DNA of 64,000 nucleotides, taken from Spirochaetota bacterium. Its GTDB lineage: Bacteria; Spirochaetota; UBA4802; UBA5550. Below, one piece after another: positions 1 through 64,000 of this stretch; position 1 is the first letter of the stretch, and each line of letters begins with the position of its first letter. Where the stretch lies: assembly GCA_025457915.1 (NCBI GenBank), contig JALOTL010000003.1, positions 1-64,000 of the forward strand, in the 5' to 3' direction. Made by a program: the position numbers and the translations under genes. The notes under the pieces are model-generated. The model did not search any database and was not told the origin of the DNA. It was given only the letters and a program-made list of their open reading frames with translations.

Positions 1-1
1 C

Positions 2-382
2 ATGTTCCTCGACTATTTTTTAGGCGCACAGCATGCGATGGAGCACCTGAAGCCTGCATGGGTTAATGGCACTTTTAATACTTCACTTGCGCCTTTATGG
101 AGTACGCCCCTTGCGGACGGCCAGAAGGTATGGACGATCGTAGGCGATGCGGACGGATATGACTGCTGGGGATGGGGAGGCGAACTATTCGCGGGGTGGC
201 CGATACTTCTTGCGGCAGAAGGCGACAATGACGGTCTTGTGTCGCACAAGTCTGCGATGCTTTCGGGTGTTGACAATCATAACGGCGATTCGAATACCCT
301 GGCGTTCTTCTGGGGCAACGACCATTATGACCTTGTAAGGGATTCAGCCGTTGCCGCAAAAGCCGCAACTGTTTTAAGATAA
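2..382 (+). CDS. C-terminal part of a lipase-like alpha/beta hydrolase (5' end outside window)
   Basis: The reading frame is open to the window edge, so the ATG at base 2 is probably internal and the N-terminal part with the nucleophile serine is missing. The visible 126 residues contain EGDNDGLVS, where an aspartate sits as in the acid member of a lipase triad, and later GNDHYDLVRD, where the histidine would complete it. This spacing is typical of secreted triacylglycerol lipases and PHB-depolymerase-like hydrolases. The many tryptophans and glycines fit an exported enzyme. The family is inferred from the last third only. An intrinsic terminator follows 31 bp after the stop. Confidence 0.5.
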   Translation: MFLDYFLGAQHAMEHLKPAWVNGTFNTSLAPLWSTPLADGQKVWTIVGDADGYDCWGWGGELFAGWPILLAAEGDNDGLVSHKSAMLSGVDNHNGDSNTLAFFWGNDHYDLVRDSAVAAKAATVLR

Positions 383-412
383 GAATAGTCAGATATTCCC
401 GTGATATTTTTC

Positions 413-440
413 AAGCCCGTCTCCCGGGACGGGCTTCTTT
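413..440 (+). terminator. Intrinsic terminator after the hydrolase gene
   Basis: A 9-bp perfect stem (AAGCCCGTC, 413-421, with GACGGGCTT, 428-436) and a six-base loop is followed by a T-rich run. It lies just after the hydrolase stop codon and separates it from the convergent minus-strand gene. Confidence 0.8.
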
Positions 441-528
441 ATTTTACAAGGGTCTTGCTGAAGCACTATTGTGAAAGCTTGTCCGCGGAATCAGCCCTGA
501 GGGTCGATTCGAAACTTTACAGTATTTA

Positions 529-1140
529 TCAAAGTTCCGATTTATATTCAGTGATCTTTTTTTCAAGTGTTTCGATCATTTTGTTCGCCTTTTCGGCGTC
601 CTCATCCTTTTCCTTTTTGGGTTCGTTTTTTTCCGGCGTGTAGTCATCCTTGACATTCATGAAGTCCTTGATATTGGCGATTTTTTTCTGAAGAAGCGTG
701 ATTTTCATGTTCAACAGCTCTTTTTTTTCTTCCTTTGAAGCGTCTGATGATCTCACTTTTTTACTCAACAGGGATATGCGCTTCAGGTTTTCGGTGAAAC
801 CCTTAATGTCCTCGCTTTCATAGCTCGTAGGTATGAAAGCCACCTGGGGAAGTTCTTCCTGCTTTGAGAGTTCCTCCATCAGGTCCAGCAGCTCGTTGGT
901 GGGCCTCGAGGGCGGAGTTGGGGGTTTCGATGAGAAAACCGTATTTAAAAAGCCGAAGACCCCGCTGGAGTCCCTGCCGGTTCCGCTCTTCTCGCGGGCT
1001 TCTTCTGATACTGGCGCGACTCCTTCGCCGGGATTTCCGGACCTGGCCTGTTCATTGGCTGATTTTTTAACGCATACGAAGTAGAAAAGTATGGCCAGTG
1101 ATATTATTACAGATGCCGCAACCAGTTTGTTTTTATTCAT
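529..1140 (-). CDS. Hypothetical membrane-anchored coiled-coil protein
   Basis: The 203-residue product is not a family I recognise. Residues 5-24 form one hydrophobic segment after a short basic start (MNKNK), so it is a signal anchor or uncleaved signal peptide. A low-complexity Pro/Ser/Gly linker follows (about 28-80). The last 100 residues are highly charged and rich in Lys, Glu and Leu with heptad-like spacing, suggesting a periplasmic or cytoplasmic coiled coil. The start has a good ribosome binding site (AAGGCGGG) nine bases upstream. No enzymatic motif is visible. It is oriented with the ankyrin gene and other small minus-strand genes next door. Confidence 0.55.
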   Translation of the reverse strand: MNKNKLVAASVIISLAILFYFVCVKKSANEQARSGNPGEGVAPVSEEAREKSGTGRDSSGVFGFLNTVFSSKPPTPPSRPTNELLDLMEELSKQEELPQVAFIPTSYESEDIKGFTENLKRISLLSKKVRSSDASKEEKKELLNMKITLLQKKIANIKDFMNVKDDYTPEKNEPKKEKDEDAEKANKMIETLEKKITEYKSEL

Positions 1141-1311
1141 AAATACCCGCCTTTTTGTCCGAGATTATCCGCATTTTTTTCAACCGCAAGCATAATTTGA
1201 TTCCATGTTCAGTGTGTTTACCCTCAATGAATTACGTCCTTAATGCTATTATTAAGGCCGGTTTTAAATGCATTAGTACTGAAGGGTATTTCGGCGGACG
1301 TCAGGGGCATG

Positions 1312-1941
1312 CTAATCATCAAAATGATTTTTTTTCTTTTTTCCGGCCATATCTTTTGCAGTTTTTCTTTTTTTATTTCTGATATTCATGTTTGCCCCGG
1401 CCTTTTTCAGTAAACTCGCTACCGCCAGGTTGCCTTTCTCGATGGCCTTGTGCAGCGGAGTATTGCCGTCTTCATCCTGGGGGTTGAGAACGGCCCCGAG
1501 TTTTATCAGGTACCTGACTATCTCGACCCTTCCTTCTTCGGCCGCTTCATGAAGGGGCGTCTCTCCCTCACCATCCCTGGCGTTTATATTTGCTCCAAGT
1601 TTAACCAGTATTTTTACAGCCTCAAGGTTTCCCGATTCGGCCGCCTCGATCAGCGCGGTTTCCCCCTCATCGTCCCTGGCGTTGGGGTCAGCGCCAGATT
1701 TCAGAGCCCTCCTGATTCCTGCCGGGTCGCCTTTATCGCATGCCGTTATCAGATCCCTGTTTGCATCAAGGTCCACGGTCACTGCCGATGAGGCGAATTT
1801 TTTTATTGCTTCTATCCCTTTCATGCAGGCCTGCCTGGAGGAGTAGCCCTCACCCGAAGCAAGAATGTTTCCATTTGAAGATTTCAGCCTGAACCGGAAT
1901 TCGCCTTTTTTATCCGTATAGATCTCGAATTTTAATCCCAT
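1312..1941 (-). CDS. DUF1508 (YegP-like) domain fused to ankyrin repeats
   Basis: Residues 1-57 match the YegP/DUF1508 fold by pattern: FEIYTDKKGEFRFRLKSSNG, then ILASGEGYSSRQACMKGIEAIK. From residue 62 to about 200 there are four ankyrin repeats with the standard TPLHEAAEEG and NARDDEG turns. The C-terminus is a lysine tail (GKKKKNHFDD). No signal peptide is present, so it should be cytoplasmic. The ankyrin part is a protein-binding surface and the role of DUF1508 is not well established, so function is unknown. The start at 1941 has AAAGGA upstream. Domain calls are confident, biological role is not. Confidence 0.75.
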   Translation of the reverse strand: MGLKFEIYTDKKGEFRFRLKSSNGNILASGEGYSSRQACMKGIEAIKKFASSAVTVDLDANRDLITACDKGDPAGIRRALKSGADPNARDDEGETALIEAAESGNLEAVKILVKLGANINARDGEGETPLHEAAEEGRVEIVRYLIKLGAVLNPQDEDGNTPLHKAIEKGNLAVASLLKKAGANMNIRNKKRKTAKDMAGKKKKNHFDD

Positions 1942-2083
1942 ATATGATCCTTTCTTAATTGATCATTGTTCTTAATTTAATATTTAAATTTAATATAATT
2001 TACCGCTTCAAGAAAGAAAAAATTTGATCTTTGTTATCGGCGGATGCAGTTTTAAGGGGTATTTTCAGATGAACGGCCGGCAA

Positions 2084-2305
2084 TTAATCGTAAAAATCAA
2101 CATACCTGGAGGCCATGTCGAGTATCCTGTAATAATCAAGTATGGCGTTTTCGGTTTTAACTAAATTTATAAATTCCCTCATGTCATCGATTTTTCCTGC
2201 CTCTCTCAGGGCAGATACCGTAATCCCTACAAGGCTGGAAACGATCAACATGTTTGGCAGTTTACATTTCGGCCTGTATTGTCTATTTAAAATAATAGAC
2301 TGCAT
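2084..2305 (-). CDS. Small hypothetical protein
   Basis: A 73-residue product, unrecognised. I place the start at 2305 rather than 2317 because GAGG lies six bases upstream of the inner ATG. A short hydrophobic stretch (LIVSSLVGITVSAL, about residues 19-33) is followed by an amphipathic, charged C-terminal half ending RYVDFYD. Codon use is AGG-rich like its neighbours, which supports coding. It stands alone between two other minus-strand genes in an A+T-rich setting. Confidence 0.4.
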   Translation of the reverse strand: MQSIILNRQYRPKCKLPNMLIVSSLVGITVSALREAGKIDDMREFINLVKTENAILDYYRILDMASRYVDFYD

Positions 2306-2466
2306 TGTATGCCTCATTTAATTTAATATAATTAATATTATGTCGTAAACAAAATTTTTCTTTTTTTTTCGTTGTTGACCGACTTGATTGAAAAATCCGA
2401 ATCATCCAGGGACGGTTGTTTTGAACATGAAGGAGCAGTACAGGCGAGGTATAAAGACCAGGAGGG

Positions 2467-2778
2467 CTATTTTTTCAATTCTTCGCCCAGTTTTTTTTCA
2501 AGTGATTCCACCTTGCTTTTAATCATGCCGGAGGCTTTCCTCCTGTAATCCATCTTCAATACCATGTAGACCCTTTCCGATTCGCCGCATATGGACAGCA
2601 TGCATTTTTTGGCTACATCCAGGACCTCTTCGGGTTCGCCTTCTATGCATGTTCCCATGGGGCCGACCCTGTATTCAAGTCCGCTGTCCATAATTATCCT
2701 GACGGCCGCCGCAACATGCCTGCTGACGCTTTCACCCTTGTCGAGTGGGAATAATGCAATTTCCGCGACTGCGCTCAT
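2467..2778 (-). CDS. MTH1187 / YqgV-type thiamine-binding family protein (DUF77)
   Basis: The 103 residues follow the family pattern: an N-terminal beta strand with EIALFPLDKGESVSRHVA, then GLEYRVGPMGTCIEGE, then RVYMVLKMDYR. Family members form small ferredoxin-like tetramers, some shown to bind thiamine or a related ligand. The length is normal for the family. The last 25 residues form a charged helix. The start at 2778 is preceded by GGAGAACC. It is a single gene, and no thiamine biosynthesis or transport gene is nearby, so the ligand cannot be told from context. Confidence 0.8.
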   Translation of the reverse strand: MSAVAEIALFPLDKGESVSRHVAAAVRIIMDSGLEYRVGPMGTCIEGEPEEVLDVAKKCMLSICGESERVYMVLKMDYRRKASGMIKSKVESLEKKLGEELKK

Positions 2779-2822
2779 GGGGGTTCTCCGTTATTTCTGA
2801 TTGCCGGTTGAAGGAAAGAATG

Positions 2823-2893
2823 AGCGGGTGATGGGAATCGAACCCACGTGATCAGCTTGGAAGGCTGAAGTTCTACCACTGAACTACACCCGC
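2823..2893 (-). tRNA. tRNA-Gly (anticodon TCC)
   Basis: On the minus strand the acceptor arms GCGGGTG and CACCCGC pair perfectly. D-arm, anticodon arm with loop CTTCCAA, and T-arm with GGTTCGATTCC are all present, and the discriminator is T. The anticodon TCC reads glycine GGN codons. CCA is not encoded. Length is 71 nt. Confidence 0.97.
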
Positions 2894-2904
2894 ATGGACT
2901 GCCT

Positions 2905-2932
2905 AAAATATCGGCATGCATTAAAGAGTCAA
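2905..2932 (-). promoter_or_regulatory. Promoter of tRNA-Gly
   Basis: On the minus strand TTGACT (2927-2932), a 16-bp spacer and TATTTT (2905-2910) form a sigma-70 type promoter ending a few bases before the tRNA 5' end. Confidence 0.6.
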
Positions 2933-3018
2933 GAAAAATTTATTCAGCGAAAGATTCCGACATAAATTTTGTTTTATACATTATCTTTTAAATTTGCATA
3001 GGCAAAATCGATTTTTAC

Positions 3019-3046
3019 TTGACAATTATGTCACATTTGGTAAATA
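3019..3046 (+). promoter_or_regulatory. Promoter of the dcw operon
   Basis: TTGACA (3019-3024), 16 bp, then TAAATA (3041-3046) is a near-consensus sigma-70 promoter about 190 bp before mraZ. The expected start of transcription, around 3053, falls inside the decamer repeats assigned to MraZ. Confidence 0.65.
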
Positions 3047-3066
3047 GTGGGGATAGGTGGGGATTT
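3037..3066 (+). promoter_or_regulatory. Predicted MraZ operator: 10-bp spaced TGGGG repeats
   Basis: GTGGGGAT occurs at 3047-3054 and again at 3057-3064, exactly one helical turn apart, with a weaker TGGTA at 3038-3042 in the same phase. Known MraZ operators are tandem TGGG-type repeats with five-base gaps just downstream of the mraZ -10 element. The match in motif, phase and position indicates autorepression of the operon by MraZ. The binding itself is inferred. Confidence 0.65.
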
Positions 3067-3164
3067 GTGTAACAAAATTCCTCCTTTTGGGTAATTAAAA
3101 ATGTCCGGTCAAAAATCAGGCAATTTTATCGAATCACGCCTGTTTTCTGCCGGGCCGAACCTTG

Positions 3165-3191
3165 TCCCCCATCGCCTCCGGCGATGGGGGA
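3165..3191 (+). promoter_or_regulatory. Strong hairpin in the dcw leader
   Basis: A perfect 12-bp stem (TCCCCCATCGCC with GGCGATGGGGGA) and a three-base loop lies 43 bp before mraZ. It is not followed by a T run, so it is not a standard terminator. It may affect mRNA stability or leader processing. Confidence 0.5.
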
Positions 3192-3234
3192 GTGAAATAC
3201 CGGGCGGGAAAAAAAATAACAGGTCGATAACAGA

Positions 3235-3672
3235 ATGTTTATGGGTGAATATCATCCCACCCTGGATGAAAAAGGAAGGGTGGCGATACCGATGAAGCTC
3301 AGAAGGGCCTTCGGGGAAGATTCCGTCATAAACAGGCTTGTGATAACCCATGGTTCCGATAAATGCATAATGGCGTTCAGGGAGGAGGACTGGAGGGATT
3401 TCGTGAAAAACAGGCTCATCACCCTCCCGCAGTCTGACCCCTCGAACAGGATGAAGATGCGCGTGCTGCTGGGCGGAGCGACGGAGTGCGAGCTGGACAG
3501 GCAGGGGAGGATCACTATCCCGTCTTATCTGCTCGCCTATGCGGAAATAAAGAGGGACGTGGTGATCCTCGGCCTTTATGATAAAATCGAGATCTGGTCG
3601 GGCGAGATATACGGCGAATACAAGCCGGGCGGCGAATCGCTCAATGTTCTGGCCGGCGATCTCGGATTGTAG
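3235..3672 (+). CDS. mraZ: Transcriptional regulator MraZ
   Basis: MraZ is a DNA-binding protein with two SpoVT-AbrB-like repeats that controls the dcw cluster. Both repeats are visible: MGEYHPTLDEKGRVAIP near the start and ATECELDRQGRITIPSYLL around residues 80-98, each with the DxxGR(V/I)xIP signature. Length (145 aa) is normal. It is the first gene of the operon, and TGGGG repeats that fit its operator overlap the promoter upstream. Starts at 3235 (MFM) and 3241 are both possible, and no strong ribosome binding site decides between them. Confidence 0.95.
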   Translation: MFMGEYHPTLDEKGRVAIPMKLRRAFGEDSVINRLVITHGSDKCIMAFREEDWRDFVKNRLITLPQSDPSNRMKMRVLLGGATECELDRQGRITIPSYLLAYAEIKRDVVILGLYDKIEIWSGEIYGEYKPGGESLNVLAGDLGL

Positions 3673-3691
3673 GGTTAATGGTTGATTTCTA

Positions 3692-4630
3692 ATGAGACAT
3701 AATACGGATGATACAGGGAGCGAAGAATTCTCCCATGAACCGGTACTGTGGAGGGAGGTCCTGCATTTCATCGAGGATTCCCCGCTGCGCGGAGAAGGAG
3801 TGCTGGTGGACTGTACGCTGGGCGAGGGGGGCCACAGCGAGCTTATCCTGAAAAAATTCAGCCGGATTAAAATACTGGCCTTCGAAAGGGATCCCGAGAT
3901 CCTTGATGTTGCAAAAAAGAGGCTGGAGGGGTTCGGCGGAAGGATAGAGTTTATAAATGATAATTTTTCAAACATTTCAGATCGTATCGGGGAAATGGCC
4001 GGCGGGATCGGCTATATTCTTTTTGATTTCGGCATATCATCTTATCACTTCGACAGGAGCGGAAGGGGTTTCGCCATCAGCAGGGACGAGAGGCTTGATA
4101 TGAGGCTTGACGGCGCCGGGCGCGACGCTTCGAGGGTGGTGAACGGTCTTACGGAAAAGGAACTGGCTGACATATTCTACAGGTACGGGGAGGAGAGGTG
4201 GTCGAGAAGGATAGCCTCTTACATAGCGGCGAGGAGAAGGGAAAAAGTGATTGAGACCACGACTGATCTCGCCGAGATTGTCCTCTCGGCAATACCGGCA
4301 AGATACAGGGTGAGGAATATTCATCCCGCGACAAGGGTCTTCCAGGCCCTCAGGATTTTTGTAAACGACGAGCTGGCCGCGATTGAAAAAGGGCTTTCCG
4401 GGGCTTTCGGCCTGCTTTCGAATGCCGGTAGAATAATGGCGATATCATTCCATTCCCTCGAGGACAGGCTGGTCAAGAATTCCTTCAGGCGGATGGCTGA
4501 CGACGGTCATACCGTAAGGATCCTGACAAAGAAGCCGCTCTGTGCGCAGGATGATGAGGTAGCCGGGAATACCAGGGCGCGGAGCGCCAAGCTGAGGGTG
4601 TGCGAAAGAATAATGGAACCGGTTTCATGA
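3692..4630 (+). CDS. rsmH: 16S rRNA m4C1402 methyltransferase RsmH (MraW)
   Basis: The enzyme methylates N4 of C1402 in the 16S rRNA P site using S-adenosylmethionine. The SAM-binding segment is VDCTLGEGGHSELIL (about residues 34-48). Family signatures DFGISSYHFD, GFAISRDERLDMR and ISFHSLEDR are all present. Length of 312 aa is typical. It is the conserved second gene of dcw clusters. Its stop codon overlaps the ftsL start as ATGA. The ribosome binding site at 3692 is weak, so the exact start is less certain. Confidence 0.95.
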   Translation: MRHNTDDTGSEEFSHEPVLWREVLHFIEDSPLRGEGVLVDCTLGEGGHSELILKKFSRIKILAFERDPEILDVAKKRLEGFGGRIEFINDNFSNISDRIGEMAGGIGYILFDFGISSYHFDRSGRGFAISRDERLDMRLDGAGRDASRVVNGLTEKELADIFYRYGEERWSRRIASYIAARRREKVIETTTDLAEIVLSAIPARYRVRNIHPATRVFQALRIFVNDELAAIEKGLSGAFGLLSNAGRIMAISFHSLEDRLVKNSFRRMADDGHTVRILTKKPLCAQDDEVAGNTRARSAKLRVCERIMEPVS

Positions 4631-4893
4631 AATATTTTTTTTTCATATTTCCCATATGCCTTTTGTTCATCATATACGCATGGCAGAATATCGAGGTGAT
4701 GAAGATAAAGCTGAATTTCAGGAAACAGGTCATGGCGACCGAAGAGCTGGCCAAGAGGAACGACAGGCTTACATATGAGATTGAGAAAATGAGAAGGATA
4801 AAAAACCTGGATCAGTTTTCGCAGGCCAGGGGCTTGAAGGAGATATCCGGGGGAAACATAGAGCTTATTTCGATTAAAAAGGGCAATGAATAA
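4627..4893 (+). CDS. ftsL: Cell division protein FtsL-like
   Basis: An 88-residue bitopic protein: residues 1-20 are a hydrophobic anchor (MKYFFFIFPICLLFI), followed by a basic and then heptad-like coiled-coil region (about 28-62) and a short tail. Size, topology and position after rsmH are those of FtsL, which pairs with FtsB and FtsQ at the septum. Sequence identity in this family is low, so the call rests on topology and synteny. I chose the ATG at 4627, overlapping the rsmH stop, over an upstream ATG inside rsmH. An ftsI gene would normally follow and is absent. murE begins inside the ftsL stop region. Confidence 0.75.
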   Translation: MKYFFFIFPICLLFIIYAWQNIEVMKIKLNFRKQVMATEELAKRNDRLTYEIEKMRRIKNLDQFSQARGLKEISGGNIELISIKKGNE

Positions 4894-6412
4894 AAACCAT
4901 GCAAATAAAACTCTCGGCGATGTCATAGCCGGGACCCGCGGCGCGGTCAGCCTTTATTCCGGAGGAGGAGACGTCCTGATCGGCGGTATAGAGTATGACT
5001 CCAGGAAGGTCGTCCCGGGCAGCCTTTTCGTCGCCGTAAAGGGCTTCAGGACCGACGGCCATGATTATGTAGAAAAGGCCGTGTCAATGGGCGCCGTTGC
5101 GGTGCTCGCATCAGGAGACAGGGCGGAAGAAATAAGCCGCCTTGGCGGGAAGGGCATACCGGTGGTTTCCTACGGCGACCAGAGAAAGGCGATGTCTTCC
5201 ATTTCAGCTTCGTTTTTCGGCAGGCCGTCAAGGGAGATGCTGATGATTGGCGTCACGGGCACTAACGGGAAAACATCAATAACTTACATGCTTGAATCGA
5301 TCCTCGCCTGCGCCGGGTTCACGCCCGGAATAATAGGCACCGTGAATTACAGGTGGAAGGGGAAATCCATCCCGGCCCCGAACACCACGCCTGAATCGAG
5401 GGACCTCCAGGAGATCCTCCGTGAAATGCGGAACGACGGAGTCGACGCGGCGGTAATGGAGGTCTCGTCCCACGCGCTGGAGCTCAACAGGGCCGACGAT
5501 ATCGACTTCGACGCGGCGATATTCACCAACCTTACCGGTGACCACCTGGATTTCCATCTGAACATGGAGAACTACTACTCCGCAAAGAGGAGGTTTTTCG
5601 ACCTGATGGAGTCTTCAGATAAAAAGACCCGGGTCGGAGTGGTCAACGGCGACGATGAATACGGCATGAGGATAATCGCCGACAGGGTAAAATTCACCTA
5701 CAGGATAACGGATTTCGGGCTGAAAAACGGGGCGCACTACGGTCCGGAAAAAGGTTCAATTAAAAACGAGATATCAGGCCTTCACTATTTCCTGGGCAGC
5801 CCGGAGAGGGCCGAGATCAGACTGAAGCTGGCCGGAAGGTTTCATGTCTACAATTCCCTCGCCGCGGTAGCGGCCGCCAGGGAGCTCGGGATTCCAATGG
5901 AAAAGATCGTGTCCGGTCTATCCGGCCTCAAGGCGGTGCCCGGCAGGTTCGACGTGCTGTCGTCCGGTAACGGCTTCAGCGTGATAGTGGACTACGCCCA
6001 TACCGGCGACGCCCTCCTGAAGCTCCTTCAGTCCGTCAGGGAGGTCTGCAGGGGCAAAATCATAACCGTGTTCGGATGCGGCGGGGACAGGGACAGGACG
6101 AAAAGGCCGGTGATGGGTGCCATTGCCAGCGAAAATTCCGATTTCGTGATCGTGACGAGCGACAATCCCAGGACCGAGAAACCCTTGGCAATCATCGACG
6201 AAATCAGGGCCGGGATTTCCGGAAATAATTACGAGGTCATCCAGGACAGGACCGAGGCGATAGGCAGGGCCGTATTTATGGGAAGGAGCGGCGACGTCAT
6301 AGTCATTGCGGGCAAAGGGCATGAGGATTACCAGATCATCGGGACCGAGAAAATACATTTCGACGACAGGGAGACGGCGGTCAGATTCATGAGCGAGAGG
6401 AGGGCCGGTTGA
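4886..6412 (+). CDS. murE: UDP-MurNAc-tripeptide synthetase MurE (meso-DAP type)
   Basis: MurE adds the third residue to UDP-MurNAc-L-Ala-D-Glu in the cytoplasm using ATP. The P-loop is GVTGTNGKTS (GTNGKT at residues 115-120). The lysine expected to be carbamylated is in YYSAKRRFF (K224). The amino-acid selectivity motif DNPR is at residues 416-419, which in characterised enzymes marks meso-diaminopimelate rather than lysine or ornithine. Length 508 aa is usual. It overlaps ftsL upstream and murF downstream, so it is translationally coupled in the dcw operon. Confidence 0.95.
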   Translation: MNKNHANKTLGDVIAGTRGAVSLYSGGGDVLIGGIEYDSRKVVPGSLFVAVKGFRTDGHDYVEKAVSMGAVAVLASGDRAEEISRLGGKGIPVVSYGDQRKAMSSISASFFGRPSREMLMIGVTGTNGKTSITYMLESILACAGFTPGIIGTVNYRWKGKSIPAPNTTPESRDLQEILREMRNDGVDAAVMEVSSHALELNRADDIDFDAAIFTNLTGDHLDFHLNMENYYSAKRRFFDLMESSDKKTRVGVVNGDDEYGMRIIADRVKFTYRITDFGLKNGAHYGPEKGSIKNEISGLHYFLGSPERAEIRLKLAGRFHVYNSLAAVAAARELGIPMEKIVSGLSGLKAVPGRFDVLSSGNGFSVIVDYAHTGDALLKLLQSVREVCRGKIITVFGCGGDRDRTKRPVMGAIASENSDFVIVTSDNPRTEKPLAIIDEIRAGISGNNYEVIQDRTEAIGRAVFMGRSGDVIVIAGKGHEDYQIIGTEKIHFDDRETAVRFMSERRAG

Positions 6413-7797
6413 AGGCCTTTTATAAATCCACGGTCGGCGAGATCGCCGGCTGTTGCGGCGGCGAGATCATCTCCGGGAGCGGCAGCGTGAGGATTGCCAG
6501 CATTTCCACCGATTCCAGGGACCTTGGAGCGGATAGCCTTTTCATCCCGCTGATCGGGGAAAAGTTCGACGGTCATGATTTCATCAAGGGGCTTGCGGAG
6601 GACGGGGAGATAAAATCCTTTCTGACGATGAGAGACGGATTCGGCGGGATCGCGGATTCGGCCGGGATCGCGGCCGTAAGATGCGACGATACCCTGAAGG
6701 CCCTCGGAAGAATCGCCTCTTCACACAGGAATTCGTTCGACATTCCCGTCATAGGCATAACCGGCACAAACGGAAAGACCACCACCAAGGAACTGCTGCA
6801 TTTCATGCTTTCCCTGAAATACAGGGTGCACAAGAACGAAAAAAACTACAACAACGAGATAGGCGTTCCATTCTCCCTTCTCGGCCTTGAGCGGTCGCAC
6901 CAGATGGCCGTTATCGAGATGGGCATGAATCACTCCGGAGAGCTCGAAAGGCTTTCGGTTATGTCCAGGCCCGGGATGGCGCTGATAACCAACGTGGGAG
7001 AGGGACACCTGGAGTTCCTTGGGAGCGTCGAGAACGTCGCCCTTGCCAAATCGGAGATCATGCACGGCATGGAAAAGGGTTCGATGGCGGTCATAAACAG
7101 GGACACGGAATATTTTGAGCTCCTGAAGTCACGCGCGGTCCAGATGGGCCTTTCAGTCAAGACCTTCGGGCTTTCCACCGGCGCCGACGTCCGTCCTGCT
7201 GATTTTGAGCTCAGGGTGGACGGTATCGGGATGGATATCGGCGGATCCGGGATGAGCGTTCCTCTGTACGGTCTGCACAACGTATACAACGTAACGGCCG
7301 CCTTTGCGGCGGCCTCGGAATACGGGATAAGCGCCGCCGATGTAGCCGGGGAGATAGGCGGATTCGTCAATGTCGGCGGCAGGAGCCAGATCCTGGACAG
7401 GGGCTACATGGTTATCAACGATACGTACAATGCAAATCCCCTCTCGGTGAGATACGCGCTGATTTCCGCCCGGGACATTTTTCCAGGCAGGAGAAAGATA
7501 GCGGTACTTTCTGACATGAAGGAGCTTGGGGAGTCGTCTGAAATATTCCACGAGGACACCGGCAGGGAGGTCGCGGACAACGGCTTCGACATGCTGCTGA
7601 CATGCGGCGACATGTCCGACGCACTTGCCAGGGGCGCGGTCAAGTCGGGGATGAAGAATGAAAACGTGATAAGGTTCAGGGACAAGGGCGAGATGAAGAG
7701 CTACCTGGTGAAATTGGTCCGTGATGGCGACGTGGTGCTCGTCAAGGGATCCAGGTCGACCGGGATGGAGGACATAGTAAAGGTGCTGGCCGGTTAA
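6409..7797 (+). CDS. murF: UDP-MurNAc-tripeptide:D-Ala-D-Ala ligase MurF
   Basis: MurF attaches D-Ala-D-Ala to the UDP-MurNAc tripeptide, the last cytoplasmic ligase step. The P-loop is GITGTNGKTTT (GTNGKT at 119-124), followed by KNYNNEIGVPFSLL and VIEMGMNHSGE, both typical of MurF. The C-terminal ligase domain has NDTYNANPLS. Length 462 aa is normal. Translation starts at TTG 6409, which overlaps the murE stop (TTGA). Partner D-Ala-D-Ala ligase (ddl) is not in this cluster. Confidence 0.95.
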   Translation: MKAFYKSTVGEIAGCCGGEIISGSGSVRIASISTDSRDLGADSLFIPLIGEKFDGHDFIKGLAEDGEIKSFLTMRDGFGGIADSAGIAAVRCDDTLKALGRIASSHRNSFDIPVIGITGTNGKTTTKELLHFMLSLKYRVHKNEKNYNNEIGVPFSLLGLERSHQMAVIEMGMNHSGELERLSVMSRPGMALITNVGEGHLEFLGSVENVALAKSEIMHGMEKGSMAVINRDTEYFELLKSRAVQMGLSVKTFGLSTGADVRPADFELRVDGIGMDIGGSGMSVPLYGLHNVYNVTAAFAAASEYGISAADVAGEIGGFVNVGGRSQILDRGYMVINDTYNANPLSVRYALISARDIFPGRRKIAVLSDMKELGESSEIFHEDTGREVADNGFDMLLTCGDMSDALARGAVKSGMKNENVIRFRDKGEMKSYLVKLVRDGDVVLVKGSRSTGMEDIVKVLAG

Positions 7798-7805
7798 GGA
7801 GGGTT

Positions 7806-8891
7806 ATGTTTTACCATTTCATTCTGCCGTTAAAGGAATACCTCTCGTACCTGAGGCTTTTCCAGTACATCACCTTCAGGTCGGCCTGCGCGGCACTGAC
7901 CGCCCTTGTCATCGTCCTGGTATTCGGAAAAATCGTAATCACTTGGCTCAGGAATCTCAGGTTCAAGGAAGAGATAAGGGAGCTCGGGCCGGAGAGCCAC
8001 AGGGCGAAGGCCGGCACCCCGACCATGGGGGGCATCATCATAATCGGCTCCGTCCTGGTCTCGATCGTTCTCTGGGGCAACTTCAACAAGCATTACCTGA
8101 TCGCGCTTTGCTTCGCCACAGCGCTCCTTACCCTTCTCGGGTTCGTGGACGACTACATCAAGTCCATTTTCAAGAAGAAGGCCGGGGTGCCGGGCAGGGT
8201 GAAACTCCTGGTCCAGATGATGATAGCCGCGGGAGTGGCTCTCTACATATACTGGGACCCTTCGAACAGGGACCACGCAACCGACCTCTTCGTCCCGTTC
8301 ATGAACGGGGCGGTCGCAGACCTGGGATACGCCTGGGTGGTTTTCGCTGTGATCGTCATCGTGTCAAGCTCGAACGCCGTCAACCTGACCGACGGCCTCG
8401 ACGGGCTGGCAATAGGGACGGTCATGAGCGTCGCGGTTTCGCTTGGCATAATGTGCTACCTTTCGGGCAACGTCAAGATAGCCGGCTACCTGAGGATCCC
8501 GTATGTGCCGGACGGGGCCGAGCTGACGGTGTTCCTGGCGGCTTTAATGGGGGCGTCGCTCGGGTTCCTCTGGTTCAACAGCAATCCCGCGTCGGTCTTC
8601 ATGGGCGATACCGGGTCGCTTTCCCTCGGGGGCATTATCGGCATAGTGGCCGTGATGATAAAAAAGGAGATATTCCTGTTCATCGTGGGCGGCGTCTTCG
8701 TGCTGGAGGCCGTTTCCGTGATCATGCAGGTCCTGTATTACAAACTTACAAAAAAAAGGATATTCAAGATGGCGCCTCTTCACCACCATTTCGAGCTCTC
8801 GGGTCTGCCGGAGCAGAAGGTCGTGGTGAGGATGTGGATCGTGGGCATAATCCTGGCCCTGCTGGGATTGAGCTCTCTGAAGATACTGTAA
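7806..8891 (+). CDS. mraY: Phospho-MurNAc-pentapeptide translocase MraY
   Basis: MraY transfers phospho-MurNAc-pentapeptide to undecaprenyl phosphate, making lipid I at the inner membrane. About ten transmembrane helices are visible. The family motifs are KAGTPTMGG, the aspartate pair in FVDDYIK, NLTDGLDGLAIG and the cytoplasmic histidine cluster APLHHHFEL. Length 361 aa is standard. A clear ribosome binding site (AAGGAGG) precedes the ATG. It sits between murF and murD as in most dcw clusters. Confidence 0.97.
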   Translation: MFYHFILPLKEYLSYLRLFQYITFRSACAALTALVIVLVFGKIVITWLRNLRFKEEIRELGPESHRAKAGTPTMGGIIIIGSVLVSIVLWGNFNKHYLIALCFATALLTLLGFVDDYIKSIFKKKAGVPGRVKLLVQMMIAAGVALYIYWDPSNRDHATDLFVPFMNGAVADLGYAWVVFAVIVIVSSSNAVNLTDGLDGLAIGTVMSVAVSLGIMCYLSGNVKIAGYLRIPYVPDGAELTVFLAALMGASLGFLWFNSNPASVFMGDTGSLSLGGIIGIVAVMIKKEIFLFIVGGVFVLEAVSVIMQVLYYKLTKKRIFKMAPLHHHFELSGLPEQKVVVRMWIVGIILALLGLSSLKIL

Positions 8892-8892
8892 A

Positions 8893-10281
8893 ATGAACGC
8901 AAGGGGACTTGAAATCAATAAGGCGCTGGTTGTCGGGCTGGGATACAGGTCGGGACTTGCCGCGTGCAATTTCCTAGCGGCAGGGGGCGTTTCCGTCACC
9001 GCGTCGGACATAAAGGCCGAGGGGGACCTGGCCGACGTGCTTTCCAGGATCGACCGCAGGGTAAAGACGGTTCTCGGTCTCCAGGACCCTGGACTGATCG
9101 ACGGCGGGTTCGATGCCCTCATACTCAGCCCGGGCGTGCCAAGGACGATACCGCTGGTGGCCAGGGCGTACGAAAAATCAGTTCCCGTGATCTCCGAGAT
9201 CGAGCTCGCGTACAGGTTCATGAGGGGAAGGATAATCGGGATTACCGGCACGGACGGCAAATCCACGACGACGGCCCTTACCGGTCACGTGCTCAAGGAG
9301 CTCGGGATAAAGACCGTGGTCGGCGGGAACATCGGGATACCGCTCGTTTCCCTGGTCGGAGAGACCTCCGATGATTCAGTGAGCGTGGTCGAGCTGTCAT
9401 CATACCAGCTCGAGACCATAACCGACTTCAGGCCCGACGCGGCCTGCCTGCTGAACGTGACGCCGGACCACCTTGACCGGTACGACGGCATGGAATCCTA
9501 TCTCGACGCCAAGCTGAGGATCGCGATGAACCAGACAGGGTCCGACGTTTTCGTATATAACCTTGACGACCCCCTGGCCGTGTCCGGTGCCGCGAGGGCC
9601 CGTTCGGCGAGGCTCTCTTTTTCCCTGGCGGACGTGGACGCTGACATCTTCCTGAGGGACGACAGGGTCGTCCTGAAAAAGGGCGGGGTCGAGGTCCTGG
9701 ACCGGTCCGGGATGAGGATACCCGGCCTTCACAACGTGCAGAACGCCATGGCGTCGGTCCTGATGGTATCCTCCATAATGGAAAGGATGGGCATGAGCCC
9801 GGATTACGCCGGTATTTCACAAGCTGTATGTTCCTTCACGGGACTTCCCCACAGAATGGAGGGGATCGGGGAGTACGAGGGGAGGGTTTTCATAAACGAT
9901 TCCAAGGCGACGACGGTCGGCGCAGTCGAGATGGCGGTGAGGAGCCTGGATTCCGAAGGAATCCTGATACTCGGGGGCAGGACAAAGGGAGACGATTACT
10001 CCAGGCTGGCCCGTTCCATCGGCGGCAGGATAAAGGCCCTCGTGCTGATCGGCGAATCGAAGGATTCCTTCTCCGGCATATTCGCCGGTTTCAGGCACGT
10101 TCTCGCTGACGGCATGGATGACGCGATCGCAAAGGCCATGAGCCTGAGCGGGCGCGGCGACGCGATTCTGCTTTCCCCGGCGTGCGCCTCCTTCGACATG
10201 TTCAGGAATTTCGAGGAAAGGGGCGAGGCGTTCAGGGCGTCGTTTGAAAAGCTGAAGAAGGGGGTGATTTCTTGGACCTGA
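8893..10281 (+). CDS. murD: UDP-MurNAc-L-Ala:D-Glu ligase MurD
   Basis: MurD adds D-glutamate to UDP-MurNAc-L-Ala. An N-terminal Rossmann-like region (ALVVGLGYRSGLAA) is followed by the P-loop GITGTDGKST (GTDGKS at 119-124), ELSSYQLE and NVTPDHLDRY, which are diagnostic of MurD. The C-terminal domain has NDSKATTVGA. Length 462 aa is normal. The gene starts one base after the mraY stop, and its 3' end overlaps ftsW by 10 bp. Confidence 0.95.
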   Translation: MNARGLEINKALVVGLGYRSGLAACNFLAAGGVSVTASDIKAEGDLADVLSRIDRRVKTVLGLQDPGLIDGGFDALILSPGVPRTIPLVARAYEKSVPVISEIELAYRFMRGRIIGITGTDGKSTTTALTGHVLKELGIKTVVGGNIGIPLVSLVGETSDDSVSVVELSSYQLETITDFRPDAACLLNVTPDHLDRYDGMESYLDAKLRIAMNQTGSDVFVYNLDDPLAVSGAARARSARLSFSLADVDADIFLRDDRVVLKKGGVEVLDRSGMRIPGLHNVQNAMASVLMVSSIMERMGMSPDYAGISQAVCSFTGLPHRMEGIGEYEGRVFINDSKATTVGAVEMAVRSLDSEGILILGGRTKGDDYSRLARSIGGRIKALVLIGESKDSFSGIFAGFRHVLADGMDDAIAKAMSLSGRGDAILLSPACASFDMFRNFEERGEAFRASFEKLKKGVISWT

Positions 10282-11426
10282 AATCCCTCATAGACACCAG
10301 GCGGAGGGGGGAGCCGGACCTGGCCCTCATGGCGCTGATATTCGTCCTGGCCGGCATCGGCATAGCGCTGAATTACAGCGCCAGCGCCGTGTACGCCCAG
10401 AAGACGTTCGGTGATTCGTTTTATTTCCTCAAGCGTCAGCTTTTATGGTTTGTCACCGGTCTCGTCGCCCTCTTCGTTTTCCAGGAAATCGACTACAAGA
10501 TTTACAAGAAATATACAAAGGCGTTTTTATTCATATCGATAGCCCTTCTCGGGCTTGTCCTTGTGCCGGGCATCGGCCACAGCGTAAAGGGATCGGTGCG
10601 ATGGTTTTCCATCGGTCCATTGTCGGTCCAGCCGTCGGAGATGGTCAAGCTGATGATGGTAATCTATCTTGTAAAGGTCTTCTCATCCGAAAACAGCCGC
10701 AATCACGTGATCCAGCTCCTCATACCGATGATGGTAGTGGCCGCGGTTTTCATGCTCATCCTCATGCAGCCGGATTTCGGAACGGCGATGGACCTCCTGA
10801 TCGTCAGCGTTCTGATACTGTTCATGTCCGGATTTCCGTTCCTTTATATAGCCGGACTTTTCATCCTCAGCATACCGATGTTCTATCTCCTGATATACCA
10901 GGTCGGCTACAGGAAGGACAGGATACTGGCCTTCCAGAACCCGTGGAGCGACAGGTTCGGCAAGGGATATCACGTGATCCAGTCTTTCATCGCCTTCAAG
11001 AAGGGAGGGCTGCTGGGCGTGGGACTCGGGTTCGGGAGCCAGAAGATATCGAGGCTTCCCGAGCCGCACACGGATTTTATATTCGCGGTGATCGCGGAGG
11101 AGATGGGCCTGGTCGGCACCATCTGCATGATCGGGCTTTTCCTGGCGTTGTTCTGGAGGAGCGTGGTCGTGTCCATAAGCGCTCCCGACGATTTCGGGAG
11201 GCTGTTAGCCCTCGGGCTGGGCCTGCTGATTGTCGTCCAGGCATTCATCAACATCGGTGTAGTCATCGGCAGCCTGCCGGCCACGGGTCTCCCGCTGCCT
11301 TTCATCAGCTACGGCGGTTCGTCCCTTCTGGTGAACATGATTTCCGGCGGGATACTGCTCAACATATCGAGGTACAGGGAGGCCGCGAACCAGGGCGTAA
11401 AGATAAACGAAGAGGTATGGCAGTGA
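10272..11426 (+). CDS. ftsW: SEDS glycosyltransferase FtsW
   Basis: FtsW polymerises lipid II at the septum together with a class B penicillin-binding protein. About ten transmembrane helices are visible over 384 residues. SEDS signatures include GSVRWFSIGPLSVQPSE, MQPDFGTAMD, and LPLPFISYGGSSLL near the C-terminus. The TTG start at 10272 follows AAGGGGG and overlaps the end of murD by 10 bp. Position between murD and murG favours FtsW over RodA. Its usual partner FtsI is not encoded in the window. Confidence 0.93.
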   Translation: MDLKSLIDTRRRGEPDLALMALIFVLAGIGIALNYSASAVYAQKTFGDSFYFLKRQLLWFVTGLVALFVFQEIDYKIYKKYTKAFLFISIALLGLVLVPGIGHSVKGSVRWFSIGPLSVQPSEMVKLMMVIYLVKVFSSENSRNHVIQLLIPMMVVAAVFMLILMQPDFGTAMDLLIVSVLILFMSGFPFLYIAGLFILSIPMFYLLIYQVGYRKDRILAFQNPWSDRFGKGYHVIQSFIAFKKGGLLGVGLGFGSQKISRLPEPHTDFIFAVIAEEMGLVGTICMIGLFLALFWRSVVVSISAPDDFGRLLALGLGLLIVVQAFINIGVVIGSLPATGLPLPFISYGGSSLLVNMISGGILLNISRYREAANQGVKINEEVWQ

Positions 11427-12544
11427 ACGTAAAGAGCGTCTTGATCATTGGAGGAGGAACCGGGGGGCATATAAGCCCCGGCATATCCCTTTATTCGGAA
11501 TTCAGGGACAGGGGAATCAATACCCTTTTTCTCACGGGGAAAAGGGACGCGAGGTTTTCCTCCCTGTCCGAGATCAACGGCGGCGACCTTCATTATTATA
11601 ACCCGCCGTCAATGACGAAGAATCCCTTCAAACTGCCGCTTTTCTCCATTAATTTTTTATCCGCGGTTGTGAGGACTAAAAAGCTCATAAAAAAGAATTC
11701 CGTGTCTGCGGTGATCGGGATGGGCGGGTATGCCTCGGCCCCCGCGCTCATGGCGGCCAGGTTTGCCGGGGTCCCGCTGTTCCTGTGCGAGCAGAACACA
11801 GTCCCGGGCAGGGTCACCAGGCTCTTCGAAAAAACGGCCAGAAAAATCTATTCCACATTCGCCGAATCGGCGGATTACCTGAAGTTCCCGGGAAAGATCT
11901 TCCATGCCGGCAATCCCATCAGGAAGGGCATCGTCACTGCCATGACGAAGGATGAGGCCAAGAAGCTGTTCCATCTCACCCAGAGTAAAAAGGTCATTTT
12001 CGCGATCGGGGGGAGCCAGGGGGCGACGAGGATAAACGAGCTGATATTCGGGCTCAAGCAGAAATACTCTGACGACCTGAAAAACATAGGAATCATATGG
12101 AGCACCGGCGGACTGAACTACGACTCCTACAGGGAAAAGCTACAGGAGATGAAGGACCAGGGTTCTGTATACATGTCCCCGTTCATAAGCAATGTCGGCG
12201 CCGCCTACAAAGCATGCGACCTGGCCATAAGCAGGTCCGGGGCCGGCGTGATGATGGAGCTTGCGGCGATGGGCATCCCTTCGATCCTGATCCCGTATCC
12301 GTTCGCGGCGATGAACCACCAGGAAAAGAACGCGGAGGTGTTCGCTAATGCCGGGGCGTCGGTCATGGTGAGCGACGGCGACGCTGTCCCGGAAAAGATC
12401 GCGCCGATAATTTTCGATCTCCTCGGGAATTCCAGGGTGCTGGCCTTAATGTCGGAGAAATCCAGGACGATATCCAAACCCGACGCGTCCGTCGTTATTG
12501 CGGACGACATCATGAGGGAAATCGGGGGTCCGGGAATTGTTTAG
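11423..12544 (+). CDS. murG: N-acetylglucosaminyltransferase MurG
   Basis: MurG converts lipid I to lipid II on the inner face of the membrane. The N-terminus has the glycine-rich loop GGGTGGHISPGI. Later motifs are GMGGYASAP, CEQNTVPG, GGSQGATRIN, SRSGAGVMMELAA and PYPFAAMNHQEKNA, covering acceptor and UDP-GlcNAc sites. I favour GTG at 11423, overlapping the ftsW stop (GTGA), because AGAGG lies seven bases upstream. ATG at 11417 is the alternative and would be too close to that site. Product is 373 aa. Confidence 0.95.
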   Translation: MNVKSVLIIGGGTGGHISPGISLYSEFRDRGINTLFLTGKRDARFSSLSEINGGDLHYYNPPSMTKNPFKLPLFSINFLSAVVRTKKLIKKNSVSAVIGMGGYASAPALMAARFAGVPLFLCEQNTVPGRVTRLFEKTARKIYSTFAESADYLKFPGKIFHAGNPIRKGIVTAMTKDEAKKLFHLTQSKKVIFAIGGSQGATRINELIFGLKQKYSDDLKNIGIIWSTGGLNYDSYREKLQEMKDQGSVYMSPFISNVGAAYKACDLAISRSGAGVMMELAAMGIPSILIPYPFAAMNHQEKNAEVFANAGASVMVSDGDAVPEKIAPIIFDLLGNSRVLALMSEKSRTISKPDASVVIADDIMREIGGPGIV

Positions 12545-13904
12545 AAAATCAAAAAAAATGCATTTCATAGGGATAGGCGGGATAGGCATGAGCGGCATCG
12601 CCGAAATCCTGATCAACCTCGGATACGAGGTGTCCGGTTCGGACCTGAACGAGTCGGACCAGACCAGGAGGCTGAAGTCCCTCGGGGCCAGGGTGTTTAT
12701 CGGGCATTTCCCGTCTAACATAAGCGATTACAACGTGGTTGTGACCTCGAGCGCGATAAATCCCAACAACCCGGAACTCCTCGAGGCAAGGAAGAGAAGG
12801 ATACCGGTCATACACAGGTCCGAGATGCTCGCCGAGCTCGTGAGGCTCAAGCACGGCATAGGGATAGCCGGCACACACGGCAAGACCACGACATCCTCCC
12901 TCCTGTCATACGTTCTTTACCACGGCGGCATCAATCCGACGGCCGTGATAGGCGGCAAGGTCCTCAATTTCGGCACCAATGCCAGGATAGGCCAGGGGCA
13001 GTACATGGTCTTCGAGGCGGACGAGTCCGACGGCTCGTTTCTCAAGCTTCTCCCCTGCATCGCGGTGGTGACCAATATCGATTCAGACCATCTTGACCAT
13101 TACAAGTATTTCGAGGGGCTCAAGGAGGCCTTTCTGGAATACATCAACAATATACCTTTTTACGGCTACTCCGTCCTCTGTACGGACGATATAACGGTGA
13201 GGGAGATACTGCCCAGGGTCGAAAGGCCCTATATGACCTACGGGCTGTCAGAGGACGCTGACTTCAGGGCGGTGGACATCAGGATGGAAAACGGCAGCAC
13301 CCGGTACGCCTGCCTTTACAGGGGCGGGCCCCTCGGAAATTTCGAGATAGGGCTTCTTGGAAACCACAACGTGGTCAATTCACTTGCGGTCATTGCCATA
13401 TCGCTTGACCTCGGCCTGGACCACATGACCATTAGCCGGGGTATGAAGGAATTCAAGGGCGTGGGCAGGAGGCTTGAGCTGATCGGGGAGGAGAAGGGCA
13501 TAATGGTGATGGACGATTACGGCCACCACCCCACCGAGATAAGGGCCACGCTTTCGGCCGTGAAGAATCTCGGAAAGAGGATCGTGGTTGTCTTCCAGCC
13601 GCACAGGTACACGAGGACCCAGATGCTCTGGGACGAATTCGGACAGAGCTTTTCGAACGCGGACGTGCTTTTCCTTGCCGAGATATACCCCGCGGGGGAA
13701 GCGCCCATAGAGGCCGTTTCATCCGCTTTAATAAAGGACTCGGTTAAGAGACACGAGGGAAGGGACGTCGAGATCATTTCGAAATTTGAGGATATAGCGG
13801 ACCGGGTGATGGAAACAGCGAAGAAAGGCGACGTCATACTGACGCTCGGCGCGGGAGACATCTACAAGGCCGGGAGGACTATCCTCGAGAGGCTCAGGGG
13901 ATGA
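12537..13904 (+). CDS. murC: UDP-MurNAc:L-Ala ligase MurC
   Basis: MurC adds L-alanine to UDP-MurNAc, the first peptide step. Motifs are FIGIGGIGMSGIAE at the N-terminus, the P-loop GIAGTHGKTTT (GTHGKT at 112-117), EADESDGSFL, TNIDSDHLDHY and DDYGHHPTEI. Length 455 aa is typical. The start is TTG at 12537, overlapping the murG stop by 8 bp. murB, which commonly follows, is missing here. Confidence 0.96.
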   Translation: MFRKSKKMHFIGIGGIGMSGIAEILINLGYEVSGSDLNESDQTRRLKSLGARVFIGHFPSNISDYNVVVTSSAINPNNPELLEARKRRIPVIHRSEMLAELVRLKHGIGIAGTHGKTTTSSLLSYVLYHGGINPTAVIGGKVLNFGTNARIGQGQYMVFEADESDGSFLKLLPCIAVVTNIDSDHLDHYKYFEGLKEAFLEYINNIPFYGYSVLCTDDITVREILPRVERPYMTYGLSEDADFRAVDIRMENGSTRYACLYRGGPLGNFEIGLLGNHNVVNSLAVIAISLDLGLDHMTISRGMKEFKGVGRRLELIGEEKGIMVMDDYGHHPTEIRATLSAVKNLGKRIVVVFQPHRYTRTQMLWDEFGQSFSNADVLFLAEIYPAGEAPIEAVSSALIKDSVKRHEGRDVEIISKFEDIADRVMETAKKGDVILTLGAGDIYKAGRTILERLRG

Positions 13905-13905
13905 T

Positions 13906-14598
13906 ATGAAGGGATGCGGAGTCAGATTGGCGATGGCATGCGCGGTTGCGGCAATATGTCTTGACACGCCGGCCGAATCGGGTAAAATCACCAGGATAGA
14001 TTCGGTCGAGTTCAGGGGCCTGCGCGCGTATTCCAAATTCGAACTGTCAAAAGGGGCCATCGGTTCCGACGGGACGGGATTGCTCGTTGATCTGGATGCC
14101 CTCGGGAAGAATCTTTCGAGATCCCCTTTCCTTGAAAAATACGGACTGTCCATGTCGGACGGAAAGCTCATCGTGACCGTAATCGAGAAGAAGCCCGCGC
14201 TGCTGATCGCGGTAAGAAAAGGCGAAAGGGTGGTCCCGATAGAGCTGGACGGCAATTTCAAGTTGATATCCGCCGGGAGATCGCATGCCGAATTGCCGGT
14301 GATATTTCTCGGCGAAGAGGACCTGAAGCGGGGAAGGATCGAAGAAAGGGCCAGGCAGTACTCCGCCCTGCTGAAGAGGGTCGGGAAATTGAGTCCGTCT
14401 CTTCTCAGGGAGATATCCGAAATCCATGCCGGGTCCGAGATCATCAGCGTATACCTTAAGGGAAGAAGAACCAGGTTCCTCCTGAGACCCGAGGAGAGCG
14501 GTTTTATAAGGCTGGGCGTAACTGCCGGGTACCTGGACAGGATGAGACGTTATCCGGAAGTGATAGATCTCTTGAATGACAGGGTGGTGATCAGATGA
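13906..14598 (+). CDS. ftsQ: FtsQ/DivIB-like division protein with POTRA domain
   Basis: A 230-residue protein with a hydrophobic N-terminal segment (about residues 6-19) and a POTRA-type start (RIDSVEFRGLRAYSKFEL, then LSRSPFLEKYGLSM and VTVIEKKPALLI). The FtsQ-like region follows. FtsQ bridges FtsL/FtsB to the early divisome in the periplasm. The N-terminal cytoplasmic tail is very short, and the hydrophobic segment could be read as a signal peptide. The call depends on the POTRA pattern and on position between murC and ftsA. It overlaps ftsA by ATGA. Confidence 0.8.
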   Translation: MKGCGVRLAMACAVAAICLDTPAESGKITRIDSVEFRGLRAYSKFELSKGAIGSDGTGLLVDLDALGKNLSRSPFLEKYGLSMSDGKLIVTVIEKKPALLIAVRKGERVVPIELDGNFKLISAGRSHAELPVIFLGEEDLKRGRIEERARQYSALLKRVGKLSPSLLREISEIHAGSEIISVYLKGRRTRFLLRPEESGFIRLGVTAGYLDRMRRYPEVIDLLNDRVVIR

Positions 14599-15833
14599 AG
14601 GGCGAAATTAGGGATGATATAATAGTCGGCCTCGATATTGGCACAACGAAAACATGCGCCGTGATAGGATCAATTAATGAAAACAACCAGATCGAGGTCA
14701 CGGGGGTCGGGACAGCGCCGTCCAAGGGCCTGAAGAACGGCGTCATCGTGAACATAGATAATACCGCGTCCTCGATAGCCAAGGCCATAGACGAGGCCGA
14801 GCTCATGGCGGGACACGAGGTCAGCTCGGTTTTCGTGGGCATCAGCGGCCAGGGCATAAAGGGGGAAAACTCGAGGGGCGTGGTGGCCATATCCAACAGG
14901 TCAAGGACCATAACCTCCGTGGAGATAAAAAGGGTCATCGAGGCGGCGCAGGCCATAGTGATACCGGTCGACAGGGAGATACTGCACGTCCTCTCGAAGG
15001 AATTTTCTGTCGACGACCAGACGGGGATCAAGGACCCCACCGGCATGAGCGGCGTCAGGCTCGAGGCCGAGGTCCACATAATCACGGCGCAGGTGACGAC
15101 GATACAGAACCTGATCAAGGCCGTCGACAAGTCCGGCTTCCAGTGCCAGGACATAGTATTCAATCCGCTTGCGTCCGCCGACGCAGTGCTTTCAAGGGAC
15201 GAAAGGGACCTGGGGGTGGCGCTGGCCGATATCGGCGGCGGCACGGTGGAGCTCATGGTTTACCTTGAGGGCGGCGTATCCTACTCGAAGGTCCTGTCGG
15301 TAGGTGGAATTCACGTCACTAACGACATATCGATCGGGCTCCGTACGCCGATAGAATCGGCCGAGCTTATAAAAAAGAAATTCGGGTGCGCGGTGCTGGA
15401 CCTTGTGGACGCGTCGGAAACGATAGAGGTCCCGTCGGTCGGGGGAAGGGCTCCCAGGAAGCTCTTCAAGCAGGAGCTCACGCAGATCATCGAGCCGAGG
15501 ATGACCGAGATAATGGAGATGATAGACCAGGAGCTATTGAAAAGCGGCAAGCGCGACATGCTTGCGGCAGGCGTTGTTCTGACGGGCGGCGCAAGCATGC
15601 TGGACGGATGCGTTGAATCGGCCGAGAAGGTCTTCAGCATGCCCGTAAGGATAGGGGTTCCGAGGGACATAGCCGGCATAAAGGACAAGGTGGCAACGCC
15701 TCAATACGCCAACGCGGTCGGTCTGCTTATTTACGGGGCCAGGATGAGCAGGTTCCGGGGCAAGGCGAGGTTCGAGAGGTCCGGTGCCGGTGTGTTCAGC
15801 AAGATAAAGAAGTGGCTCGAGGATTATCTTTAG
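14595..15833 (+). CDS. ftsA: Cell division protein FtsA
   Basis: FtsA is an actin-like ATPase that tethers FtsZ to the membrane. The phosphate-1 motif is VGLDIGTTKTCAVIG near the N-terminus. The SHS2/1C insertion (about residues 85-165), the phosphate-2 motif ALADIGGGTVELMVY, and VVLTGGASMLDG are present. The last 15 residues (FSKIKKWLEDYL) form an amphipathic membrane-targeting helix, as expected for FtsA. Length 412 aa is normal. It overlaps ftsQ and is followed by a probable terminator and a long leader before ftsZ. Confidence 0.97.
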   Translation: MKGEIRDDIIVGLDIGTTKTCAVIGSINENNQIEVTGVGTAPSKGLKNGVIVNIDNTASSIAKAIDEAELMAGHEVSSVFVGISGQGIKGENSRGVVAISNRSRTITSVEIKRVIEAAQAIVIPVDREILHVLSKEFSVDDQTGIKDPTGMSGVRLEAEVHIITAQVTTIQNLIKAVDKSGFQCQDIVFNPLASADAVLSRDERDLGVALADIGGGTVELMVYLEGGVSYSKVLSVGGIHVTNDISIGLRTPIESAELIKKKFGCAVLDLVDASETIEVPSVGGRAPRKLFKQELTQIIEPRMTEIMEMIDQELLKSGKRDMLAAGVVLTGGASMLDGCVESAEKVFSMPVRIGVPRDIAGIKDKVATPQYANAVGLLIYGARMSRFRGKARFERSGAGVFSKIKKWLEDYL

Positions 15834-15841
15834 AGGTCAAT

Positions 15842-15877
15842 CGCCGCAGGCGGATGGGTCCGCGGCGCTGATTTTTT
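15842..15877 (+). terminator. Probable terminator after ftsA
   Basis: CGCCGC (15842-15847) can pair with GCGGCG (15862-15867), and a six-T run follows at 15872-15877 after a four-base gap. It suggests that dcw transcription partly ends here and that ftsZ has its own promoter. The stem is short and the loop long, so strength is uncertain. Confidence 0.5.
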
Positions 15878-15927
15878 GGTATAATTTCATCTTTTTGTGC
15901 CGAATAATATAATAGTCGCTGATGCGA

Positions 15928-16045
15928 CATAAGGGAACCCTGATAAATTTTTTGATGTTCCCTTTCGGTAAGCGTATCTGATGGAATCAGGAATCTGGAT
16001 TCATGATATCAATGCAGCTTCTGATTTTATAGATACCGGTAATAT
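15928..16045 (+). repeat. ftsZ leader repeat, copy A
   Basis: About 118 bp that reappear in diverged form at 16156-16275. The copy holds, in order, an inverted repeat AAGGGAAC (15931-15938) / GTTCCCTT (15957-15964), the palindrome-centred TGATATCAATG (16004-16014) and a CTGATTTT box. The first element can form an 8-bp hairpin. Function unknown. Confidence 0.6.
16004..16014 (+). repeat. TGATATCAATG motif, site 1 (ftsZ leader)
   Basis: An 8-bp palindrome TGATATCA with AATG extension. The 16 bases from 16003 are identical to those at the start of the zapB-like gene (24443-24458). A candidate operator, by repetition only. Confidence 0.4.
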
Positions 16046-16155
16046 CTAATGAGACATAAGAAGGCTTCATCCAGGTTCAGGACGCCTTCATGTCAATAGA
16101 AATGATTTAAAAAATCCGGAGCACTTCACCATGCAAACCGGCTTTTTAAATCGCC

Positions 16156-16275
16156 AATAAGGGAGCCTTTATAAATGAAATTCTTGATGTTCCCTTGCAG
16201 GCAGTATATATGAAAAACCAGGAGTTATGATTTATGATATCAATGATATCCCTGATTTTTCGAAGTACCCATAAT
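16156..16275 (+). repeat. ftsZ leader repeat, copy B
   Basis: This is the second copy of the unit at 15928-16045, offset by 228-231 bp. It keeps the hairpin (AAGGGAGC, 16159-16166, with GTTCCCTT, 16189-16196, now with one G-T pair), TGATATCAATG (16235-16245) and CTGATTTTT. Conservation of the pairing although the bases changed points to selection for structure. It ends 25 bp before the ftsZ start. Confidence 0.6.
16235..16245 (+). repeat. TGATATCAATG motif, site 2 (ftsZ leader)
   Basis: Second copy in the ftsZ leader, within repeat copy B. It is immediately followed by ATATCC, extending the local symmetry. Confidence 0.4.
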
Positions 16276-16300
16276 ATAAATACAGTCAATGGGAGGTAAT

Positions 16301-17470
16301 ATGTTCAAACTAGAGGAAGAGAAACCCGTGAACACGGTCATCAAGGTCATCGGCGTCGGCGGGGCGGGAAACAACGCCGTAAACAGGATGATCGCCACAG
16401 GGATGGACGGTGTTGAGTTCATCGTCGCCAATACCGACGCCCAGCAGCTCAGGGACAGTCTCGCTTCGGTCAAGATCCAGATCGGGAGCAAGCTGACCAG
16501 GGGCCTCGGCGCAGGCGCGGACCCTGACATAGGCAGGGAGGCCGCCAACGAGGACAGGGACAAGATCCAGAAAGCACTCAAGGGCGCGGACATGGTTTTT
16601 ATTACCGCCGGCATGGGAGGCGGAACCGGAACCGGCGCCGCCCCGATTGTAGCGGAGGTAGCGAAGGAAAACGGTTCCCTAGTCGTCGGCGTGGTAACCA
16701 AACCCTTCAAGGCCGAGGGGAAAAAGAGGTCATCAAGGGCCGAGGAGGGGATATTTAACCTCAAGAACAAGGTGGATACCCTGATCACCATACCTAATGA
16801 TCTCATACTGAAGATTATTGACAGGAAAACGCCTATAGATGACGCCTTCAAGCTTGCCGACGACATACTCAGGCAGGGAGTCCAGGGTATTGCCGACATT
16901 ATAATGGTGACCGGCCTGGTAAACGTCGATTTCGCGGACGTCAAGACCGTCATGAAGGAAACCGGCGACGCCCTCATGGGAGTCGGCATCGGCAGCGGCG
17001 AGAACAAGGCGATAGAAGCGACCCAGATGGCCATAGCAAGCCCGCTGCTGGAGGAAACGACCATAGAGGGGTCAAAGGCGGTCCTCATCAACATCGCCGG
17101 CGGCAACGACCTTTCCCTCCACGAGGTAAACGAGGTGACCGAAATCATAACAAGGCAGGTAGATCCTGAAGCCAACATCATATTCGGCACCACGATCGAT
17201 GCCGCGCTGGATGAAAGGGTGAGGGTGACGGTCATAGCGACCGGATTCGACAGGAAGAGGAACATGCTTTCACGAAAGCCCGGCGCGGGCGACCTGGACA
17301 GGAAAACCGGAACCTCCCTGACGCTCATAGAGGGCAACCAGGACAAGGAACAGAGGAAGGTGCCGGCCATTGGAAACACCTTTACCCTGGATTATGAAAA
17401 GAAGAGGCTGAAGGACTATAACAGCGAAGACCTTGAAATCCCGGCCTTTTTAAGAAGGGGCGTGGAATGA
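16301..17470 (+). CDS. ftsZ: Cell division GTPase FtsZ
   Basis: FtsZ is the tubulin-like GTPase that forms the Z ring. The nucleotide motifs are [13 protein letters not shown] near the N-terminus and the tubulin signature [12 protein letters not shown]. The T7 region [10 protein letters not shown] is present. A flexible linker (about 320-370) leads to the C-terminal peptide LEIPAFLRR, which binds FtsA and other partners. The true start is ATG 16301, because GGGAGGT lies directly before it, although an in-frame ATG occurs at 16289. A strong terminator follows. Confidence 0.98.
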
Positions 17471-17502
17471 TCAGCCTCCCGACCGTTGACTGTAACTATC
17501 CC

Positions 17503-17539
17503 GGGGCGCCCGGCTTCACGTCGGCGCCCCCGAGTTTTT
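17503..17539 (+). terminator. Intrinsic terminator after ftsZ
   Basis: An 8-bp G+C stem (GGGGCGCC, 17503-17510, with GGCGCCCC, 17523-17530) is followed by CGAG and five T. It closes the ftsZ transcript just before the kinase gene. Confidence 0.8.
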
Positions 17540-17551
17540 AAACCGGCCGTC

Positions 17552-18550
17552 ATGAAGTTTAACGACAAGGCATTCAATCTCATGGAAAAGACGATGGGCA
17601 GGTACAGGTCCATTGTTCCGCTTCCGGGCGACGCTTCCTCCAGGTCATACTTCAGGGTAAACGGCTTTAACGGCAGCTACATAATCTGCCTTGACGAGCT
17701 TGCGGCGGGCAAGGCGCCGGACGACTATCCCTACAATATAGTTTACGGGCATCTGAGGGCCTCGGGTATCCCTGTTCCGGAGATAATCGGTCAGGACCCG
17801 GTGAACGGCATATTCCTTCTTGAGGATTGCGGAGACGATCTTCTGGAGGTGCTATACCCTTCCCTGGGCAAGGCCGAGATAATCGGCATATACAAGGGGA
17901 TAATAGACGCCCTGGTCCCTATACAAAAAATAAGGGGAAGGGGTGAAAGGCCTTTCTCCATGATGTTCGATGCCGGCAGGCTCATGTATGAGTTCAATTT
18001 TTTCACGGCGCATTACCTGTACAGGGCGGCGGCTGAAAAATCACCCCTGCTCTTCGACGAGCTGCGCAGGGAGTTCTCTGAAATTTCCGCGGAGCTGGAC
18101 AGGCCGCATCAATTCGTGTTCACGCACAGGGACTTCCATTCCAGGAACATCATACTGCGGGAGGGCAAACCCTTTATCATTGATTTCCAGGACGCGAGAA
18201 TGGGCATGCCGCAATACGACCTGGCATCGCTTCTCAGGGATTCATATGTAAGGCTGGATGAGGATGTTTTCGGGCTGATGAAGGGTTATTACTATACCCA
18301 TTCAAAAGACGAAGGCATTCACAGCATGGGAAGGGACGAGTTCGAGCTTTTTTTCGATCTTGTTGCTTTCCAGAGGAACATCAAGGCCGTGGGGACCTTC
18401 GGTTACCAGCTTTTTTACAGGAACAACCCCTTTTATGAAAAATTTATCAGGCCCACTCTCGGATACATCAGGGACTATGCGGAAAGAAGGGCCGTGCTGG
18501 GAAAGGCGTACGGCATCCTGAAAAAAATGCTTCCTGAAAACATCATTTAA
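17552..18550 (+). CDS. AmgK-like sugar kinase (aminoglycoside phosphotransferase fold)
   Basis: The 332-residue product has the APH kinase fold: PLPGDASSRSYFRV in the nucleotide loop, IFLLEDCGDDLL, the catalytic loop FTHRDFHSRNI and the metal site IDFQDARMG. AmgK of Pseudomonas phosphorylates the anomeric position of N-acetylmuramic acid or GlcNAc for peptidoglycan recycling, and the sequence pattern and length match that subgroup. A nucleotidyltransferase of the kind that acts after AmgK lies 0.4 kb downstream. The start at 17552 is the first ATG after the ftsZ terminator. The sugar substrate is inferred. Confidence 0.75.
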   Translation: MKFNDKAFNLMEKTMGRYRSIVPLPGDASSRSYFRVNGFNGSYIICLDELAAGKAPDDYPYNIVYGHLRASGIPVPEIIGQDPVNGIFLLEDCGDDLLEVLYPSLGKAEIIGIYKGIIDALVPIQKIRGRGERPFSMMFDAGRLMYEFNFFTAHYLYRAAAEKSPLLFDELRREFSEISAELDRPHQFVFTHRDFHSRNIILREGKPFIIDFQDARMGMPQYDLASLLRDSYVRLDEDVFGLMKGYYYTHSKDEGIHSMGRDEFELFFDLVAFQRNIKAVGTFGYQLFYRNNPFYEKFIRPTLGYIRDYAERRAVLGKAYGILKKMLPENII

Positions 18551-18578
18551 TGACAGCGGAATGAAATGTGCGCCGCAT

Positions 18579-18725
18579 CTATAAACGGTCGATGACCTTC
18601 ATGAGAAGGTCCCTGCTTATCACCCTTGAAAGGGATCTCAGGACGTCATCCCTTCTCATTCCCCTTGAAATGTCGTATTTTGCCGCCGTCACTAATGCGT
18701 TTACGGCCTGGGTTTCGTTAGCCAT
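18579..18725 (-). CDS. Conserved-looking small protein of 48 residues
   Basis: A short minus-strand gene with a good ribosome binding site (GAGAGG, six bases before the ATG). The product begins MANETQAVNALVTAAKYDIS, continues with RGMRRDDVLRSLSRVISR and ends DLLMKVIDRL. It is soluble, helical by composition and arginine-rich, with AGG codons like its neighbours. A TATAAT box lies upstream on the minus strand (18773-18778). Function unknown. It lies antisense between the kinase and nucleotidyltransferase genes. Confidence 0.5.
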   Translation of the reverse strand: MANETQAVNALVTAAKYDISRGMRRDDVLRSLSRVISRDLLMKVIDRL

Positions 18726-18947
18726 TTTATTCCTCTCGGGCGTTGATATTGTCTATTATCGATAACAGGGGGATTATACTTTAGAACGCAGGTTTTTTTG
18801 TTTTATCCCGTCGCTCATGGAATATATTGTTCTTGATTAAAAGCGCAGGTCGCGGTAGTCGATAACGGGCGAAAAAGGAAACCGCGTCTGATCGGTCCGG
18901 GGAATATCCCGCCAGGAAGGAAGCCGGTTGTCATCAATGGAAAACAC

Positions 18948-19865
18948 ATGAAGGCTTTTTTATTTGCCGCAGGATACGGGGAAAGAATGAAACCCGTTAC
19001 GGATTACATTCCCAAACCCCTCGTTCCGGTACTCAACGTTCCGGCGATCTGCTATTCGATAATGCTCTTAAAGGAGGCCGGGATCAGGGAGGTTGCATGC
19101 AATCTCCATCACCTTCCGCGGCAGATAGAATCATTTCTCGAGGATAACGGGCTTTTCGGATTGGATTTGCGGTTTTCATACGAGGAGAAGATACTGGGCA
19201 CCGGCGGCGGTCTCATGAATTTCAGGGATTTTTTCGACGGCGAATTCGTGATGCTGAACAGCGACCTTGTCTGCGACATCAGGCTGGTTGACGTCATCGG
19301 CGCTTTCAAGAGGTCCGGGTCGCCTGGTCTTGTCGCGGTGAGGAGATGCGCCGGTTCCGAAACGGCCACCGTTTCCGCGGCCGGGAACAGGGTCGCGGAT
19401 TTCAGGGACTCACTCGGCACGGGAACCCGCCCGGAGTTCGATTACACCGGCATCGCGGTCCTTTCGCCGTTGATTTTTGATTACCTCAGCCGTGATTTTT
19501 CCAGCGTGGTTTACACCGGCCTTACCGGCCTGGTAAAGAACCATTCACTGGCATGCTACGAACACGTGGGCGGCTGGTATGATATAGGAACGCCCGGGGA
19601 TTACCTTAAGGCGAACCTCGGGCTGCTGAAGGACCCGGCGCTTTCCGGCAGGATCGCCGCCTCGACGGGTTTTTCGCCAGTGCCGGTATCGCCCGGCGCC
19701 GTTATCGACGACACGGCCTCGGTGTTTAACTCCGTGGTTGCCGACGGATGCAGGATCGGGAAGGGGGCCCGTGTCGAGGATTCGGTCATCATTTCCGGAT
19801 CAGATATCGGCGACGGATCGGAGATCAGAAATTCAGTGGTGTTCAGGAACGGAATCATAAAATGA
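18948..19865 (+). CDS. Sugar-1-phosphate nucleotidyltransferase (MurU-like, with hexapeptide repeats)
   Basis: The N-terminus AFLFAAGYGERMKPVTDYIP then KPLVPVLNVP is the signature of NDP-sugar pyrophosphorylases, with the metal-site NSDLVCD around residue 105. From about residue 240 the sequence becomes left-handed beta-helix repeats (GAVIDDTASVFNSVVADGCR, then IGKGARVEDSVI). Because an AmgK-like kinase is adjacent, a role in turning MurNAc-1-P into UDP-MurNAc is attractive. Characterised MurU is shorter and lacks the helix, so mannose- or glucose-1-phosphate substrates remain possible. Length 305 aa. Confidence 0.7.
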   Translation: MKAFLFAAGYGERMKPVTDYIPKPLVPVLNVPAICYSIMLLKEAGIREVACNLHHLPRQIESFLEDNGLFGLDLRFSYEEKILGTGGGLMNFRDFFDGEFVMLNSDLVCDIRLVDVIGAFKRSGSPGLVAVRRCAGSETATVSAAGNRVADFRDSLGTGTRPEFDYTGIAVLSPLIFDYLSRDFSSVVYTGLTGLVKNHSLACYEHVGGWYDIGTPGDYLKANLGLLKDPALSGRIAASTGFSPVPVSPGAVIDDTASVFNSVVADGCRIGKGARVEDSVIISGSDIGDGSEIRNSVVFRNGIIK

Positions 19866-19892
19866 ACGGCCGGTCCTTTCTTCAAAAAATTC

Positions 19893-19922
19893 TTGACAAT
19901 ACCCGGCCCTCAAAAATAGTAA
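19893..19922 (+). promoter_or_regulatory. Promoter of tRNA-Val and thrS
   Basis: TTGACA (19893-19898) and TAGTAA (19917-19922) with an 18-bp spacer precede the tRNA by 33 bp. Confidence 0.5.
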
Positions 19923-19955
19923 CTTCCGTTACTCCGGTTAATTCTGGGGAAACCG

Positions 19956-20029
19956 GGGCGATTAGCTCAGTTGGTTAGAGCGCCTGCTCGACACGCAGGA
20001 GGTCGTTGGTTCAACTCCAATATCGCCCA
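19956..20029 (+). tRNA. tRNA-Val (anticodon GAC) with C at position 33
   Basis: Acceptor GGGCGAT/ATCGCCC, D-arm GCTC/GAGC, anticodon stem CCTGC/GCAGG and T-arm are all intact. The seven-base anticodon loop is TCGACAC, so the anticodon is GAC and the base before it (position 33) is C instead of the nearly universal U. Discriminator is A and CCA is not encoded. There is no long variable arm, which excludes serine or leucine. Confidence 0.88.
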
Positions 20030-20054
20030 AACACCTTTTTCTTGGAATTTCAAT

Positions 20055-21971
20055 TTGAGCAGCGACATCAAAATCACCCTTCCCGGCTCCACGGTCAAAA
20101 CCGCAGAAAAAGGCCTGACTGCATCATTCATAATTGAGAAGTTCGGCCTTGACCCGGATAAAAAAACCATTGCCGCCGTTGTCAACGGCAATCCGGTAGA
20201 TCTATATACGCCCGTGACCGGCGATGCGGAATTTAAAATCATCACCTTCGAAAGCCGCGAAGGCAGGGATATTTTCTGGCACTCGACCTCTCACCTCATG
20301 GCCCAGGCGGTCAAGCGACTGTTTCCAAAGGCGAAATGCGCGATCGGCCCTTCAATTGACAACGGCTTCTACTATGATTTCGACGTCGATCCCATATCCG
20401 CCGATGACCTGGTCAGGATCGAAAACGAGATGAAGAAAATCGTGGCGGAGAATCTGCCCATCAGGCGCGAGGAGCTTTCACACGGCGACGCCGTCAGGCT
20501 CTTCAGGGATCTCGGCGAGGATTACAAGGTCGAGATGATAGAGGATCTCGGCGCCGCAATGGTTTCCATTTACAGGCAGGGCGAGTTCGTCGATCTCTGC
20601 AGGGGCCCGCACCTTGAAAGCACTTCGCTCATCAGGGCCTTCAAGCTCACGACTGTGGCGGGCGCGTACTGGAGGGGCGACGAATCCAAAAAGATGCTCC
20701 AGCGGATTTACGGCACCTCTTATCCCGACAAGAAATCCCTTGATGATTACCTCAGCCTTCTGGAGGAAGCGAAAAAAAGAGACCACAGGAAGCTCGGAAG
20801 GGACCTCGATCTCTACAGCGTGCACGAGGACGCGGGAGGCGGGCTCATCTACTGGCATCCCTACGGAGGCAGGATCCGAACACTGCTGGAGGACTGGTGG
20901 AGGAAGGAGCATTACGCCAACGGATACGAAATCCTTTACACGCCCCATATAGGCAGGGCAAATCTCTGGGAAACCTCTGGGCACCTGGGCTTCTATAAGG
21001 AAAACATGTATTCCCCGATGGAGATCGATAAAAACGATTACTACATCAAGCCCATGAACTGCCCATTCCATATAAAAATATACCAGACGAGCCTTCACTC
21101 GTACCGTGATCTCCCTCTAAGATGGGCCGAGCTCGGTACGGTCTACAGGTACGAAAAGTCCGGTGTTTTACACGGGCTCTTGAGGGTCAGGGGTTTCACC
21201 CAGGACGATGCTCATATCTTCTGCACCCCCGAACAGATGGTGGACGAGATACTCGAGGTGCTCAGGTTTTCAATGAGGATATGGAAGACCCTCGGCTTCA
21301 GCGACATCAAGGCGTACATTGCCACGAAGCCGGAGGGCAGCGTCGGCGACGAGGAGAGATGGGAGCAGGCCCAGAAATCACTCATGAAGGCCGTGGAGTC
21401 TGAAAAACTCAGCTTTGAAATGGACCCGGGCGGCGGGGCATTTTACGGTCCGAAAATAGACCTCAAGGTCAGGGACGCGATAGGACGCGAGTGGCAGATG
21501 ACGACCATACAGTTTGACTTCAATCTCCCCGACAGGTTCGAGATGTACTATATAGGCGAGGACGGGCAGAAGCACAGACCATACATGATACACAGGGCCC
21601 TGCTCGGGTCGATAGAGAGGTTTTTCGGAATACTCATAGAGCATTACGCGGGCAAATTTCCATTGTGGCTGGCGCCGGTCCAGGCCATGCTGATAAACGT
21701 CTCCGGTGACGAGGCCGATCATGTGAAAAGCGTAAGAAAAAATTTAAACGGGAGGGGGATAAGGGCGGAAATGGACCTGCGTGACGAGTCCATGGGATAC
21801 AAGGTCCGCGACGCCATATCCAGAAAGGTCCCCTATATCTGCGTCTTCGGCAAAAAGGAAATTGAGCAGGGGGTCGTTTCAGTGAGGAAGCACGGTGAAA
21901 ATAAATCCACGCTCATGAAGCTGGATGATCTGGCGCAGATAATTGACGAGGAAGTAAGGAATTACAGATAG
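20055..21971 (+). CDS. thrS: Threonyl-tRNA synthetase
   Basis: ThrRS charges tRNA-Thr and edits mischarged serine. An N-terminal TGS domain (DIKITLPGS onward) is followed by the editing domain with HSTSHLMAQAVKRLFP, class II motif 2 region, the zinc-site segment MNCPFHIKIY, FEMDPGGGAFYGPKID and the anticodon-binding domain. Length 638 aa is normal. I choose TTG at 20055, since the product then begins SSDIKITLP like other ThrRS. The gene starts only 25 bp after tRNA-Val, with which it is probably co-transcribed. Confidence 0.96.
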   Translation: MSSDIKITLPGSTVKTAEKGLTASFIIEKFGLDPDKKTIAAVVNGNPVDLYTPVTGDAEFKIITFESREGRDIFWHSTSHLMAQAVKRLFPKAKCAIGPSIDNGFYYDFDVDPISADDLVRIENEMKKIVAENLPIRREELSHGDAVRLFRDLGEDYKVEMIEDLGAAMVSIYRQGEFVDLCRGPHLESTSLIRAFKLTTVAGAYWRGDESKKMLQRIYGTSYPDKKSLDDYLSLLEEAKKRDHRKLGRDLDLYSVHEDAGGGLIYWHPYGGRIRTLLEDWWRKEHYANGYEILYTPHIGRANLWETSGHLGFYKENMYSPMEIDKNDYYIKPMNCPFHIKIYQTSLHSYRDLPLRWAELGTVYRYEKSGVLHGLLRVRGFTQDDAHIFCTPEQMVDEILEVLRFSMRIWKTLGFSDIKAYIATKPEGSVGDEERWEQAQKSLMKAVESEKLSFEMDPGGGAFYGPKIDLKVRDAIGREWQMTTIQFDFNLPDRFEMYYIGEDGQKHRPYMIHRALLGSIERFFGILIEHYAGKFPLWLAPVQAMLINVSGDEADHVKSVRKNLNGRGIRAEMDLRDESMGYKVRDAISRKVPYICVFGKKEIEQGVVSVRKHGENKSTLMKLDDLAQIIDEEVRNYR

Positions 21972-22181
21972 AGAAAGCCGCGCAAAAAAAACCGGATAAA
22001 AATGCCTTTTCTGCCGCCCCTTTCCTTAATCATGATATAGTATTCAACAGAAGGAAGATGCCTGTAGCAAAAAGGAATATTTTTTTAATGATTTATACAG
22101 AAAACTTCTTGATAAAATACTATACTTGGAAACACTCTGGCAAAATTTCAATTAATATTGCATCAAAACAAGGAGGCCAAT

Positions 22182-22715
22182 ATTATAGACAAGTTCGATA
22201 AGTTCCGTATAAACGATGAGATCAGGGCCAAGGATGTCAGGCTGGTCGGAGAGGGATCGGAAGCGATAGTGTTGCCGACAAGCCAGGCGCTTGAAATGGC
22301 AAAGGAAAGAGCCCTTGATCTGGTTGAAATCTCTCCAAACCAGGAACCACCGGTAGTCCGGATTGTAGATTTCAGCAAGTTTAAATTCGAACAGCTTAAA
22401 AAGGCCAAAGAGGTAAAAAAGAAACAGAAGGTCATCCACGTCAAGGAAATCAAGATGAGGCCGAATATCGACCAGCATGATTTCGAGCACAAGGTGAAAC
22501 ACGCAATAAGCTTCCTCGAAAAGGGCGACAAGGTGAAATTCACCCTGATGTTCAGGGGACGCGAGATGATGCATCCGGATCTTGGATTTGATGTAATGAA
22601 AAGGATACAGGAGACTCTGGCGGAAACCGCGCAGGTTGAGAAAAGGCCCTCCCAGGAGGGAAGAAATATAACGATGGTTGTTTCAGAAAAAATCGGAAGC
22701 AAAAAACAATCTTGA
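22182..22715 (+). CDS. infC: Translation initiation factor IF-3 (AUU start)
   Basis: IF-3 binds the 30S subunit and proofreads initiator tRNA and start codon choice. The N-domain starts FRINDEIRAKDVRLVGEGSE, and the C-domain has VKEIKMRPNIDQHDFEHKV and MFRGREMMHP. The best start is ATT at 22182: AAGGAGG lies five bases upstream and the product then starts at the usual place. AUU is the known start of infC in E. coli, where it allows autoregulation by IF-3 itself. Product is 177 aa. Forms an operon with rpmI and rplT. Confidence 0.95.
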   Translation: MIDKFDKFRINDEIRAKDVRLVGEGSEAIVLPTSQALEMAKERALDLVEISPNQEPPVVRIVDFSKFKFEQLKKAKEVKKKQKVIHVKEIKMRPNIDQHDFEHKVKHAISFLEKGDKVKFTLMFRGREMMHPDLGFDVMKRIQETLAETAQVEKRPSQEGRNITMVVSEKIGSKKQS

Positions 22716-22726
22716 GGTTAATGAAG

Positions 22727-22924
22727 ATGCCAAAATTGAAGACTAACAGCGGCGCAAAGAAGAGGTTCAGGGTGACAAAAACCGGAAAAATTGTCGCCGC
22801 GAAAGGTTATAAGAGCCACCTCCTTGAGAAAAAAACTTCGAAAAGAAAAAGAAAGCTCAGGGGCACCGGCGTCACGAGCGAATCCGAAGCCAGAAAGATA
22901 AAAAAATTGCTTCCTTATCTATAA
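22727..22924 (+). CDS. rpmI: 50S ribosomal protein L35
   Basis: The 65-residue basic protein starts PKLKTNSGAKKRFRVTKTGK and has the L35 ending with KIKKLLPYL. I choose ATG 22727, as GAGG lies nine bases before it. ATG 22721 is in frame but too close to that site. It is the middle gene of infC-rpmI-rplT. Confidence 0.97.
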   Translation: MPKLKTNSGAKKRFRVTKTGKIVAAKGYKSHLLEKKTSKRKRKLRGTGVTSESEARKIKKLLPYL

Positions 22925-22957
22925 TTTTAAACGTTTATTCAATACTAAGAGGGTAAT

Positions 22958-23302
22958 ATGGCCAGGGCAACAACAGGAAGAATTCATCATAAAAGGCACA
23001 AGAAGGTGCTCAAGGATGTAAAGGGTTTCATAGGCGGCAGGCGCAGATTGTTCAGGACTGCAAAGGATGCCAGGAGAAAAGCCCTGCAGCATTCATATAT
23101 AGACCGCAGGCGCAAAAAAAGAGACATGAGGGGCCTGTGGATTGTAAGAATTGGAATAGCTTCTAAAATGTTCGGATTATCATACAGCAAGCTGATTGCC
23201 GGTCTTAAAAAAACCAATATTGAGATCAACAGGAAAATGCTGGCGGATATCGCCGTAAGGGACATCACCGCATTTAAGATGATCGTTGAGAAGGTAAAAT
23301 AA
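22958..23302 (+). CDS. rplT: 50S ribosomal protein L20
   Basis: L20 binds 23S rRNA early in 50S assembly. The sequence has the family pattern HKRHKKVLKDVKGFIGGR, then DRRRKKRDMRGLWIVRI and a C-terminal NRKMLADIAV. Length 114 aa is normal. In other bacteria L20 also represses this operon. No obvious L20-binding mimic was resolved in the leader here. A strong terminator follows at 23355. Confidence 0.97.
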   Translation: MARATTGRIHHKRHKKVLKDVKGFIGGRRRLFRTAKDARRKALQHSYIDRRRKKRDMRGLWIVRIGIASKMFGLSYSKLIAGLKKTNIEINRKMLADIAVRDITAFKMIVEKVK

Positions 23303-23330
23303 AAGACCGTATTTTTCCAAACATGCGATA

Positions 23331-24251
23331 ATGAAAAATTATTATGCCTGCACGATTAGCGCCATTTTCATGGCGCTAATTTTTTTTTACTCCGCGGAAA
23401 AATCCGAGGCCTCTCTCCCTCTGACGGAAACCATCTATTCGCTTCTCGAGGATGAAATAGAGTTCGGCCTGAAACAGGAAGTCATACAGACGGAAAAATT
23501 CTACCGGACCGATGTCGTGGGTCTCGGATTCGGGATCCTCGCGAACCTTTCGGCCTGGATGAGGTTCCAGTACATGCATGACGGCATCCTGAAATCGAAG
23601 AAGGGCGATGTGGGCGATTTCCAGGTAAAACTGAAGTATTACATCGGGGATTATATGGGCGATTCCATTCATGCAGGCTTCCTGTTTTTTTTCAGGTTCC
23701 CTTCCGGAAGAAACGCGTATGTATCACAGGAATGGAGGAACCTGGCTCTGGGTAAAAATGAATTCAGGCTTGGGCCCTATTTCCAGTTTGACCTGCCATG
23801 GTCGGTTTTCCTGCACCTGAACTCGTTTTTTACATTCAGGGAGGGGAAGAGCGAAAATTTTTACGGTGGCTTTTACATCAATATTTTTGAAAAGGAGACA
23901 TGGGTAAAGGCATTCGGGTTCAACCCGAACAAGGAAGGTACTTTTTTCAACAGGAAAAGACTGGGTAACGATTATTTCACTTTTTCCCTTGCGGTTAACA
24001 CTGACAGGCTGCTTCCCTTTGTGCCGTTCGCGGAAGTATACGGTTCAGTGCGGCCGGGGAAATGCGATTCGGATACGAATGCCCTGAGAATTGAAGCGGC
24101 CGGTGTAAATCCCGTGCTTTTACTGTCCGGCGGGATCAGGTATTTTTTCAGCCGGTTTACCTACCTGGGTCTGTACGGCGTTTTCAATCCATTCATGCAG
24201 GAAAAATTCCTGAGGGGGATTTACGGCATAGAGTTCAGCATGCAGTATTGA
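23331..24251 (+). CDS. Probable outer-membrane beta-barrel protein
   Basis: Unrecognised 306-residue protein. Residues 1-28 look like a signal peptide: basic-polar start MKNYY, hydrophobic ACTISAIFMALIFFYS, then SAEKSEAS. The rest alternates polar and aromatic residues in strands (for example FQVKLKYYIGDY, IHAGFLFFFRFPSG, FYGGFYINIF) and ends FSMQY, with a terminal aromatic as in many outer-membrane barrels. No clear ribosome binding site precedes the ATG. A complete intrinsic terminator hairpin lies inside the signal peptide codons, so expression may depend on read-through or another start. Function unknown. Confidence 0.6.
   Translation: MKNYYACTISAIFMALIFFYSAEKSEASLPLTETIYSLLEDEIEFGLKQEVIQTEKFYRTDVVGLGFGILANLSAWMRFQYMHDGILKSKKGDVGDFQVKLKYYIGDYMGDSIHAGFLFFFRFPSGRNAYVSQEWRNLALGKNEFRLGPYFQFDLPWSVFLHLNSFFTFREGKSENFYGGFYINIFEKETWVKAFGFNPNKEGTFFNRKRLGNDYFTFSLAVNTDRLLPFVPFAEVYGSVRPGKCDSDTNALRIEAAGVNPVLLLSGGIRYFFSRFTYLGLYGVFNPFMQEKFLRGIYGIEFSMQY
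23355..23388 (+). terminator. Intrinsic terminator of infC-rpmI-rplT, inside the next reading frame
   Basis: A perfect 11-bp stem (ATTAGCGCCAT, 23355-23365, with ATGGCGCTAAT, 23370-23380), a TTTC loop and eight T make a textbook terminator. It lies 53 bp after the rplT stop but 24 bp inside the barrel gene, where it encodes the hydrophobic core of the signal peptide. Confidence 0.85.
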
Positions 24252-24286
24252 CCATGGATCCGGTTTAAACGGCGGTCAAATAAATC

Positions 24287-24315
24287 TTGACTTAATCGAT
24301 TAGATTTGCCATATT
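24287..24315 (+). promoter_or_regulatory. Promoter of the zapB-like/zapA operon
   Basis: TTGACT (24287-24292), 17 bp, CATATT (24310-24315). It predicts a leader of about 120 nt before the first gene. Confidence 0.5.
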
Positions 24316-24442
24316 TGGGAAACAATGTATATTTGATACATAATGTATTAATATATATTGAGGGTTTTACCGAAAATTATAAGGCATCATATTATATCCG
24401 TCTGGCAATTATAAGAATTAGAAAGTAAAGGGGGTACGCCAT

Positions 24443-25156
24443 ATGATATCAATGCAGCAGCTCGAGGAACTTGAAAGCAGGGTGGTCAAAGCACTGCAGC
24501 TTATCGGAGACCTGAGGACTGAAAATTCCAAACTGGAAAGCGATAACGAGCAGCTGAAGGGCGAACTCGAAGAATCCAAGCTCAGTCTTGAGGAAAAGGA
24601 GCAGGAAATAGAGAGGATCAAAAAAGAACTCGACGAGTCGACCAGGGAGCTCAGGGAACTCAAGGAGAAAGAGGAGATACTCGAGCGAAAGGTTGTCGGG
24701 CTTCTAAACAAGCTGGACGGCCTCAAATCCGGCGGAGGCGGCATACCCGCTGGCGACACTTCCAGGAGCTACTCGAAACCAACAAGGCCGGCCGGCGTGG
24801 CTGACAAGCGCGAAAGGATGGTCGTTGATGAATCGGCCCTTGAACCTGAAGACTATATAAAGGTTGAAAAGGTTTCTTCCAGAAAAAAACCCCTGATGGA
24901 AGAAGATGACGATATAATAATAATCGACGATGAGGGAGGAAAGGGCAGCGATGTAGTTCTGGAGGCCGTTTCCGATGACGATGAGGAAATAATCCTTCTC
25001 GATGACGATGAAGACGAAATCGTTATAGACGACGTTGATTCGAAAAAGATTATAATCGACGAGTCCGAAACCAGGAAGAAGACCGCAAAGAAGATCGACG
25101 ACGACGATTTTCTTATAGTCGAGGAAGACGATTTCAACAAGGGCAGGAAGCGATAA
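24443..25156 (+). CDS. ZapB-like coiled-coil protein with acidic motif-repeat tail
   Basis: Residues 5-95 form a continuous coiled coil (for example ELEESKLSLEEKEQEIERIK). A flexible Gly/Pro/Ser linker follows. The tail (about 150-232) repeats a pattern of aliphatic residues flanked by acids: DDDIIIIDDE, DEEIILLDDD, DEIVIDD, KKIIIDE and DDFLIVEEDD. No catalytic motif is present. The gene is directly upstream of zapA, so a divisome role like ZapB is inferred. The tail motifs look like short linear binding peptides. Start at 24443 is supported by GGGGG eight bases upstream. Confidence 0.6.
   Translation: MISMQQLEELESRVVKALQLIGDLRTENSKLESDNEQLKGELEESKLSLEEKEQEIERIKKELDESTRELRELKEKEEILERKVVGLLNKLDGLKSGGGGIPAGDTSRSYSKPTRPAGVADKRERMVVDESALEPEDYIKVEKVSSRKKPLMEEDDDIIIIDDEGGKGSDVVLEAVSDDDEEIILLDDDEDEIVIDDVDSKKIIIDESETRKKTAKKIDDDDFLIVEEDDFNKGRKR
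24444..24454 (+). repeat. TGATATCAATG motif, site 3 (start of zapB-like gene)
   Basis: The motif overlaps the first four codons of the zapB-like gene. The 16 bases from 24443 equal those at 16003 in the ftsZ leader. Confidence 0.4.
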
Positions 25157-25174
25157 ATCCGCGGGAGGCCTGCA

Positions 25175-25501
25175 GTGGAAAACAAGGTAAAAGTAGAAAT
25201 TTACGGACATTCATATACAATCAACGGAGAAGCGCCGGCTGAATACATCCAGCAGATAGCTGATTATGTTGATAAAAAAATGCGGGAAGTCAGCTCGGCC
25301 AACCCCGGCTACAACCTTAACCAGACCGCCATACTTGTCGCCCTCAACATCGCAGATGAGTATTTTCAGATGAAAAAAATCACGTCCGGTATCGAAGGTG
25401 TCATGGAAAAGAAGACCATGGCGCTGATATCCATGCTGGATGAAGGACTGATAGGGGATTATTTCCACAAGGCTGAGTCCATACATCAAGCGGATCATTA
25501 A
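25175..25501 (+). CDS. zapA: Cell division protein ZapA
   Basis: ZapA bundles FtsZ filaments. The 108-residue sequence has the family start KVKVEIYGHSYTINGEAPAE followed by IQQIADYVDKKMREV and a central NQTAILVALNIADEYFQ helix. The start is GTG at 25175, with GGGAGG six bases upstream. The gene lies 18 bp after the coiled-coil protein and is probably co-transcribed with it. A hairpin-rich stretch follows. Confidence 0.92.
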   Translation: MENKVKVEIYGHSYTINGEAPAEYIQQIADYVDKKMREVSSANPGYNLNQTAILVALNIADEYFQMKKITSGIEGVMEKKTMALISMLDEGLIGDYFHKAESIHQADH

Positions 25502-25505
25502 TCCA

Positions 25506-25616
25506 GCCGATAACGCCAGTCATAATGGGTATTTTGTCTGAGAGGCATGCCTGAAAAAGGGGTTCATTCATGAACCATGGCAGCTGCCTGATGTCTCTTT
25601 TTCGCCTTAATCGGGC
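25506..25616 (+). ncRNA. Candidate structured RNA downstream of zapA (6S-like position)
   Basis: CCGAT (25507-25511) can close with ATCGG (25610-25614). An inner stem pairs AGAGGCAT (25541-25548) with ATGTCTCT (25591-25598, one G-T), and an apical hairpin GGTTCA-TTCA-TGAACC lies at 25561-25576. An extended hairpin with an internal bubble after zapA recalls 6S RNA, which lies there in several proteobacteria. The RNA is short for 6S and no promoter or terminator was clear. Confidence 0.3.
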
Positions 25617-25713
25617 CCAAAAATAAAAAACACCTTGAAATTATTTTTTTTTCATATTGATGAAATAAAAAAAATTACACCTTTAAAAAAATAACAAGTA
25701 TTAAGTACTAGAG

Positions 25714-26283
25714 ATGCCAGAGCTGAACCTTTTAAGCGACGAGGATCTTGTGGGCCTTTACAAAGAAGGCGATGAAAAAGCTTTTAATGAGCTTTACCGG
25801 AGATTCGCCCCCAGGCTGAAAAGGCTCATATATTTCTATTCCTCAAACGCTGACGAGGTCAACGATATATTTCACGAATCGATTATCAGGGTCGTGAAGC
25901 ATATAGACGGCTTCGATATGAGCAAGGCATTCTCATCATGGATCTATCAGATAGCCGTCAACTGCTGCAAAAACCAGATCAAGAAGAACAGGAGACAAAA
26001 CGATTTAATAGAAAAGGAAAAATTCAGGATCGTCGACAGAAACACGGATAATGACTCTCCGGACATGAAGCTTATAAACGATCTTGAAATGAAGGAATTC
26101 AATACCGCGGTTAACGGGCTCAAGGACAAGTTCAAGGACGTGTTTTTATTGAGGTTTGACCAGAAGATGATGTACAGCGAAATATCCGAGATACTCAATT
26201 GTTCAGAAAGAACGGCCAAGTGGCGGATGGAGAAGGCCGTAGAGATCATTGCCAGGCAATTAAGGGACAAGGGCTTGGTTTAA
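25714..26283 (+). CDS. ECF-type RNA polymerase sigma factor
   Basis: The 189-residue protein has sigma region 2 (DEDLVGLYKEGDEKAFNELY, then FSSWIYQIAVNCCKNQIKK) and region 4 (VFLLRFDQKMMYSEISEILN, then CSERTAKWRMEKAVE). No region 3 is present, as usual for ECF factors. It directs RNA polymerase to a small regulon. The next gene starts 3 bp after the stop and encodes a single-pass FecR-domain protein, which probably acts as its anti-sigma or sensor partner. The promoter region is very A+T-rich. Confidence 0.92.
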   Translation: MPELNLLSDEDLVGLYKEGDEKAFNELYRRFAPRLKRLIYFYSSNADEVNDIFHESIIRVVKHIDGFDMSKAFSSWIYQIAVNCCKNQIKKNRRQNDLIEKEKFRIVDRNTDNDSPDMKLINDLEMKEFNTAVNGLKDKFKDVFLLRFDQKMMYSEISEILNCSERTAKWRMEKAVEIIARQLRDKGLV

Positions 26284-26286
26284 ACC

Positions 26287-28425
26287 ATGCAAAGAAACGA
26301 AGAAATAAGCAGCATAATTAAAAAGCTTTCCCGGAAGAAAGCCTTCAGCGGCATGGATACGGATAAACTGGAAGTTTTTTTCGGATCCGCGGAACTCCAT
26401 GTTCCGGAAGGCCTGCTTGATGAAGAACTGGCCTTCATGAAAATAAAGAGCGCCATCAGAAGGGAGTCCCGGGCCCGCACAGGCTTTTTTAAATCGCATG
26501 CCCGGGGAATAGCAGCGGCTTCCGTTTCCGCGGTTGCAACCGCCGCCCTGTCTGCCGTTCTGATAATGAACGGCATTCTTGAGCCTCTTTTCCCGGATTT
26601 TTTCGGACGTGGCATCGCTTACAATATATTCGGCGATGTGAAAGTTGCCAGGGACGGGAGTACCTCGCGGCTGAAAACCGGCGACAGGATCAAATCGGGC
26701 GATGTCGTCATTGCGGCAAAGGAATCCTTCGCCGATCTGAATTTCGGCGACAGGATAAGGATCAGGCTGGTCAGTGAGAGCAGGCTCACGGTTGATGAAT
26801 CCGTTTCCGGCGGTAATAATAAATTCACGGCGCGCCTCGTCGAAGGCGGCGTGATACTGAAGATCGACGGTCTCGTGAAAGGCGATTCCGTCGCCTTGAA
26901 GACGCCGGATTCCACCGCTTTCGTGACGGGAACCGTGTTCAGCGCGGTCACGGATGCTTCCGGGTCCAGGTTCGAGGTATATCGAGGAAAAATCAGGGTC
27001 AGGGAGGCGGACCTTGAAGGCGCCGCTGATACGGGAATGTCCGGGGGCGGGTCCGTTGACGTGGCGGAGAATTCTGTCTGCAGCGTTGAAGCGAAAAAGA
27101 CCGCGGGAAAATCAGGTGATGCCCCAAAATACGACATCAGGGTGGTGCCGTCTTTGCAGGGCAAGCCTGTTCTCAGGGAAGAGACCGACGGCTTCCTGTC
27201 TTCCATAAAAAGCGTTCAACCCGGCAGGCTCAAGTCCCTGCGGGTTTTCGTGAACCCGGCCGACGCGATGGTAATGATTGACGGAATGTACAGGCGGACC
27301 GGCGGAGGTGAATTCTCGGTAACCGTGGGAGTTCACAGCATAAGCGTTCTGGCGGACGGTTATCTCGGCAAAACGGAAAATATCGAAATCGGGTGGATGA
27401 ACCAGGATGTCACAGTTAATCTCGAGAAGATGCAGGGCGGTGATTTGTCAGGCGAACATTCTCCATCATACATGTTCGCTGAAAAGGGCGGGGGTGGCAT
27501 ACTTGCCGTAACCGGTAAAGGCCGGGTTTCGTTATCCGATTCCACTATGAATCGCTGGGTGATGGATCTTTCCGTGAACGTGTCGGTGAGGCCGGCATAC
27601 GACGGGAGCTTGATTTATATCCCCACGAATGACGGCAGGATAATAGCATTGAATCCGGCGAGCGGCGTCGTGGAATGGCAGGTTCGAACAATCGGAACGC
27701 CGTCCGGGGACGCGCTGGGCATGGATAATGACGCAATTTATGCTGTCACGGATGCGAAACATCTCTATAAGATAAAAAAGAACGGCAGAATCCTCTGGCT
27801 GAGCCTTTTCGATTCCCCGATTCTTGCATCACCGGCAATCGGCGTCGGGTCGTTATATGTCTCGCTTGACGACGGCATGCTTTTCTGCGTGGACCCCGCA
27901 AACGGGCAAAAGAGATACTCTATGAATATCGGCGAAGCCGTCGGATCGATCGCCACGGCCGGCAATTCAGTTTTCGCCGCATCGGGAAGTTCATTGTACA
28001 GAATCGATCCGGCAAGAAAATTTATTATATGGAAAAGAAATGACTATTCCAGGTCCGGCAGGTCATTTATCGCTGATTCAGGCGAGATCTATTTCATAAC
28101 TGGCGATGGCGGTCTGGTCAAATTGAACAATGACGGCCAGTCATGGAGGGCCGCTGTTCCGGGGTGGACGACCGGCTCGCCTCTGTTTACAATGGATAAC
28201 ATCATTGTTTCCGGGAAAGGCCTGTATAAAATAGACAGGAAAACCGGCACCGTTTCCGAGGCTGGGAATTCATTGATGAAGGCCGCGATTGAAGGCAAAC
28301 CCGGGAAAAAATATCCGGCTCCGGCAGGGGCAAAGAAGACACTGGATAATAGCGGCGTCCCTGAGAAATACAGAGTTAAAAGCTCCGATGATAAATCCGG
28401 AATCATGAATATTCCTTCCCTCTGA
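26287..28425 (+). CDS. FecR domain / PEGA / PQQ-like beta-propeller membrane protein, likely sigma regulator
   Basis: Domains in order over 712 residues: cytoplasmic N-terminal part (1-70) that could bind the sigma factor; one membrane segment (about 73-95); a FecR domain (about 115-245, with LKTGDRIKSGDVVIAAKESF and TPDSTAFVTGTVFSAV); a PEGA-type surface-layer repeat (about 317-385, RVFVNPADAMVMIDGMYRR then VTVGVHSISVLADGYLG); and a PQQ-like propeller (about 400-625, with repeats such as IYIPTNDGRIIALNPASG and LYVSLDDGMLFCVDPANG). Coupling to the sigma gene is 3 bp. Function as a periplasmic sensor is inferred. The combination is unusual. Confidence 0.75.
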   Translation: MQRNEEISSIIKKLSRKKAFSGMDTDKLEVFFGSAELHVPEGLLDEELAFMKIKSAIRRESRARTGFFKSHARGIAAASVSAVATAALSAVLIMNGILEPLFPDFFGRGIAYNIFGDVKVARDGSTSRLKTGDRIKSGDVVIAAKESFADLNFGDRIRIRLVSESRLTVDESVSGGNNKFTARLVEGGVILKIDGLVKGDSVALKTPDSTAFVTGTVFSAVTDASGSRFEVYRGKIRVREADLEGAADTGMSGGGSVDVAENSVCSVEAKKTAGKSGDAPKYDIRVVPSLQGKPVLREETDGFLSSIKSVQPGRLKSLRVFVNPADAMVMIDGMYRRTGGGEFSVTVGVHSISVLADGYLGKTENIEIGWMNQDVTVNLEKMQGGDLSGEHSPSYMFAEKGGGGILAVTGKGRVSLSDSTMNRWVMDLSVNVSVRPAYDGSLIYIPTNDGRIIALNPASGVVEWQVRTIGTPSGDALGMDNDAIYAVTDAKHLYKIKKNGRILWLSLFDSPILASPAIGVGSLYVSLDDGMLFCVDPANGQKRYSMNIGEAVGSIATAGNSVFAASGSSLYRIDPARKFIIWKRNDYSRSGRSFIADSGEIYFITGDGGLVKLNNDGQSWRAAVPGWTTGSPLFTMDNIIVSGKGLYKIDRKTGTVSEAGNSLMKAAIEGKPGKKYPAPAGAKKTLDNSGVPEKYRVKSSDDKSGIMNIPSL

Positions 28426-28468
28426 TCGGGGAATCTGACAATTATTGAGCCGGAATCAATTAATTTAA

Positions 28469-28508
28469 GCGGGTTTAAAGCGTACCCTGACCCGCGCTGC
28501 TCTTTTTT
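28469..28508 (+). terminator. Probable terminator after the sigma/FecR operon; rest of 28426-28786 holds a promoter only
   Basis: GCGGGT (28469-28474) pairs with ACCCGC (28490-28495), followed after seven bases by six T. No gene was seen in the 361 bp between the FecR gene and cheW. Confidence 0.5.
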
Positions 28509-28696
28509 GTTAAATCCGTCCTCTCATTAAATCCTTCCATATCCGATAATGAAAATATCATTCAATGGTAAAATCTTTTTATTGAAAAAAAATAAGGCAT
28601 TTGCATGTTAAATTACATATTTCAATTATGGATAATTAACCGGTATAAATGACGATGCCATTACCCATAAAAATGTTTAGATTAATTAAAAAATGC

Positions 28697-28726
28697 TTGA
28701 AATGTAGGTGTTTTTTAACCTAGTAT
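28697..28726 (+). promoter_or_regulatory. Possible promoter of the che operon
   Basis: TTGAAA (28697-28702), 18 bp, TAGTAT (28721-28726), 61 bp before cheW. A flagellar sigma-28 sequence was not found. Confidence 0.4.
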
Positions 28727-28786
28727 TAAAAAAATTTGTGTATTGTATATTGAAGATAAAAAATATTAAGTCTGTCGGAAACATTT

Positions 28787-29335
28787 ATGGATTTGAACGA
28801 ACTGCTGAATAAACAGGACCTGATTAGCAAAACTGTGGAAAAAGAAGTGGCCGGCGAGGAAATTGATATCCTTACAGAGGGAAGGATTATTCAGCTGGTC
28901 AGTTTTCTCCTTGACGAAGTGGAATACGGCGTCGACATCCTCGCGGTGCATGAAATCCTGAGGTTTCCTGATCTTACCAGGCTCCCGAACACGCCAGAAT
29001 ACATCAAGGGAGTTATCAACCTTCGCGGGAATGTAATACCCATTGTTGACGTCAGGCAGCGTTTCGGTTACAAAGATGCGCAGGTCACGGACCTTACGAG
29101 GGTTATAGTGATTGAGACGACCGAAAAGCTTGTTGGACTGCTGGTCGACAATGTTTACCAGGTGGTAAGAATTCCCGAGAGCCACATTGATCCGCCATCC
29201 GAATTGATAGAGGGCGTTTCCGAGGAATATATAACCGGAATCGGCAGGCTTAAAGACAGGTTGATAGTCATACTAAACATATCCAATATCCTTTTCATGG
29301 AAGAGGAGAAGACCGGTTCGGATAAACAGTATTAG
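28787..29335 (+). CDS. cheW: Chemotaxis coupling protein CheW
   Basis: CheW links chemoreceptors to CheA. After a 35-residue N-terminal extension the CheW fold begins at IIQLVSFLLDEVEYGVDILA, with the conserved LPNTPEYIKGVINLRGNVIP and DVRQRFGY. Length 182 aa is a little above average because of the extension. It is the first gene of cheW-cheA-cheB, only 12 bp before cheA. No receptor or cheR gene is in the window. Confidence 0.95.
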   Translation: MDLNELLNKQDLISKTVEKEVAGEEIDILTEGRIIQLVSFLLDEVEYGVDILAVHEILRFPDLTRLPNTPEYIKGVINLRGNVIPIVDVRQRFGYKDAQVTDLTRVIVIETTEKLVGLLVDNVYQVVRIPESHIDPPSELIEGVSEEYITGIGRLKDRLIVILNISNILFMEEEKTGSDKQY

Positions 29336-29347
29336 GAGCGTCTCTTT

Positions 29348-32300
29348 ATGGCATTTACTCTTGGGGAATATCAGGATATATTTCTTGAAGAGGCTGATGA
29401 ACAGCTTCAGGAATTGAATCAAAACCTGCTCGAACTGGAAAAAAATCCCGACGATATAGAGATTATCAACAACATCTTCAGGGCCGCCCATTCACTCAAG
29501 AGTTCAGCCGCCTTCGTCGGCCTCAATGATTTAAGCGATCTCGCGCACAAGATGGAGAACCTCCTTCAGGGAATCAGGGATAAAACACTGGATATAACAC
29601 CAGAGGTCGTCGACATCATTTTTAAATGTTTCGACCAGATAAACGGCGTAATTGAAACCGTGTCGTCCGGGGAGGAGCCGAAGCAGGACCTTACATGGCT
29701 TATGGATGAGATTCAGGCAGTCAGCGAAAAGGCCAAACCCGACGGCTCTGAGAAAGCAAAAACCGGAACAACCCGCGGAGCCATGTCCGGGGAAGACATG
29801 ATTCCAAAGACTGTCCTCGCTTCGGATGACAGGAAAAACATAAAACGGGGGCTTGATTCCGGAAACAGCTGCAGCGAGATAACGGTTTTCATCGATGAAA
29901 CGGCCCAGATGAAATGGGTCAAGGCCCAGCTGGTCCTCAGCAATCTTGGAAAAATCGGCAAGGTCGTGAGCACCATGCCGCACGCCGAGGATCTCACAGA
30001 TGACGTCATGAGCGGTGTCTTCAAGGTGATATATCTTACGGACAATTCGATCGATGACATCAAGAGGGCGTGCAATATCGACCTGGTAACGAGGATCGAT
30101 ATAAAAAGCATAACCATCTCCCGCAAGGAAGATAAGCTTGTCATACAGTTCGGACAGAACGAGACATTTTTAAGCGGTGATGACAAGAAAAATGAAAAGC
30201 AATACGATTTCAAATCATCGCTGTCGAAGGGAGATGACGGCGATTTTTCCTCCGATTCCGAAGAAGAGGAGGAGGATCCTACCGAGCTTATTATCAACGC
30301 CGAGCTTGAGTCCAAGTCATCCGCAAAGAAGCCTGCTGAAAGGGAGGATTCCGACAGGAAGAAAATCACCGTCCTCAAAACAGTCAAGGTTTCGATTGAC
30401 AAGCTGGACCTTCTTCTTAACAACGTCGGGGAACTGGTCATAGCAAACTCCGGATTCTACAAGCTCTATGAAGAGGTCCGCAAGACCGTCATCGAGAAGT
30501 CCCTGATTAACGAGTTCAAGAGCCGAATGGAGCAGATGTCCAGGATCGCAAAGGACCTTCAGACCGGCATAATGAAGACGAGGATGGTTCCTATCGGTCA
30601 GGTATTTTCAAGATTCAACAGGCTTGTCAGGGACCTTGCCAGGGATTTCAACAAGAAGGTGGAGCTCGTGACCAAGGGGGAGGAAACCGAGCTTGATAAA
30701 AAGGTCATAGATTCCATAGGCGAGCCGCTCCTTCACCTCATCAGAAACGCGATAGACCACGGCATAGAAGGGTCCGATGAAAGGAAGCGGCTGGGGAAAT
30801 CCGAGCTGGCCACCGTTACCCTGAACGCATACCAGGGCGGTAACCAGATATTCGTGGAAGTGATAGACGACGGCAGGGGCTTGAATCTCGAAATGATAAA
30901 AAAGAAGGCCCTTGAAAGGAACCTCGCGACCAGAGACATGATCAATTCCATGGACAATAACGACATCTACAATTTCATATTTACTCCCGGATTTTCGACT
31001 GCTGAAAAAATTACGGACATATCAGGACGCGGAGTCGGCATGAACGTCGTCAAGGAGATAGTGGGCGAGCTTAACGGGAATGTCAGCATCGAGACCGAGA
31101 CCGGCATGGGGACGAGATTCGTCCTGTCCTTCCCGCTTACCCTTGCGATTATACCCGCCATCATGACAAAGGTGAGAAAGGAAACCTATGCGATCCCTCT
31201 CTCCGATGTCATCGAGACCATAAAGATTTCCGAGTCCGACGTTACTACGATTGAAGGGCACGAAGTCATAAATCTCCGCGGCGAGATATTGTCGCTCCTC
31301 AGGCTTTGCGATTTCATAGGGATAAAGACCGCCCTCGGAAAGGACCAGAAGATCCCCGTTGTAGTGGTGGGCTTCGGCAACAGAAAGATAGGCCTCATCG
31401 TGGATTATCTCGAGGGCAAGCAGGAGATCGTAATAAAATCCCTCGAGCAAAACTATACCACGGTAAAGGGCTTTGCGGGAGCGTCCATTCTGGGTGACGG
31501 AAGCATATGCCTGATTCTCGACATATCATCAATGATCAATCAGGTCATCATAGAACAGGAAAAGATTTCGAGGATGGACAGGCAGAGGATAATAGAGGCA
31601 GGGGAGGCCGAAGTTGAAAAGACCGCGGATTTGATCCAGGAGCCGACCAAGCCGGATAAACCGGCCGATGCCCCGAAGTCCGGCGGGTCGTCCTTTACAA
31701 CCGATACCGGCAGGGTTTCAATAGCGGAAAAGCTCCAGCCGAAAGCGCAGGAACCGGCCCCGATCCCGGAGACACCGGTGAAAATGGAAGAAAAAAAGCC
31801 GGAAGGGGACATCGATGAACTGGAGATGTTCGATGATTCACCCAAGCCTGTAACGAAACTCGGGGATGATGGTGATGTGGATAAAAAGGTCCATGAAGCG
31901 CTCGAGAATTTTAAAAAGGAACTCAGGGACAATATAAAGGCCACGATGGACACCGGCAGCCCTTCCGAGCACATGGTAGCGTCCCTGTCCATAACAAAGG
32001 AAGACCTGAATAATTTCCAGGTCATAGCGAACATAGGAGCGGCCAATGCCGCTGAATCTTTGTCTAAAATCATAAACAAGAGGATCGATCTCACGATTCC
32101 CGAGGTGACGGTAATGCCCACGGAGCAGATACCGAAATTCATCGGCGACATCGACAGCATCTACATGGGGGTCATGCTTCCCATGATAGGAGACGCCAAG
32201 GGGACATTGCTCTTTATCATCAATGAAGATGTCGGATTTCAACTGATAGACCTGCTTTACGGTACGCAGACCAGCAAGACCAAGGAGTTGACCGAGGACG

Positions 32301-32599
32301 GCGAATCCGCCCTGCAGGAGCTCACCAACATTCTTGGATCATCGGTAATAAATGTCTTCGCTGAGAAGACCGGCCTCAAAATCAAACCGGATCTTCCATC
32401 TATTGTCCATGATTATCTGCAGTCTGTAATCGATTCCATACTGGTGCTTCATAACCTCGTGAACGACTACGCCGTTGTCATGGATACAGCGTTTTTCTTT
32501 GAAAACGACCAGATAATAGGCAATCTCCTTCTGCTCCCGGAGGCCGAATCTTTGAAAATCATAGTCGATCGTATGGGGTCCAATGGCGGATCAAATTAA
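29348..32599 (+). CDS. cheA: CheA histidine kinase fused to a C-terminal CheC phosphatase-like domain
   Basis: 1083 residues. P1/HPt domain at 1-110 with AAHSLKSSAAF (H48 phosphorylated); a P2-like ferredoxin-fold domain at about 175-260; P3 dimerisation helices 340-410; HATPase 410-600 with N box LLHLIRNAIDHG, G1 DDGRGL and G2 GTRFVLSFPLTLA; a CheW-like P5 at 600-740. A Pro/Glu linker then leads to a CheC domain (about 880-1070). Its first phosphatase site reads QVIANIGAAN, with the catalytic Glu replaced by V892. The second reads SALQELTN, with S987, E991 and N994 intact. So kinase and CheY-P phosphatase activities may sit in one chain. The fusion has no frameshift. It overlaps cheB by 17 bp. 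Confidence 0.93.
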   Translation: MAFTLGEYQDIFLEEADEQLQELNQNLLELEKNPDDIEIINNIFRAAHSLKSSAAFVGLNDLSDLAHKMENLLQGIRDKTLDITPEVVDIIFKCFDQINGVIETVSSGEEPKQDLTWLMDEIQAVSEKAKPDGSEKAKTGTTRGAMSGEDMIPKTVLASDDRKNIKRGLDSGNSCSEITVFIDETAQMKWVKAQLVLSNLGKIGKVVSTMPHAEDLTDDVMSGVFKVIYLTDNSIDDIKRACNIDLVTRIDIKSITISRKEDKLVIQFGQNETFLSGDDKKNEKQYDFKSSLSKGDDGDFSSDSEEEEEDPTELIINAELESKSSAKKPAEREDSDRKKITVLKTVKVSIDKLDLLLNNVGELVIANSGFYKLYEEVRKTVIEKSLINEFKSRMEQMSRIAKDLQTGIMKTRMVPIGQVFSRFNRLVRDLARDFNKKVELVTKGEETELDKKVIDSIGEPLLHLIRNAIDHGIEGSDERKRLGKSELATVTLNAYQGGNQIFVEVIDDGRGLNLEMIKKKALERNLATRDMINSMDNNDIYNFIFTPGFSTAEKITDISGRGVGMNVVKEIVGELNGNVSIETETGMGTRFVLSFPLTLAIIPAIMTKVRKETYAIPLSDVIETIKISESDVTTIEGHEVINLRGEILSLLRLCDFIGIKTALGKDQKIPVVVVGFGNRKIGLIVDYLEGKQEIVIKSLEQNYTTVKGFAGASILGDGSICLILDISSMINQVIIEQEKISRMDRQRIIEAGEAEVEKTADLIQEPTKPDKPADAPKSGGSSFTTDTGRVSIAEKLQPKAQEPAPIPETPVKMEEKKPEGDIDELEMFDDSPKPVTKLGDDGDVDKKVHEALENFKKELRDNIKATMDTGSPSEHMVASLSITKEDLNNFQVIANIGAANAAESLSKIINKRIDLTIPEVTVMPTEQIPKFIGDIDSIYMGVMLPMIGDAKGTLLFIINEDVGFQLIDLLYGTQTSKTKELTEDGESALQELTNILGSSVINVFAEKTGLKIKPDLPSIVHDYLQSVIDSILVLHNLVNDYAVVMDTAFFFENDQIIGNLLLLPEAESLKIIVDRMGSNGGSN

Positions 32600-33647
32600 G
32601 GTTCTGGTTGTAGACGATTCCTCTCTTGTAAGAAAGATAACAACCGATATTCTGGAAAGCGATCCGATGATAAAAGTCATCGGTACGGCCAACAACGGAA
32701 AGACCGCCATCTTCAAGAACACCAAGCTCAATCCGGACGTAATAACGATGGACATAGAGATGCCCATCATGGACGGTCTTGCCGCGCTCAGGTATATCAT
32801 TGAAACCAACCCGAAGCCTGTGATAATGATGAGCGTGCTCACGCAGCACGGCGCCGAGGCGACCTTCAAGGCCCTGGAGTACGGGGCGGTAGACTTCATA
32901 CCAAAACCCTCTTCACTGTTGTCCCTGACGCTGGAGGAGATCGGGAGTCTGCTCATATCGAAGGTCAAGTCGGTTTATCATTCCAAGATCAGCACCTCGA
33001 GAAAATCATCCGGCGATGGTTCCGGCGATCCACGGTCACCATTGGAAAAACGGCTTAAAATGTTCGATAAGGGGGAAACGAGCAGCAAGATTATAGGGAT
33101 CGGCACTTCGACCGGCGGGCCTTCGGCGCTCATAAATATATTCGAAAGCATGCCCGCGAACTTTCCCTCCCCGGTGGTCGTGGTCCAGCATATGCCCGAG
33201 GGTTTTACAAAGGCGTTTTCGGAAAGACTGGACAGCAGTTCCCAGCTCAGGGTGAAGGAGGCCGAGGATGGAGATCCCGTCAATCCCGGATGGGGTTATA
33301 TCGCACCCGGTCATTCTCATATAAGAGTCGAGAACCGCAGCAATGTAAAATACATAAGGGTTTTCAAAGGCGATAAGGTTTCCGGGCACATGCCGTCCAT
33401 AGATGTTTTGTTCAACTCCCTTGCCGAGGAATGCGGGGACAACACCATAGGGGTAATAATGACCGGCATGGGTAAAGACGGTGCCGAGGGCATCCTCAAA
33501 ATAAAAAAATCCGGCGGCCGTACAATAGCCCAGGACGAGAATACATCGGTTGTTTATGGAATGAACAGGGTGGCTGTACAGCTCGGAGCGATTGACGAGG
33601 TTTTGCCATTGTATGAAATTCCAAAAAAAATAGTTGAATATATATGA
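32583..33647 (+). CDS. cheB: Chemotaxis methylesterase/glutaminase CheB
   Basis: CheB demethylates receptors and deamidates glutamines when phosphorylated by CheA. The receiver domain (1-120) has VVDDSSLVRK, the phospho-acceptor D57 in ITMDIEMPIMDG, and the KP pair in FIPKP. The C-terminal esterase domain has GIGTSTGGPSAL (catalytic Ser), VVVQHMPEGFT (His) and VIMTGMGKDGAEG (Asp). Length 354 aa is normal. The start overlaps cheA by 17 bp. The matching methyltransferase CheR is not encoded nearby. Confidence 0.96.
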   Translation: MADQIKVLVVDDSSLVRKITTDILESDPMIKVIGTANNGKTAIFKNTKLNPDVITMDIEMPIMDGLAALRYIIETNPKPVIMMSVLTQHGAEATFKALEYGAVDFIPKPSSLLSLTLEEIGSLLISKVKSVYHSKISTSRKSSGDGSGDPRSPLEKRLKMFDKGETSSKIIGIGTSTGGPSALINIFESMPANFPSPVVVVQHMPEGFTKAFSERLDSSSQLRVKEAEDGDPVNPGWGYIAPGHSHIRVENRSNVKYIRVFKGDKVSGHMPSIDVLFNSLAEECGDNTIGVIMTGMGKDGAEGILKIKKSGGRTIAQDENTSVVYGMNRVAVQLGAIDEVLPLYEIPKKIVEYI

Positions 33648-33860
33648 GATGTAATAGTATAATGACCCTGTAGATAATAAGATAATTTATTGAAAAAAAC
33701 TATTTTTTTTTATATATGTTTTATTTTATTAAATAATGTTGTTATCTTTTAGTAAAGATATGAAGAAGTTGCCCGGCATTTTTAATTTATTAGTTTATAA
33801 AAAAAGACGTTTCTTCGAAAATAAATATAGGTTCCATTCTAGTATTCATGGAGAACATTG

Positions 33861-34220
33861 ATGGCTAGGGTTTTAATAGTAGATGATGCAAAATTCATGA
33901 GAACACTGGTTAAGGACGCCCTGGTTCCTGCCGGTCATGAAATTGTCGGCGAAGCGGAAAACGGTATTGAGGCCGTTAATCTATATAAAAAATTGAAACC
34001 GGATCTAGTCACCATGGATATAACCATGAGGGAAAAGGACGGCATAGAGGCTGCTGAAGAGATTTTAACGATAGACACCAGTGCAAGAATAATAATGGTC
34101 ACCGCCCTCGGACAGGAAAACCTTCTTACTAAAGCCATAAAACTGGGAGTCAAGGATTTCGTCGTCAAACCTTTTCCCCCTGAAAGGCTGCAAAAAGCCG
34201 CCGAAAAAGCGCTTGCGTGA
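33861..34220 (+). CDS. cheY: CheY-like response regulator
   Basis: A stand-alone receiver of 119 residues: VLIVDDAKFMR at the acidic pocket, phospho-acceptor D53 in LVTMDITM, T in IMVTAL and the conserved lysine in FVVKPF. The usual MPxMDG turn is MREKDG, so the proline is replaced by arginine. Located 213 bp after cheB, preceded by an A+T-rich stretch in which I see no further gene, and ended by a strong terminator, so it is probably transcribed apart. The ATG at 33861 has GGAGA eight bases upstream. Confidence 0.88.
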   Translation: MARVLIVDDAKFMRTLVKDALVPAGHEIVGEAENGIEAVNLYKKLKPDLVTMDITMREKDGIEAAEEILTIDTSARIIMVTALGQENLLTKAIKLGVKDFVVKPFPPERLQKAAEKALA

Positions 34221-34243
34221 TTTGATATTTTACTTGATCGTAT

Positions 34244-34276
34244 AAAAACCCCTCTTGACAAAAAGAGGGGTTTTTG
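34244..34276 (+). terminator. Intrinsic terminator after cheY
   Basis: A 13-bp stem (AAAAACCCCTCTT with AAGAGGGGTTTTT) and a GACAAA loop with T-rich tail, starting 24 bp after the cheY stop. Confidence 0.92.
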
Positions 34277-34310
34277 TTTTATTTTCCAATGAATTAAACG
34301 GACCTTCTTT

Positions 34311-35069
34311 ATGCCCGAAGAAACTAACCAATCCATGTCCAATGAGGACAGATATCTTCTGCACATCGAAAATTTCGATGGGCCGCTCGATCTTCTCTGG
34401 GAGCTGATCAAAAAATCCAAAATCGACATAACCGAGGTCTCGATATCGCACATAACTGAACAGTATATTTCCTATCTGAAGCTCATGGAAAGCCTGAACA
34501 TCAAGATCGCGACGGATTTCATCAGGATGGCTTCAGAGCTGCTTTATTACAAGAGCAGGGCGCTTCTGCCGGCATCTGAGATGGAGGATGAATATTTTGT
34601 TCCGCCCCTGCCGCCGGAACTTATAAAAAAACTGCTTGAATTCAAACAGTTCCAGAAGGCCTCTCTCGATATGAAAGGACTGTACGATAGCCAGACAAAT
34701 ATTTTTTCAAGGACCAGCGATTTAAGCGGGATAATAGGCGAAGAGGAATATATTGAGGTGACGCTGTTTGACCTGCTGGGCGCCTTTGCGAGGGTCATGG
34801 AATCCGTTGCGACCGTTGAAAAGGAAGAAATTATATTCGACGAAGTCCTGGTAAGCGACAGGATAGAACACATAACGGGATTGCTCAAGGAGAGGGACTC
34901 GATATTATTCGAGGAAATATTCTCCGGCTCGCCCAACAGGGCTGAAATAGTTGCATCATTTCTCGCGACACTTGAAATGACGAAAACCTCCCTGATAAAG
35001 ATAATGCAGCACAGGGTTTTCGGCAGTATAAGGATTTTAAGGAATTTTACAGTTCAAAGCCTCAGTTGA
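34311..35069 (+). CDS. scpA: Segregation and condensation protein ScpA
   Basis: ScpA is the kleisin that bridges Smc heads. The N-terminal motif FDGPLDLLWELIKKSKIDI and ATDFIRMASELLYYKSRALL are diagnostic, and the C-terminal winged-helix region ends FTVQSLS. Length 252 aa is normal. It is first in the run scpA-scpB-pheA-tyrA-cmk-rpsA. The scpB start lies 17 bp after its stop. Confidence 0.95.
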   Translation: MPEETNQSMSNEDRYLLHIENFDGPLDLLWELIKKSKIDITEVSISHITEQYISYLKLMESLNIKIATDFIRMASELLYYKSRALLPASEMEDEYFVPPLPPELIKKLLEFKQFQKASLDMKGLYDSQTNIFSRTSDLSGIIGEEEYIEVTLFDLLGAFARVMESVATVEKEEIIFDEVLVSDRIEHITGLLKERDSILFEEIFSGSPNRAEIVASFLATLEMTKTSLIKIMQHRVFGSIRILRNFTVQSLS

Positions 35070-35086
35070 TATGCAGGTTGATTGTT

Positions 35087-35728
35087 ATGAGTGAAGAAGA
35101 CAAAACGAATGAAATGAAAGGCGGTGCGGTTGATCAGGATGAAGAGGCGACACTTTTCCCTGATGAAAGCGGCTCAATGGATGTTTCGGGGAATGAGTCT
35201 TCGGTAAAAGGACTCTTCGAGGCGGTACTGTTCCTGAGCAACGAACCCCTTACCACCGCTTTTTTTGAGAAGACCTTCTCCGTCGACAGGACCCAGGTCA
35301 AGATCATCCTTGATTCACTGGTCGATGAATACGAAGAAAGAGAGGGCGGGATAAAGCTTTCAGAGATATCCAACGGGTATCAGTTTGTGACCGATTCCAT
35401 ATACGCGGACCAGATCAGGCGCGCGCTGGGATTCAAGAGGAGGGAGAGCCTGACAAAAGGAATGCTGGAGACCCTTTCCATAATAGCATACAGGCAGCCC
35501 GTCGTACTTGCCGAGATTGAAGAGCTCAGGGGCGTATCGTCCAGGCTTATGGTGGCCAATCTCATGAAGAAGAACCTTGTGAGGCCGGTCGGGAGAAAGG
35601 AACTGCCGGGAAGGCCGCTGGCCTACGGCACCACGGACGATTTCCTGAAGTATTTCGGCCTGAACAGGCTTACAGACCTGCCGAAGCTTTCAGAAATCAA
35701 GGAATTTTCCTTTGAGGGCGAGGAATAA
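35087..35728 (+). CDS. scpB: Segregation and condensation protein ScpB
   Basis: ScpB dimerises and binds ScpA in the condensin complex. After an acidic 40-residue tail the two winged-helix domains run from KGLFEAVLFLSNEPLTTAFF to TLSIIAYRQPVVLAEIEELRG and ELPGRPLAYGTTDDFLKYFGL, both typical. The start ATG 35087 is chosen over an upstream TTG that overlaps scpA. Product is 213 aa. Confidence 0.95.
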   Translation: MSEEDKTNEMKGGAVDQDEEATLFPDESGSMDVSGNESSVKGLFEAVLFLSNEPLTTAFFEKTFSVDRTQVKIILDSLVDEYEEREGGIKLSEISNGYQFVTDSIYADQIRRALGFKRRESLTKGMLETLSIIAYRQPVVLAEIEELRGVSSRLMVANLMKKNLVRPVGRKELPGRPLAYGTTDDFLKYFGLNRLTDLPKLSEIKEFSFEGEE

Positions 35729-35729
35729 A

Positions 35730-36773
35730 ATGGCTGAAAACAATGACCTGGACAGACGGATAATTGGCCTGCTGTCGAAAAGAGCCGGGGAGCTGATCGG
35801 CGGATTCAAGGCGAAAGCCGGTTCACCGGATATTTTTGATCCGGGGGAGAGGGATGCCATATTCAGAGCCGTTGAAGAATGCAGCGCCGGCCCGCTGAGC
35901 GCCGAATTCATGAAGAAGCTTTACACGGACCTGCTTTCATTCTGCATGGATTCCGTTATGCCGGTCAGGGTGGCCTATCTGGGGCCGGAGGGAACCTTTG
36001 CGAACATCGCGCTTAAAGAGGTTTTTGGCGATTATGCAAAGGAGCTCCCCCAGAAAACTATATCGGATGTTTTCCGCGAGGTTGAATCCGGCAGCGCTTC
36101 CTTCGGCGTGGTCCCCATAGAAAACAGCACTGAGGGGGCCGTTACCTACACGATGGATGAACTCCTCGAAACCAGCCTGAGGATAATATCCGAAAAATAC
36201 GTCAGGATATCCCTGTGCCTTGTTTCGCTTTCCGAAGACCCGGATAAAATAAAAAAAGTATATTCCCACCCGCAGCCCCTGGGGCAGTGCAAGGGGTGGC
36301 TCAAGAACAATCTCCCGAACGCCGACGTCCAGGGGGTTGATTCGACATCCGAGGCCGCCAGGCTTGCAATGGGAGATCCCGAAACGGCCGCGGTCGCGTC
36401 TCATCTTGCGGCCAAGATCTACGGCCTCAATATTATTGAAAGCGGCATAGAGGATGTCCGTCAGAATTTTACCAGGTTTTTCATAATGGGGGAAAGGGAC
36501 AACGCCCCCACCGGGGAGGACAAGACCTCGATCGTTTGCGCTGTAAAGGACAGCCCCGGGGCCCTTCTCGGACTTCTCACGCCTTTCAGCAGTGCCGGGA
36601 TCAACATGACCAGGATAGAGTCAAGGCCCGACAAGAAAAAGATGTGGGCGTATAATTTTTTCATTGACTTCATCGGACATAAGGATGATAGGGTGGTGGT
36701 CGGAGCCCTGGAGGAGATGAAAAACGAAACGCTGTTTCTGAAGATCCTCGGCTCGTATCCCATTGGCAGCTGA
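35730..36773 (+). CDS. pheA: Bifunctional chorismate mutase/prephenate dehydratase (P-protein)
   Basis: The enzyme makes phenylpyruvate from chorismate. Residues 1-80 resemble an AroQ-type mutase (DRRIIGLLSKRAGELI, GPLSAEFMKKLY). The dehydratase domain follows: VAYLGPEGTFANIA, FGVVPIENSTEGAV and the catalytic NFTRFFIMG. A C-terminal ACT domain (TSIVCAVKDSPGALLGLL, GINMTRIESRP) would give phenylalanine feedback control. Length 347 aa is typical. Start at 35730 sits one base after scpB and has GAGGA upstream. Confidence 0.95.
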   Translation: MAENNDLDRRIIGLLSKRAGELIGGFKAKAGSPDIFDPGERDAIFRAVEECSAGPLSAEFMKKLYTDLLSFCMDSVMPVRVAYLGPEGTFANIALKEVFGDYAKELPQKTISDVFREVESGSASFGVVPIENSTEGAVTYTMDELLETSLRIISEKYVRISLCLVSLSEDPDKIKKVYSHPQPLGQCKGWLKNNLPNADVQGVDSTSEAARLAMGDPETAAVASHLAAKIYGLNIIESGIEDVRQNFTRFFIMGERDNAPTGEDKTSIVCAVKDSPGALLGLLTPFSSAGINMTRIESRPDKKKMWAYNFFIDFIGHKDDRVVVGALEEMKNETLFLKILGSYPIGS

Positions 36774-36818
36774 CTCCACCCGCCTTTGGGCGCATCCATT
36801 GTCATCGGATTTAATAAA

Positions 36819-37691
36819 ATGGGTTTTGAAAAAATAGCCGTATTCGGTCTGGGACTTCTCGGCGGTTCCGTCTGCAGGAAAATCAAATCAATAAAACCGG
36901 ACGTCCGAATATCCGCGTACGGCAGGGACATAAAAAAGCTCGAACAGGCCCGTGGAAACGGTCCGGTGGATTTCTGCGATACCATGGACCGGGCGTCCCT
37001 CGAAGGCATTGACCTCGCAATAGTTTCGACACCCGTGGTTTCTTCCATGGAAATCATAAAAAATCTTCTTTCCAGGACCGATTTGAAAGACGAAGCAATA
37101 ATCATCGATGTCGGAAGCGTCAAGGCCGGAATCATAAGGGCGATTGAAGGACATCCATCGTCGTCCAGGTTTATCGGGTGCCATCCCATGGCCGGTTCTG
37201 AAAAAATCGGTTATAATTACAGCAGGCCTGATCTGTACGAAGGGGCGTCAGTCATCATTACCCCGCATAAAAAAAATCTTGAGCGCGACATCGAAAGGAT
37301 AAAGGATTTCTGGGAAATGATGGGCGCCAATGTTTTTACTGTAAGCCCCGAGATGCACGATCTGTGCGTAACCTATACCAGCCACCTGCCACATATCATA
37401 TCGGCGGCGCTGATGAGGCTTTTTGAATCCTTTGCTTCGAATGGTACAGGTTTTGACACGGTCATTCCATTCATCGGCAACGGGTTCCGTGACGTTACCC
37501 GGATCGCATCCAGCTCGCCCGAAATGTGGAGGGACATAGTGGAACTGAATCCGGAAAACATATCGGATTCCATCGGGCTGTTCATTGATGAACTCGACAG
37601 GTTCCGCAAGCTGATTTCGGACCGCGCTGATGCAGGTTCGATAGAAAAATTTTTCACGGAATCAAAGAATTGCAGGGACAGGATCAAGTGA
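36819..37691 (+). CDS. tyrA: Prephenate dehydrogenase
   Basis: TyrA oxidises prephenate to hydroxyphenylpyruvate for tyrosine. The NAD-binding motif is AVFGLGLLGGSVCRKI. Downstream are VDVGSVKAGI, FIGCHPMAGSEKIG and the catalytic histidine in VTYTSHLPHII. I choose ATG 36819, giving MGFEKIAVFGLG like other TyrA, over a TTG at 36786. Product is 290 aa with no ACT domain. It overlaps cmk by GTGA. An aroA gene often follows in related orders but is missing. Confidence 0.93.
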   Translation: MGFEKIAVFGLGLLGGSVCRKIKSIKPDVRISAYGRDIKKLEQARGNGPVDFCDTMDRASLEGIDLAIVSTPVVSSMEIIKNLLSRTDLKDEAIIIDVGSVKAGIIRAIEGHPSSSRFIGCHPMAGSEKIGYNYSRPDLYEGASVIITPHKKNLERDIERIKDFWEMMGANVFTVSPEMHDLCVTYTSHLPHIISAALMRLFESFASNGTGFDTVIPFIGNGFRDVTRIASSSPEMWRDIVELNPENISDSIGLFIDELDRFRKLISDRADAGSIEKFFTESKNCRDRIK

Positions 37692-38362
37692 AGAAGATTG
37701 TAGTGGCCGTAGACGGCCCAGCCGGCTCGGGTAAGAGCAGTGTCTCCAAACATGTGGCGGTCGATCTCGGGCTGAAATATATTGATTCAGGCGCGATATA
37801 CAGGGCTGTAACGCTTTTTTTTCTTGAAAAGGAAGGGGCTCTTGCAAAAGGCTCTGACCTGTCCGGTGTGCTGGAAAAGATCAATATCGATCAGGATTTT
37901 CAGTCCGACGGGACCTCGAAAACGTATTTGAACGGCAGGGACGTTTCGGATCTAATCAGGGACGAGAGTATCAATAAAAGCATTGGCATAGTGTCCGACG
38001 ATCGCCGGGTGAGGGATTTCGTCAATTCCCTGTTGCGGGAATGGGCGGGCAACGGATCTATAATCATGGACGGCAGGGATATAGGGACCGTTGTTTTTCC
38101 CGGCGCCGATTTGAAGATTTACCTGGACGCTTCGATCGAGGTCAGGGCCGAAAGAAGGATTCTGGAGTATAGGGAGTCGGGAAAATATCTTGACGAAAAT
38201 GAAGTCAAAAACCAGATTATACTCAGGGACGGACAGGATGGCAAACGTCCTTACGGCAGGCTGGTCAGGGCGGATGACGCGATATATATCGATACCTCTG
38301 ATCTAAACCAGGCTGAGGTCGAATCCATGATTAAAAGGCTTGTCGAGGATAAAACAGCGTAG
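37688..38362 (+). CDS. cmk: Cytidylate kinase
   Basis: Cmk phosphorylates CMP and dCMP. The P-loop is VAVDGPAGSGKSSVSK, followed by YIDSGAIYRAVTLF, GRDIGTVVFP and RAERRILEYRESG. Length 224 aa is normal. The GTG start at 37688 overlaps the tyrA stop (GTGA) and has AGGA upstream. Its position just before rpsA is conserved in many bacteria. Confidence 0.96.
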   Translation: MKKIVVAVDGPAGSGKSSVSKHVAVDLGLKYIDSGAIYRAVTLFFLEKEGALAKGSDLSGVLEKINIDQDFQSDGTSKTYLNGRDVSDLIRDESINKSIGIVSDDRRVRDFVNSLLREWAGNGSIIMDGRDIGTVVFPGADLKIYLDASIEVRAERRILEYRESGKYLDENEVKNQIILRDGQDGKRPYGRLVRADDAIYIDTSDLNQAEVESMIKRLVEDKTA

Positions 38363-38438
38363 AAGATCACTGCCGGAACCGATTTGGTAAACTTTGATTA
38401 TCAGCTCTTCAAATAGACATAACAATAGGTGGACGGAT

Positions 38439-40106
38439 ATGGACAATGTAACGCATGAAATCGGCGAATCCATCGACATGGAACATGTCGCCGATTCGGC
38501 TCTTGACGATATTCAACCCGGGCAGCTCGTAAAGGGCGAGATCGTTACTATAGACAATGATTTTGTTTATGTAAATGTCGGGACCAAGTCCGACGGCAGG
38601 GTGCCTATTGAGGAGTTCGATGAGAAGCCGGGTGTCGGTTCGGAGATTTATGTCGTTTTGCAGAGCAAAAGATTCGTGGACGGCATGTTCCAGTTTTCAA
38701 AAAAGGCCGCTGACGAGGAAAAGGGCTGGCAGGAGTTCATGCAGTGGTACGGCCAGGGAAACAAACAGATAAAAGGCAGGATCACAAGCTCAACCGGCAA
38801 CGGTAAAATCATATCCTGTATGGGCGTTACGGCCTTTCTTCCTTTTTCTCTGACGGGAGATCTGAAAAACAGGGGCCAGTCTGATGATGAATATACGTTC
38901 AATATAAAAAGCCTCGATGAAAAAAAGAAATCGATAATAGTGTCCAGGAAGGATTATCTGGATGAGGAGCACAGGAACAGGTGGGATAGTTTTTCTTCCA
39001 AATACAATGTCGGGGACATAGTGAAGGGAACCCCAGTTAAATTCGTCGAATTCGGCGTTTTTGTGAGGATAGACGGGATCGACGGCCTTCTTCACCGGAA
39101 CGACATGTCATGGAAAAAGGTGTTCAAGCAGAGAAAGATAGTCAAAATCGGCGAGGAAAGGGATTTTCTGATACTGGACATCAACAGGGAAGAAGGAAAA
39201 ATATCCCTCGGTCTGAAGCAGCTCATGTCTGATCCGTGGCTAAATATAAATGACAGGTTCAATAACGGAGATACGGTTTCCGGGGTCGTCGTGACCATAA
39301 CCGGTTATGGCGCTTTCGTTGAAATCGAGGACGGCGTCGAAGGTTTCGTCAATGTAAACGATCTGAGATGGTCGAAGATGGCCGTAAACCCGAAGGACAT
39401 ACTGAAAAAGGGACAGAAATACGATTTCAAGATCCTGGGAATAAACCAGGATGAAAAGAAGCTTTTCCTCGGATACAAACAGCTTGTATCCAATCCATGG
39501 GAATCGATAGTCGAAAGGTATCCTGCCGGATCCATCCACAGGAAGAGAATAAAAAAGATAGTCAAGTTCGGAATGTTCGTCGAGCTGGAAGACGATATCG
39601 ACGGATTGGTTCATATATCAGACGTGAGCTGGGATGAGAATTTAAAGGACCTGTCTTCGTTTTACAAGATAGGCGACGAGGTCGACATCAAGATCCTTGA
39701 TATAAAAAAGGACGAAATGAAGATAGCCTGCGGAATCAAGCAGTTGATCAAGTCGCCCTGGGAGATGATCAGCGATAAATATCCTCCGAGATCGAAGGTC
39801 GAGGGGACCGTTTCCGGAATCACGCCCTTCGGTATTTTTGTAAAAATCGAGGACAACGTCGAAGGCCTTGTGCACATCTCGGAGGTTTCCAGGAGAAGGA
39901 TCGACAACCTCGAGGAGCACTTCAAGGTCGGCGACAGGATAAGTGCCGTCATTCTCGGTGTGGACGTGGATAAAAAAAGGCTGTCGCTCAGCGTCAAGTC
40001 CTACGAGATCATTTCTGAAAAGGAAGAGTTCGACAAAATAATGAAGACCACCAAGCCCAATACTGTTACTCTGGGCGACATGGTGAATATTAAAATCGGA
40101 GAATGA
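38439..40106 (+). CDS. rpsA: 30S ribosomal protein S1
   Basis: S1 helps mRNA bind the small subunit. The 555-residue protein has six S1 RNA-binding repeats of about 70 residues, the last four very clear (for example GTPVKFVEFGVFVRIDGIDG, GVVVTITGYGAFVEIEDGVE and GTVSGITPFGIFVKIEDNVE). The N-terminal extension is acidic. The chosen ATG 38439 has AGGTGG upstream; an in-frame ATG at 38394 is less likely. Confidence 0.95.
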   Translation: MDNVTHEIGESIDMEHVADSALDDIQPGQLVKGEIVTIDNDFVYVNVGTKSDGRVPIEEFDEKPGVGSEIYVVLQSKRFVDGMFQFSKKAADEEKGWQEFMQWYGQGNKQIKGRITSSTGNGKIISCMGVTAFLPFSLTGDLKNRGQSDDEYTFNIKSLDEKKKSIIVSRKDYLDEEHRNRWDSFSSKYNVGDIVKGTPVKFVEFGVFVRIDGIDGLLHRNDMSWKKVFKQRKIVKIGEERDFLILDINREEGKISLGLKQLMSDPWLNINDRFNNGDTVSGVVVTITGYGAFVEIEDGVEGFVNVNDLRWSKMAVNPKDILKKGQKYDFKILGINQDEKKLFLGYKQLVSNPWESIVERYPAGSIHRKRIKKIVKFGMFVELEDDIDGLVHISDVSWDENLKDLSSFYKIGDEVDIKILDIKKDEMKIACGIKQLIKSPWEMISDKYPPRSKVEGTVSGITPFGIFVKIEDNVEGLVHISEVSRRRIDNLEEHFKVGDRISAVILGVDVDKKRLSLSVKSYEIISEKEEFDKIMKTTKPNTVTLGDMVNIKIGE

Positions 40107-40113
40107 TTGAAAC

Positions 40114-40821
40114 ATGGGAAGGATCAACGTGGGCACCGGGGTCAGAAAGGACATAGATATAGGAAGCAGCTTCACCGAGAAGTTTCTCGTTGTCATTAAA
40201 GAATTTGTCATGGCAAACAGGAAGGCAGTGCTCTACGGCCTGATTGGACTGCTTGTAGTGATTATACTGGCAATGTCCGGCATAGTCTACCTTGACAGGG
40301 TTAATGAAGATAACCTGGTCAAATTTGAAAAGATAATGACTTCATACATGGAGCAGTCAGCCAGGGGAAACCTCGATGAAAAGAAAAGGGCCATTTCCGA
40401 GCTCAAGGCGTTCGCGGATTCGACGAGTTTTGGTGCTACTCACAAGCTTTCCTTCTATGCGCTCGGTAATATTTATTATGCAGAGAAAATGTACGGTGAG
40501 GCCGGTATCTATCTTATTAAGTTCGCCGATAAAGCACCGTCATCAGTATTCGCGCCGATGTCTCTTTTGAAGGCAGCCATCAGCGCCGAACAGAGGGGAG
40601 ATTTGAAATCAGCCATGGGCATCTACAACAGGCTCGAGGAGGATTATTCCGACAGTTTCATTTCCGACCAGATTTATTATAACATGGGCAGGTTATACGC
40701 GGCGAAGAAAGACGTCTTCAACGCGAAAAAATATTACCATAAGGTCATCGCGGCCTATCCCGGTTCGCTTTTCATGGAAAAAGCCAAGCGGAGACTTTTT
40801 CTCCTGGGCGGGGGAAAATAA
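40114..40821 (+). CDS. Membrane-anchored TPR protein
   Basis: 235 residues. One transmembrane segment (about 39-60, LYGLIGLLVVIILAMSGIVY) follows a 38-residue cytoplasmic start. The rest contains TPR-like helices, with YALGNIYYAEKMYGEAGIYL, AISAEQRGDLKSAMGIYNRL and YNMGRLYAAKKDVFNAKKYY. It resembles YfgM/BamD-type periplasmic TPR proteins in layout. It begins 7 bp after rpsA, so it is probably in the same transcript. A specific function is not assigned. Confidence 0.7.
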   Translation: MGRINVGTGVRKDIDIGSSFTEKFLVVIKEFVMANRKAVLYGLIGLLVVIILAMSGIVYLDRVNEDNLVKFEKIMTSYMEQSARGNLDEKKRAISELKAFADSTSFGATHKLSFYALGNIYYAEKMYGEAGIYLIKFADKAPSSVFAPMSLLKAAISAEQRGDLKSAMGIYNRLEEDYSDSFISDQIYYNMGRLYAAKKDVFNAKKYYHKVIAAYPGSLFMEKAKRRLFLLGGGK

Positions 40822-40939
40822 TTTCAACCTGCAGTCCGGCAAGGATATTTCATCTGAATATTTAAATCTTTCATGACCGGATGTTATTTCTGCCTCAAGT
40901 TTGAAATTTTTGATTTTTAATGTTATTTGTAAATTAATG

Positions 40940-40968
40940 TTGACAGATTCCGGGTTATTTATTGTAAA
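40940..40968 (+). promoter_or_regulatory. Promoter of rpmF
   Basis: TTGACA (40940-40945), 17 bp, TGTAAA (40963-40968), 37 bp before the rpmF start. Confidence 0.6.
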
Positions 40969-41005
40969 TCCACCATCCCGAATAACTTGATAACGGAGTT
41001 TAAAA

Positions 41006-41197
41006 GTGGCTGTACCAAAGAGAAGAAAATCCAAATCAAAAACCAGAATGAGGAGATCTCATGATGCCCTTCAGGTTCCCAATCTGAGACCATGCCCGAA
41101 ATGCGGCGCCTATAACCTTCCGCACAGGGTCTGCCCGGAATGCGGTTTTTATAAAGGACAACAGATCGTGGAAAAAAAGGTCAAAATCAAGGAATAA
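41006..41197 (+). CDS. rpmF: 50S ribosomal protein L32 (zinc-ribbon form)
   Basis: The 63-residue protein starts [20 protein letters not shown] and has four zinc-ligand cysteines in [20 protein letters not shown]. The cysteine form needs zinc, unlike the C-minus paralogues that replace it under zinc limitation. The start is GTG at 41006. Genes for fatty acid synthesis often follow rpmF. Here a terminator and then acpP follow. Confidence 0.96.
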
Positions 41198-41216
41198 AAT
41201 CAAGCAATCATTTATT

Positions 41217-41256
41217 AATAAAGAGGGGATGCCGGTTTGGGCATCCCCTCTTTATT
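41217..41256 (+). terminator. Intrinsic terminator after rpmF
   Basis: A 17-bp perfect stem (41217-41233 with 41240-41256) built on AGAGGGGATGCC / GGCATCCCCTCT with A/T flanks. The symmetric A and T flanks would let it act on both strands. Confidence 0.9.
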
Positions 41257-41297
41257 TACCGGGCATGGGAATGAGCCGGGACCGTTTTATTTATTTC

Positions 41298-41325
41298 TTG
41301 ACACCGGCCTTTTTTTTAATAATCT
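41298..41325 (+). promoter_or_regulatory. Promoter of acpP
   Basis: TTGACA (41298-41303), 16 bp, TAATCT (41320-41325), about 100 bp before acpP. Confidence 0.55.
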
Positions 41326-41430
41326 TTGGGTTGATGCCCGGCGCGTGAAGTTGTTCGATTCATTATGCGGCTGCGCGTCGGTCGGGTTTCATTCCATTCC
41401 ATTATTTTTTATTTTTTCGCGGAGAACAAC

Positions 41431-41664
41431 ATGAAGATCGATTTCGATAGAATAAAAAGAATAATAATAAAACAGCTGAATATCGATGAAGAGAGCGTCA
41501 CCATGGACGCCCTCTTCATCGATGATCTCGGAGCGGATTCGATAGATATGGTTGAGCTCGTTATTGCTTTCGAGACAGAGTTCGGCATCGATATACCGGA
41601 GAAGGATGCGGAAAAGCTTCTGAAAGTTGAGGATGTCGTCAAATACATTGAATCGAAGTTCTAA
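41431..41664 (+). CDS. acpP: Acyl carrier protein
   Basis: A 77-residue acidic helical protein with the phosphopantetheine attachment serine in DDLGADSIDMVELVIAFE. It carries growing acyl chains in fatty acid synthesis. ATG 41431 is chosen because the product then begins MKIDFDRIKRII at the usual place. It lies upstream of rnc as in many bacteria, but the fab genes are not here. Confidence 0.96.
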   Translation: MKIDFDRIKRIIIKQLNIDEESVTMDALFIDDLGADSIDMVELVIAFETEFGIDIPEKDAEKLLKVEDVVKYIESKF

Positions 41665-41699
41665 ACGTCTTAGGTATCCGATCATTTCATGGGGCGGTT

Positions 41700-42440
41700 A
41701 TGGAATCCCCGGATAATAAATACAACAGGAAAAAAAGATACAGGGAGCTCGAGAAGCTCCAGTCGCTCATAAGGGCTAAATTCAAGGACAAGAGTCTTTT
41801 GAACAGGGCACTCACCCACAGGTCGTATATCAATGAATGCGTCCCCGGAATGAAAGACAACGAAAGGCTCGAGTATCTCGGAGATTCCGTTCTCGCGCTC
41901 GTGGTGAATGAGTACCTCTTCAGGCACTACGAGGATTACAGGGAGGGCAATCTCGCGAAAATAAAATCCGCTGTCGTTTCTGAGACCACCCTTGCCAAGG
42001 TTGCGGGGTCTTTGGATCTTGGCAATTATATACTGATGGGCAAGGGCGAGGAACAGAGCGGCGGCAGAAAAAGGGCTTCCATCCTGGCGAACACCGTTGA
42101 GGCGGTCATAGGCGCGTTTTTTCTCGATTCCGGCCTGAAGGAATGCAGGCGCTTTGTGCTGTCGATGCTCAAGAGGGACATAGAGAGGATAGACAGCCTG
42201 AGTTATCTCAGGGATCCTAAAACCAACCTCCAGGAGTTCGTGCAGAAAAAATACAAGGAAAGACCGGTATATGACGTCATAGAGGAGAGGGGGCCCGACC
42301 ATAAAAAGGAGTTTGTCGTCCGTCTTCTCGTCAACGGGAGGGAGATCACGACCGGCGAGGGCAGCAGCAAGCGGAAGGCCGAGATGAATGCGGCCATGGA
42401 CGCGCTGAAAAAGATAGAGGACGGGGAAATAAGTATTTGA
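41700..42440 (+). CDS. rnc: Ribonuclease III
   Basis: RNase III cleaves double-stranded RNA, including rRNA precursors. The signature NERLEYLGDSVLALVVNEYL holds the metal-binding acids, with further EAVIGAFFLDSG. A C-terminal dsRNA-binding domain starts at DPKTNLQEFVQKKYKERPVY and ends with SSKRKAEMNAAMDALKKI. Length 246 aa is normal. It overlaps the Nudix gene by 4 bp (TTGA). Confidence 0.97.
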   Translation: MESPDNKYNRKKRYRELEKLQSLIRAKFKDKSLLNRALTHRSYINECVPGMKDNERLEYLGDSVLALVVNEYLFRHYEDYREGNLAKIKSAVVSETTLAKVAGSLDLGNYILMGKGEEQSGGRKRASILANTVEAVIGAFFLDSGLKECRRFVLSMLKRDIERIDSLSYLRDPKTNLQEFVQKKYKERPVYDVIEERGPDHKKEFVVRLLVNGREITTGEGSSKRKAEMNAAMDALKKIEDGEISI

Positions 42441-42886
42441 GATTCCTATCCAAAGACATGAGGGTCAGGGTGGCCGGAATCCTGATCGGCAACGACAGGC
42501 TGCTGATGATAGCCCATAAAAAGAAAAGGGAGGTTTACTGGCTGCTTCCCGGAGGCGGGGTAAATTTCGGTGAATCACTGGAGGATGCTCTTAAAAGGGA
42601 GTTTTTTGAAGAGCTCAACATCGGAGTGGAAGTAAATGAACCCGCCCTGATATGCGATTCAATCGATCCCGGCGGCAAGAGGCACATTCTGAACATCTGT
42701 TTCAGGTGCAATTACAACGGCGGCATTTACACCATCGGCAGGGAGCGAAGGCTTCATGATTTCGCGTTTTTTGAAAAAAAGGATCTGATGAAAATCAAGA
42801 TTTTTCCACCCATAAACAGGCACCTTCAGTCCATAATGGAAATGAAGAAACTGCCCCTCTATCTGGGAAAGATATGGCTGAATTGA
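42437..42886 (+). CDS. Nudix family hydrolase
   Basis: 149 residues with a Nudix box GGGVNFGESLEDALKREFFE followed by ELNIGV, matching GX5EX7REUXEEXGU with U positions conserved. The substrate, a nucleoside diphosphate linked to another group, cannot be told. The TTG start at 42437 overlaps rnc. ATG 42458 is an alternative without a clear ribosome binding site. The 3' end overlaps aroB by 13 bp. Confidence 0.88.
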   Translation: MRFLSKDMRVRVAGILIGNDRLLMIAHKKKREVYWLLPGGGVNFGESLEDALKREFFEELNIGVEVNEPALICDSIDPGGKRHILNICFRCNYNGGIYTIGRERRLHDFAFFEKKDLMKIKIFPPINRHLQSIMEMKKLPLYLGKIWLN

Positions 42887-43977
42887 AGAAATTGATGGCG
42901 GGGACCGGCTCCTCTTCATACGGGATTCTTATAGGAAAAGACATAATCGATCTCGATGAAACCGGAAATTTTATTCCGCGGAACGCCGACAAGACCGCCA
43001 TTGTAGTCAGCAAAAGAGTATACGGCCTGCACGGAGAGACCCTTGACCGTTTCTTCGCACGTTTTCCCGGGTTAGAGATTTTCATGATGGATGACGGCGA
43101 GGAAAACAAGAATTACGCCCTGGCCGGAATGTATCTTGATAAGTTCATACAGGCTGGTTTGAGCAGGAAGTCCGTCGTGATAGGAGTGGGCGGCGGGGTG
43201 GTCGGGGATTTCGCCGGCTTCCTTTCATCAATTTACATGAGGGGAATCCCTGTATATCATCTGCCGACTACTTTGCTGTCAATGGTTGATTCAAGCATCG
43301 GCGGCAAAACCGCGGTTAATCTTTCAAAAGGAAAAAACATGGCCGGGGCCTTCCATCAACCCGGTTCGGTTTTGATGGATATCCGGTTCCTCGATACTCT
43401 TCCCGACGATGAGCTGAAAAACGGCCTTGTCGAATCATTGAAGCACGGATTGATCGGGGACGGGAAATCACTGGAGATCCTTGAGTCGAACGACCTTGTT
43501 TCCATAAGAAACAGCGACGTCATGACAGAATTGATTTCGGCGTCGGTTGAGTTCAAGCTTTCAGTAGTTGAAAGGGACGAAAGGGAGGTCGGGCTCAGGG
43601 CGATTTTAAATTTCGGGCACACCGTGGGCCACGCCCTAGAATCGCTTATGGATTATACCGGGATACCCCACGGAAAGGCCGTGGCCGTCGGGATGATCGT
43701 CGAGGCCGGGATTTCTAGGAGAAACGGATGGCTTGGGGACGCTGACCTGTCAAGGATCGGTTCCGTCATGCGTTCGTACGGCCTCCTTGACGCGGACCTC
43801 AATCTTGATCCGCGTGATGTGCTGTCCCACATGAGATTCGACAAGAAAAATTCGGGCGGCGGCATTAACCTCGTGCTCCTCAGGTCGCTGGGCTCGCCTG
43901 AATTCAACGTCAGGGTGGACGAGAAGACCATCATCGAATCGCTTTCTGATTATCTTGCCGTAAGGAGGGGCGTCTAG
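42874..43977 (+). CDS. aroB: 3-dehydroquinate synthase
   Basis: AroB converts DAHP to 3-dehydroquinate in the shikimate pathway, using NAD and zinc. The NAD site is IGVGGGVVGDFAGFLSSIYM, followed by LPTTLLSMVDSSIGGKTAVN, KHGLIGD and the zinc histidine motif NFGHTVGHALE. Length 367 aa is normal. It overlaps the Nudix gene and is followed 3 bp later by a STAS gene. Confidence 0.96.
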   Translation: MAELKKLMAGTGSSSYGILIGKDIIDLDETGNFIPRNADKTAIVVSKRVYGLHGETLDRFFARFPGLEIFMMDDGEENKNYALAGMYLDKFIQAGLSRKSVVIGVGGGVVGDFAGFLSSIYMRGIPVYHLPTTLLSMVDSSIGGKTAVNLSKGKNMAGAFHQPGSVLMDIRFLDTLPDDELKNGLVESLKHGLIGDGKSLEILESNDLVSIRNSDVMTELISASVEFKLSVVERDEREVGLRAILNFGHTVGHALESLMDYTGIPHGKAVAVGMIVEAGISRRNGWLGDADLSRIGSVMRSYGLLDADLNLDPRDVLSHMRFDKKNSGGGINLVLLRSLGSPEFNVRVDEKTIIESLSDYLAVRRGV

Positions 43978-43980
43978 CCC

Positions 43981-44325
43981 ATGCTGAACTATAATATAAA
44001 AATCCAGGACGAAACGAGAATTGTGGAGCTTGCCGGGAGCCTGAGCACGGCGGCGGTGGAAAAATTCATGTCTTCCATGAAGAACATCGTCGAGAGGGAA
44101 AGCCTCATCCTTAACCTGGAAAACCTGGGTTTCATAACGACGTCCGGGATGAAGTCCCTGGTTGAAATTTCGATGCATGCCAAGTCCAAGGGACACAGGC
44201 TGATATTCCTGTGGCCCAGCAAGGATTTTACTAGGACCGCGGAAACGATGGACGTGTACAATATTTTCATCTTCGCGGACAGCATAGAAGAGGGCATTAC
44301 GAAGATCAGGTATTTTACAAAATAG
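43981..44325 (+). CDS. STAS-domain protein (anti-sigma factor antagonist type)
   Basis: 114 residues forming a single STAS domain: strand IVELAGSLSTAAVEKFM, then LILNLENLGFITTSGMKSLV, where the serine in TTSGMKS is the site phosphorylated in SpoIIAA-like proteins. A partner anti-sigma kinase is not seen nearby. It lies 3 bp after aroB, so it is co-transcribed. Target unknown. Confidence 0.85.
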   Translation: MLNYNIKIQDETRIVELAGSLSTAAVEKFMSSMKNIVERESLILNLENLGFITTSGMKSLVEISMHAKSKGHRLIFLWPSKDFTRTAETMDVYNIFIFADSIEEGITKIRYFTK

Positions 44326-44348
44326 TCTCCCCCACAGTAAAAATTCAG

Positions 44349-45707
44349 ATGAATGAAAGGTTAAAAAAAATCGGGATCGAACTTTCACCGATCCACAAAG
44401 TCGTAATAAGCTTCATGACCCTGATTTTGGCCGGGGCCCTGTTGCTGATTCTTCCCGTTTCTTCGACCGGCGGCGTTTCCTTTGTCGACGCGCTTTTCAC
44501 CTCTACGTCCGCTGTGTGCGTAACGGGACTTACCGTTCTCGACACCGCAAAGGACTTCACCTTTTTCGGGCAGTTGGTCATAATAATGCTGATCCAGTTC
44601 GGCGGGCTGGGCATCATGACGTTTTCAATTTCGATCATAGCCCTGCTTGGCGGAAATTATTCAATAAAGTGGCGCATCACCCTCGAGTCCTTTTACAACG
44701 AGATCAAGATCCTGTCGATGAAAAGCATTTTGAAGAGGATAATAATGTACACGTTCTCCATAGAGCTGGGGATTGCCGGGATTTTATTCACCCAGTTTTA
44801 CGGAAAATTCGATTTTAAAACCGCCGTATGGCATTCCATATTTCATTCAGTGTCCTCTTTCTGCAACGCCGGGTTTTCGACCTTTTCGGACAATATCGTC
44901 GGCTATTACGACAATTCCATCGTAATACTCGCCCTCAGCGCATCGATAATAATGGGCGGTCTCGGATTTTTCGTTCTTTCGGAACTGTTCAATTACAGGC
45001 ACATAAAAAAGAAAAAAACCGCCGTGAGGCTGTCGCTCCACACGCGGATAGTTTTGATTACAACAATCGCCCTTTTGTTTCTGGGGACGGCCGGGTTCCT
45101 TGTACTGGAGTGGAATTTCGTGGTAAAGGATTTCAGCCTCAAGGCGAAAATACTCACGGCTTTTTTTCATTCAACATCCTGCAGAACGGCCGGGTTCAAT
45201 TCGATAGACGTCGGCGCCCTGAGGGAAAGCACGCTTCTCATGATGACGGCGCTCATGTTCATCGGCGGGTCTCCCGGATCAATAGCAGGTGGCATAAAGA
45301 CCACGACCTTAACCGTTCTCCTGGGTATGCTGGTTACGAAGTTCAGCGGGAAGAGGCAGGTCCTGTTCTGGAACAGGGCGCTTGATCCGGACACCACGGA
45401 GAAGGCCGCCACGCTTTTCATTCTTTCCGGGATCTTCGTTTATTTTTCCACTTTTTTCCTCCTGGCGATAGACGCCTTCGACCTGGGGACCGGTCTTTCC
45501 TCCGCGCTTTTCGAGGTCACCTCGGCCTTCGGGACCGTGGGGCTTTCAACCGGCATCACGCCGAAACTTTTAACGGAGGGCAAGCTGCTGATCGTCCTCG
45601 TGATGTTCATAGGCAGGCTGGGGCCTCTCAGCCTTATAACCGCGCTGACGATAAACAAGAAGGAAGTTCCGATAGAATATTCAGAAGAACACGTCATGAT
45701 CGGATGA
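44349..45707 (+). CDS. TrkH/KtrB-type potassium transporter subunit
   Basis: 452 residues with four repeated M1-P-M2 units. Selectivity-loop motifs are TSTSAVCVTGLTVLD, SVSSFCNAGFSTF, SCRTAGFNSIDV and SAFGTVGLSTGIT. Size is closer to KtrB than to the longer E. coli TrkH. It imports K+, probably with Na+ or driven by membrane potential, and works with the RCK protein encoded 17 bp downstream. Confidence 0.92.
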   Translation: MNERLKKIGIELSPIHKVVISFMTLILAGALLLILPVSSTGGVSFVDALFTSTSAVCVTGLTVLDTAKDFTFFGQLVIIMLIQFGGLGIMTFSISIIALLGGNYSIKWRITLESFYNEIKILSMKSILKRIIMYTFSIELGIAGILFTQFYGKFDFKTAVWHSIFHSVSSFCNAGFSTFSDNIVGYYDNSIVILALSASIIMGGLGFFVLSELFNYRHIKKKKTAVRLSLHTRIVLITTIALLFLGTAGFLVLEWNFVVKDFSLKAKILTAFFHSTSCRTAGFNSIDVGALRESTLLMMTALMFIGGSPGSIAGGIKTTTLTVLLGMLVTKFSGKRQVLFWNRALDPDTTEKAATLFILSGIFVYFSTFFLLAIDAFDLGTGLSSALFEVTSAFGTVGLSTGITPKLLTEGKLLIVLVMFIGRLGPLSLITALTINKKEVPIEYSEEHVMIG

Positions 45708-45724
45708 AAAAACGAGGTTTGTAA

Positions 45725-46411
45725 ATGAAAAAGTTCATCGTTATCGGTCTGGGCAATTTCGGGATGAATATCTCCAAGACGCTCGTGGAGAACGACTGCG
45801 AGGTCCTCGGGATAGACATACAGAAGGACTACGTGCAGAAGGCGCAGGAATTCGTTACGCAAGGCGTGATAGGCGACGCCACCAACAGGTCGGTCCTTAC
45901 GGCGCTGTCGCTCAAGGAATTTGACGGCGCGGTTGTCAGTATCGGCCAGGAAATGACGGCCAGCATCCTGATCTCCCTGTACTTAAAGGAGATCGGGGTG
46001 GATAGAATCATCGTGAGGGCGATATCGCAGGACCATTACAGGATTCTTGAAATGCTCGGCATATCGGATATTGTTTTTCCTGAAAGGGACATGGCAATAA
46101 GACTCGGCAAGACCCTCTCAATGAAAAACGCCCTGGACTACCTCCCGCTGACGGCGGATTACGCGATCATGGACGTCAGGCCACCGTCAAGCTTCGTGGG
46201 AAAAAAGATAAGGGAGCTTCAGATCGGGGCCAGGTATGGATGCCAGATACTGGGAATAAAGTATCAGCGTTCTGGAATCACCGTTGCAGGGACTACCGGC
46301 ATGGAGGACACGAAAATCGCACCCAGGGCGGACGACGTTATTCCTGAAAACTCCGTTTTAATCATTCTGGGTAAATTCGATAAAATAGAAGAGATACAGC
46401 AGCTGGATTAG
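45725..46411 (+). CDS. TrkA/KtrA-type RCK regulator of potassium uptake
   Basis: 228 residues. The RCK_N domain has the nucleotide motif FIVIGLGNFGMNISKTL, with the acidic end of strand two in LGIDIQ. An RCK_C domain spans about 140-225. These form an octameric ring that gates the KtrB-like channel in response to ATP/ADP or c-di-AMP. A single RCK unit marks the Ktr rather than the double-unit E. coli TrkA type. Convergent with the esterase gene 7 bp downstream. Confidence 0.92.
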   Translation: MKKFIVIGLGNFGMNISKTLVENDCEVLGIDIQKDYVQKAQEFVTQGVIGDATNRSVLTALSLKEFDGAVVSIGQEMTASILISLYLKEIGVDRIIVRAISQDHYRILEMLGISDIVFPERDMAIRLGKTLSMKNALDYLPLTADYAIMDVRPPSSFVGKKIRELQIGARYGCQILGIKYQRSGITVAGTTGMEDTKIAPRADDVIPENSVLIILGKFDKIEEIQQLD

Positions 46412-46418
46412 GCCGCCG

Positions 46419-47357
46419 TTACCTGGATGTATTGAAAAAATTCCATATCTCATCGCAGGCGTCGATATCCGTGTTCGTTTCGCCTATGATGCTTTTAGGC
46501 AGATACTGCCTGCCGCCCGGCCATGTATGACCGCCTCCATCGACGGAGTAAAGAATCACCCTCCTTCCGTTTGGGCATGCATGCCGCAGTATTGTTAACC
46601 TCGTAGCGCCTGCAGGACTTTTACCGGGAACTTCTATTGTTTCGGCCATGCCGCAGTTGTTGACTTTGGCCCAGAATTTTACCGTTTCGCCGGTTGAAAG
46701 GACTTCGCCCCGGTCGATTCCGAAAACCCTGACCCTTCCGCCGCCGTAGGGGACCAGCGGGTCCTTCGTGCCGTTGATTATCATAACGTCCACACCGCGT
46801 GCCGGCCTGCATATGGAATCCGTGCCTGCCGGATTGGTGGCGGATACCGCAGCGATCGCCCTGATTTTTCCCGGCAGTTCGCACGCGAGCCTGTAACACA
46901 TGAATCCGCCGTTAGATATGCCGGCCGCAAAAACCCGTTCAGGGTCGCAGCCGTAATCCGCGGTCATCCTGTCTATCAATGCCGATATGAATCCCACATC
47001 GTCCATTTTTTCCCTGTGGGCCCTGTCGATAGGCTCTTTCCTGTAATCGTTCCAGTGCCTGTACAGGCCGTAAGGATAAACGGCGATGAAGCCTTTTTCG
47101 TCCGACAGGGCATTGAATCTTCCGCCGGTAAGGCGGATCATGCCTTCGGGACCGCTGCCGCCACCGTGAAGAATTATCAGGAGCGGAATTTTTTTTGATC
47201 CGGAAAAGTCCGCGGGAAGATGGAGAAGGAATTTTCTCTGCTGTCCTTTGTGGCTGATTTCAACCGCGGCGCATCCCCTCGAGTCCCTTTCACGCCATGT
47301 GCCGCAGGAAGACGCTGTCAATGATATGGCGAGGGCGAGCAGGATGCATTTCTTCAT
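46419..47357 (-). CDS. PHB-depolymerase/feruloyl-esterase-like lipoprotein
   Basis: 312 residues. The N-terminus MKKCILLALAISLTASSC is a lipoprotein signal with Cys18. The hydrolase part has LLIILHGGGSGPEGM (oxyanion region), nucleophile GISNGGFMCY, the acid region in INGTKDPLVPYGGG, and the histidine in GGGHTWPGG. This is the pattern of esterase family 10 / LpqC-type polyhydroxybutyrate depolymerases and feruloyl esterases. Substrate unknown. The start codon ends a TGATATCAATG motif, and an upstream in-frame ATG (47381) is possible. Confidence 0.85.
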   Translation of the reverse strand: MKKCILLALAISLTASSCGTWRERDSRGCAAVEISHKGQQRKFLLHLPADFSGSKKIPLLIILHGGGSGPEGMIRLTGGRFNALSDEKGFIAVYPYGLYRHWNDYRKEPIDRAHREKMDDVGFISALIDRMTADYGCDPERVFAAGISNGGFMCYRLACELPGKIRAIAAVSATNPAGTDSICRPARGVDVMIINGTKDPLVPYGGGRVRVFGIDRGEVLSTGETVKFWAKVNNCGMAETIEVPGKSPAGATRLTILRHACPNGRRVILYSVDGGGHTWPGGRQYLPKSIIGETNTDIDACDEIWNFFNTSR

Positions 47358-47365
47358 TGATATCA
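47355..47365 (-). repeat. TGATATCAATG motif, site 4 (start of esterase gene)
   Basis: On the minus strand the motif ends in the predicted ATG of the esterase lipoprotein, as it overlaps the beginning of the zapB-like gene. Confidence 0.35.
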
Positions 47366-47377
47366 CATGCTCACGCG

Positions 47378-48640
47378 TCATACCTTGAAGATCGAAACGA
47401 AAACCAGTATCAGCGATATGGCCGAGATGCCGGCCGTGAATATGATGGTCACCGCGTTTGAAAACTTGGAATTGGTGTATTCGCCCATGATTTTCTTGTC
47501 GTTTATTATAACGAGCATCGCCACGAGCACTATCGGCAGGACCAGGCCGTTTATGAACTGCGATATCCACATTATTTTTATTAGCGGAATGTCGGGAAAC
47601 ATGATGAGTCCGGCTCCGGTGAGTATTAGAAGCGAATACAGGATATAGAACTGGGGGGCCTCTGAAAAGCTTTTATTCACGCCGGTTTCCCAGCCGAAGC
47701 TCTCGCATACGCTGAAGGCAGTCGACAGCGGCAGGATCGATGCGGCGAAAAGCGAGGCGTTCAGGAGACCGAATGCGAACAGCATCGAAGCGTATTCTCC
47801 GGCAAGTGGTTTGAGGGCCAAGGCCGCGTCCGCCGCGGTCTGTATCGGCTGCTGGCCGTGGCTCTGAAACAGCAGGGTGCCGCAGACCGCTATTATAAAG
47901 AACGCGACAATGTTTACGGCTATGCTTCCTATGACTGTATCGATTTTGGAATAGGTGTAATCCTGGACGGTGATGCCCTTTTCGACCACCGCGGCCTGCT
48001 GGTAGAACTGCATCCATGGGGCGATCGTGGTGCCGACAACCGATACGAAGAGCACCATGTAGTCCGGGCTCAGGTTGATTCTGGGCCTGACAAGCTCCCC
48101 TGCGATTTCATTCCACGGGGCCTTTATCATGAGTCCGGTGATGATATAGCTTACATAGAACATGCAGGCCACAAGGAATATTTTTTCCACTGACCTGTAT
48201 GTTCCCTTGACGACGAGGTACCATACCAGTACTGCGCTCAGCGGTATGGCGGCGTATTTGCTGATGCCGAAAATTTCCATGCTCGCCGCGATGCCGGCGA
48301 ATTCAGAAATGATGTTGCCGAAGTTCGTAACCAGTATGAGTATCATGAGGTAAAATGTCAGCTTAACTCCGAATTTTTCCCTTATGAGGTCGGACAGGCC
48401 CTTACCGGTCACGACGCCCATCCGGTTGCACATCTCCTGGATCAGAATCAGCGCTATGGTTATCGGGATCAGGGTCCAGAGAAGTGTATATCCGAAATTT
48501 GCGCCTGCGAGGGAGTATGTGGTGATGCCGCCCGCGTCGTTGTCGACGTTGGCCGTTATAATGCCAGGGCCCATTATTGAAAGGAAAAGCGCTATCCTCT
48601 TGAATCCGTCGTTTGCCCTGATTTTTTCGATTATCTTCAT
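47378..48640 (-). CDS. Nramp-family transporter with non-canonical metal site (NRMT-like)
   Basis: 420 residues and about eleven membrane helices with an Nramp pattern. TM1 reads GPGIITANVDNDAGG, where canonical Nramps have DPGN: the Asp (D35) stays, Pro becomes Ala and Asn becomes Gly. TM6 reads TTIAPW (204-209) where the Mn/Fe transporters have a MPH motif, so the sulphur ligand Met is Ala. Loss of this Met is described for Nramp-related magnesium transporters. The gene is 3 bp from a soluble protein with MgtE-like domains, which supports Mg2+ as substrate. Substrate remains inference. Confidence 0.82.
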   Translation of the reverse strand: MKIIEKIRANDGFKRIALFLSIMGPGIITANVDNDAGGITTYSLAGANFGYTLLWTLIPITIALILIQEMCNRMGVVTGKGLSDLIREKFGVKLTFYLMILILVTNFGNIISEFAGIAASMEIFGISKYAAIPLSAVLVWYLVVKGTYRSVEKIFLVACMFYVSYIITGLMIKAPWNEIAGELVRPRINLSPDYMVLFVSVVGTTIAPWMQFYQQAAVVEKGITVQDYTYSKIDTVIGSIAVNIVAFFIIAVCGTLLFQSHGQQPIQTAADAALALKPLAGEYASMLFAFGLLNASLFAASILPLSTAFSVCESFGWETGVNKSFSEAPQFYILYSLLILTGAGLIMFPDIPLIKIMWISQFINGLVLPIVLVAMLVIINDKKIMGEYTNSKFSNAVTIIFTAGISAISLILVFVSIFKV

Positions 48641-48643
48641 TTT

Positions 48644-49924
48644 TTATTCGTTGTCCTCGTCCATTTCAGGGAATACGGACTTGAGCGCATCCTTTATGGA
48701 TATGACGCCCATCATCCTGTTGGCGTCATCCACCACGGGGACCATTACGAAGTCGTACTTGAAGAAGACCCTTGCGACTTTTTTAACGTCGGTGTCGATT
48801 TTGACCTTTATCATGTTCCTGTGCATTACCTCGGATACCTGCGTGTTTTTTTTCGATCCCAGGATTTCCCTCAGGGTTGAAACGCCCGCAAGGCCTCCGT
48901 CGTCATTAAGCACGTAAATGTAGTATATCGATTCGGACTCGTCATGCTCTTTCTTCACCTTCAGAAGTATCTCCCTTATCGTCGCATCGTGCTGGACGGA
49001 AACGTACTGCGTGTTCATCAGGCTCCCTGCGCTGCTCTCGGAGTGTATCAGGAGAGCCTTTATCTCGGTTACCGTTTCCTGGGGGAGCGCGGCGAAAAGG
49101 GACTGGAGCTTGTCCTCGGACAGCTCCTTGAAGAGGTCGACGATCTCGTCTATGTCCATTTCCTCGATTATTTTTTTCAGGTCGTCTATTCCAAGCATCT
49201 CGACTGTCTGCACCCTTATGTTGAGCGGCAGCTCCTGTATGGACTGCGCCGCAGTAGCCCTGTCGAGGGATTTCATGATGATGATCCTTTCGTCGGTTCC
49301 GAGCTCGGTCAGGACGTCGGCGATGTCGGCCGGGTGCATCTCCGACAGTTTTGAATAAGGGATTTTAAGCGATATGGATCCGTATATGTTCGTCGTGGTT
49401 ATGGGCTGGATGTTTTTCCAGGAAATGAACCTGTCCTTGAGATTATAATCAAAGAGCCATTTGACGGTCCTGTTCATGTGACCGTGCCAGCCGAGCCTCC
49501 TCAGAAAGCCGGAGAATCCTATGTCGATATGGACCAGCCACAGGTTTGACTTGTCCTTCATCAGGTGCAGGTCGTTTACCCTGACGACCTTTGAACCTGC
49601 CGTATCCACTATCTGGTTGTCCCAGAACGTTTCCTTGAGCAGCATCTCGCTGCCGGCCGGGTCTATCTGGTTTTCCAGCACATCCGGTTCGCCTTTGATA
49701 AAGGCGCCACTGCCGGCCTCCAGGCTATCGACGCAGTCCCATGGGACATAGTATGTCCCGCGCTTGAATTTTTTTTTCATTATAAGGGCGGAGACCTTCG
49801 GGTATGCCCTTTTTATCGCCGCTGACACGTCGTCGATATACCCTATCTTCCGGCCGCTTTCGGAACTGTATACGGGGAGGCTTATTATCTGAGACAGATA
49901 AATGAAGCTGGAATCCATGTCCAT
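48644..49924 (-). CDS. Soluble MgtE-like regulatory protein (PRC barrels, MgtE N domain, CBS pair)
   Basis: 426 residues without membrane helices. Residues 8-85 and about 95-175 look like PRC-barrel modules (ISLPVYSSESGRKIGYIDDV). Residues 190-295 are an MgtE N superhelical domain (LSEMHPADIADVLTELGTDE, VDLFKELSEDKLQSLFAALP). Residues 300-420 are two CBS domains. In MgtE these cytosolic parts sense Mg2+ and close the pore. Here the pore domain is replaced by the separate Nramp-like gene 3 bp downstream, so this is probably its magnesium-sensing gate. Confidence 0.82.
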   Translation of the reverse strand: MDMDSSFIYLSQIISLPVYSSESGRKIGYIDDVSAAIKRAYPKVSALIMKKKFKRGTYYVPWDCVDSLEAGSGAFIKGEPDVLENQIDPAGSEMLLKETFWDNQIVDTAGSKVVRVNDLHLMKDKSNLWLVHIDIGFSGFLRRLGWHGHMNRTVKWLFDYNLKDRFISWKNIQPITTTNIYGSISLKIPYSKLSEMHPADIADVLTELGTDERIIIMKSLDRATAAQSIQELPLNIRVQTVEMLGIDDLKKIIEEMDIDEIVDLFKELSEDKLQSLFAALPQETVTEIKALLIHSESSAGSLMNTQYVSVQHDATIREILLKVKKEHDESESIYYIYVLNDDGGLAGVSTLREILGSKKNTQVSEVMHRNMIKVKIDTDVKKVARVFFKYDFVMVPVVDDANRMMGVISIKDALKSVFPEMDEDNE

Positions 49925-50004
49925 GTCTTATACCGTTCAAATGGAAGTTTTATCAAAGGGCGGGATCATTATGAGGGATCCCGTGCCAGGAGTAAATCAA
50001 TTTT

Positions 50005-51213
50005 TTAACGCTCATCCCCGAGTGCCATGGCCAGGACGCTTACGGGATGCATTACGCGGTATTTAGTGTTCATCTCGATCTGCATCCTGCACGTTTCACA
50101 GTCTGTTATGACGATTTCCGGATCGGCCTCTTCTATCCGCCTGAAAAGCTGGTAGCCGACGTCCTGGGATATCTGGTAATATTCCCTCTTGAATCCGTAT
50201 GTGCCGGATATGCCGCAGCATTCCGAGTGGAGGATGATAAGGTCCAGGCCCGGAATTTTTTTTAGCAGATCTATCGTGTACATGACGCCGCCGAGCCTTT
50301 CCAGATGGCACGGAGAATGATAGGCGGCCCTTATGCTCACGGGCCTGAGAGGAGGCCTGGCGCCCTCCTCAAACCTGTCGAATATGAATTTCGTAACGTA
50401 TTCAATGCTGTTGTAAATCCCGGTATTGTCCATGTCCAGCAGATGAGAGTATTCGTGCTTCAGTGCATAGGTGCAGCTGGAAGAGGTAGATATGATCTTG
50501 AGACCCTTTCCGGCCGCGGCCCCGGACAGGCTCGATATGTTGAACAATGCGTTTTTTTTCGCCTTTTCAAGGTATCCGTTGGCGATGAGCGGCACGCCGC
50601 AGCACTTTTCCCTGACCAATTCTACGCCCACGCCCATGGCGTTCATTACCCTTACAAGATCCGTTCCGAGAGAGTGGTTGTTATAGTTTACGTAGCAGCC
50701 GTGAAAATAGACCGCCTTTTTTTCAAAGGTTTTCTGTCTGGCTGCAAGTTTTTTAAATTTTCTCCTGAATGTGCCCCTTTCATAGGCCGGGTACGACCTC
50801 TTGTACGGTATTTTAAGAAAAAGGTCCATGAGTATCTTTACCGGGAAGAAGGAAAACAGGAAATTGGCGAGAGGGCTGAAGATCGTTCCCAGACTGCCGG
50901 CAAGATCCGTCCTGCTCATGAAAAAGTCCCTCGGTCTGAAGAAGCCCTTTTTCACGTACTTCCATTTCGCGTCCTGTATGATGTCGGCGATCCTGACGTC
51001 CGAAGGGCATGCTATTTCGCAACGCTTGCAGTTCGTGCAGTATTTCAGCGACTCGTCGACGAGCCCTGGATTTTTTATCCTCAGGCGTTCCGCGTCCGGC
51101 CCGGACTGCTTCGGTCCCGGGAAGAGGTGTGTAACCCTTGCCACGGGGCAGTATATGGTGCATACAGTGCACTTTATGCAGTGGTCGAAGCTGATGTTCT
51201 CGAGTTTTATCAT
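50005..51213 (-). CDS. glpC: Anaerobic glycerol-3-phosphate dehydrogenase subunit C
   Basis: GlpC is the iron-sulphur subunit that passes electrons from GlpAB to the membrane quinone pool. Two 4Fe-4S motifs are present (CIKCTVCTIYCPV and CTNCKRCEIACPS) and two CCG domains (CCGVPL and ECCGISGTYG). Length 402 aa is normal. It overlaps glpB by 4 bp. With glpB and glpA it forms a complete glpABC operon. No glpK or glpF is in the window. Confidence 0.93.
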   Translation of the reverse strand: MIKLENISFDHCIKCTVCTIYCPVARVTHLFPGPKQSGPDAERLRIKNPGLVDESLKYCTNCKRCEIACPSDVRIADIIQDAKWKYVKKGFFRPRDFFMSRTDLAGSLGTIFSPLANFLFSFFPVKILMDLFLKIPYKRSYPAYERGTFRRKFKKLAARQKTFEKKAVYFHGCYVNYNNHSLGTDLVRVMNAMGVGVELVREKCCGVPLIANGYLEKAKKNALFNISSLSGAAAGKGLKIISTSSSCTYALKHEYSHLLDMDNTGIYNSIEYVTKFIFDRFEEGARPPLRPVSIRAAYHSPCHLERLGGVMYTIDLLKKIPGLDLIILHSECCGISGTYGFKREYYQISQDVGYQLFRRIEEADPEIVITDCETCRMQIEMNTKYRVMHPVSVLAMALGDER

Positions 51214-52508
51214 TTATTTTTTTTCATTTCCCCGATGATTCTCTTTGCCGCGAAATATCCTGTGGATATTGCGACGCCGCCCCCGGAGCCCTCCCTGATC
51301 GGGTCATAGCCTGAAAGCATCGCTCCCGTGCAGAAGAGGTTTTTAACCGCTTTTCCGTCGCTCCCGAAGGGATTGAAGTATTTGTTTGTCTCGACGCCGT
51401 ACTTCAGGAACGGATGCCCCTTTCTATCAAAGAATTTTGCGGAATACCAGTCGCTCCTCCTGTTCGATCCGGAAAACCTGAGTCCGAGAACGGGTTCATC
51501 CAGCATGTTGAATCCGCTGCGAAGGCCGGCGCTGAAGAAGCTACCCGTTGACATTACGTAGAAACGCGACCTGTGCCGAGTGTCGCCGTAGTTTTCAGTA
51601 TGGATGTGGTCCAGCTCCCCGTCCATTATCTCCCCGCCGTTCACCCTGTCTCCGCCTGAATATTCACCCCCCAGCGCCGCGAACCTGGACCTCAGCGCAT
51701 TGTCGAGGCGGAGTCCGAGGATCGATGGGGGAAGGGAGGGAATTTCGTAAATGAGGCATCCCGTCAGATCCTCGAGCCTTTTATGTATCTGGGCGAAGTT
51801 GTCTATCCCGATGAAAGCCGGAAGGCTGACGACCCTTGCGCCCCTTGCCGCCCTTTTTATCTCTTCGGCGATCCTGGGCAGGTACTTTTCCGTGTCGAAT
51901 ACCCTTGCCAGGTCGATTGACCTGAATTCGTGAAGGTTTTTTTCCGTCCTGGTGTAGAAGGGCAGGGTAACCTTCCCGGTGATTATCCCGGTTCTTTTAA
52001 AGATGGGATTTTTACGCAGCTGGCTCACGGTCAGCTCGGCGTAGTAGTCCCTGTATCCGTCGAAGTTGAGCACGGCAATTGAGGCCCTTTCCTCGACGGC
52101 CTTCTTGAATTTGTCGTTGAATACGCTGTCCTGGGAAAAATAAGTGGGCTTCATTACGCCAAGGCCGGTGATCCTGAAATGGTTTTCATCCCCGTTGTCG
52201 TGGAGGCTGATCCCTGCGAGGGATATCTGATCATTGAAGAATTCGAGCGATTCCCTTACCATCCTGGAGCCTATCCTTGAATAGGGATGCGCCGGATTCG
52301 ATTTCGCGGTTTCCTTCATGTAATCGAACGGCCTGTACACCTTCCCTCCGCCCTGCCTGTATCCGAAAACGTCTATGGACCCGGAAGAGAAGTGAAGGGA
52401 GTTCATCCCGGAAGATATTACGGCCGTTCTGAGGCCATCTTCCGCGCATTTTATTCCGCAGGTCAGGCCGGAGAGACCGCCGCCGATTATGATGCAGTCA
52501 TACGCCAT
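51210..52508 (-). CDS. glpB: Anaerobic glycerol-3-phosphate dehydrogenase subunit B
   Basis: GlpB is a flavoprotein that works with GlpA. The N-terminal FAD motif is YDCIIIGGGLSGLTCGIKCA. The C-terminal part has GAMLSGYDPIREGSGGGVAI. I place the start at ATG 52508. An in-frame GTG at 52517 would give three more residues. The gene overlaps glpA and glpC, so the three are translationally coupled. Product is 432 aa. Confidence 0.9.
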   Translation of the reverse strand: MAYDCIIIGGGLSGLTCGIKCAEDGLRTAVISSGMNSLHFSSGSIDVFGYRQGGGKVYRPFDYMKETAKSNPAHPYSRIGSRMVRESLEFFNDQISLAGISLHDNGDENHFRITGLGVMKPTYFSQDSVFNDKFKKAVEERASIAVLNFDGYRDYYAELTVSQLRKNPIFKRTGIITGKVTLPFYTRTEKNLHEFRSIDLARVFDTEKYLPRIAEEIKRAARGARVVSLPAFIGIDNFAQIHKRLEDLTGCLIYEIPSLPPSILGLRLDNALRSRFAALGGEYSGGDRVNGGEIMDGELDHIHTENYGDTRHRSRFYVMSTGSFFSAGLRSGFNMLDEPVLGLRFSGSNRRSDWYSAKFFDRKGHPFLKYGVETNKYFNPFGSDGKAVKNLFCTGAMLSGYDPIREGSGGGVAISTGYFAAKRIIGEMKKNK

Positions 52509-54138
52509 CGCCGTCACCCGGGTCGTCGTCGAATTTTATTTCACCTATGCCGAGAAGACCCTCGTATATCCAGTAAGTGAATTCGGACTCCCTGAGCCCG
52601 TCACCCCAGAGGACAGGTTTGATGCCCTTCCACCTCTCCTCGAGGAAATTGTAAAGGAGCTCGATGGATTTTTCCGGCCGGTATATGCCGAAATCGGCGA
52701 ACAGGCCGGCGGACCTGTAGGCGCACAGCTCGCCCTGGCACGGGCCCATCCCTATCCTCGTCCTTCTCCTTAGATCGATGATGTTTTTCACGTCGAGCTT
52801 TTTTATGGCGTATTCCGCCTCTCCCTCTGTGACCATCTCGCATTCGCATATCAGCCTGTAGTTTTTCTTGTCTCTCTTCAATATGTCCTGGACCCTCAGT
52901 CCGTGCCTGTAGAGTGTGGATCCGACCACGGATTGCGATATGCCGGTGAATGCCCTGACGTTTTTCCTTTCAGAGATTTTTTTTTCGGATCCAGGCAATG
53001 GCGTCTTCGCGGTGCGGCACCTTCCGCCCGTGCCGAGCTTGCTGCAGGCGAGGTCGGCCGTCATTTCCGCCATGAGCCTGTAGGTCATCAGTTTTCCCCC
53101 GGCGATAGTGATGAGTCCTTCCGCTCCGTCCCTCTCGCTGTGGTCTATCAGCACTATGCCCCGGCTTATGTTCCTTCCCATGGTTTCGCCCGATATGGCT
53201 ACGAGGGGCCTGACCCCGCAGTAGGCGCGCAGGGCCCTGGTCTTCGAAACGTTCGGTATGAGCTTTTCACCGTCCTCCAGGAGCACGTCTATCTCGTCGT
53301 CGTCCACCCGGAGTTCCTCTATCCTTGAATAGTCTATCTCCCTTGACGTGGTGCCGATCAGCGAGACTGTATCGCCGGGGACTATGATGTCGCCGTCGGA
53401 TGGCTTTCTGCATCTGTTCACCACTATGTTGTTTATCCTGTAGTCGATAATGAGCATGGATCCCTTCGACGGGAACATCTTGAGCTCTATGCCGCCGAGG
53501 GAACAGACATGCTGTCCCCATACTCCCGCGGCGTTGATGACAAGGTCGCAGCGGATCTCGATCTGATTGCCCTTTTCGTCCGCCGCCCTTACTATGTTTC
53601 CGCCGCTTTTCAGCTCGAGGCCCGTGACCATCGTGTGCGTCAGTATCCCTGCGCCGTGTTCCTTGGCGTCAAGTATATTGGAGGCGGCGAGCCTGAACGG
53701 GTCTATGGTTCCGTCCGGCACCCAGATTGCGGAGAGTATGTTGTGGTTGAGATTGGGCTCGAGTCTGAGCGCCTCCTTGATGCTTATCTCCCTGGCGTTT
53801 ATGTCCGAGATTTTACAGCCTTCAAGGAGCTCGTTATGGTAGACCGGATCGTCCTCCGGAAGCGTGACGAAGAGTCCGCCCGTGTCCTCGATGCAGTGCC
53901 TGGCGATTTTTTTCAGTATCCGGTTTTCGGAAATGCACTCCCTGGCCGATTCCAGGTCCTTGACCGCGTACCTTGCTCCCGAATGGAGCAGGCCGTGGTT
54001 TCTGCCGGTGGTTCCGGACGCGATGTCGTCCTTTTCTATCAGTATCGATTTTATCCCGCGAAGGGAAAGGTCCCTGAGGGTGCCTGCCCCTGTCGCCCCG
54101 CCTCCTATTACAACCGCCTGTGTTTCGTATCTTTCCAT
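52498..54138 (-). CDS. glpA: Anaerobic glycerol-3-phosphate dehydrogenase subunit A
   Basis: GlpA is the catalytic FAD subunit that oxidises sn-glycerol-3-phosphate to dihydroxyacetone phosphate. The FAD motif is AVVIGGGATGAGTLRDLSLR, then GTTGRNHGLLHSGARYAV. A C-terminal BFD-like 2Fe-2S domain has RLICECEMVTEGE and the pair GPCQGELC. Length 546 aa is typical. It is the first gene of glpABC. A TTGACA lies at 54183-54188 on the minus strand, but no good -10 follows, so the promoter is not settled. Confidence 0.95.
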   Translation of the reverse strand: MERYETQAVVIGGGATGAGTLRDLSLRGIKSILIEKDDIASGTTGRNHGLLHSGARYAVKDLESARECISENRILKKIARHCIEDTGGLFVTLPEDDPVYHNELLEGCKISDINAREISIKEALRLEPNLNHNILSAIWVPDGTIDPFRLAASNILDAKEHGAGILTHTMVTGLELKSGGNIVRAADEKGNQIEIRCDLVINAAGVWGQHVCSLGGIELKMFPSKGSMLIIDYRINNIVVNRCRKPSDGDIIVPGDTVSLIGTTSREIDYSRIEELRVDDDEIDVLLEDGEKLIPNVSKTRALRAYCGVRPLVAISGETMGRNISRGIVLIDHSERDGAEGLITIAGGKLMTYRLMAEMTADLACSKLGTGGRCRTAKTPLPGSEKKISERKNVRAFTGISQSVVGSTLYRHGLRVQDILKRDKKNYRLICECEMVTEGEAEYAIKKLDVKNIIDLRRRTRIGMGPCQGELCAYRSAGLFADFGIYRPEKSIELLYNFLEERWKGIKPVLWGDGLRESEFTYWIYEGLLGIGEIKFDDDPGDGDGV

Positions 54139-54234
54139 GTTTTTTACTTCGGGATCTATTTTAAAATAACAGTTCAGGGTCGTGTCAAATATTATTTATA
54201 AACGCCGGCCTTTGAAGATGAATTATTCCATGGT

Positions 54235-55125
54235 TCAGGGTTTTTTCCCCGCGAGTATCCCCCTCAGTTCGTCTTCGGAGAAAACATAATCCTTTTTACA
54301 GAAACTGCAGGATATCCTTGCCCCCCTGTCTTCGGACGCCATGCTCTCCAGCTCCCCGGACGGCAGGCTTCCGAGGATGGCTTCGATGAGCGCCTTATCG
54401 CACCTGCAGGAATGCCTGATCCCGTTCGAATGCAGGATGTTCATCGTTTTGCCGCCGAAAAGATCCGACAGCACTCCCAGTATGTCGGATCCCTCGCGCA
54501 GAAGCAATCCAAGCGGTTTCTTCATGGACTGGATGTTGTTTTCGACTATGCTTATGCTGTCCCCGGGGGTTTCCGGGAAAGTCTGTATGAGGATGCCGCC
54601 CGACGATGCGGGCCCGCCAGTTTCATCCAGGTCGAGACCTATAATAATGGCCGACGGCACCTGCTCGGACGCCGCGAAGTAATAGGCGAGGTCGGGCGCT
54701 ATATCGCCGTAATGTATCGGGGTTACGCTTGAATATGGATCCTTCAGCCCGAGGTCCTTCATCACTGTGAGGAAGCCCGCGCCGATTGCTTTCGAGAAGC
54801 AGGTTTCGCCGGTTTCAGCGGAGACATCCGGGTCAGGATTTGATATGTATCCCCTGACATTGCCGGCCGCGTCGGCCTGGACGTGTATCTCACCGATGGG
54901 CCCGCTTCCGGAGAACTTTACCGATACGCTCTGGCTGGATTCGGGTTTGAGAGTGGATGCCATGAGGACCGCGGATGTGATGGTTCTGCCAAGGGCGGTG
55001 GTCGCGATGGGATTTGTCCCGTGGATCGAGGATATTCCCTTCACCGCGGCTGCGGTGGTTGCCGTATAGGCCCTCAGGTTTAATTCGGTGCAGATCACCC
55101 TTGTAGCATTATCATGCGTATTCAT
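54235..55125 (-). CDS. hslO: Redox-regulated chaperone Hsp33
   Basis: Hsp33 holds unfolded proteins during oxidative stress and is switched on when its zinc-bound cysteines form disulphides. The zinc site is present as CRCD and CSFC near the C-terminus, the CXC and CXXC motifs of the family. The central fold has GPIGEIHVQADAAGNVRGYI. I choose ATG 55125 (MNTHDNATR), since a G-rich site precedes it. Product is 296 aa. It follows no operon partner. Confidence 0.95.
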   Translation of the reverse strand: MNTHDNATRVICTELNLRAYTATTAAAVKGISSIHGTNPIATTALGRTITSAVLMASTLKPESSQSVSVKFSGSGPIGEIHVQADAAGNVRGYISNPDPDVSAETGETCFSKAIGAGFLTVMKDLGLKDPYSSVTPIHYGDIAPDLAYYFAASEQVPSAIIIGLDLDETGGPASSGGILIQTFPETPGDSISIVENNIQSMKKPLGLLLREGSDILGVLSDLFGGKTMNILHSNGIRHSCRCDKALIEAILGSLPSGELESMASEDRGARISCSFCKKDYVFSEDELRGILAGKKP

Positions 55126-55387
55126 CGCGCCCCCGATTCGCCATGAACCAGTCACGCGGGAAATTATTCAAGTTAAAATTTATCCTGTTCACTTCCCGGG
55201 CGGCCCATAAATTTCACCGGAACTGCTTGACATATGACGGATTTTATGTGAATGGATATCTGTATCCCTCAACGGCGGTTATCCGGCAATGAAAAGCCGG
55301 ATTTATCATAACTGTCAATTCAGGTAAAGCCCTGTAAGACTCATAACAGGTATACTTTTCCGCTCAATATAATGTAAGGAGATCATA

Positions 55388-55552
55388 ATGAAAAAAACCA
55401 GCAATGCATTTAAAAGCGATAAAAGAAGAAAAGAGATAGAAAGGCAGAAGAGGCAGGAAGAGAAGCGCCAGAACAGGCTGAAAAAAAAGGACGGTACCGA
55501 GGACGTATCTGAGGACGAACAGGAGGAAGCGGGAGGATCGTCCGTGGATTGA
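55388..55552 (+). CDS. Small highly charged protein (54 aa)
   Basis: ATG at 55388 has AAGGAG five bases upstream. The product starts MKKTSNAFKSDKRRKEIERQ, continues with a Lys/Arg/Gln/Glu helix and ends in an acidic tail. I recall similar short proteins beginning KxSNAFKxDKRRKE in several diderm phyla, all of unknown role; this is memory, not a search. The flanks (55126-55387 and 55553-55800) hold nothing else I can support. Confidence 0.55.
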   Translation: MKKTSNAFKSDKRRKEIERQKRQEEKRQNRLKKKDGTEDVSEDEQEEAGGSSVD

Positions 55553-55800
55553 AGCCGGAAATTTCCGGATAAGATTCCTTTCAGATGAAATAACCGGGGC
55601 GCATTTAATACGGCATTGCTAACATATAATTAAAGTATTCCCTGTTCCGCGCGGCCCGTCCGGGAAGCAGATCCTGGCCGGATCATCATGAAATCCATGG
55701 ATATTATACGCATGAAAAACCGTATATATCAACATGATTAACTGGCGGGCGGGGCCCTCCATTTCCGGAAGCGTGCGCCCGTTATGCGTTCCCGCGGATT

Positions 55801-56091
55801 TTAAAAATCAATGATATCCAGATAGGCTTTATATTTTTTTTTGCATCCGAGGTGGTTCCTGATGAAAAATTTTGCAGCCTGTGCCGGGCCAAGCGTTACC
55901 CCCATCTTCACGATAATCCCCATCTCACCGCCGTTTATGTATGGAAATACGTTCGAGTAGTTTATTCTGTGTTTACCGTCCGTCCTGAGCCCTTTTATTT
56001 TTTTTTCAAATAATTCGCAGGTATCGAACATGCTTTTTTTGTCTCCCTTGAAATCAATTCTGTAATTGAGATTCAATTCGATTCTCAGCAT
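55801..56091 (-). CDS. Small soluble protein, second pair of a duplicated module (B2)
   Basis: 96 residues, unrecognised. It starts MLRIELNLNYRIDFKGDKKS, has FEKKIKGLRTDG in the middle and ends YKAYLDIIDF. The same order of a two-residue ML(K/R) start, an FE(R/K)(R/K)IK helix and a hydrophobic C-terminal helix is seen in the 112-residue product at 56250-56588, so the two look paralogous. ATG 56091 overlaps the stop region of the micro-protein upstream and has GGAG eight bases before it. Last gene of the cassette. Confidence 0.5.
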   Translation of the reverse strand: MLRIELNLNYRIDFKGDKKSMFDTCELFEKKIKGLRTDGKHRINYSNVFPYINGGEMGIIVKMGVTLGPAQAAKFFIRNHLGCKKKYKAYLDIIDF

Positions 56092-56234
56092 ACCGTGTAC
56101 TCCGCATCGGACAGATAGTTTATTATCAAATCCGGGTAAACAAGAAGATTTAAATAGGAACTGCTGTGCGCCAGAAACCCCCCGAGAAAAAGCATAATGC
56201 ATAAAGCTCCGTTCGCGATCTTCAATAATTTCAT
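56085..56234 (-). CDS. Micro membrane protein, second pair (B1), 49 aa
   Basis: ATG 56234 has AAGGAG six bases upstream. The product starts MKLLKIANGALCIMLFLGGF, continues with LAHSSSYLNLLVYPDLIINY and ends LSDAEYTVC. One hydrophobic helix spans residues 9-22. It shares an L-x-H-S-x-x-Y-x-x-L core and a C-terminal Val-Cys with the 41-residue product at 56582-56707. Its stop overlaps the start of the next gene (ATGCTGA), so translation is coupled. Function unknown. Confidence 0.5.
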   Translation of the reverse strand: MKLLKIANGALCIMLFLGGFLAHSSSYLNLLVYPDLIINYLSDAEYTVC

Positions 56235-56249
56235 TTTATTGCTCCTTTT

Positions 56250-56588
56250 TTAAAATATATCATGCAATAAATCCAGAAACTCTTTGCCGGCCAATGACCG
56301 GACAATATTTTTAAGATCAACGCAAATCAACCTGAAATATCCCCTTATCGTTGGAGAAAATATAAAATTAAATTTTATGCTCCCCCTTGATCCCGAAACT
56401 GAAGGACAAAACTTCAGGCTTTTCGGCTCCAGCACGGCAATCTTTTTAAACCTGTCCGCATCAATAGCCGCCTTTATTCTTCTCTCAAACCCATCCTGGA
56501 CCCCGGAATGAGTATCGTAAATTTCCTCAAGATTTTTACCCTCGGTCACCTCATATACAAAACTTCCACCATAATTAAGTTTTAACAT
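56250..56588 (-). CDS. Small soluble protein, first pair of a duplicated module (A2)
   Basis: 112 residues, unrecognised. It starts MLKLNYGGSFVYEVTEGKNL, has FERRIKAAIDADRFKKI and ends LAGKEFLDLLHDIF. Ribosome binding site GGAGGTG precedes the ATG. Its start overlaps the stop of the micro-protein upstream (ATGTTAA). No signal or membrane segment. Paralogous in layout to the 96-residue product at 55801-56091. It could be an effector, sensor or regulator acting with the membrane micro-protein. Confidence 0.55.
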   Translation of the reverse strand: MLKLNYGGSFVYEVTEGKNLEEIYDTHSGVQDGFERRIKAAIDADRFKKIAVLEPKSLKFCPSVSGSRGSIKFNFIFSPTIRGYFRLICVDLKNIVRSLAGKEFLDLLHDIF

Positions 56589-56707
56589 ACTTCACCTCCA
56601 TGCTGTAAAAGCCAGATTGCAAATCCCCTGAATTCAAGGTACAGCATGTACCAGTCACTGTGAGATAACAGCATGAAGCTCGCCAACACCCATGCTTTTT
56701 TCCACAT
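56582..56707 (-). CDS. Micro membrane protein, first pair (A1), 41 aa
   Basis: ATG 56707 has GGAGG seven bases upstream. The product starts MWKKAWVLASFMLLSHSDWY, continues with MLYLEFRGFAIWLLQ and ends HGGEVC. The N-terminal half is a hydrophobic segment rich in aromatics. It aligns with the 49-residue product at 56085-56234 over LSHSDWYMLYL / LAHSSSYLNLL and in the terminal Val-Cys. Its stop overlaps the start of the next gene. It is the first gene of the cassette, behind a structured leader. Confidence 0.5.
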   Translation of the reverse strand: MWKKAWVLASFMLLSHSDWYMLYLEFRGFAIWLLQHGGEVC

Positions 56708-56732
56708 TTTTTGTTCCTCCGGTTTTGTAAGC

Positions 56733-56812
56733 ATTAAGAAGGTCTTAATCCCTGCCGGGTCCGTTTGCCGGCAGGCTTGTTCCCGGATCCGGTTCAGCCC
56801 GGAACCGGGAAC
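56733..56812 (-). promoter_or_regulatory. Triple-hairpin leader of the micro-protein cassette (only notable content of 56708-57144)
   Basis: Three consecutive inverted repeats: 56779-56790 with 56801-56812 (12 bp, one mismatch), CCTGCCGG/CCGGCAGG (56751-56758 with 56768-56775) and ATTAAGA/TCTTAAT (56733-56739 with 56743-56749). They lie 26-105 bp before the first micro-protein. A cis-acting RNA or protein binding region is likely. No convincing gene was found in the rest of the gap. Confidence 0.45.
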
Positions 56813-57144
56813 GAATTTTTAAAGAGAATTATTACAGTTCCTTTTTTACCATGAAACGGCAGTGTGCGCCGGATTATGGTATTATTGCTTTGTATACATG
56901 GGAAATATAATATGATGTTTTACGCGGACATACCCTTTGAATGTCCATGTCGGGCAGGGGGTGTGCATACCTGTGGTTTTTTTAGATATATCCGAGGCCG
57001 TGAAAAAGGTGATTTCGATGAAATTAATGTTCGGGAGCATGGAAACTGTATATTCGATTGGAATTTGCTGGATTTTAATGATTCAAAAACAGCTGCAGTT
57101 TGCTTTAAAAATAAGAAAGGCCAGGAAGGATTAAACTGACGGTT

Positions 57145-58326
57145 TCAGCTTAAAACCCCTTCCTTTTCGAAGACCTCGATCTCGGCCGCCGAGTATCCGA
57201 ATTCCTCCAGCACCTCGCGGGTATGGATGCCGCGTGTGACGCCCGCCGATCTGTATTCGGGCATGGATTCTGAAAACTTTACCGGGTTTGCGAGCTGTTT
57301 TACCATCGTGCCGTCCGTCAGCGGCACCTCGATGACGAGGCCGCGGTCCCCGGCGTGCTCGCTCCCGAGAGCCTCGGACAGGTCCAGCACCGGTTCCACA
57401 CAGGCGTCCGCGTCCCGGAACGCGTCCTCCCATTCGGCCCGGGTCCTTGATTTGAAAATGGCTTTTATCTGTTCCTTTACTTCAAAAACGTCAGGCGGAC
57501 ATACGCCGCCGGGTGCGAGGTCGGGCCGTCCGATGATGCCGCAGAATTTCACGAAGAATCCCGGCTCGATCGCGCCCACGGAAATGAAGCCCCCGTCGGA
57601 TGTCTCGTAGACGTCGTAGATGGAGCCGCCGTTCAGGAGGGTGCCCTCGGGACGAGGATTGCGGCCGTCCGTCAGGAAGCACGCGCCGTACATGGCGTTG
57701 AAGGCGGTCATTCCGTCGGTCATGGAAATGTCGATGTGCTGGCCGGCCCCGGATGAACTCCGGAATATTACCGCGGCCAGTATCCCAATCACGGCGTTGG
57801 AGGAGCCGGCCGCTATATCTGCTATCTGCATGCCGCACGGCGCCGGCGCTCCGTCCCGCCTGCCTGAATAGGAAAGTATCCCGGAACGCGCCACGTAGTT
57901 GATGTCGTGGCCAGCGCGGTCCCTGAGCGGACCGGTCTGGCCGTAGCCGGTAAGGGAGCAGTAGATGAGCGTCGGCTTTACGGATTTCAGGCTCCCGTAA
58001 TCGAGGCCGAACCCCGCCATCACGCCGGGCCTGAACTGTTCCATCAAAATATCATATCCGTCAATCAGGCGATGGACGATTTTTACGGCGCGTTCATCCT
58101 TCAGGTTGAGCGATATGCAGCGCTTGTTCCTCTGCAGGTACGCGGCGGCCGCGGAGATGCCCGTATCGCCGATAATGGGCGGCATGAACCCGGCCAGGTC
58201 GGGATGTGATCCGGAAATTATCCTCAGCACGTCCGCGCCGAGGTCAGCGAGCGTCATGGTCGCGTAGGGACCGGGGAGAAGGGACGTGAAATCCAGGATT
58301 CTCAATCCATGTAAGGGACCGGACAT
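57145..58326 (-). CDS. Alpha-methylacyl-CoA racemase-like (CaiB/BaiF CoA-transferase family III)
   Basis: 393 residues. The N-terminus LRILDFTSLLPGPYATMTLA and LADLGADVLRI are typical of family III enzymes. The segment GHDINYVARSG gives His140, and MQIADIAAGSS gives Asp170, the same 30-residue spacing as the catalytic His/Asp pair of alpha-methylacyl-CoA racemases. Racemase activity is therefore more likely than CoA transfer. It lies alone, without beta-oxidation genes nearby. Confidence 0.82.
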   Translation of the reverse strand: MSGPLHGLRILDFTSLLPGPYATMTLADLGADVLRIISGSHPDLAGFMPPIIGDTGISAAAAYLQRNKRCISLNLKDERAVKIVHRLIDGYDILMEQFRPGVMAGFGLDYGSLKSVKPTLIYCSLTGYGQTGPLRDRAGHDINYVARSGILSYSGRRDGAPAPCGMQIADIAAGSSNAVIGILAAVIFRSSSGAGQHIDISMTDGMTAFNAMYGACFLTDGRNPRPEGTLLNGGSIYDVYETSDGGFISVGAIEPGFFVKFCGIIGRPDLAPGGVCPPDVFEVKEQIKAIFKSRTRAEWEDAFRDADACVEPVLDLSEALGSEHAGDRGLVIEVPLTDGTMVKQLANPVKFSESMPEYRSAGVTRGIHTREVLEEFGYSAAEIEVFEKEGVLS

Positions 58327-58537
58327 GAAATCTCCTTTTGAAAATTATTGACTATCAGTGCCGGATTTTTGAGGCCTGCATTGATGATATATTATAAGTA
58401 ATGAAAATACCTGTTTGTAAAGAAATCTTTTTTCATGGAATTTATCGTTCAGGACGGTATATTTTTTCAGGAACGTCAATCGGCAATGCAAAAGTGAAAC
58501 GGATCCCGGTATGGTTTTCGGATGCCGGCCGGGTTAA

Positions 58538-58573
58538 TTAAATGGGCCGTATACTGTGATACGGCCCATTTAA
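58538..58573 (-). terminator. Terminator after the LCCL lipoprotein gene
   Basis: A perfect 15-bp stem (58538-58552 with 58559-58573, core AATGGGCCGTAT / ATACGGCCCATT) and six-base loop. T-rich flanks on both sides could stop transcripts from either direction. Confidence 0.75.
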
Positions 58574-58592
58574 TGTTCTGTCATGGTGAGGA

Positions 58593-58967
58593 TTATTTAG
58601 ATACTTTGAAAGCCGAATCCCCCCAGGATGTGCCCCAGTCCCTGGTCTTCACGCCGTTGCGGGCGCTTCCCTTGTAGGAGGGGAGGCTTTTTGTGACAGT
58701 GACCACGGCCGTTCCGCCTTTTGCCGCGTCAATCGCTCCGGCATGTACGGCAGCCGCGCACAAAGATGAATCCGTAGTATAGGTGTCGGTGCCCCATACC
58801 GAACCGTTTCCGCATCCTGACGGGCAGGCTATTGAGAACGACGATCCGATGGCGGCATTCGAGCTCGCATCCTTAATTTTGTCGTCGCATTTTACTGAAA
58901 CGGCCTTTTTGCATCCGAAACTGAATGCTGCCACTATCAGACATAAGATAATTATTCTGAATTTCAT
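58593..58967 (-). CDS. LCCL-domain lipoprotein
   Basis: 124 residues. A lipoprotein signal ends in AAFSFGC (Cys19). The mature part matches the LCCL domain: FSIACPSGCGNGSVWGTDTY, then DSSLCAAAVHAGAIDAAKGG and YKGSARNGVKTRDWG, with the paired cysteines in place. LCCL is best known from extracellular eukaryotic proteins and is also found in some bacteria. Its role here, presumably ligand or polysaccharide binding at the surface, is unknown. GGAGGAG precedes the ATG. Confidence 0.85.
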   Translation of the reverse strand: MKFRIIILCLIVAAFSFGCKKAVSVKCDDKIKDASSNAAIGSSFSIACPSGCGNGSVWGTDTYTTDSSLCAAAVHAGAIDAAKGGTAVVTVTKSLPSYKGSARNGVKTRDWGTSWGDSAFKVSK

Positions 58968-59005
58968 AACTCCTCCGGTATTTTTTATAATGTTTTTTCG
59001 ATCTC

Positions 59006-59033
59006 ATGATATACTCTTTTGTCATTTTGTCAA
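59006..59033 (-). promoter_or_regulatory. Promoter of the LCCL lipoprotein gene
   Basis: On the minus strand TTGACA (59028-59033), 16 bp, TATCAT (59006-59011), about 40 bp before the start codon. Confidence 0.6.
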
Positions 59034-59119
59034 ATCCTTTTAATTCGGCATATCGGTGCATGTTCGCTTTAATGCGGGATTAAAGCCGTATCTCAAATAT
59101 TTCTTGATTTAAAACAGAT

Positions 59120-59130
59120 GATTGATATCA
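59120..59130 (-). repeat. TGATATCAAT motif, site 5 (before nitroreductase)
   Basis: On the minus strand TGATATCAATC, differing in the last base from the other four sites. It lies 35 bp before the nitroreductase start. Confidence 0.3.
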
Positions 59131-59164
59131 AAAATCGTAATTATTACAGATAGAAGGAGCCCGC

Positions 59165-59665
59165 ATGGAAGCGATCTACATCAGAAGAAGCATAAGGAAA
59201 TATTCGCCAGGCCCCGTCAGTGAAGAAGACCTGGGAGAGATAATCCGGGCCGGGATGAACGCGCCCTCGGCCGGAAACGAGCAGCCCTGGCACTTCGTGG
59301 TGATAGACAGGCGTGATATTCTGGACAGGATACCGGAGGTGCATCCCTATTCGGGAATGATCAGGGAGGCCCCGGTCGCAGTTCTGGTGTGCTGCGACCT
59401 TGACAGGGTAAGGCACGAGGGGTTCTGGATACAGGACTGTTCGGCCGCCACCGAAAACATGCTTCTCGAGATAGCGGACAGGGGCCTGGGGTCCGTATGG
59501 CTCGGCGTTTACCCGAGGGAGGACAGGGTCAGGGGACTGCGGAAAATATTCTCCCTTCCGGAAAATATCGTGCCGTTTTCCCTGCTTCCGATAGGCCTGC
59601 CGGGGGAGAAGAAGGACAGGAAGAACGAGTTCCACGGGGAAATGATACACAGGAATTCCTGGTGA
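59165..59665 (+). CDS. Nitroreductase-family flavoprotein
   Basis: 166 residues, the short form of the family. The N-terminus has the FMN-binding IRRSIRKYSPGPVSEEDL and APSAGNEQPWHFVVID. Later come DCSAATENMLLEIADRGLGS and a C-terminal PIGLPGEKK. These enzymes use NAD(P)H to reduce nitro or quinone compounds, though physiological substrates vary. GAAGGAG lies just before the ATG. It stands alone, followed by a decayed gene on the other strand. Confidence 0.9.
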   Translation: MEAIYIRRSIRKYSPGPVSEEDLGEIIRAGMNAPSAGNEQPWHFVVIDRRDILDRIPEVHPYSGMIREAPVAVLVCCDLDRVRHEGFWIQDCSAATENMLLEIADRGLGSVWLGVYPREDRVRGLRKIFSLPENIVPFSLLPIGLPGEKKDRKNEFHGEMIHRNSW

Positions 59666-59691
59666 AACGGTCCGGCCCTGCCCGGCATGGC

Positions 59692-59935
59692 GGGTGTTTG
59701 ATTTTCATGGGGTCGTATCCCATGAGCGTGCAGCATACGGTGTCCATCGCGGGCCCCTTGTTCCCGAATATGATGAGGTTTTTCGGATAGGGGGTGACCT
59801 CCATCGGTCCCTGCGCCTAGTCCGCGAAGACCGCGCCGGTGGTCACATATACACGCGGCCTTACCTGAAAGATGTCGGCTATTAATGAATGAAGGTTTTT
59901 GTTCGGGTTGTTTTTTTTATTCGCGTCTTCATCGG
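59692..59935 (-). pseudogene. Decayed fragment of a DUF362-type iron-sulphur protein
   Basis: One minus-strand frame reads KNLHSLIADIFQVRPRVYVT, then TGAVFAD, a TAG stop, AQGPMEVTPYPKNLIIFGNK and GPAMDTVCCTLMGYDPMKIK. The pattern (IADI...RP, GP, N-I-I...G, D-T-V-C, L-M-G-Y-D-P-K-I) is that of the DUF362 family. The fragment lacks both ends and is interrupted by an in-frame stop, with another TGA just upstream. A remnant of a deleted gene. Confidence 0.65.
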
Positions 59936-59964
59936 GGCCTCACGGTAGGCTGCTATAATGTTTA

Positions 59965-59996
59965 TAAAAAAAAGGACAGGCAAATGCCTGTCCTTC
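59965..59996 (-). terminator. Intrinsic terminator of the YHYH-domain gene
   Basis: On the minus strand AAGGACAGGC-ATTT-GCCTGTCCTT is followed by a run of eight T (counting the last stem bases), 22 bp after the stop codon. Confidence 0.88.
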
Positions 59997-60017
59997 TGTA
60001 ATATATCTATTAAGATA

Positions 60018-60482
60018 TTATTTGTCGCCCTCTGCTTCGCCTTTTTTTGGTTTTTTAACCTTTTTGGGCTTGGGCGGTTTCTTTTCTTTTTCCTTTTTGG
60101 GCTCTTTATCTTCTTTCTTGGGTTTTATCTTTTTGGGCTCGGTCTTCTTTTCCTTGCTGTCTTTTATTTTTTCTTTATCGTCGCCTTCTTTCTCGGCCTT
60201 CTCTTTGCCTTTCTTGGGTTTAGGCGGCTTCTTTTCTTTTTCCTTCTTGGGCTTTTTCTCGTCTTTCTTTTCCTTGTCGTCCTTCGCGTCCTTTTTCTTT
60301 TCCCTGTCTTCCCATTTCTTGGATTTGTCGACGATTATCTGGCCGTCTTTGTGGTAGTGGTATTCTTTTTTACTGTGGTCCCAGTGTCCGCCCTCGCTGT
60401 CCAGTCCGCCGGAATGGGAATAAAGATTGCCGACCAGGCCGAAAATGACCGCAAAAACGGATATAAAAATTTTCTTAAACAT
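60018..60482 (-). CDS. Secreted YHYH-motif protein with lysine-rich repeats
   Basis: 154 residues. Signal peptide MFKKIFISVFAVIFGLVGNL, then HSGGLDSEGGHWDHSKKEYH and the YHYH element, with spaced histidines that could bind metal. From residue 55 on the chain is almost only Lys, Glu, Asp and Pro, and the segment PKKEKEKKPPKPKK occurs twice. The start at 60482 has GGAGGAT. The N-terminal module is like the YHYH region seen near bacterial SH3 or nuclease-type proteins. The tail could bind peptidoglycan or nucleic acid; this is speculative. Confidence 0.75.
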   Translation of the reverse strand: MFKKIFISVFAVIFGLVGNLYSHSGGLDSEGGHWDHSKKEYHYHKDGQIIVDKSKKWEDREKKKDAKDDKEKKDEKKPKKEKEKKPPKPKKGKEKAEKEGDDKEKIKDSKEKKTEPKKIKPKKEDKEPKKEKEKKPPKPKKVKKPKKGEAEGDK

Positions 60483-60523
60483 TTTATCCTCCAAATGATT
60501 TTTAAAACCTTTAATAAAAATGA

Positions 60524-60552
60524 ATAATAAAAATAACACCGGATAAAGTCAA
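60524..60552 (-). promoter_or_regulatory. Promoter of the YHYH-domain gene
   Basis: On the minus strand TTGACT (60547-60552), 17 bp, TATTAT (60524-60529), 41 bp before the start codon. Confidence 0.65.
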
Positions 60553-60573
60553 GAAAAATTGATCATTCGGGTA

Positions 60574-61179
60574 TTATTTGATTTTCCGGCATACGTCATT
60601 TTTCCGCGGGACGCAGCCCACATCCGCCAGAAACCTGATACTTCCGTCAGGTAGAAGCTCGAGCAGGTATTCCTTCAGATCGGCCCCCAGGTATCCCTCC
60701 TGTTCCCTTGATTTTCAGAAAGTAAAATTCCGGTACCGTCATGCCTGTAGCTTCCTTTCACACTGTCGAAGCCTTCACGGAAATTCATCTGCATCGAAAA
60801 GTACCAGTTCATGGCTGAACCCGTGCTTCTCCAGCATGTAGGTTCCGGAAATATCCCCGGCCGATGCGCCTTCAACCCTGCCGGGAAATCCGCCGAAGGC
60901 CCATCCGTTTTTTCCCTTCCACCTGATTTTACACCACTTACCGGTCGCTCCAGAGATGGCGATGTCCCTGCCTGATTTCTGAAACACAGTCGCCCTTTCC
61001 CCGAAAGGAATCAGGTCAACCGCCTTCGACGGCTGGTCCGGCGATTCCCTCAGCCGCAGGCCTTCCTTCGCAATCACGGCCTTTTCGGTACCGGCCTTCC
61101 CGGGCGCGGTTGAAGATTTTTCGAATATACAGGTGCACATTAAAATTACAAACGCTAAAAAAGCGCTGGAAAATTTCAC
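60574..61179 (-). pseudogene. SH3-domain lipoprotein gene with two frameshifts
   Basis: The first frame (61179 to about 60790) encodes a signal with Cys15 or Cys17, then a bacterial SH3 domain (AVIAKEGLRLRESPDQPSKA, GKWCKIRWKGKNGWAFGGFP) and the start of a lipocalin-like region (ISGTYMLEKHGFSHEL). Near 60785 it must shift frame to continue as FREGFDSVKGSYRHDGTG, and near 60710 shift again to continue as GYLGADLKEYLLELLPDGSI, ending at 60574. All three parts look coding. Either a recent pseudogene or two sequencing or assembly errors. Confidence 0.7.
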
Positions 61180-61396
61180 GGTGAATTTTATATTATCAGT
61201 TATACTGCCAGCCTGATTTTTTTATCAGATGATATTAACAGTGGGCAGGCCGTATCAAGATCAATTCTCCGGTCTTTTCTAAAACAGCCTGCCGGTTTTG
61301 GGAATGACAGGCATCATTATCCTGACCGGATAATGCGCGGTCAATAAATGCTGTATCAGGCTGATACAAATTAAATAATGATTTCCAGGTGGATGA

Positions 61397-62149
61397 ATGA
61401 ATAAAAAAATCAGCGGTATTCTATTCATCGCGGTTGCCGCCGCATCCTTTCTGCCTTTTTTCATCTGCCTGCCGCTGATGTGGCTTATTCTTGCGCCGAT
61501 GATCGCGGTGGAGTTTCTTTTTTTCAGGTATGAGTACCGGCTTTTTTGCCTGTCATTTTTCTGGGTCCTGTTTTTTATCTGCATGATGTCCGGAATGCCG
61601 TGGCCCTTCGGCCTGGTCGTTCCCATGGCGGCATATCTTGTCATCCTTTTCCTGTCAAAAAAAGTAAAGGATGCGACCTCGTGGCCGGTATTCGGCAGGC
61701 TTGAGGGAAAGACACTTCCCATAATGCTGTCAACGATAGTAATGAGCTCGATAGCCCTTGTTTTATGGGCGGGCCTGTCTGATCCCGTCCTTCCGGACCT
61801 GGCAGGCTCAATCCCCGGGGGCGGAATTTTTTTTATTATAACCGCGGGCCTGTTTTTTTCCGTGTTCAACTCCCTGGTCGAGGAATTCATATTCAGGGGC
61901 ATTCTCTGGGACGGACTCACGGCCGTTTTCGGCAGCGTCATAATCGTCAATATTTTTCAGGCGGTTTTTTTCGGGATTATACATTATGCCGGTTTTCCAA
62001 GGGGTTTTTCCGGGATGTCCATGGCATTCGTTTACGGGATCTTTCTAGGGTTTATAAAGCACTCTTCAAGGGGTATATTTTTTCCTGTCGCGACCCATTT
62101 TTTCGCGGATATCACCATCTATATCATACTTTACATGAGATTTTCTTAA
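61397..62149 (+). CDS. CPBP-family intramembrane metalloprotease
   Basis: 250 residues with about seven membrane helices. Family motifs are the glutamate pair in LVEEFIFRGILWDGL (EExxxR), FGIIHYAGFPRG with the metal histidine, and the late VATHFFADI. Such CAAX-protease/bacteriocin-processing type enzymes cleave or modify membrane peptides, but the bacterial substrates are mostly unknown. No bacteriocin-like peptide gene is adjacent. Its start is ATG 61397. Confidence 0.88.
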   Translation: MNKKISGILFIAVAAASFLPFFICLPLMWLILAPMIAVEFLFFRYEYRLFCLSFFWVLFFICMMSGMPWPFGLVVPMAAYLVILFLSKKVKDATSWPVFGRLEGKTLPIMLSTIVMSSIALVLWAGLSDPVLPDLAGSIPGGGIFFIITAGLFFSVFNSLVEEFIFRGILWDGLTAVFGSVIIVNIFQAVFFGIIHYAGFPRGFSGMSMAFVYGIFLGFIKHSSRGIFFPVATHFFADITIYIILYMRFS

Positions 62150-62239
62150 AAAACAGCATTATTAAAGTGCATGGCCATTAATTCATTTTGTTCATGGCCG
62201 GAATTTTCGATAATTTAATCAGGGTATTAAAACAGGTCG

Positions 62240-62268
62240 GGCTGCCATATCTGCAGCCTTGGTTTTTT
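62240..62268 (+). terminator. Probable terminator after the CPBP gene; 62150-62554 otherwise without a gene
   Basis: GGCTGC (62240-62245) pairs with GCAGCC (62253-62258), followed by TTGG and six T. The remaining 405 bp are A+T-rich and show no other coding signal apart from an 8-codon frame at 62545. Confidence 0.55.
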
Positions 62269-62544
62269 CTATATAAATAATAATCATAATGGACTTTTAA
62301 CAAATTACATTTTTTTATATTCCCTGTGGACGCTTCTCTACATCCGTGTAGTCGCGGCATTAGTGCTTCCATGCACGTCAAAGAGAATATATGTTAGAAT
62401 CAGGGGGGTATGGTTAATATGTTGATGAAAATCCTGATTTGTGGATATGACCATGATTGACATAATTCAGGATTTCCGTTCATTTGATTATATCTGGAAT
62501 TCAAATATGATTGAAAGAAAGCGTTAAATTTAATATATTAAAAA

Positions 62545-62571
62545 ATGAAAAACCATGAAAGATACAACTGA
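62545..62571 (+). other. Possible 8-codon upstream frame overlapping the sensor start
   Basis: ATG 62545 encodes MKNHERYN and stops at 62571, overlapping ATG 62555 of the sensor gene in another frame. Neither start has a clear ribosome binding site. Confidence 0.2.
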
Positions 62572-64000
62572 AGCAAAACTGATATTCGCCTCATACAAAA
62601 AAAACGATAATCTATCCGGACCTCAAAGCATAATCGGCGGGGAAATGATAAACCGTCTCAAGGGGGGAGGAATAAAATCGGTTTTTATAATTTCCTCGGA
62701 GCCCGTGGATACCGACTCCTATCTTAAAATAGTAAGGGGATACGCCGCCTCCGGGATAAAGGTCTACAACCTGTATCTTGATTCCATCAGCACTGACCAT
62801 TTCAGGTCCATTTTAAAGACAGCGGGCGAGATGCATACCTCCGCGGAATCAGGGGGATTCCTCATGTTGTCCTACGGCAGGAGCAATGCGGCCGTAATGC
62901 TCGCCTGCTATTACACTTATGAAGGCATGCCTTCGGACGAAGCGGTCAGGAATTCGCTCTCGGTCTCCGGTGAAAATGAAGGTACGGTGCCGGTCGATTT
63001 TATTTCCGGGTTTGCCGGTTATTCCGGGCGCGGCGGCAGCGCCGCTGCTGGAAAGCCGGCTGTGGCGATCGCGTCTTCCGCTGTAAGCCTCATCTCCGAA
63101 AAGGAACCGTCGGCGGATGAAAAAACTGGTGCTGCCGTGAAAGGCAATCAGATGCAGGCTCCACCCGCACCGGTATCCGGTGCTGATGCCGATGAAAAAA
63201 AAGAAAAGAAACCGTCTGAAGCCGGAAAAAAACAGCCTGGAGATAAAAAGGAAAAAGAAAAGCCTGCAATATCAAAGCAGGATAAAATGAACGATGCCGC
63301 CATTGACATGACGGCTAAATATGGAAAGTTCTATACCTCCATAAGGTTCAAGCTCATATCGATAATATCCCTGATAATAATTTTTTCCATGACCGGCATG
63401 ATTTTTCTCGCCACCTATTTTTTCAAAAAAGACAATAAAATAAGGGTACAGGAAAACAATCACAAGATATCGGAAATCATCTCGCTGAAAATAAAGTCGG
63501 AGATAGAGAAATACGAGATAGTATCGAAGGAGATACTCAGGGAGTCTAAAAAAAGGGCGGGTGACCTCGAGGAGCAGGAAGGGGTCAAGGACATTGTCTT
63601 TTCAGCAGTAATGGGCTACGGCAACAGGAAAAACCAGATTTCCGGCAGGTCCTTTTTCAATGCCAGGGTCATGGGCAAGAACCAGATTACCAGGGATGAC
63701 GTGAAGAACGCCTACAATTCATCCGGCGATGCGCTTCTCGGCGCGTTCCGCGGCGACACGGTAGTGATAAACGTATCGCCTTATCTCGAGCGCCCCGTGA
63801 TGGCGGTGAGCTATCCGTTCGAATGGGACGCGGCGCGAAAGGTGAAATCCGTAATCATATCCTTCATCAGGCTCGAGCCCATGCTCAACACCTTCAAGAC
63901 CACGGGGATTACGAAGGCCATAATGATCAACGACAGGGGCGACATCATTGCGCATTCGGATCCCGGGATCGTGCTTTCCGGCGGAAACATATCGTCCCTG
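62555..64000 (+). CDS. Membrane sensor with N-terminal pseudophosphatase domain (3' end outside window)
   Basis: 482 codons are visible without a stop. Residues 1-140 resemble a dual-specificity phosphatase: MINRLKGGGIKSVFIISS, and GGFLMLSYGRSNAAVMLACY followed by GMPSDEAV. The loop that should read HCxxGxxR has become LSYGRSN, so the catalytic Cys is missing. A Lys/Pro/Ala linker (150-245) leads to a membrane segment (about 264-290, LISIISLIIIFSMTGMIFLA) and a periplasmic domain with AIMINDRGDIIAHSDPGI, as in Cache-type sensors of spirochaetal cyclases. The output domain is beyond the window edge. Confidence 0.65.
   Translation, partial: MKDTTEAKLIFASYKKNDNLSGPQSIIGGEMINRLKGGGIKSVFIISSEPVDTDSYLKIVRGYAASGIKVYNLYLDSISTDHFRSILKTAGEMHTSAESGGFLMLSYGRSNAAVMLACYYTYEGMPSDEAVRNSLSVSGENEGTVPVDFISGFAGYSGRGGSAAAGKPAVAIASSAVSLISEKEPSADEKTGAAVKGNQMQAPPAPVSGADADEKKEKKPSEAGKKQPGDKKEKEKPAISKQDKMNDAAIDMTAKYGKFYTSIRFKLISIISLIIIFSMTGMIFLATYFFKKDNKIRVQENNHKISEIISLKIKSEIEKYEIVSKEILRESKKRAGDLEEQEGVKDIVFSAVMGYGNRKNQISGRSFFNARVMGKNQITRDDVKNAYNSSGDALLGAFRGDTVVINVSPYLERPVMAVSYPFEWDAARKVKSVIISFIRLEPMLNTFKTTGITKAIMINDRGDIIAHSDPGIVLSGGNISSL

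Follow-up and report, generated by a model that had tools for sequence, protein, structure and literature searches.

The gene cheA-cheC, at 29348–32599 of the window (the whole 64,000-nucleotide stretch of DNA analysed here), encodes a 1083-residue protein that we read, with a probability of roughly two in three, as a CheA kinase carrying a tethered single-site CheC-type CheY-P phosphatase at its C terminus. The tethered domain perhaps also docks CheD. The gene runs from ATG to stop, as judged from the ORF call and from homologues, and lies on the forward strand, as do its domains and the neighbouring cheW, cheB, and cheY described below. The window comes from an uncultured spirochaete class, represented by 46 genomes of one order. 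A homologue search over 59 related genomes gave full-length matches throughout this order, and 30 independent class genomes have one with 56–67% identity over ~1080 residues.

The N-terminal part of the protein contains all five CheA domains in canonical order, as identified with Pfam. The P1 (Hpt) domain (29369–29641, residues 8–98) bears the phospho-acceptor H48, which the alignment shows to be invariant in all 30 homologues of the class. It is followed by the response-regulator-binding domain P2 (29876–30106, residues 177–253), the P3 dimerisation domain (H-kinase_dim; 30377–30580, residues 344–411), the P4 ATPase domain (HATPase_c; 30728–31141, residues 461–598), and the CheW-like P5 domain (31160–31543, residues 605–732). 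Residues of the P4 N-, G1-, F-, and G2-boxes are invariant in an alignment of 11 homologues, and the ATP-binding residues N467, D508/G509/G511, and G560/G562/G564 are all present and invariant. As all key residues are in place, the kinase half is predicted to be active. A linker rich in charged residues and proline (31565–31927, residues about 740–860; 13% E, 12% K, 11% D, and 10% P), delimited by composition and alignment, then leads to the CheC domain. This linker is poorly conserved across homologues, apart from a helix at about residues 848–859 (window about 31889–31924) directly N-terminal of the CheC domain, in which V848, L852, F855, E858, and L859 are invariant in 11 homologues. This helix may serve as a docking element.

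The C-terminal tail (31991–32578, residues 882–1077) is assigned to CheC by Pfam, NCBIfam, and structure matching. Pfam CheC matches it in two stretches with a value (2.6e-11) that clears the curated cut-off, and residues 882–1077 align with positions 3–200 of the 201-position NCBIfam model CheC_Thtogales (E 8.8e-36), a match far under the strict equivalog cut-off of this Thermotogales model, as expected for another phylum. The nearest solved chain by sequence is T. maritima CheC (1xkr, 5.8e-22), which is also the top structure match of an AlphaFold model of residues 844–1083 (pLDDT 81; TM 0.88 on target). The CheC chain of the CheC–CheD complex 2f9z ranks next, then FliY and haloarchaeal CheC, with lower TM scores for FliM middle domains (0.71–0.79) and CheX (0.64–0.69). 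A tail of FliM/FliN type only is ruled out by this ranking. CheX is a weaker fit, since the Pfam CheX match (0.0015) falls under the cut-off and the TM score is about 0.67.

Only one of the two phosphatase sites of the domain is retained. At site 1 (32009–32032; N888-V892-N895), V892 occupies the position of the catalytic Glu, while N895 is present. Site 2 (32306–32329) consists of S987, E991, and N994. Across the 30 class homologues, the site-1 Glu is replaced by V, L, or I in every case, and S987, E991, and N994 are invariant. Rather than the two pseudo-symmetric (D/S)x3Ex2N sites, the domain thus has an intact site 2 and a site 1 without its Glu, making it a single-site CheC variant whose site 1 is, from these residues, predicted to be dead. 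The pattern extends well beyond the class: Glu and Asn of site 2 are kept in 45/45 fusions from 17 families, and a site 1 with both Glu and Asn occurs in 0/45, although the site-1 alignment is clear in the window's class and in families f11 and f34 and uncertain in the most divergent tails. At its S/D position, site 2 varies: 32 of the 45 have Ser and 11 have Glu. In an alignment of 54 rows, whose identity to the window protein is about 20–74%, invariance is confined to three columns, namely E991, N994, and one proline. Since exactly the two catalytic residues are kept over such divergence, selection for CheY-P hydrolysis best explains the retention of site 2. Four free CheC-like proteins of the phylum were compared; three (L133, L134, and L135) keep both sites, and strong divergence makes the fourth (L136) unreadable.

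These results bear on an earlier note on this DNA, which described a complete P1–P5 CheA running through an in-frame linker into a CheC-like domain (about 880–1070) that lacks the catalytic Glu of site 1 and keeps site 2 intact. The Pfam order and the linker composition bear out this architecture, and Pfam, NCBIfam, and the fold agree on CheC. The comparison of a predicted structure with CheC and CheX, proposed there as a check, places CheC best, with FliM and CheX lower. Both site assignments hold in 30/30 class members.

The gene is embedded in a chemotaxis cluster. It is preceded by cheW (28787–29335; Pfam) and followed by cheB (REC plus methylesterase; 32583–33647), which shares its first 17 bases with the end of cheA-cheC, and by cheY (33858–34220; Pfam), which encodes the presumed substrate. 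A terminator-like stem (34242–34277) lies after cheY. The order cheW, cheA/C, cheB, cheY, scpA, scpB is conserved in the class, and in other families outside it cheA/C adjoins cheY. Upstream of cheW, at 25714–28425, are genes for an ECF-type sigma factor and a FecR-like/PQQ-repeat protein, found in the same place in many relatives. They may be linked to the che operon in their regulation.

Within the window's class, the fusion is essentially universal. With the CheC-domain alignment of the class as query, matches were found in 120 of 296 spirochaete genomes, and an open frame of at least 850 residues with a CheC domain in about 86, of which 41 belong to the class and about 45 lie outside it. 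Three further class genomes (G004, G045, and G042) have the domain in a frame that is truncated or interrupted. In the incomplete assembly of a fourth (G008), there is only a weak match on a 366-residue frame that is probably FliY, and the incomplete assembly of a fifth (G007) gave no CheC-domain match. The cheA/C gene of the UBA5368 metagenome-assembled genome (MAG; L065:5192-8782) is broken over three frames. Among named records, close relatives of the domain are all from uncultured spirochaete MAGs (for example, RBG_13_51_14, RBG_16_49_21, UBA5368, and HGW-Spirochaetae-5), bar one titled "uncultured bacterium", which would fit GTDB class UBA4802 as the window's class. A search of CheA proteins for a C-terminal CheC or CheX domain, another check that the earlier note had put forward, verified the CheA core and CheC tail directly in 45 proteins, including members of families f9, f11, f19, f22, f27, f28, f29, f34, f38, f41, and f46. 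Family f11, which lies outside the window's class, is Leptospira-type (5/6 pass the NCBIfam NF047496 cut-off) and carries the fusion.

Several outer tails (f22, f38, and f46) give no Pfam match at all. Pfam-negative outer tails nonetheless match NCBIfam CheC down to 3e-10, and an outer tail compared with the window-class CheC reaches a profile–profile probability of 99.2%. The outer-tail model (pLDDT 91) has CheC structures as its best PDB matches (1xkr, E 6e-8). Across several spirochaete families, CheA tails (L121–L132) are CheC-fold domains under the Pfam threshold, so annotation will miss the fusion.

A tree of the P3–P5 core of 61 spirochaete CheAs parts the 45 fused from the 16 unfused proteins by a single branch (support 100/98), which occurs in 100% of 200 bootstrap trees. 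Repeated independent fusions are therefore not needed. The tree has no root, and its unfused members came from matches to the window protein, so it is equally compatible with one gain or one loss. It groups the window protein with the Leptospira-type fusions (100/96), and the fusion is ancient and widespread among spirochaetes. A horizontal gain specific to the window's organism is not supported, since G+C is uniform (0.49 in the CheA core, 0.53 in the linker, 0.48 in CheC, and 0.50 in the window) and both the gene order and the tree point to vertical descent. One genome (G203) has two CheA–CheC paralogues on different branches (L114 and L115), plus several free CheX.

The fused domain is one among several predicted CheY-P phosphatases of the cell, set apart by its attachment to the kinase. 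Besides it, the window's genome encodes a CheX of 163 residues (2e-16), a second CheX-like protein of 154 residues (9.7e-10), and a FliY-like protein of 352 residues (L004:982-2040, reverse strand; FliMN_C 1.7e-25) with a CheC-like domain and an S-TIQ-E-FT-N (ExxN) motif; this last protein is another candidate CheY-P phosphatase, at the motor. A role as sole CheY-P phosphatase is thus ruled out. With at least two CheX and a FliY with ExxN in the same genome, the fused site is not necessarily the main one. CheZ was found in none of the 46 genomes of the class.

In the mechanism we propose, P5 and CheW would place the kinase in the receptor array, where P4 would phosphorylate H48 and the phosphate would pass to CheY docked on P2. 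The flexible linker of ~120 residues would bring CheY-P near the array within range of the CheC domain. There, the Asn of site 2, positioned by the Glu, would be inserted at the phospho-Asp of CheY and speed hydrolysis, so that CheY-P would likely be short-lived near its source. One chain may then both make and remove CheY-P, which fits the strict conservation of site 2. The arrangement can be likened to E. coli CheZ at the receptor cluster, yet here the phosphatase would be fixed 1:1 to its kinase. In the window's class, the CheC domain has probably also retained a surface on which CheD can dock.

Three other explanations were weighed against this reading. The sequence is from a MAG, and other MAGs (L065/UBA5368 and G042) have the gene split over frames, which could suggest two adjacent genes merged through a frame or assembly error. 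We give this almost no credence, as the identical full-length frame recurs in 30 class genomes, frames of at least 850 residues are found in about 86/296 spirochaete genomes, and the gene order is uniform; a joining of neighbouring genes is thereby ruled out. Alternatively, the CheC domain could bind CheY-P but not hydrolyse it to any useful extent. It would then serve as a CheY-P sink, or it would sense its own occupancy and feed this back to the kinase it is joined to. Its tether to the kinase, its one dead site, and the presence of the CheX and FliY phosphatases would all suit such a role, but it does not account for the invariance of the two catalytic residues in 45/45 fusions alongside the decay of site 1, and we regard it as improbable.

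The remaining explanation concerns CheD, whose binding the earlier note leaves aside. D1022 (32411–32413) lies 28 residues past the site-2 Asn, aligns with an Asp of T. maritima CheC, and is Asp in 30/30 of the class. By this spacing, we equate it with the CheD-interface residue D149 of B. subtilis CheC, in which N121 is, we assume, the site-2 Asn, giving D149 the same spacing of 28. B. subtilis CheC is a weak phosphatase, with 6% of the activity of FliY, and its main role is CheD binding; the D149K substitution reduces this binding, which matters more than the phosphatase activity (PMC3513319). With the B. subtilis CheC/CheD/CheYp adaptation loop as precedent (PMC3513319), the fused CheC might mainly be a CheY-P-responsive CheD dock, in which rising CheY-P would draw CheD from the receptors onto the kinase and hydrolysis at site 2 would be secondary. 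Besides D1022, this would be consistent with the presence of CheD in 50/51 genomes tested and with clusters in which cheD comes immediately after cheA/C, with a free cheX next (two in G047, L118 and L119, and one in G078, L117). The column of D1022 is Asp in families f9, f10, f27, and f28, but the residue is lost elsewhere: it is Gly in all seven Leptospira-type sequences (f11), another residue in 8/9 of f34 (one alignment is ambiguous), and absent from f22-type tails, whereas the site-2 Glu and Asn are never lost. Nor does the cheD gene neighbour cheA/C in the window's class. We consider docking of CheD likely in certain classes, the window's among them, but the constant feature is site 2 and not the CheD dock; that docking is the main function seems unlikely to us.

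The reading of a kinase with a tethered phosphatase is favoured by a complete kinase and a complete CheC domain in one conserved frame, by the CheC fold, by the opposite fates of the two sites, by the conserved che gene order, and by the lack of CheZ in the class. It is weakened by the weak phosphatase activity of B. subtilis CheC, by the co-encoded CheX and FliY, and by the variable S/D position of site 2. A broader scenario, for which we see the evidence as evenly poised, is that a single ancient fusion gave rise to a bifunctional kinase/phosphatase, which was then passed on vertically across much of the phylum. The CheC half would have become a distinct single-site enzyme, with site 1 free to decay and site 2 held absolutely, CheY-P production and removal would be locked 1:1 in the array, and a CheD dock would be optional in some classes.

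The architecture and the dual-function hypothesis are not new. In the passages of their paper considered here, Berry, Andrianova, and Zhulin (2023) describe fusions of CheC/CheX with F1 CheA in Leptospirae and propose a dual kinase/phosphatase role (PMC10782961). The earlier note, which did not recall the fusion as described, was therefore mistaken on this point. Of the outcomes that it had named as counting against it, a tail fitting only FliM/FliN did not materialise, as CheC fits best; that the family is already documented did, which touches its novelty and not the biology. According to the same passages, the set of Berry et al. consisted of the RefSeq genomes of GTDB v95 in MiST 3.0 (PMC10782961), which probably explains why classes known only from MAGs escaped it. 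Relative to those passages, the extension to the window's class and others, the split along one branch, the one-site rule, and the CheD-contact pattern are new, and fusions elsewhere may have been mentioned earlier.

In models of chemotaxis, kinase and phosphatase are usually free to vary independently and to sit in different places; a fixed 1:1 fusion constrains both and is a natural test of how enzyme co-localisation affects gain, response time, and robustness. The one-site pattern yields a clean prediction, namely that E991/N994 are essential and site 1 does not matter. As classes differ at the CheD contact, a comparison of lineages can separate the two proposed roles of CheC.

Among known systems, the Leptospirae fusions, as presented in the passages of Berry et al. 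cited above, are the closest in architecture, joining a five-domain CheA to a CheC/CheX domain with the same proposed dual function; the window's protein comes from another, uncultured class. In function, E. coli CheZ comes nearest: at the receptor cluster, this phosphatase shares the array with the kinase (PMC2673030). CheZ has an unrelated fold, however, and is held by interaction, whereas CheC is held here by fusion. Free CheC (T. maritima 1xkr, B. subtilis) has the fold and the site-2 motif in common with the fused domain, and its CheD-interface Asp is also found in the window's class, but the domain here is fused to CheA and has lost site 1. CheX (T. maritima 1xko; B. burgdorferi 3hzh) belongs to the same superfamily and has one ExxN site per chain, whereas the fused domain is of full CheC length and fits CheC better. 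FliY (4hyn) likewise has a CheC-like domain with CheY-P phosphatase residues; the fused protein, in contrast, has no FliN C terminus and sits on the kinase rather than on the motor switch.
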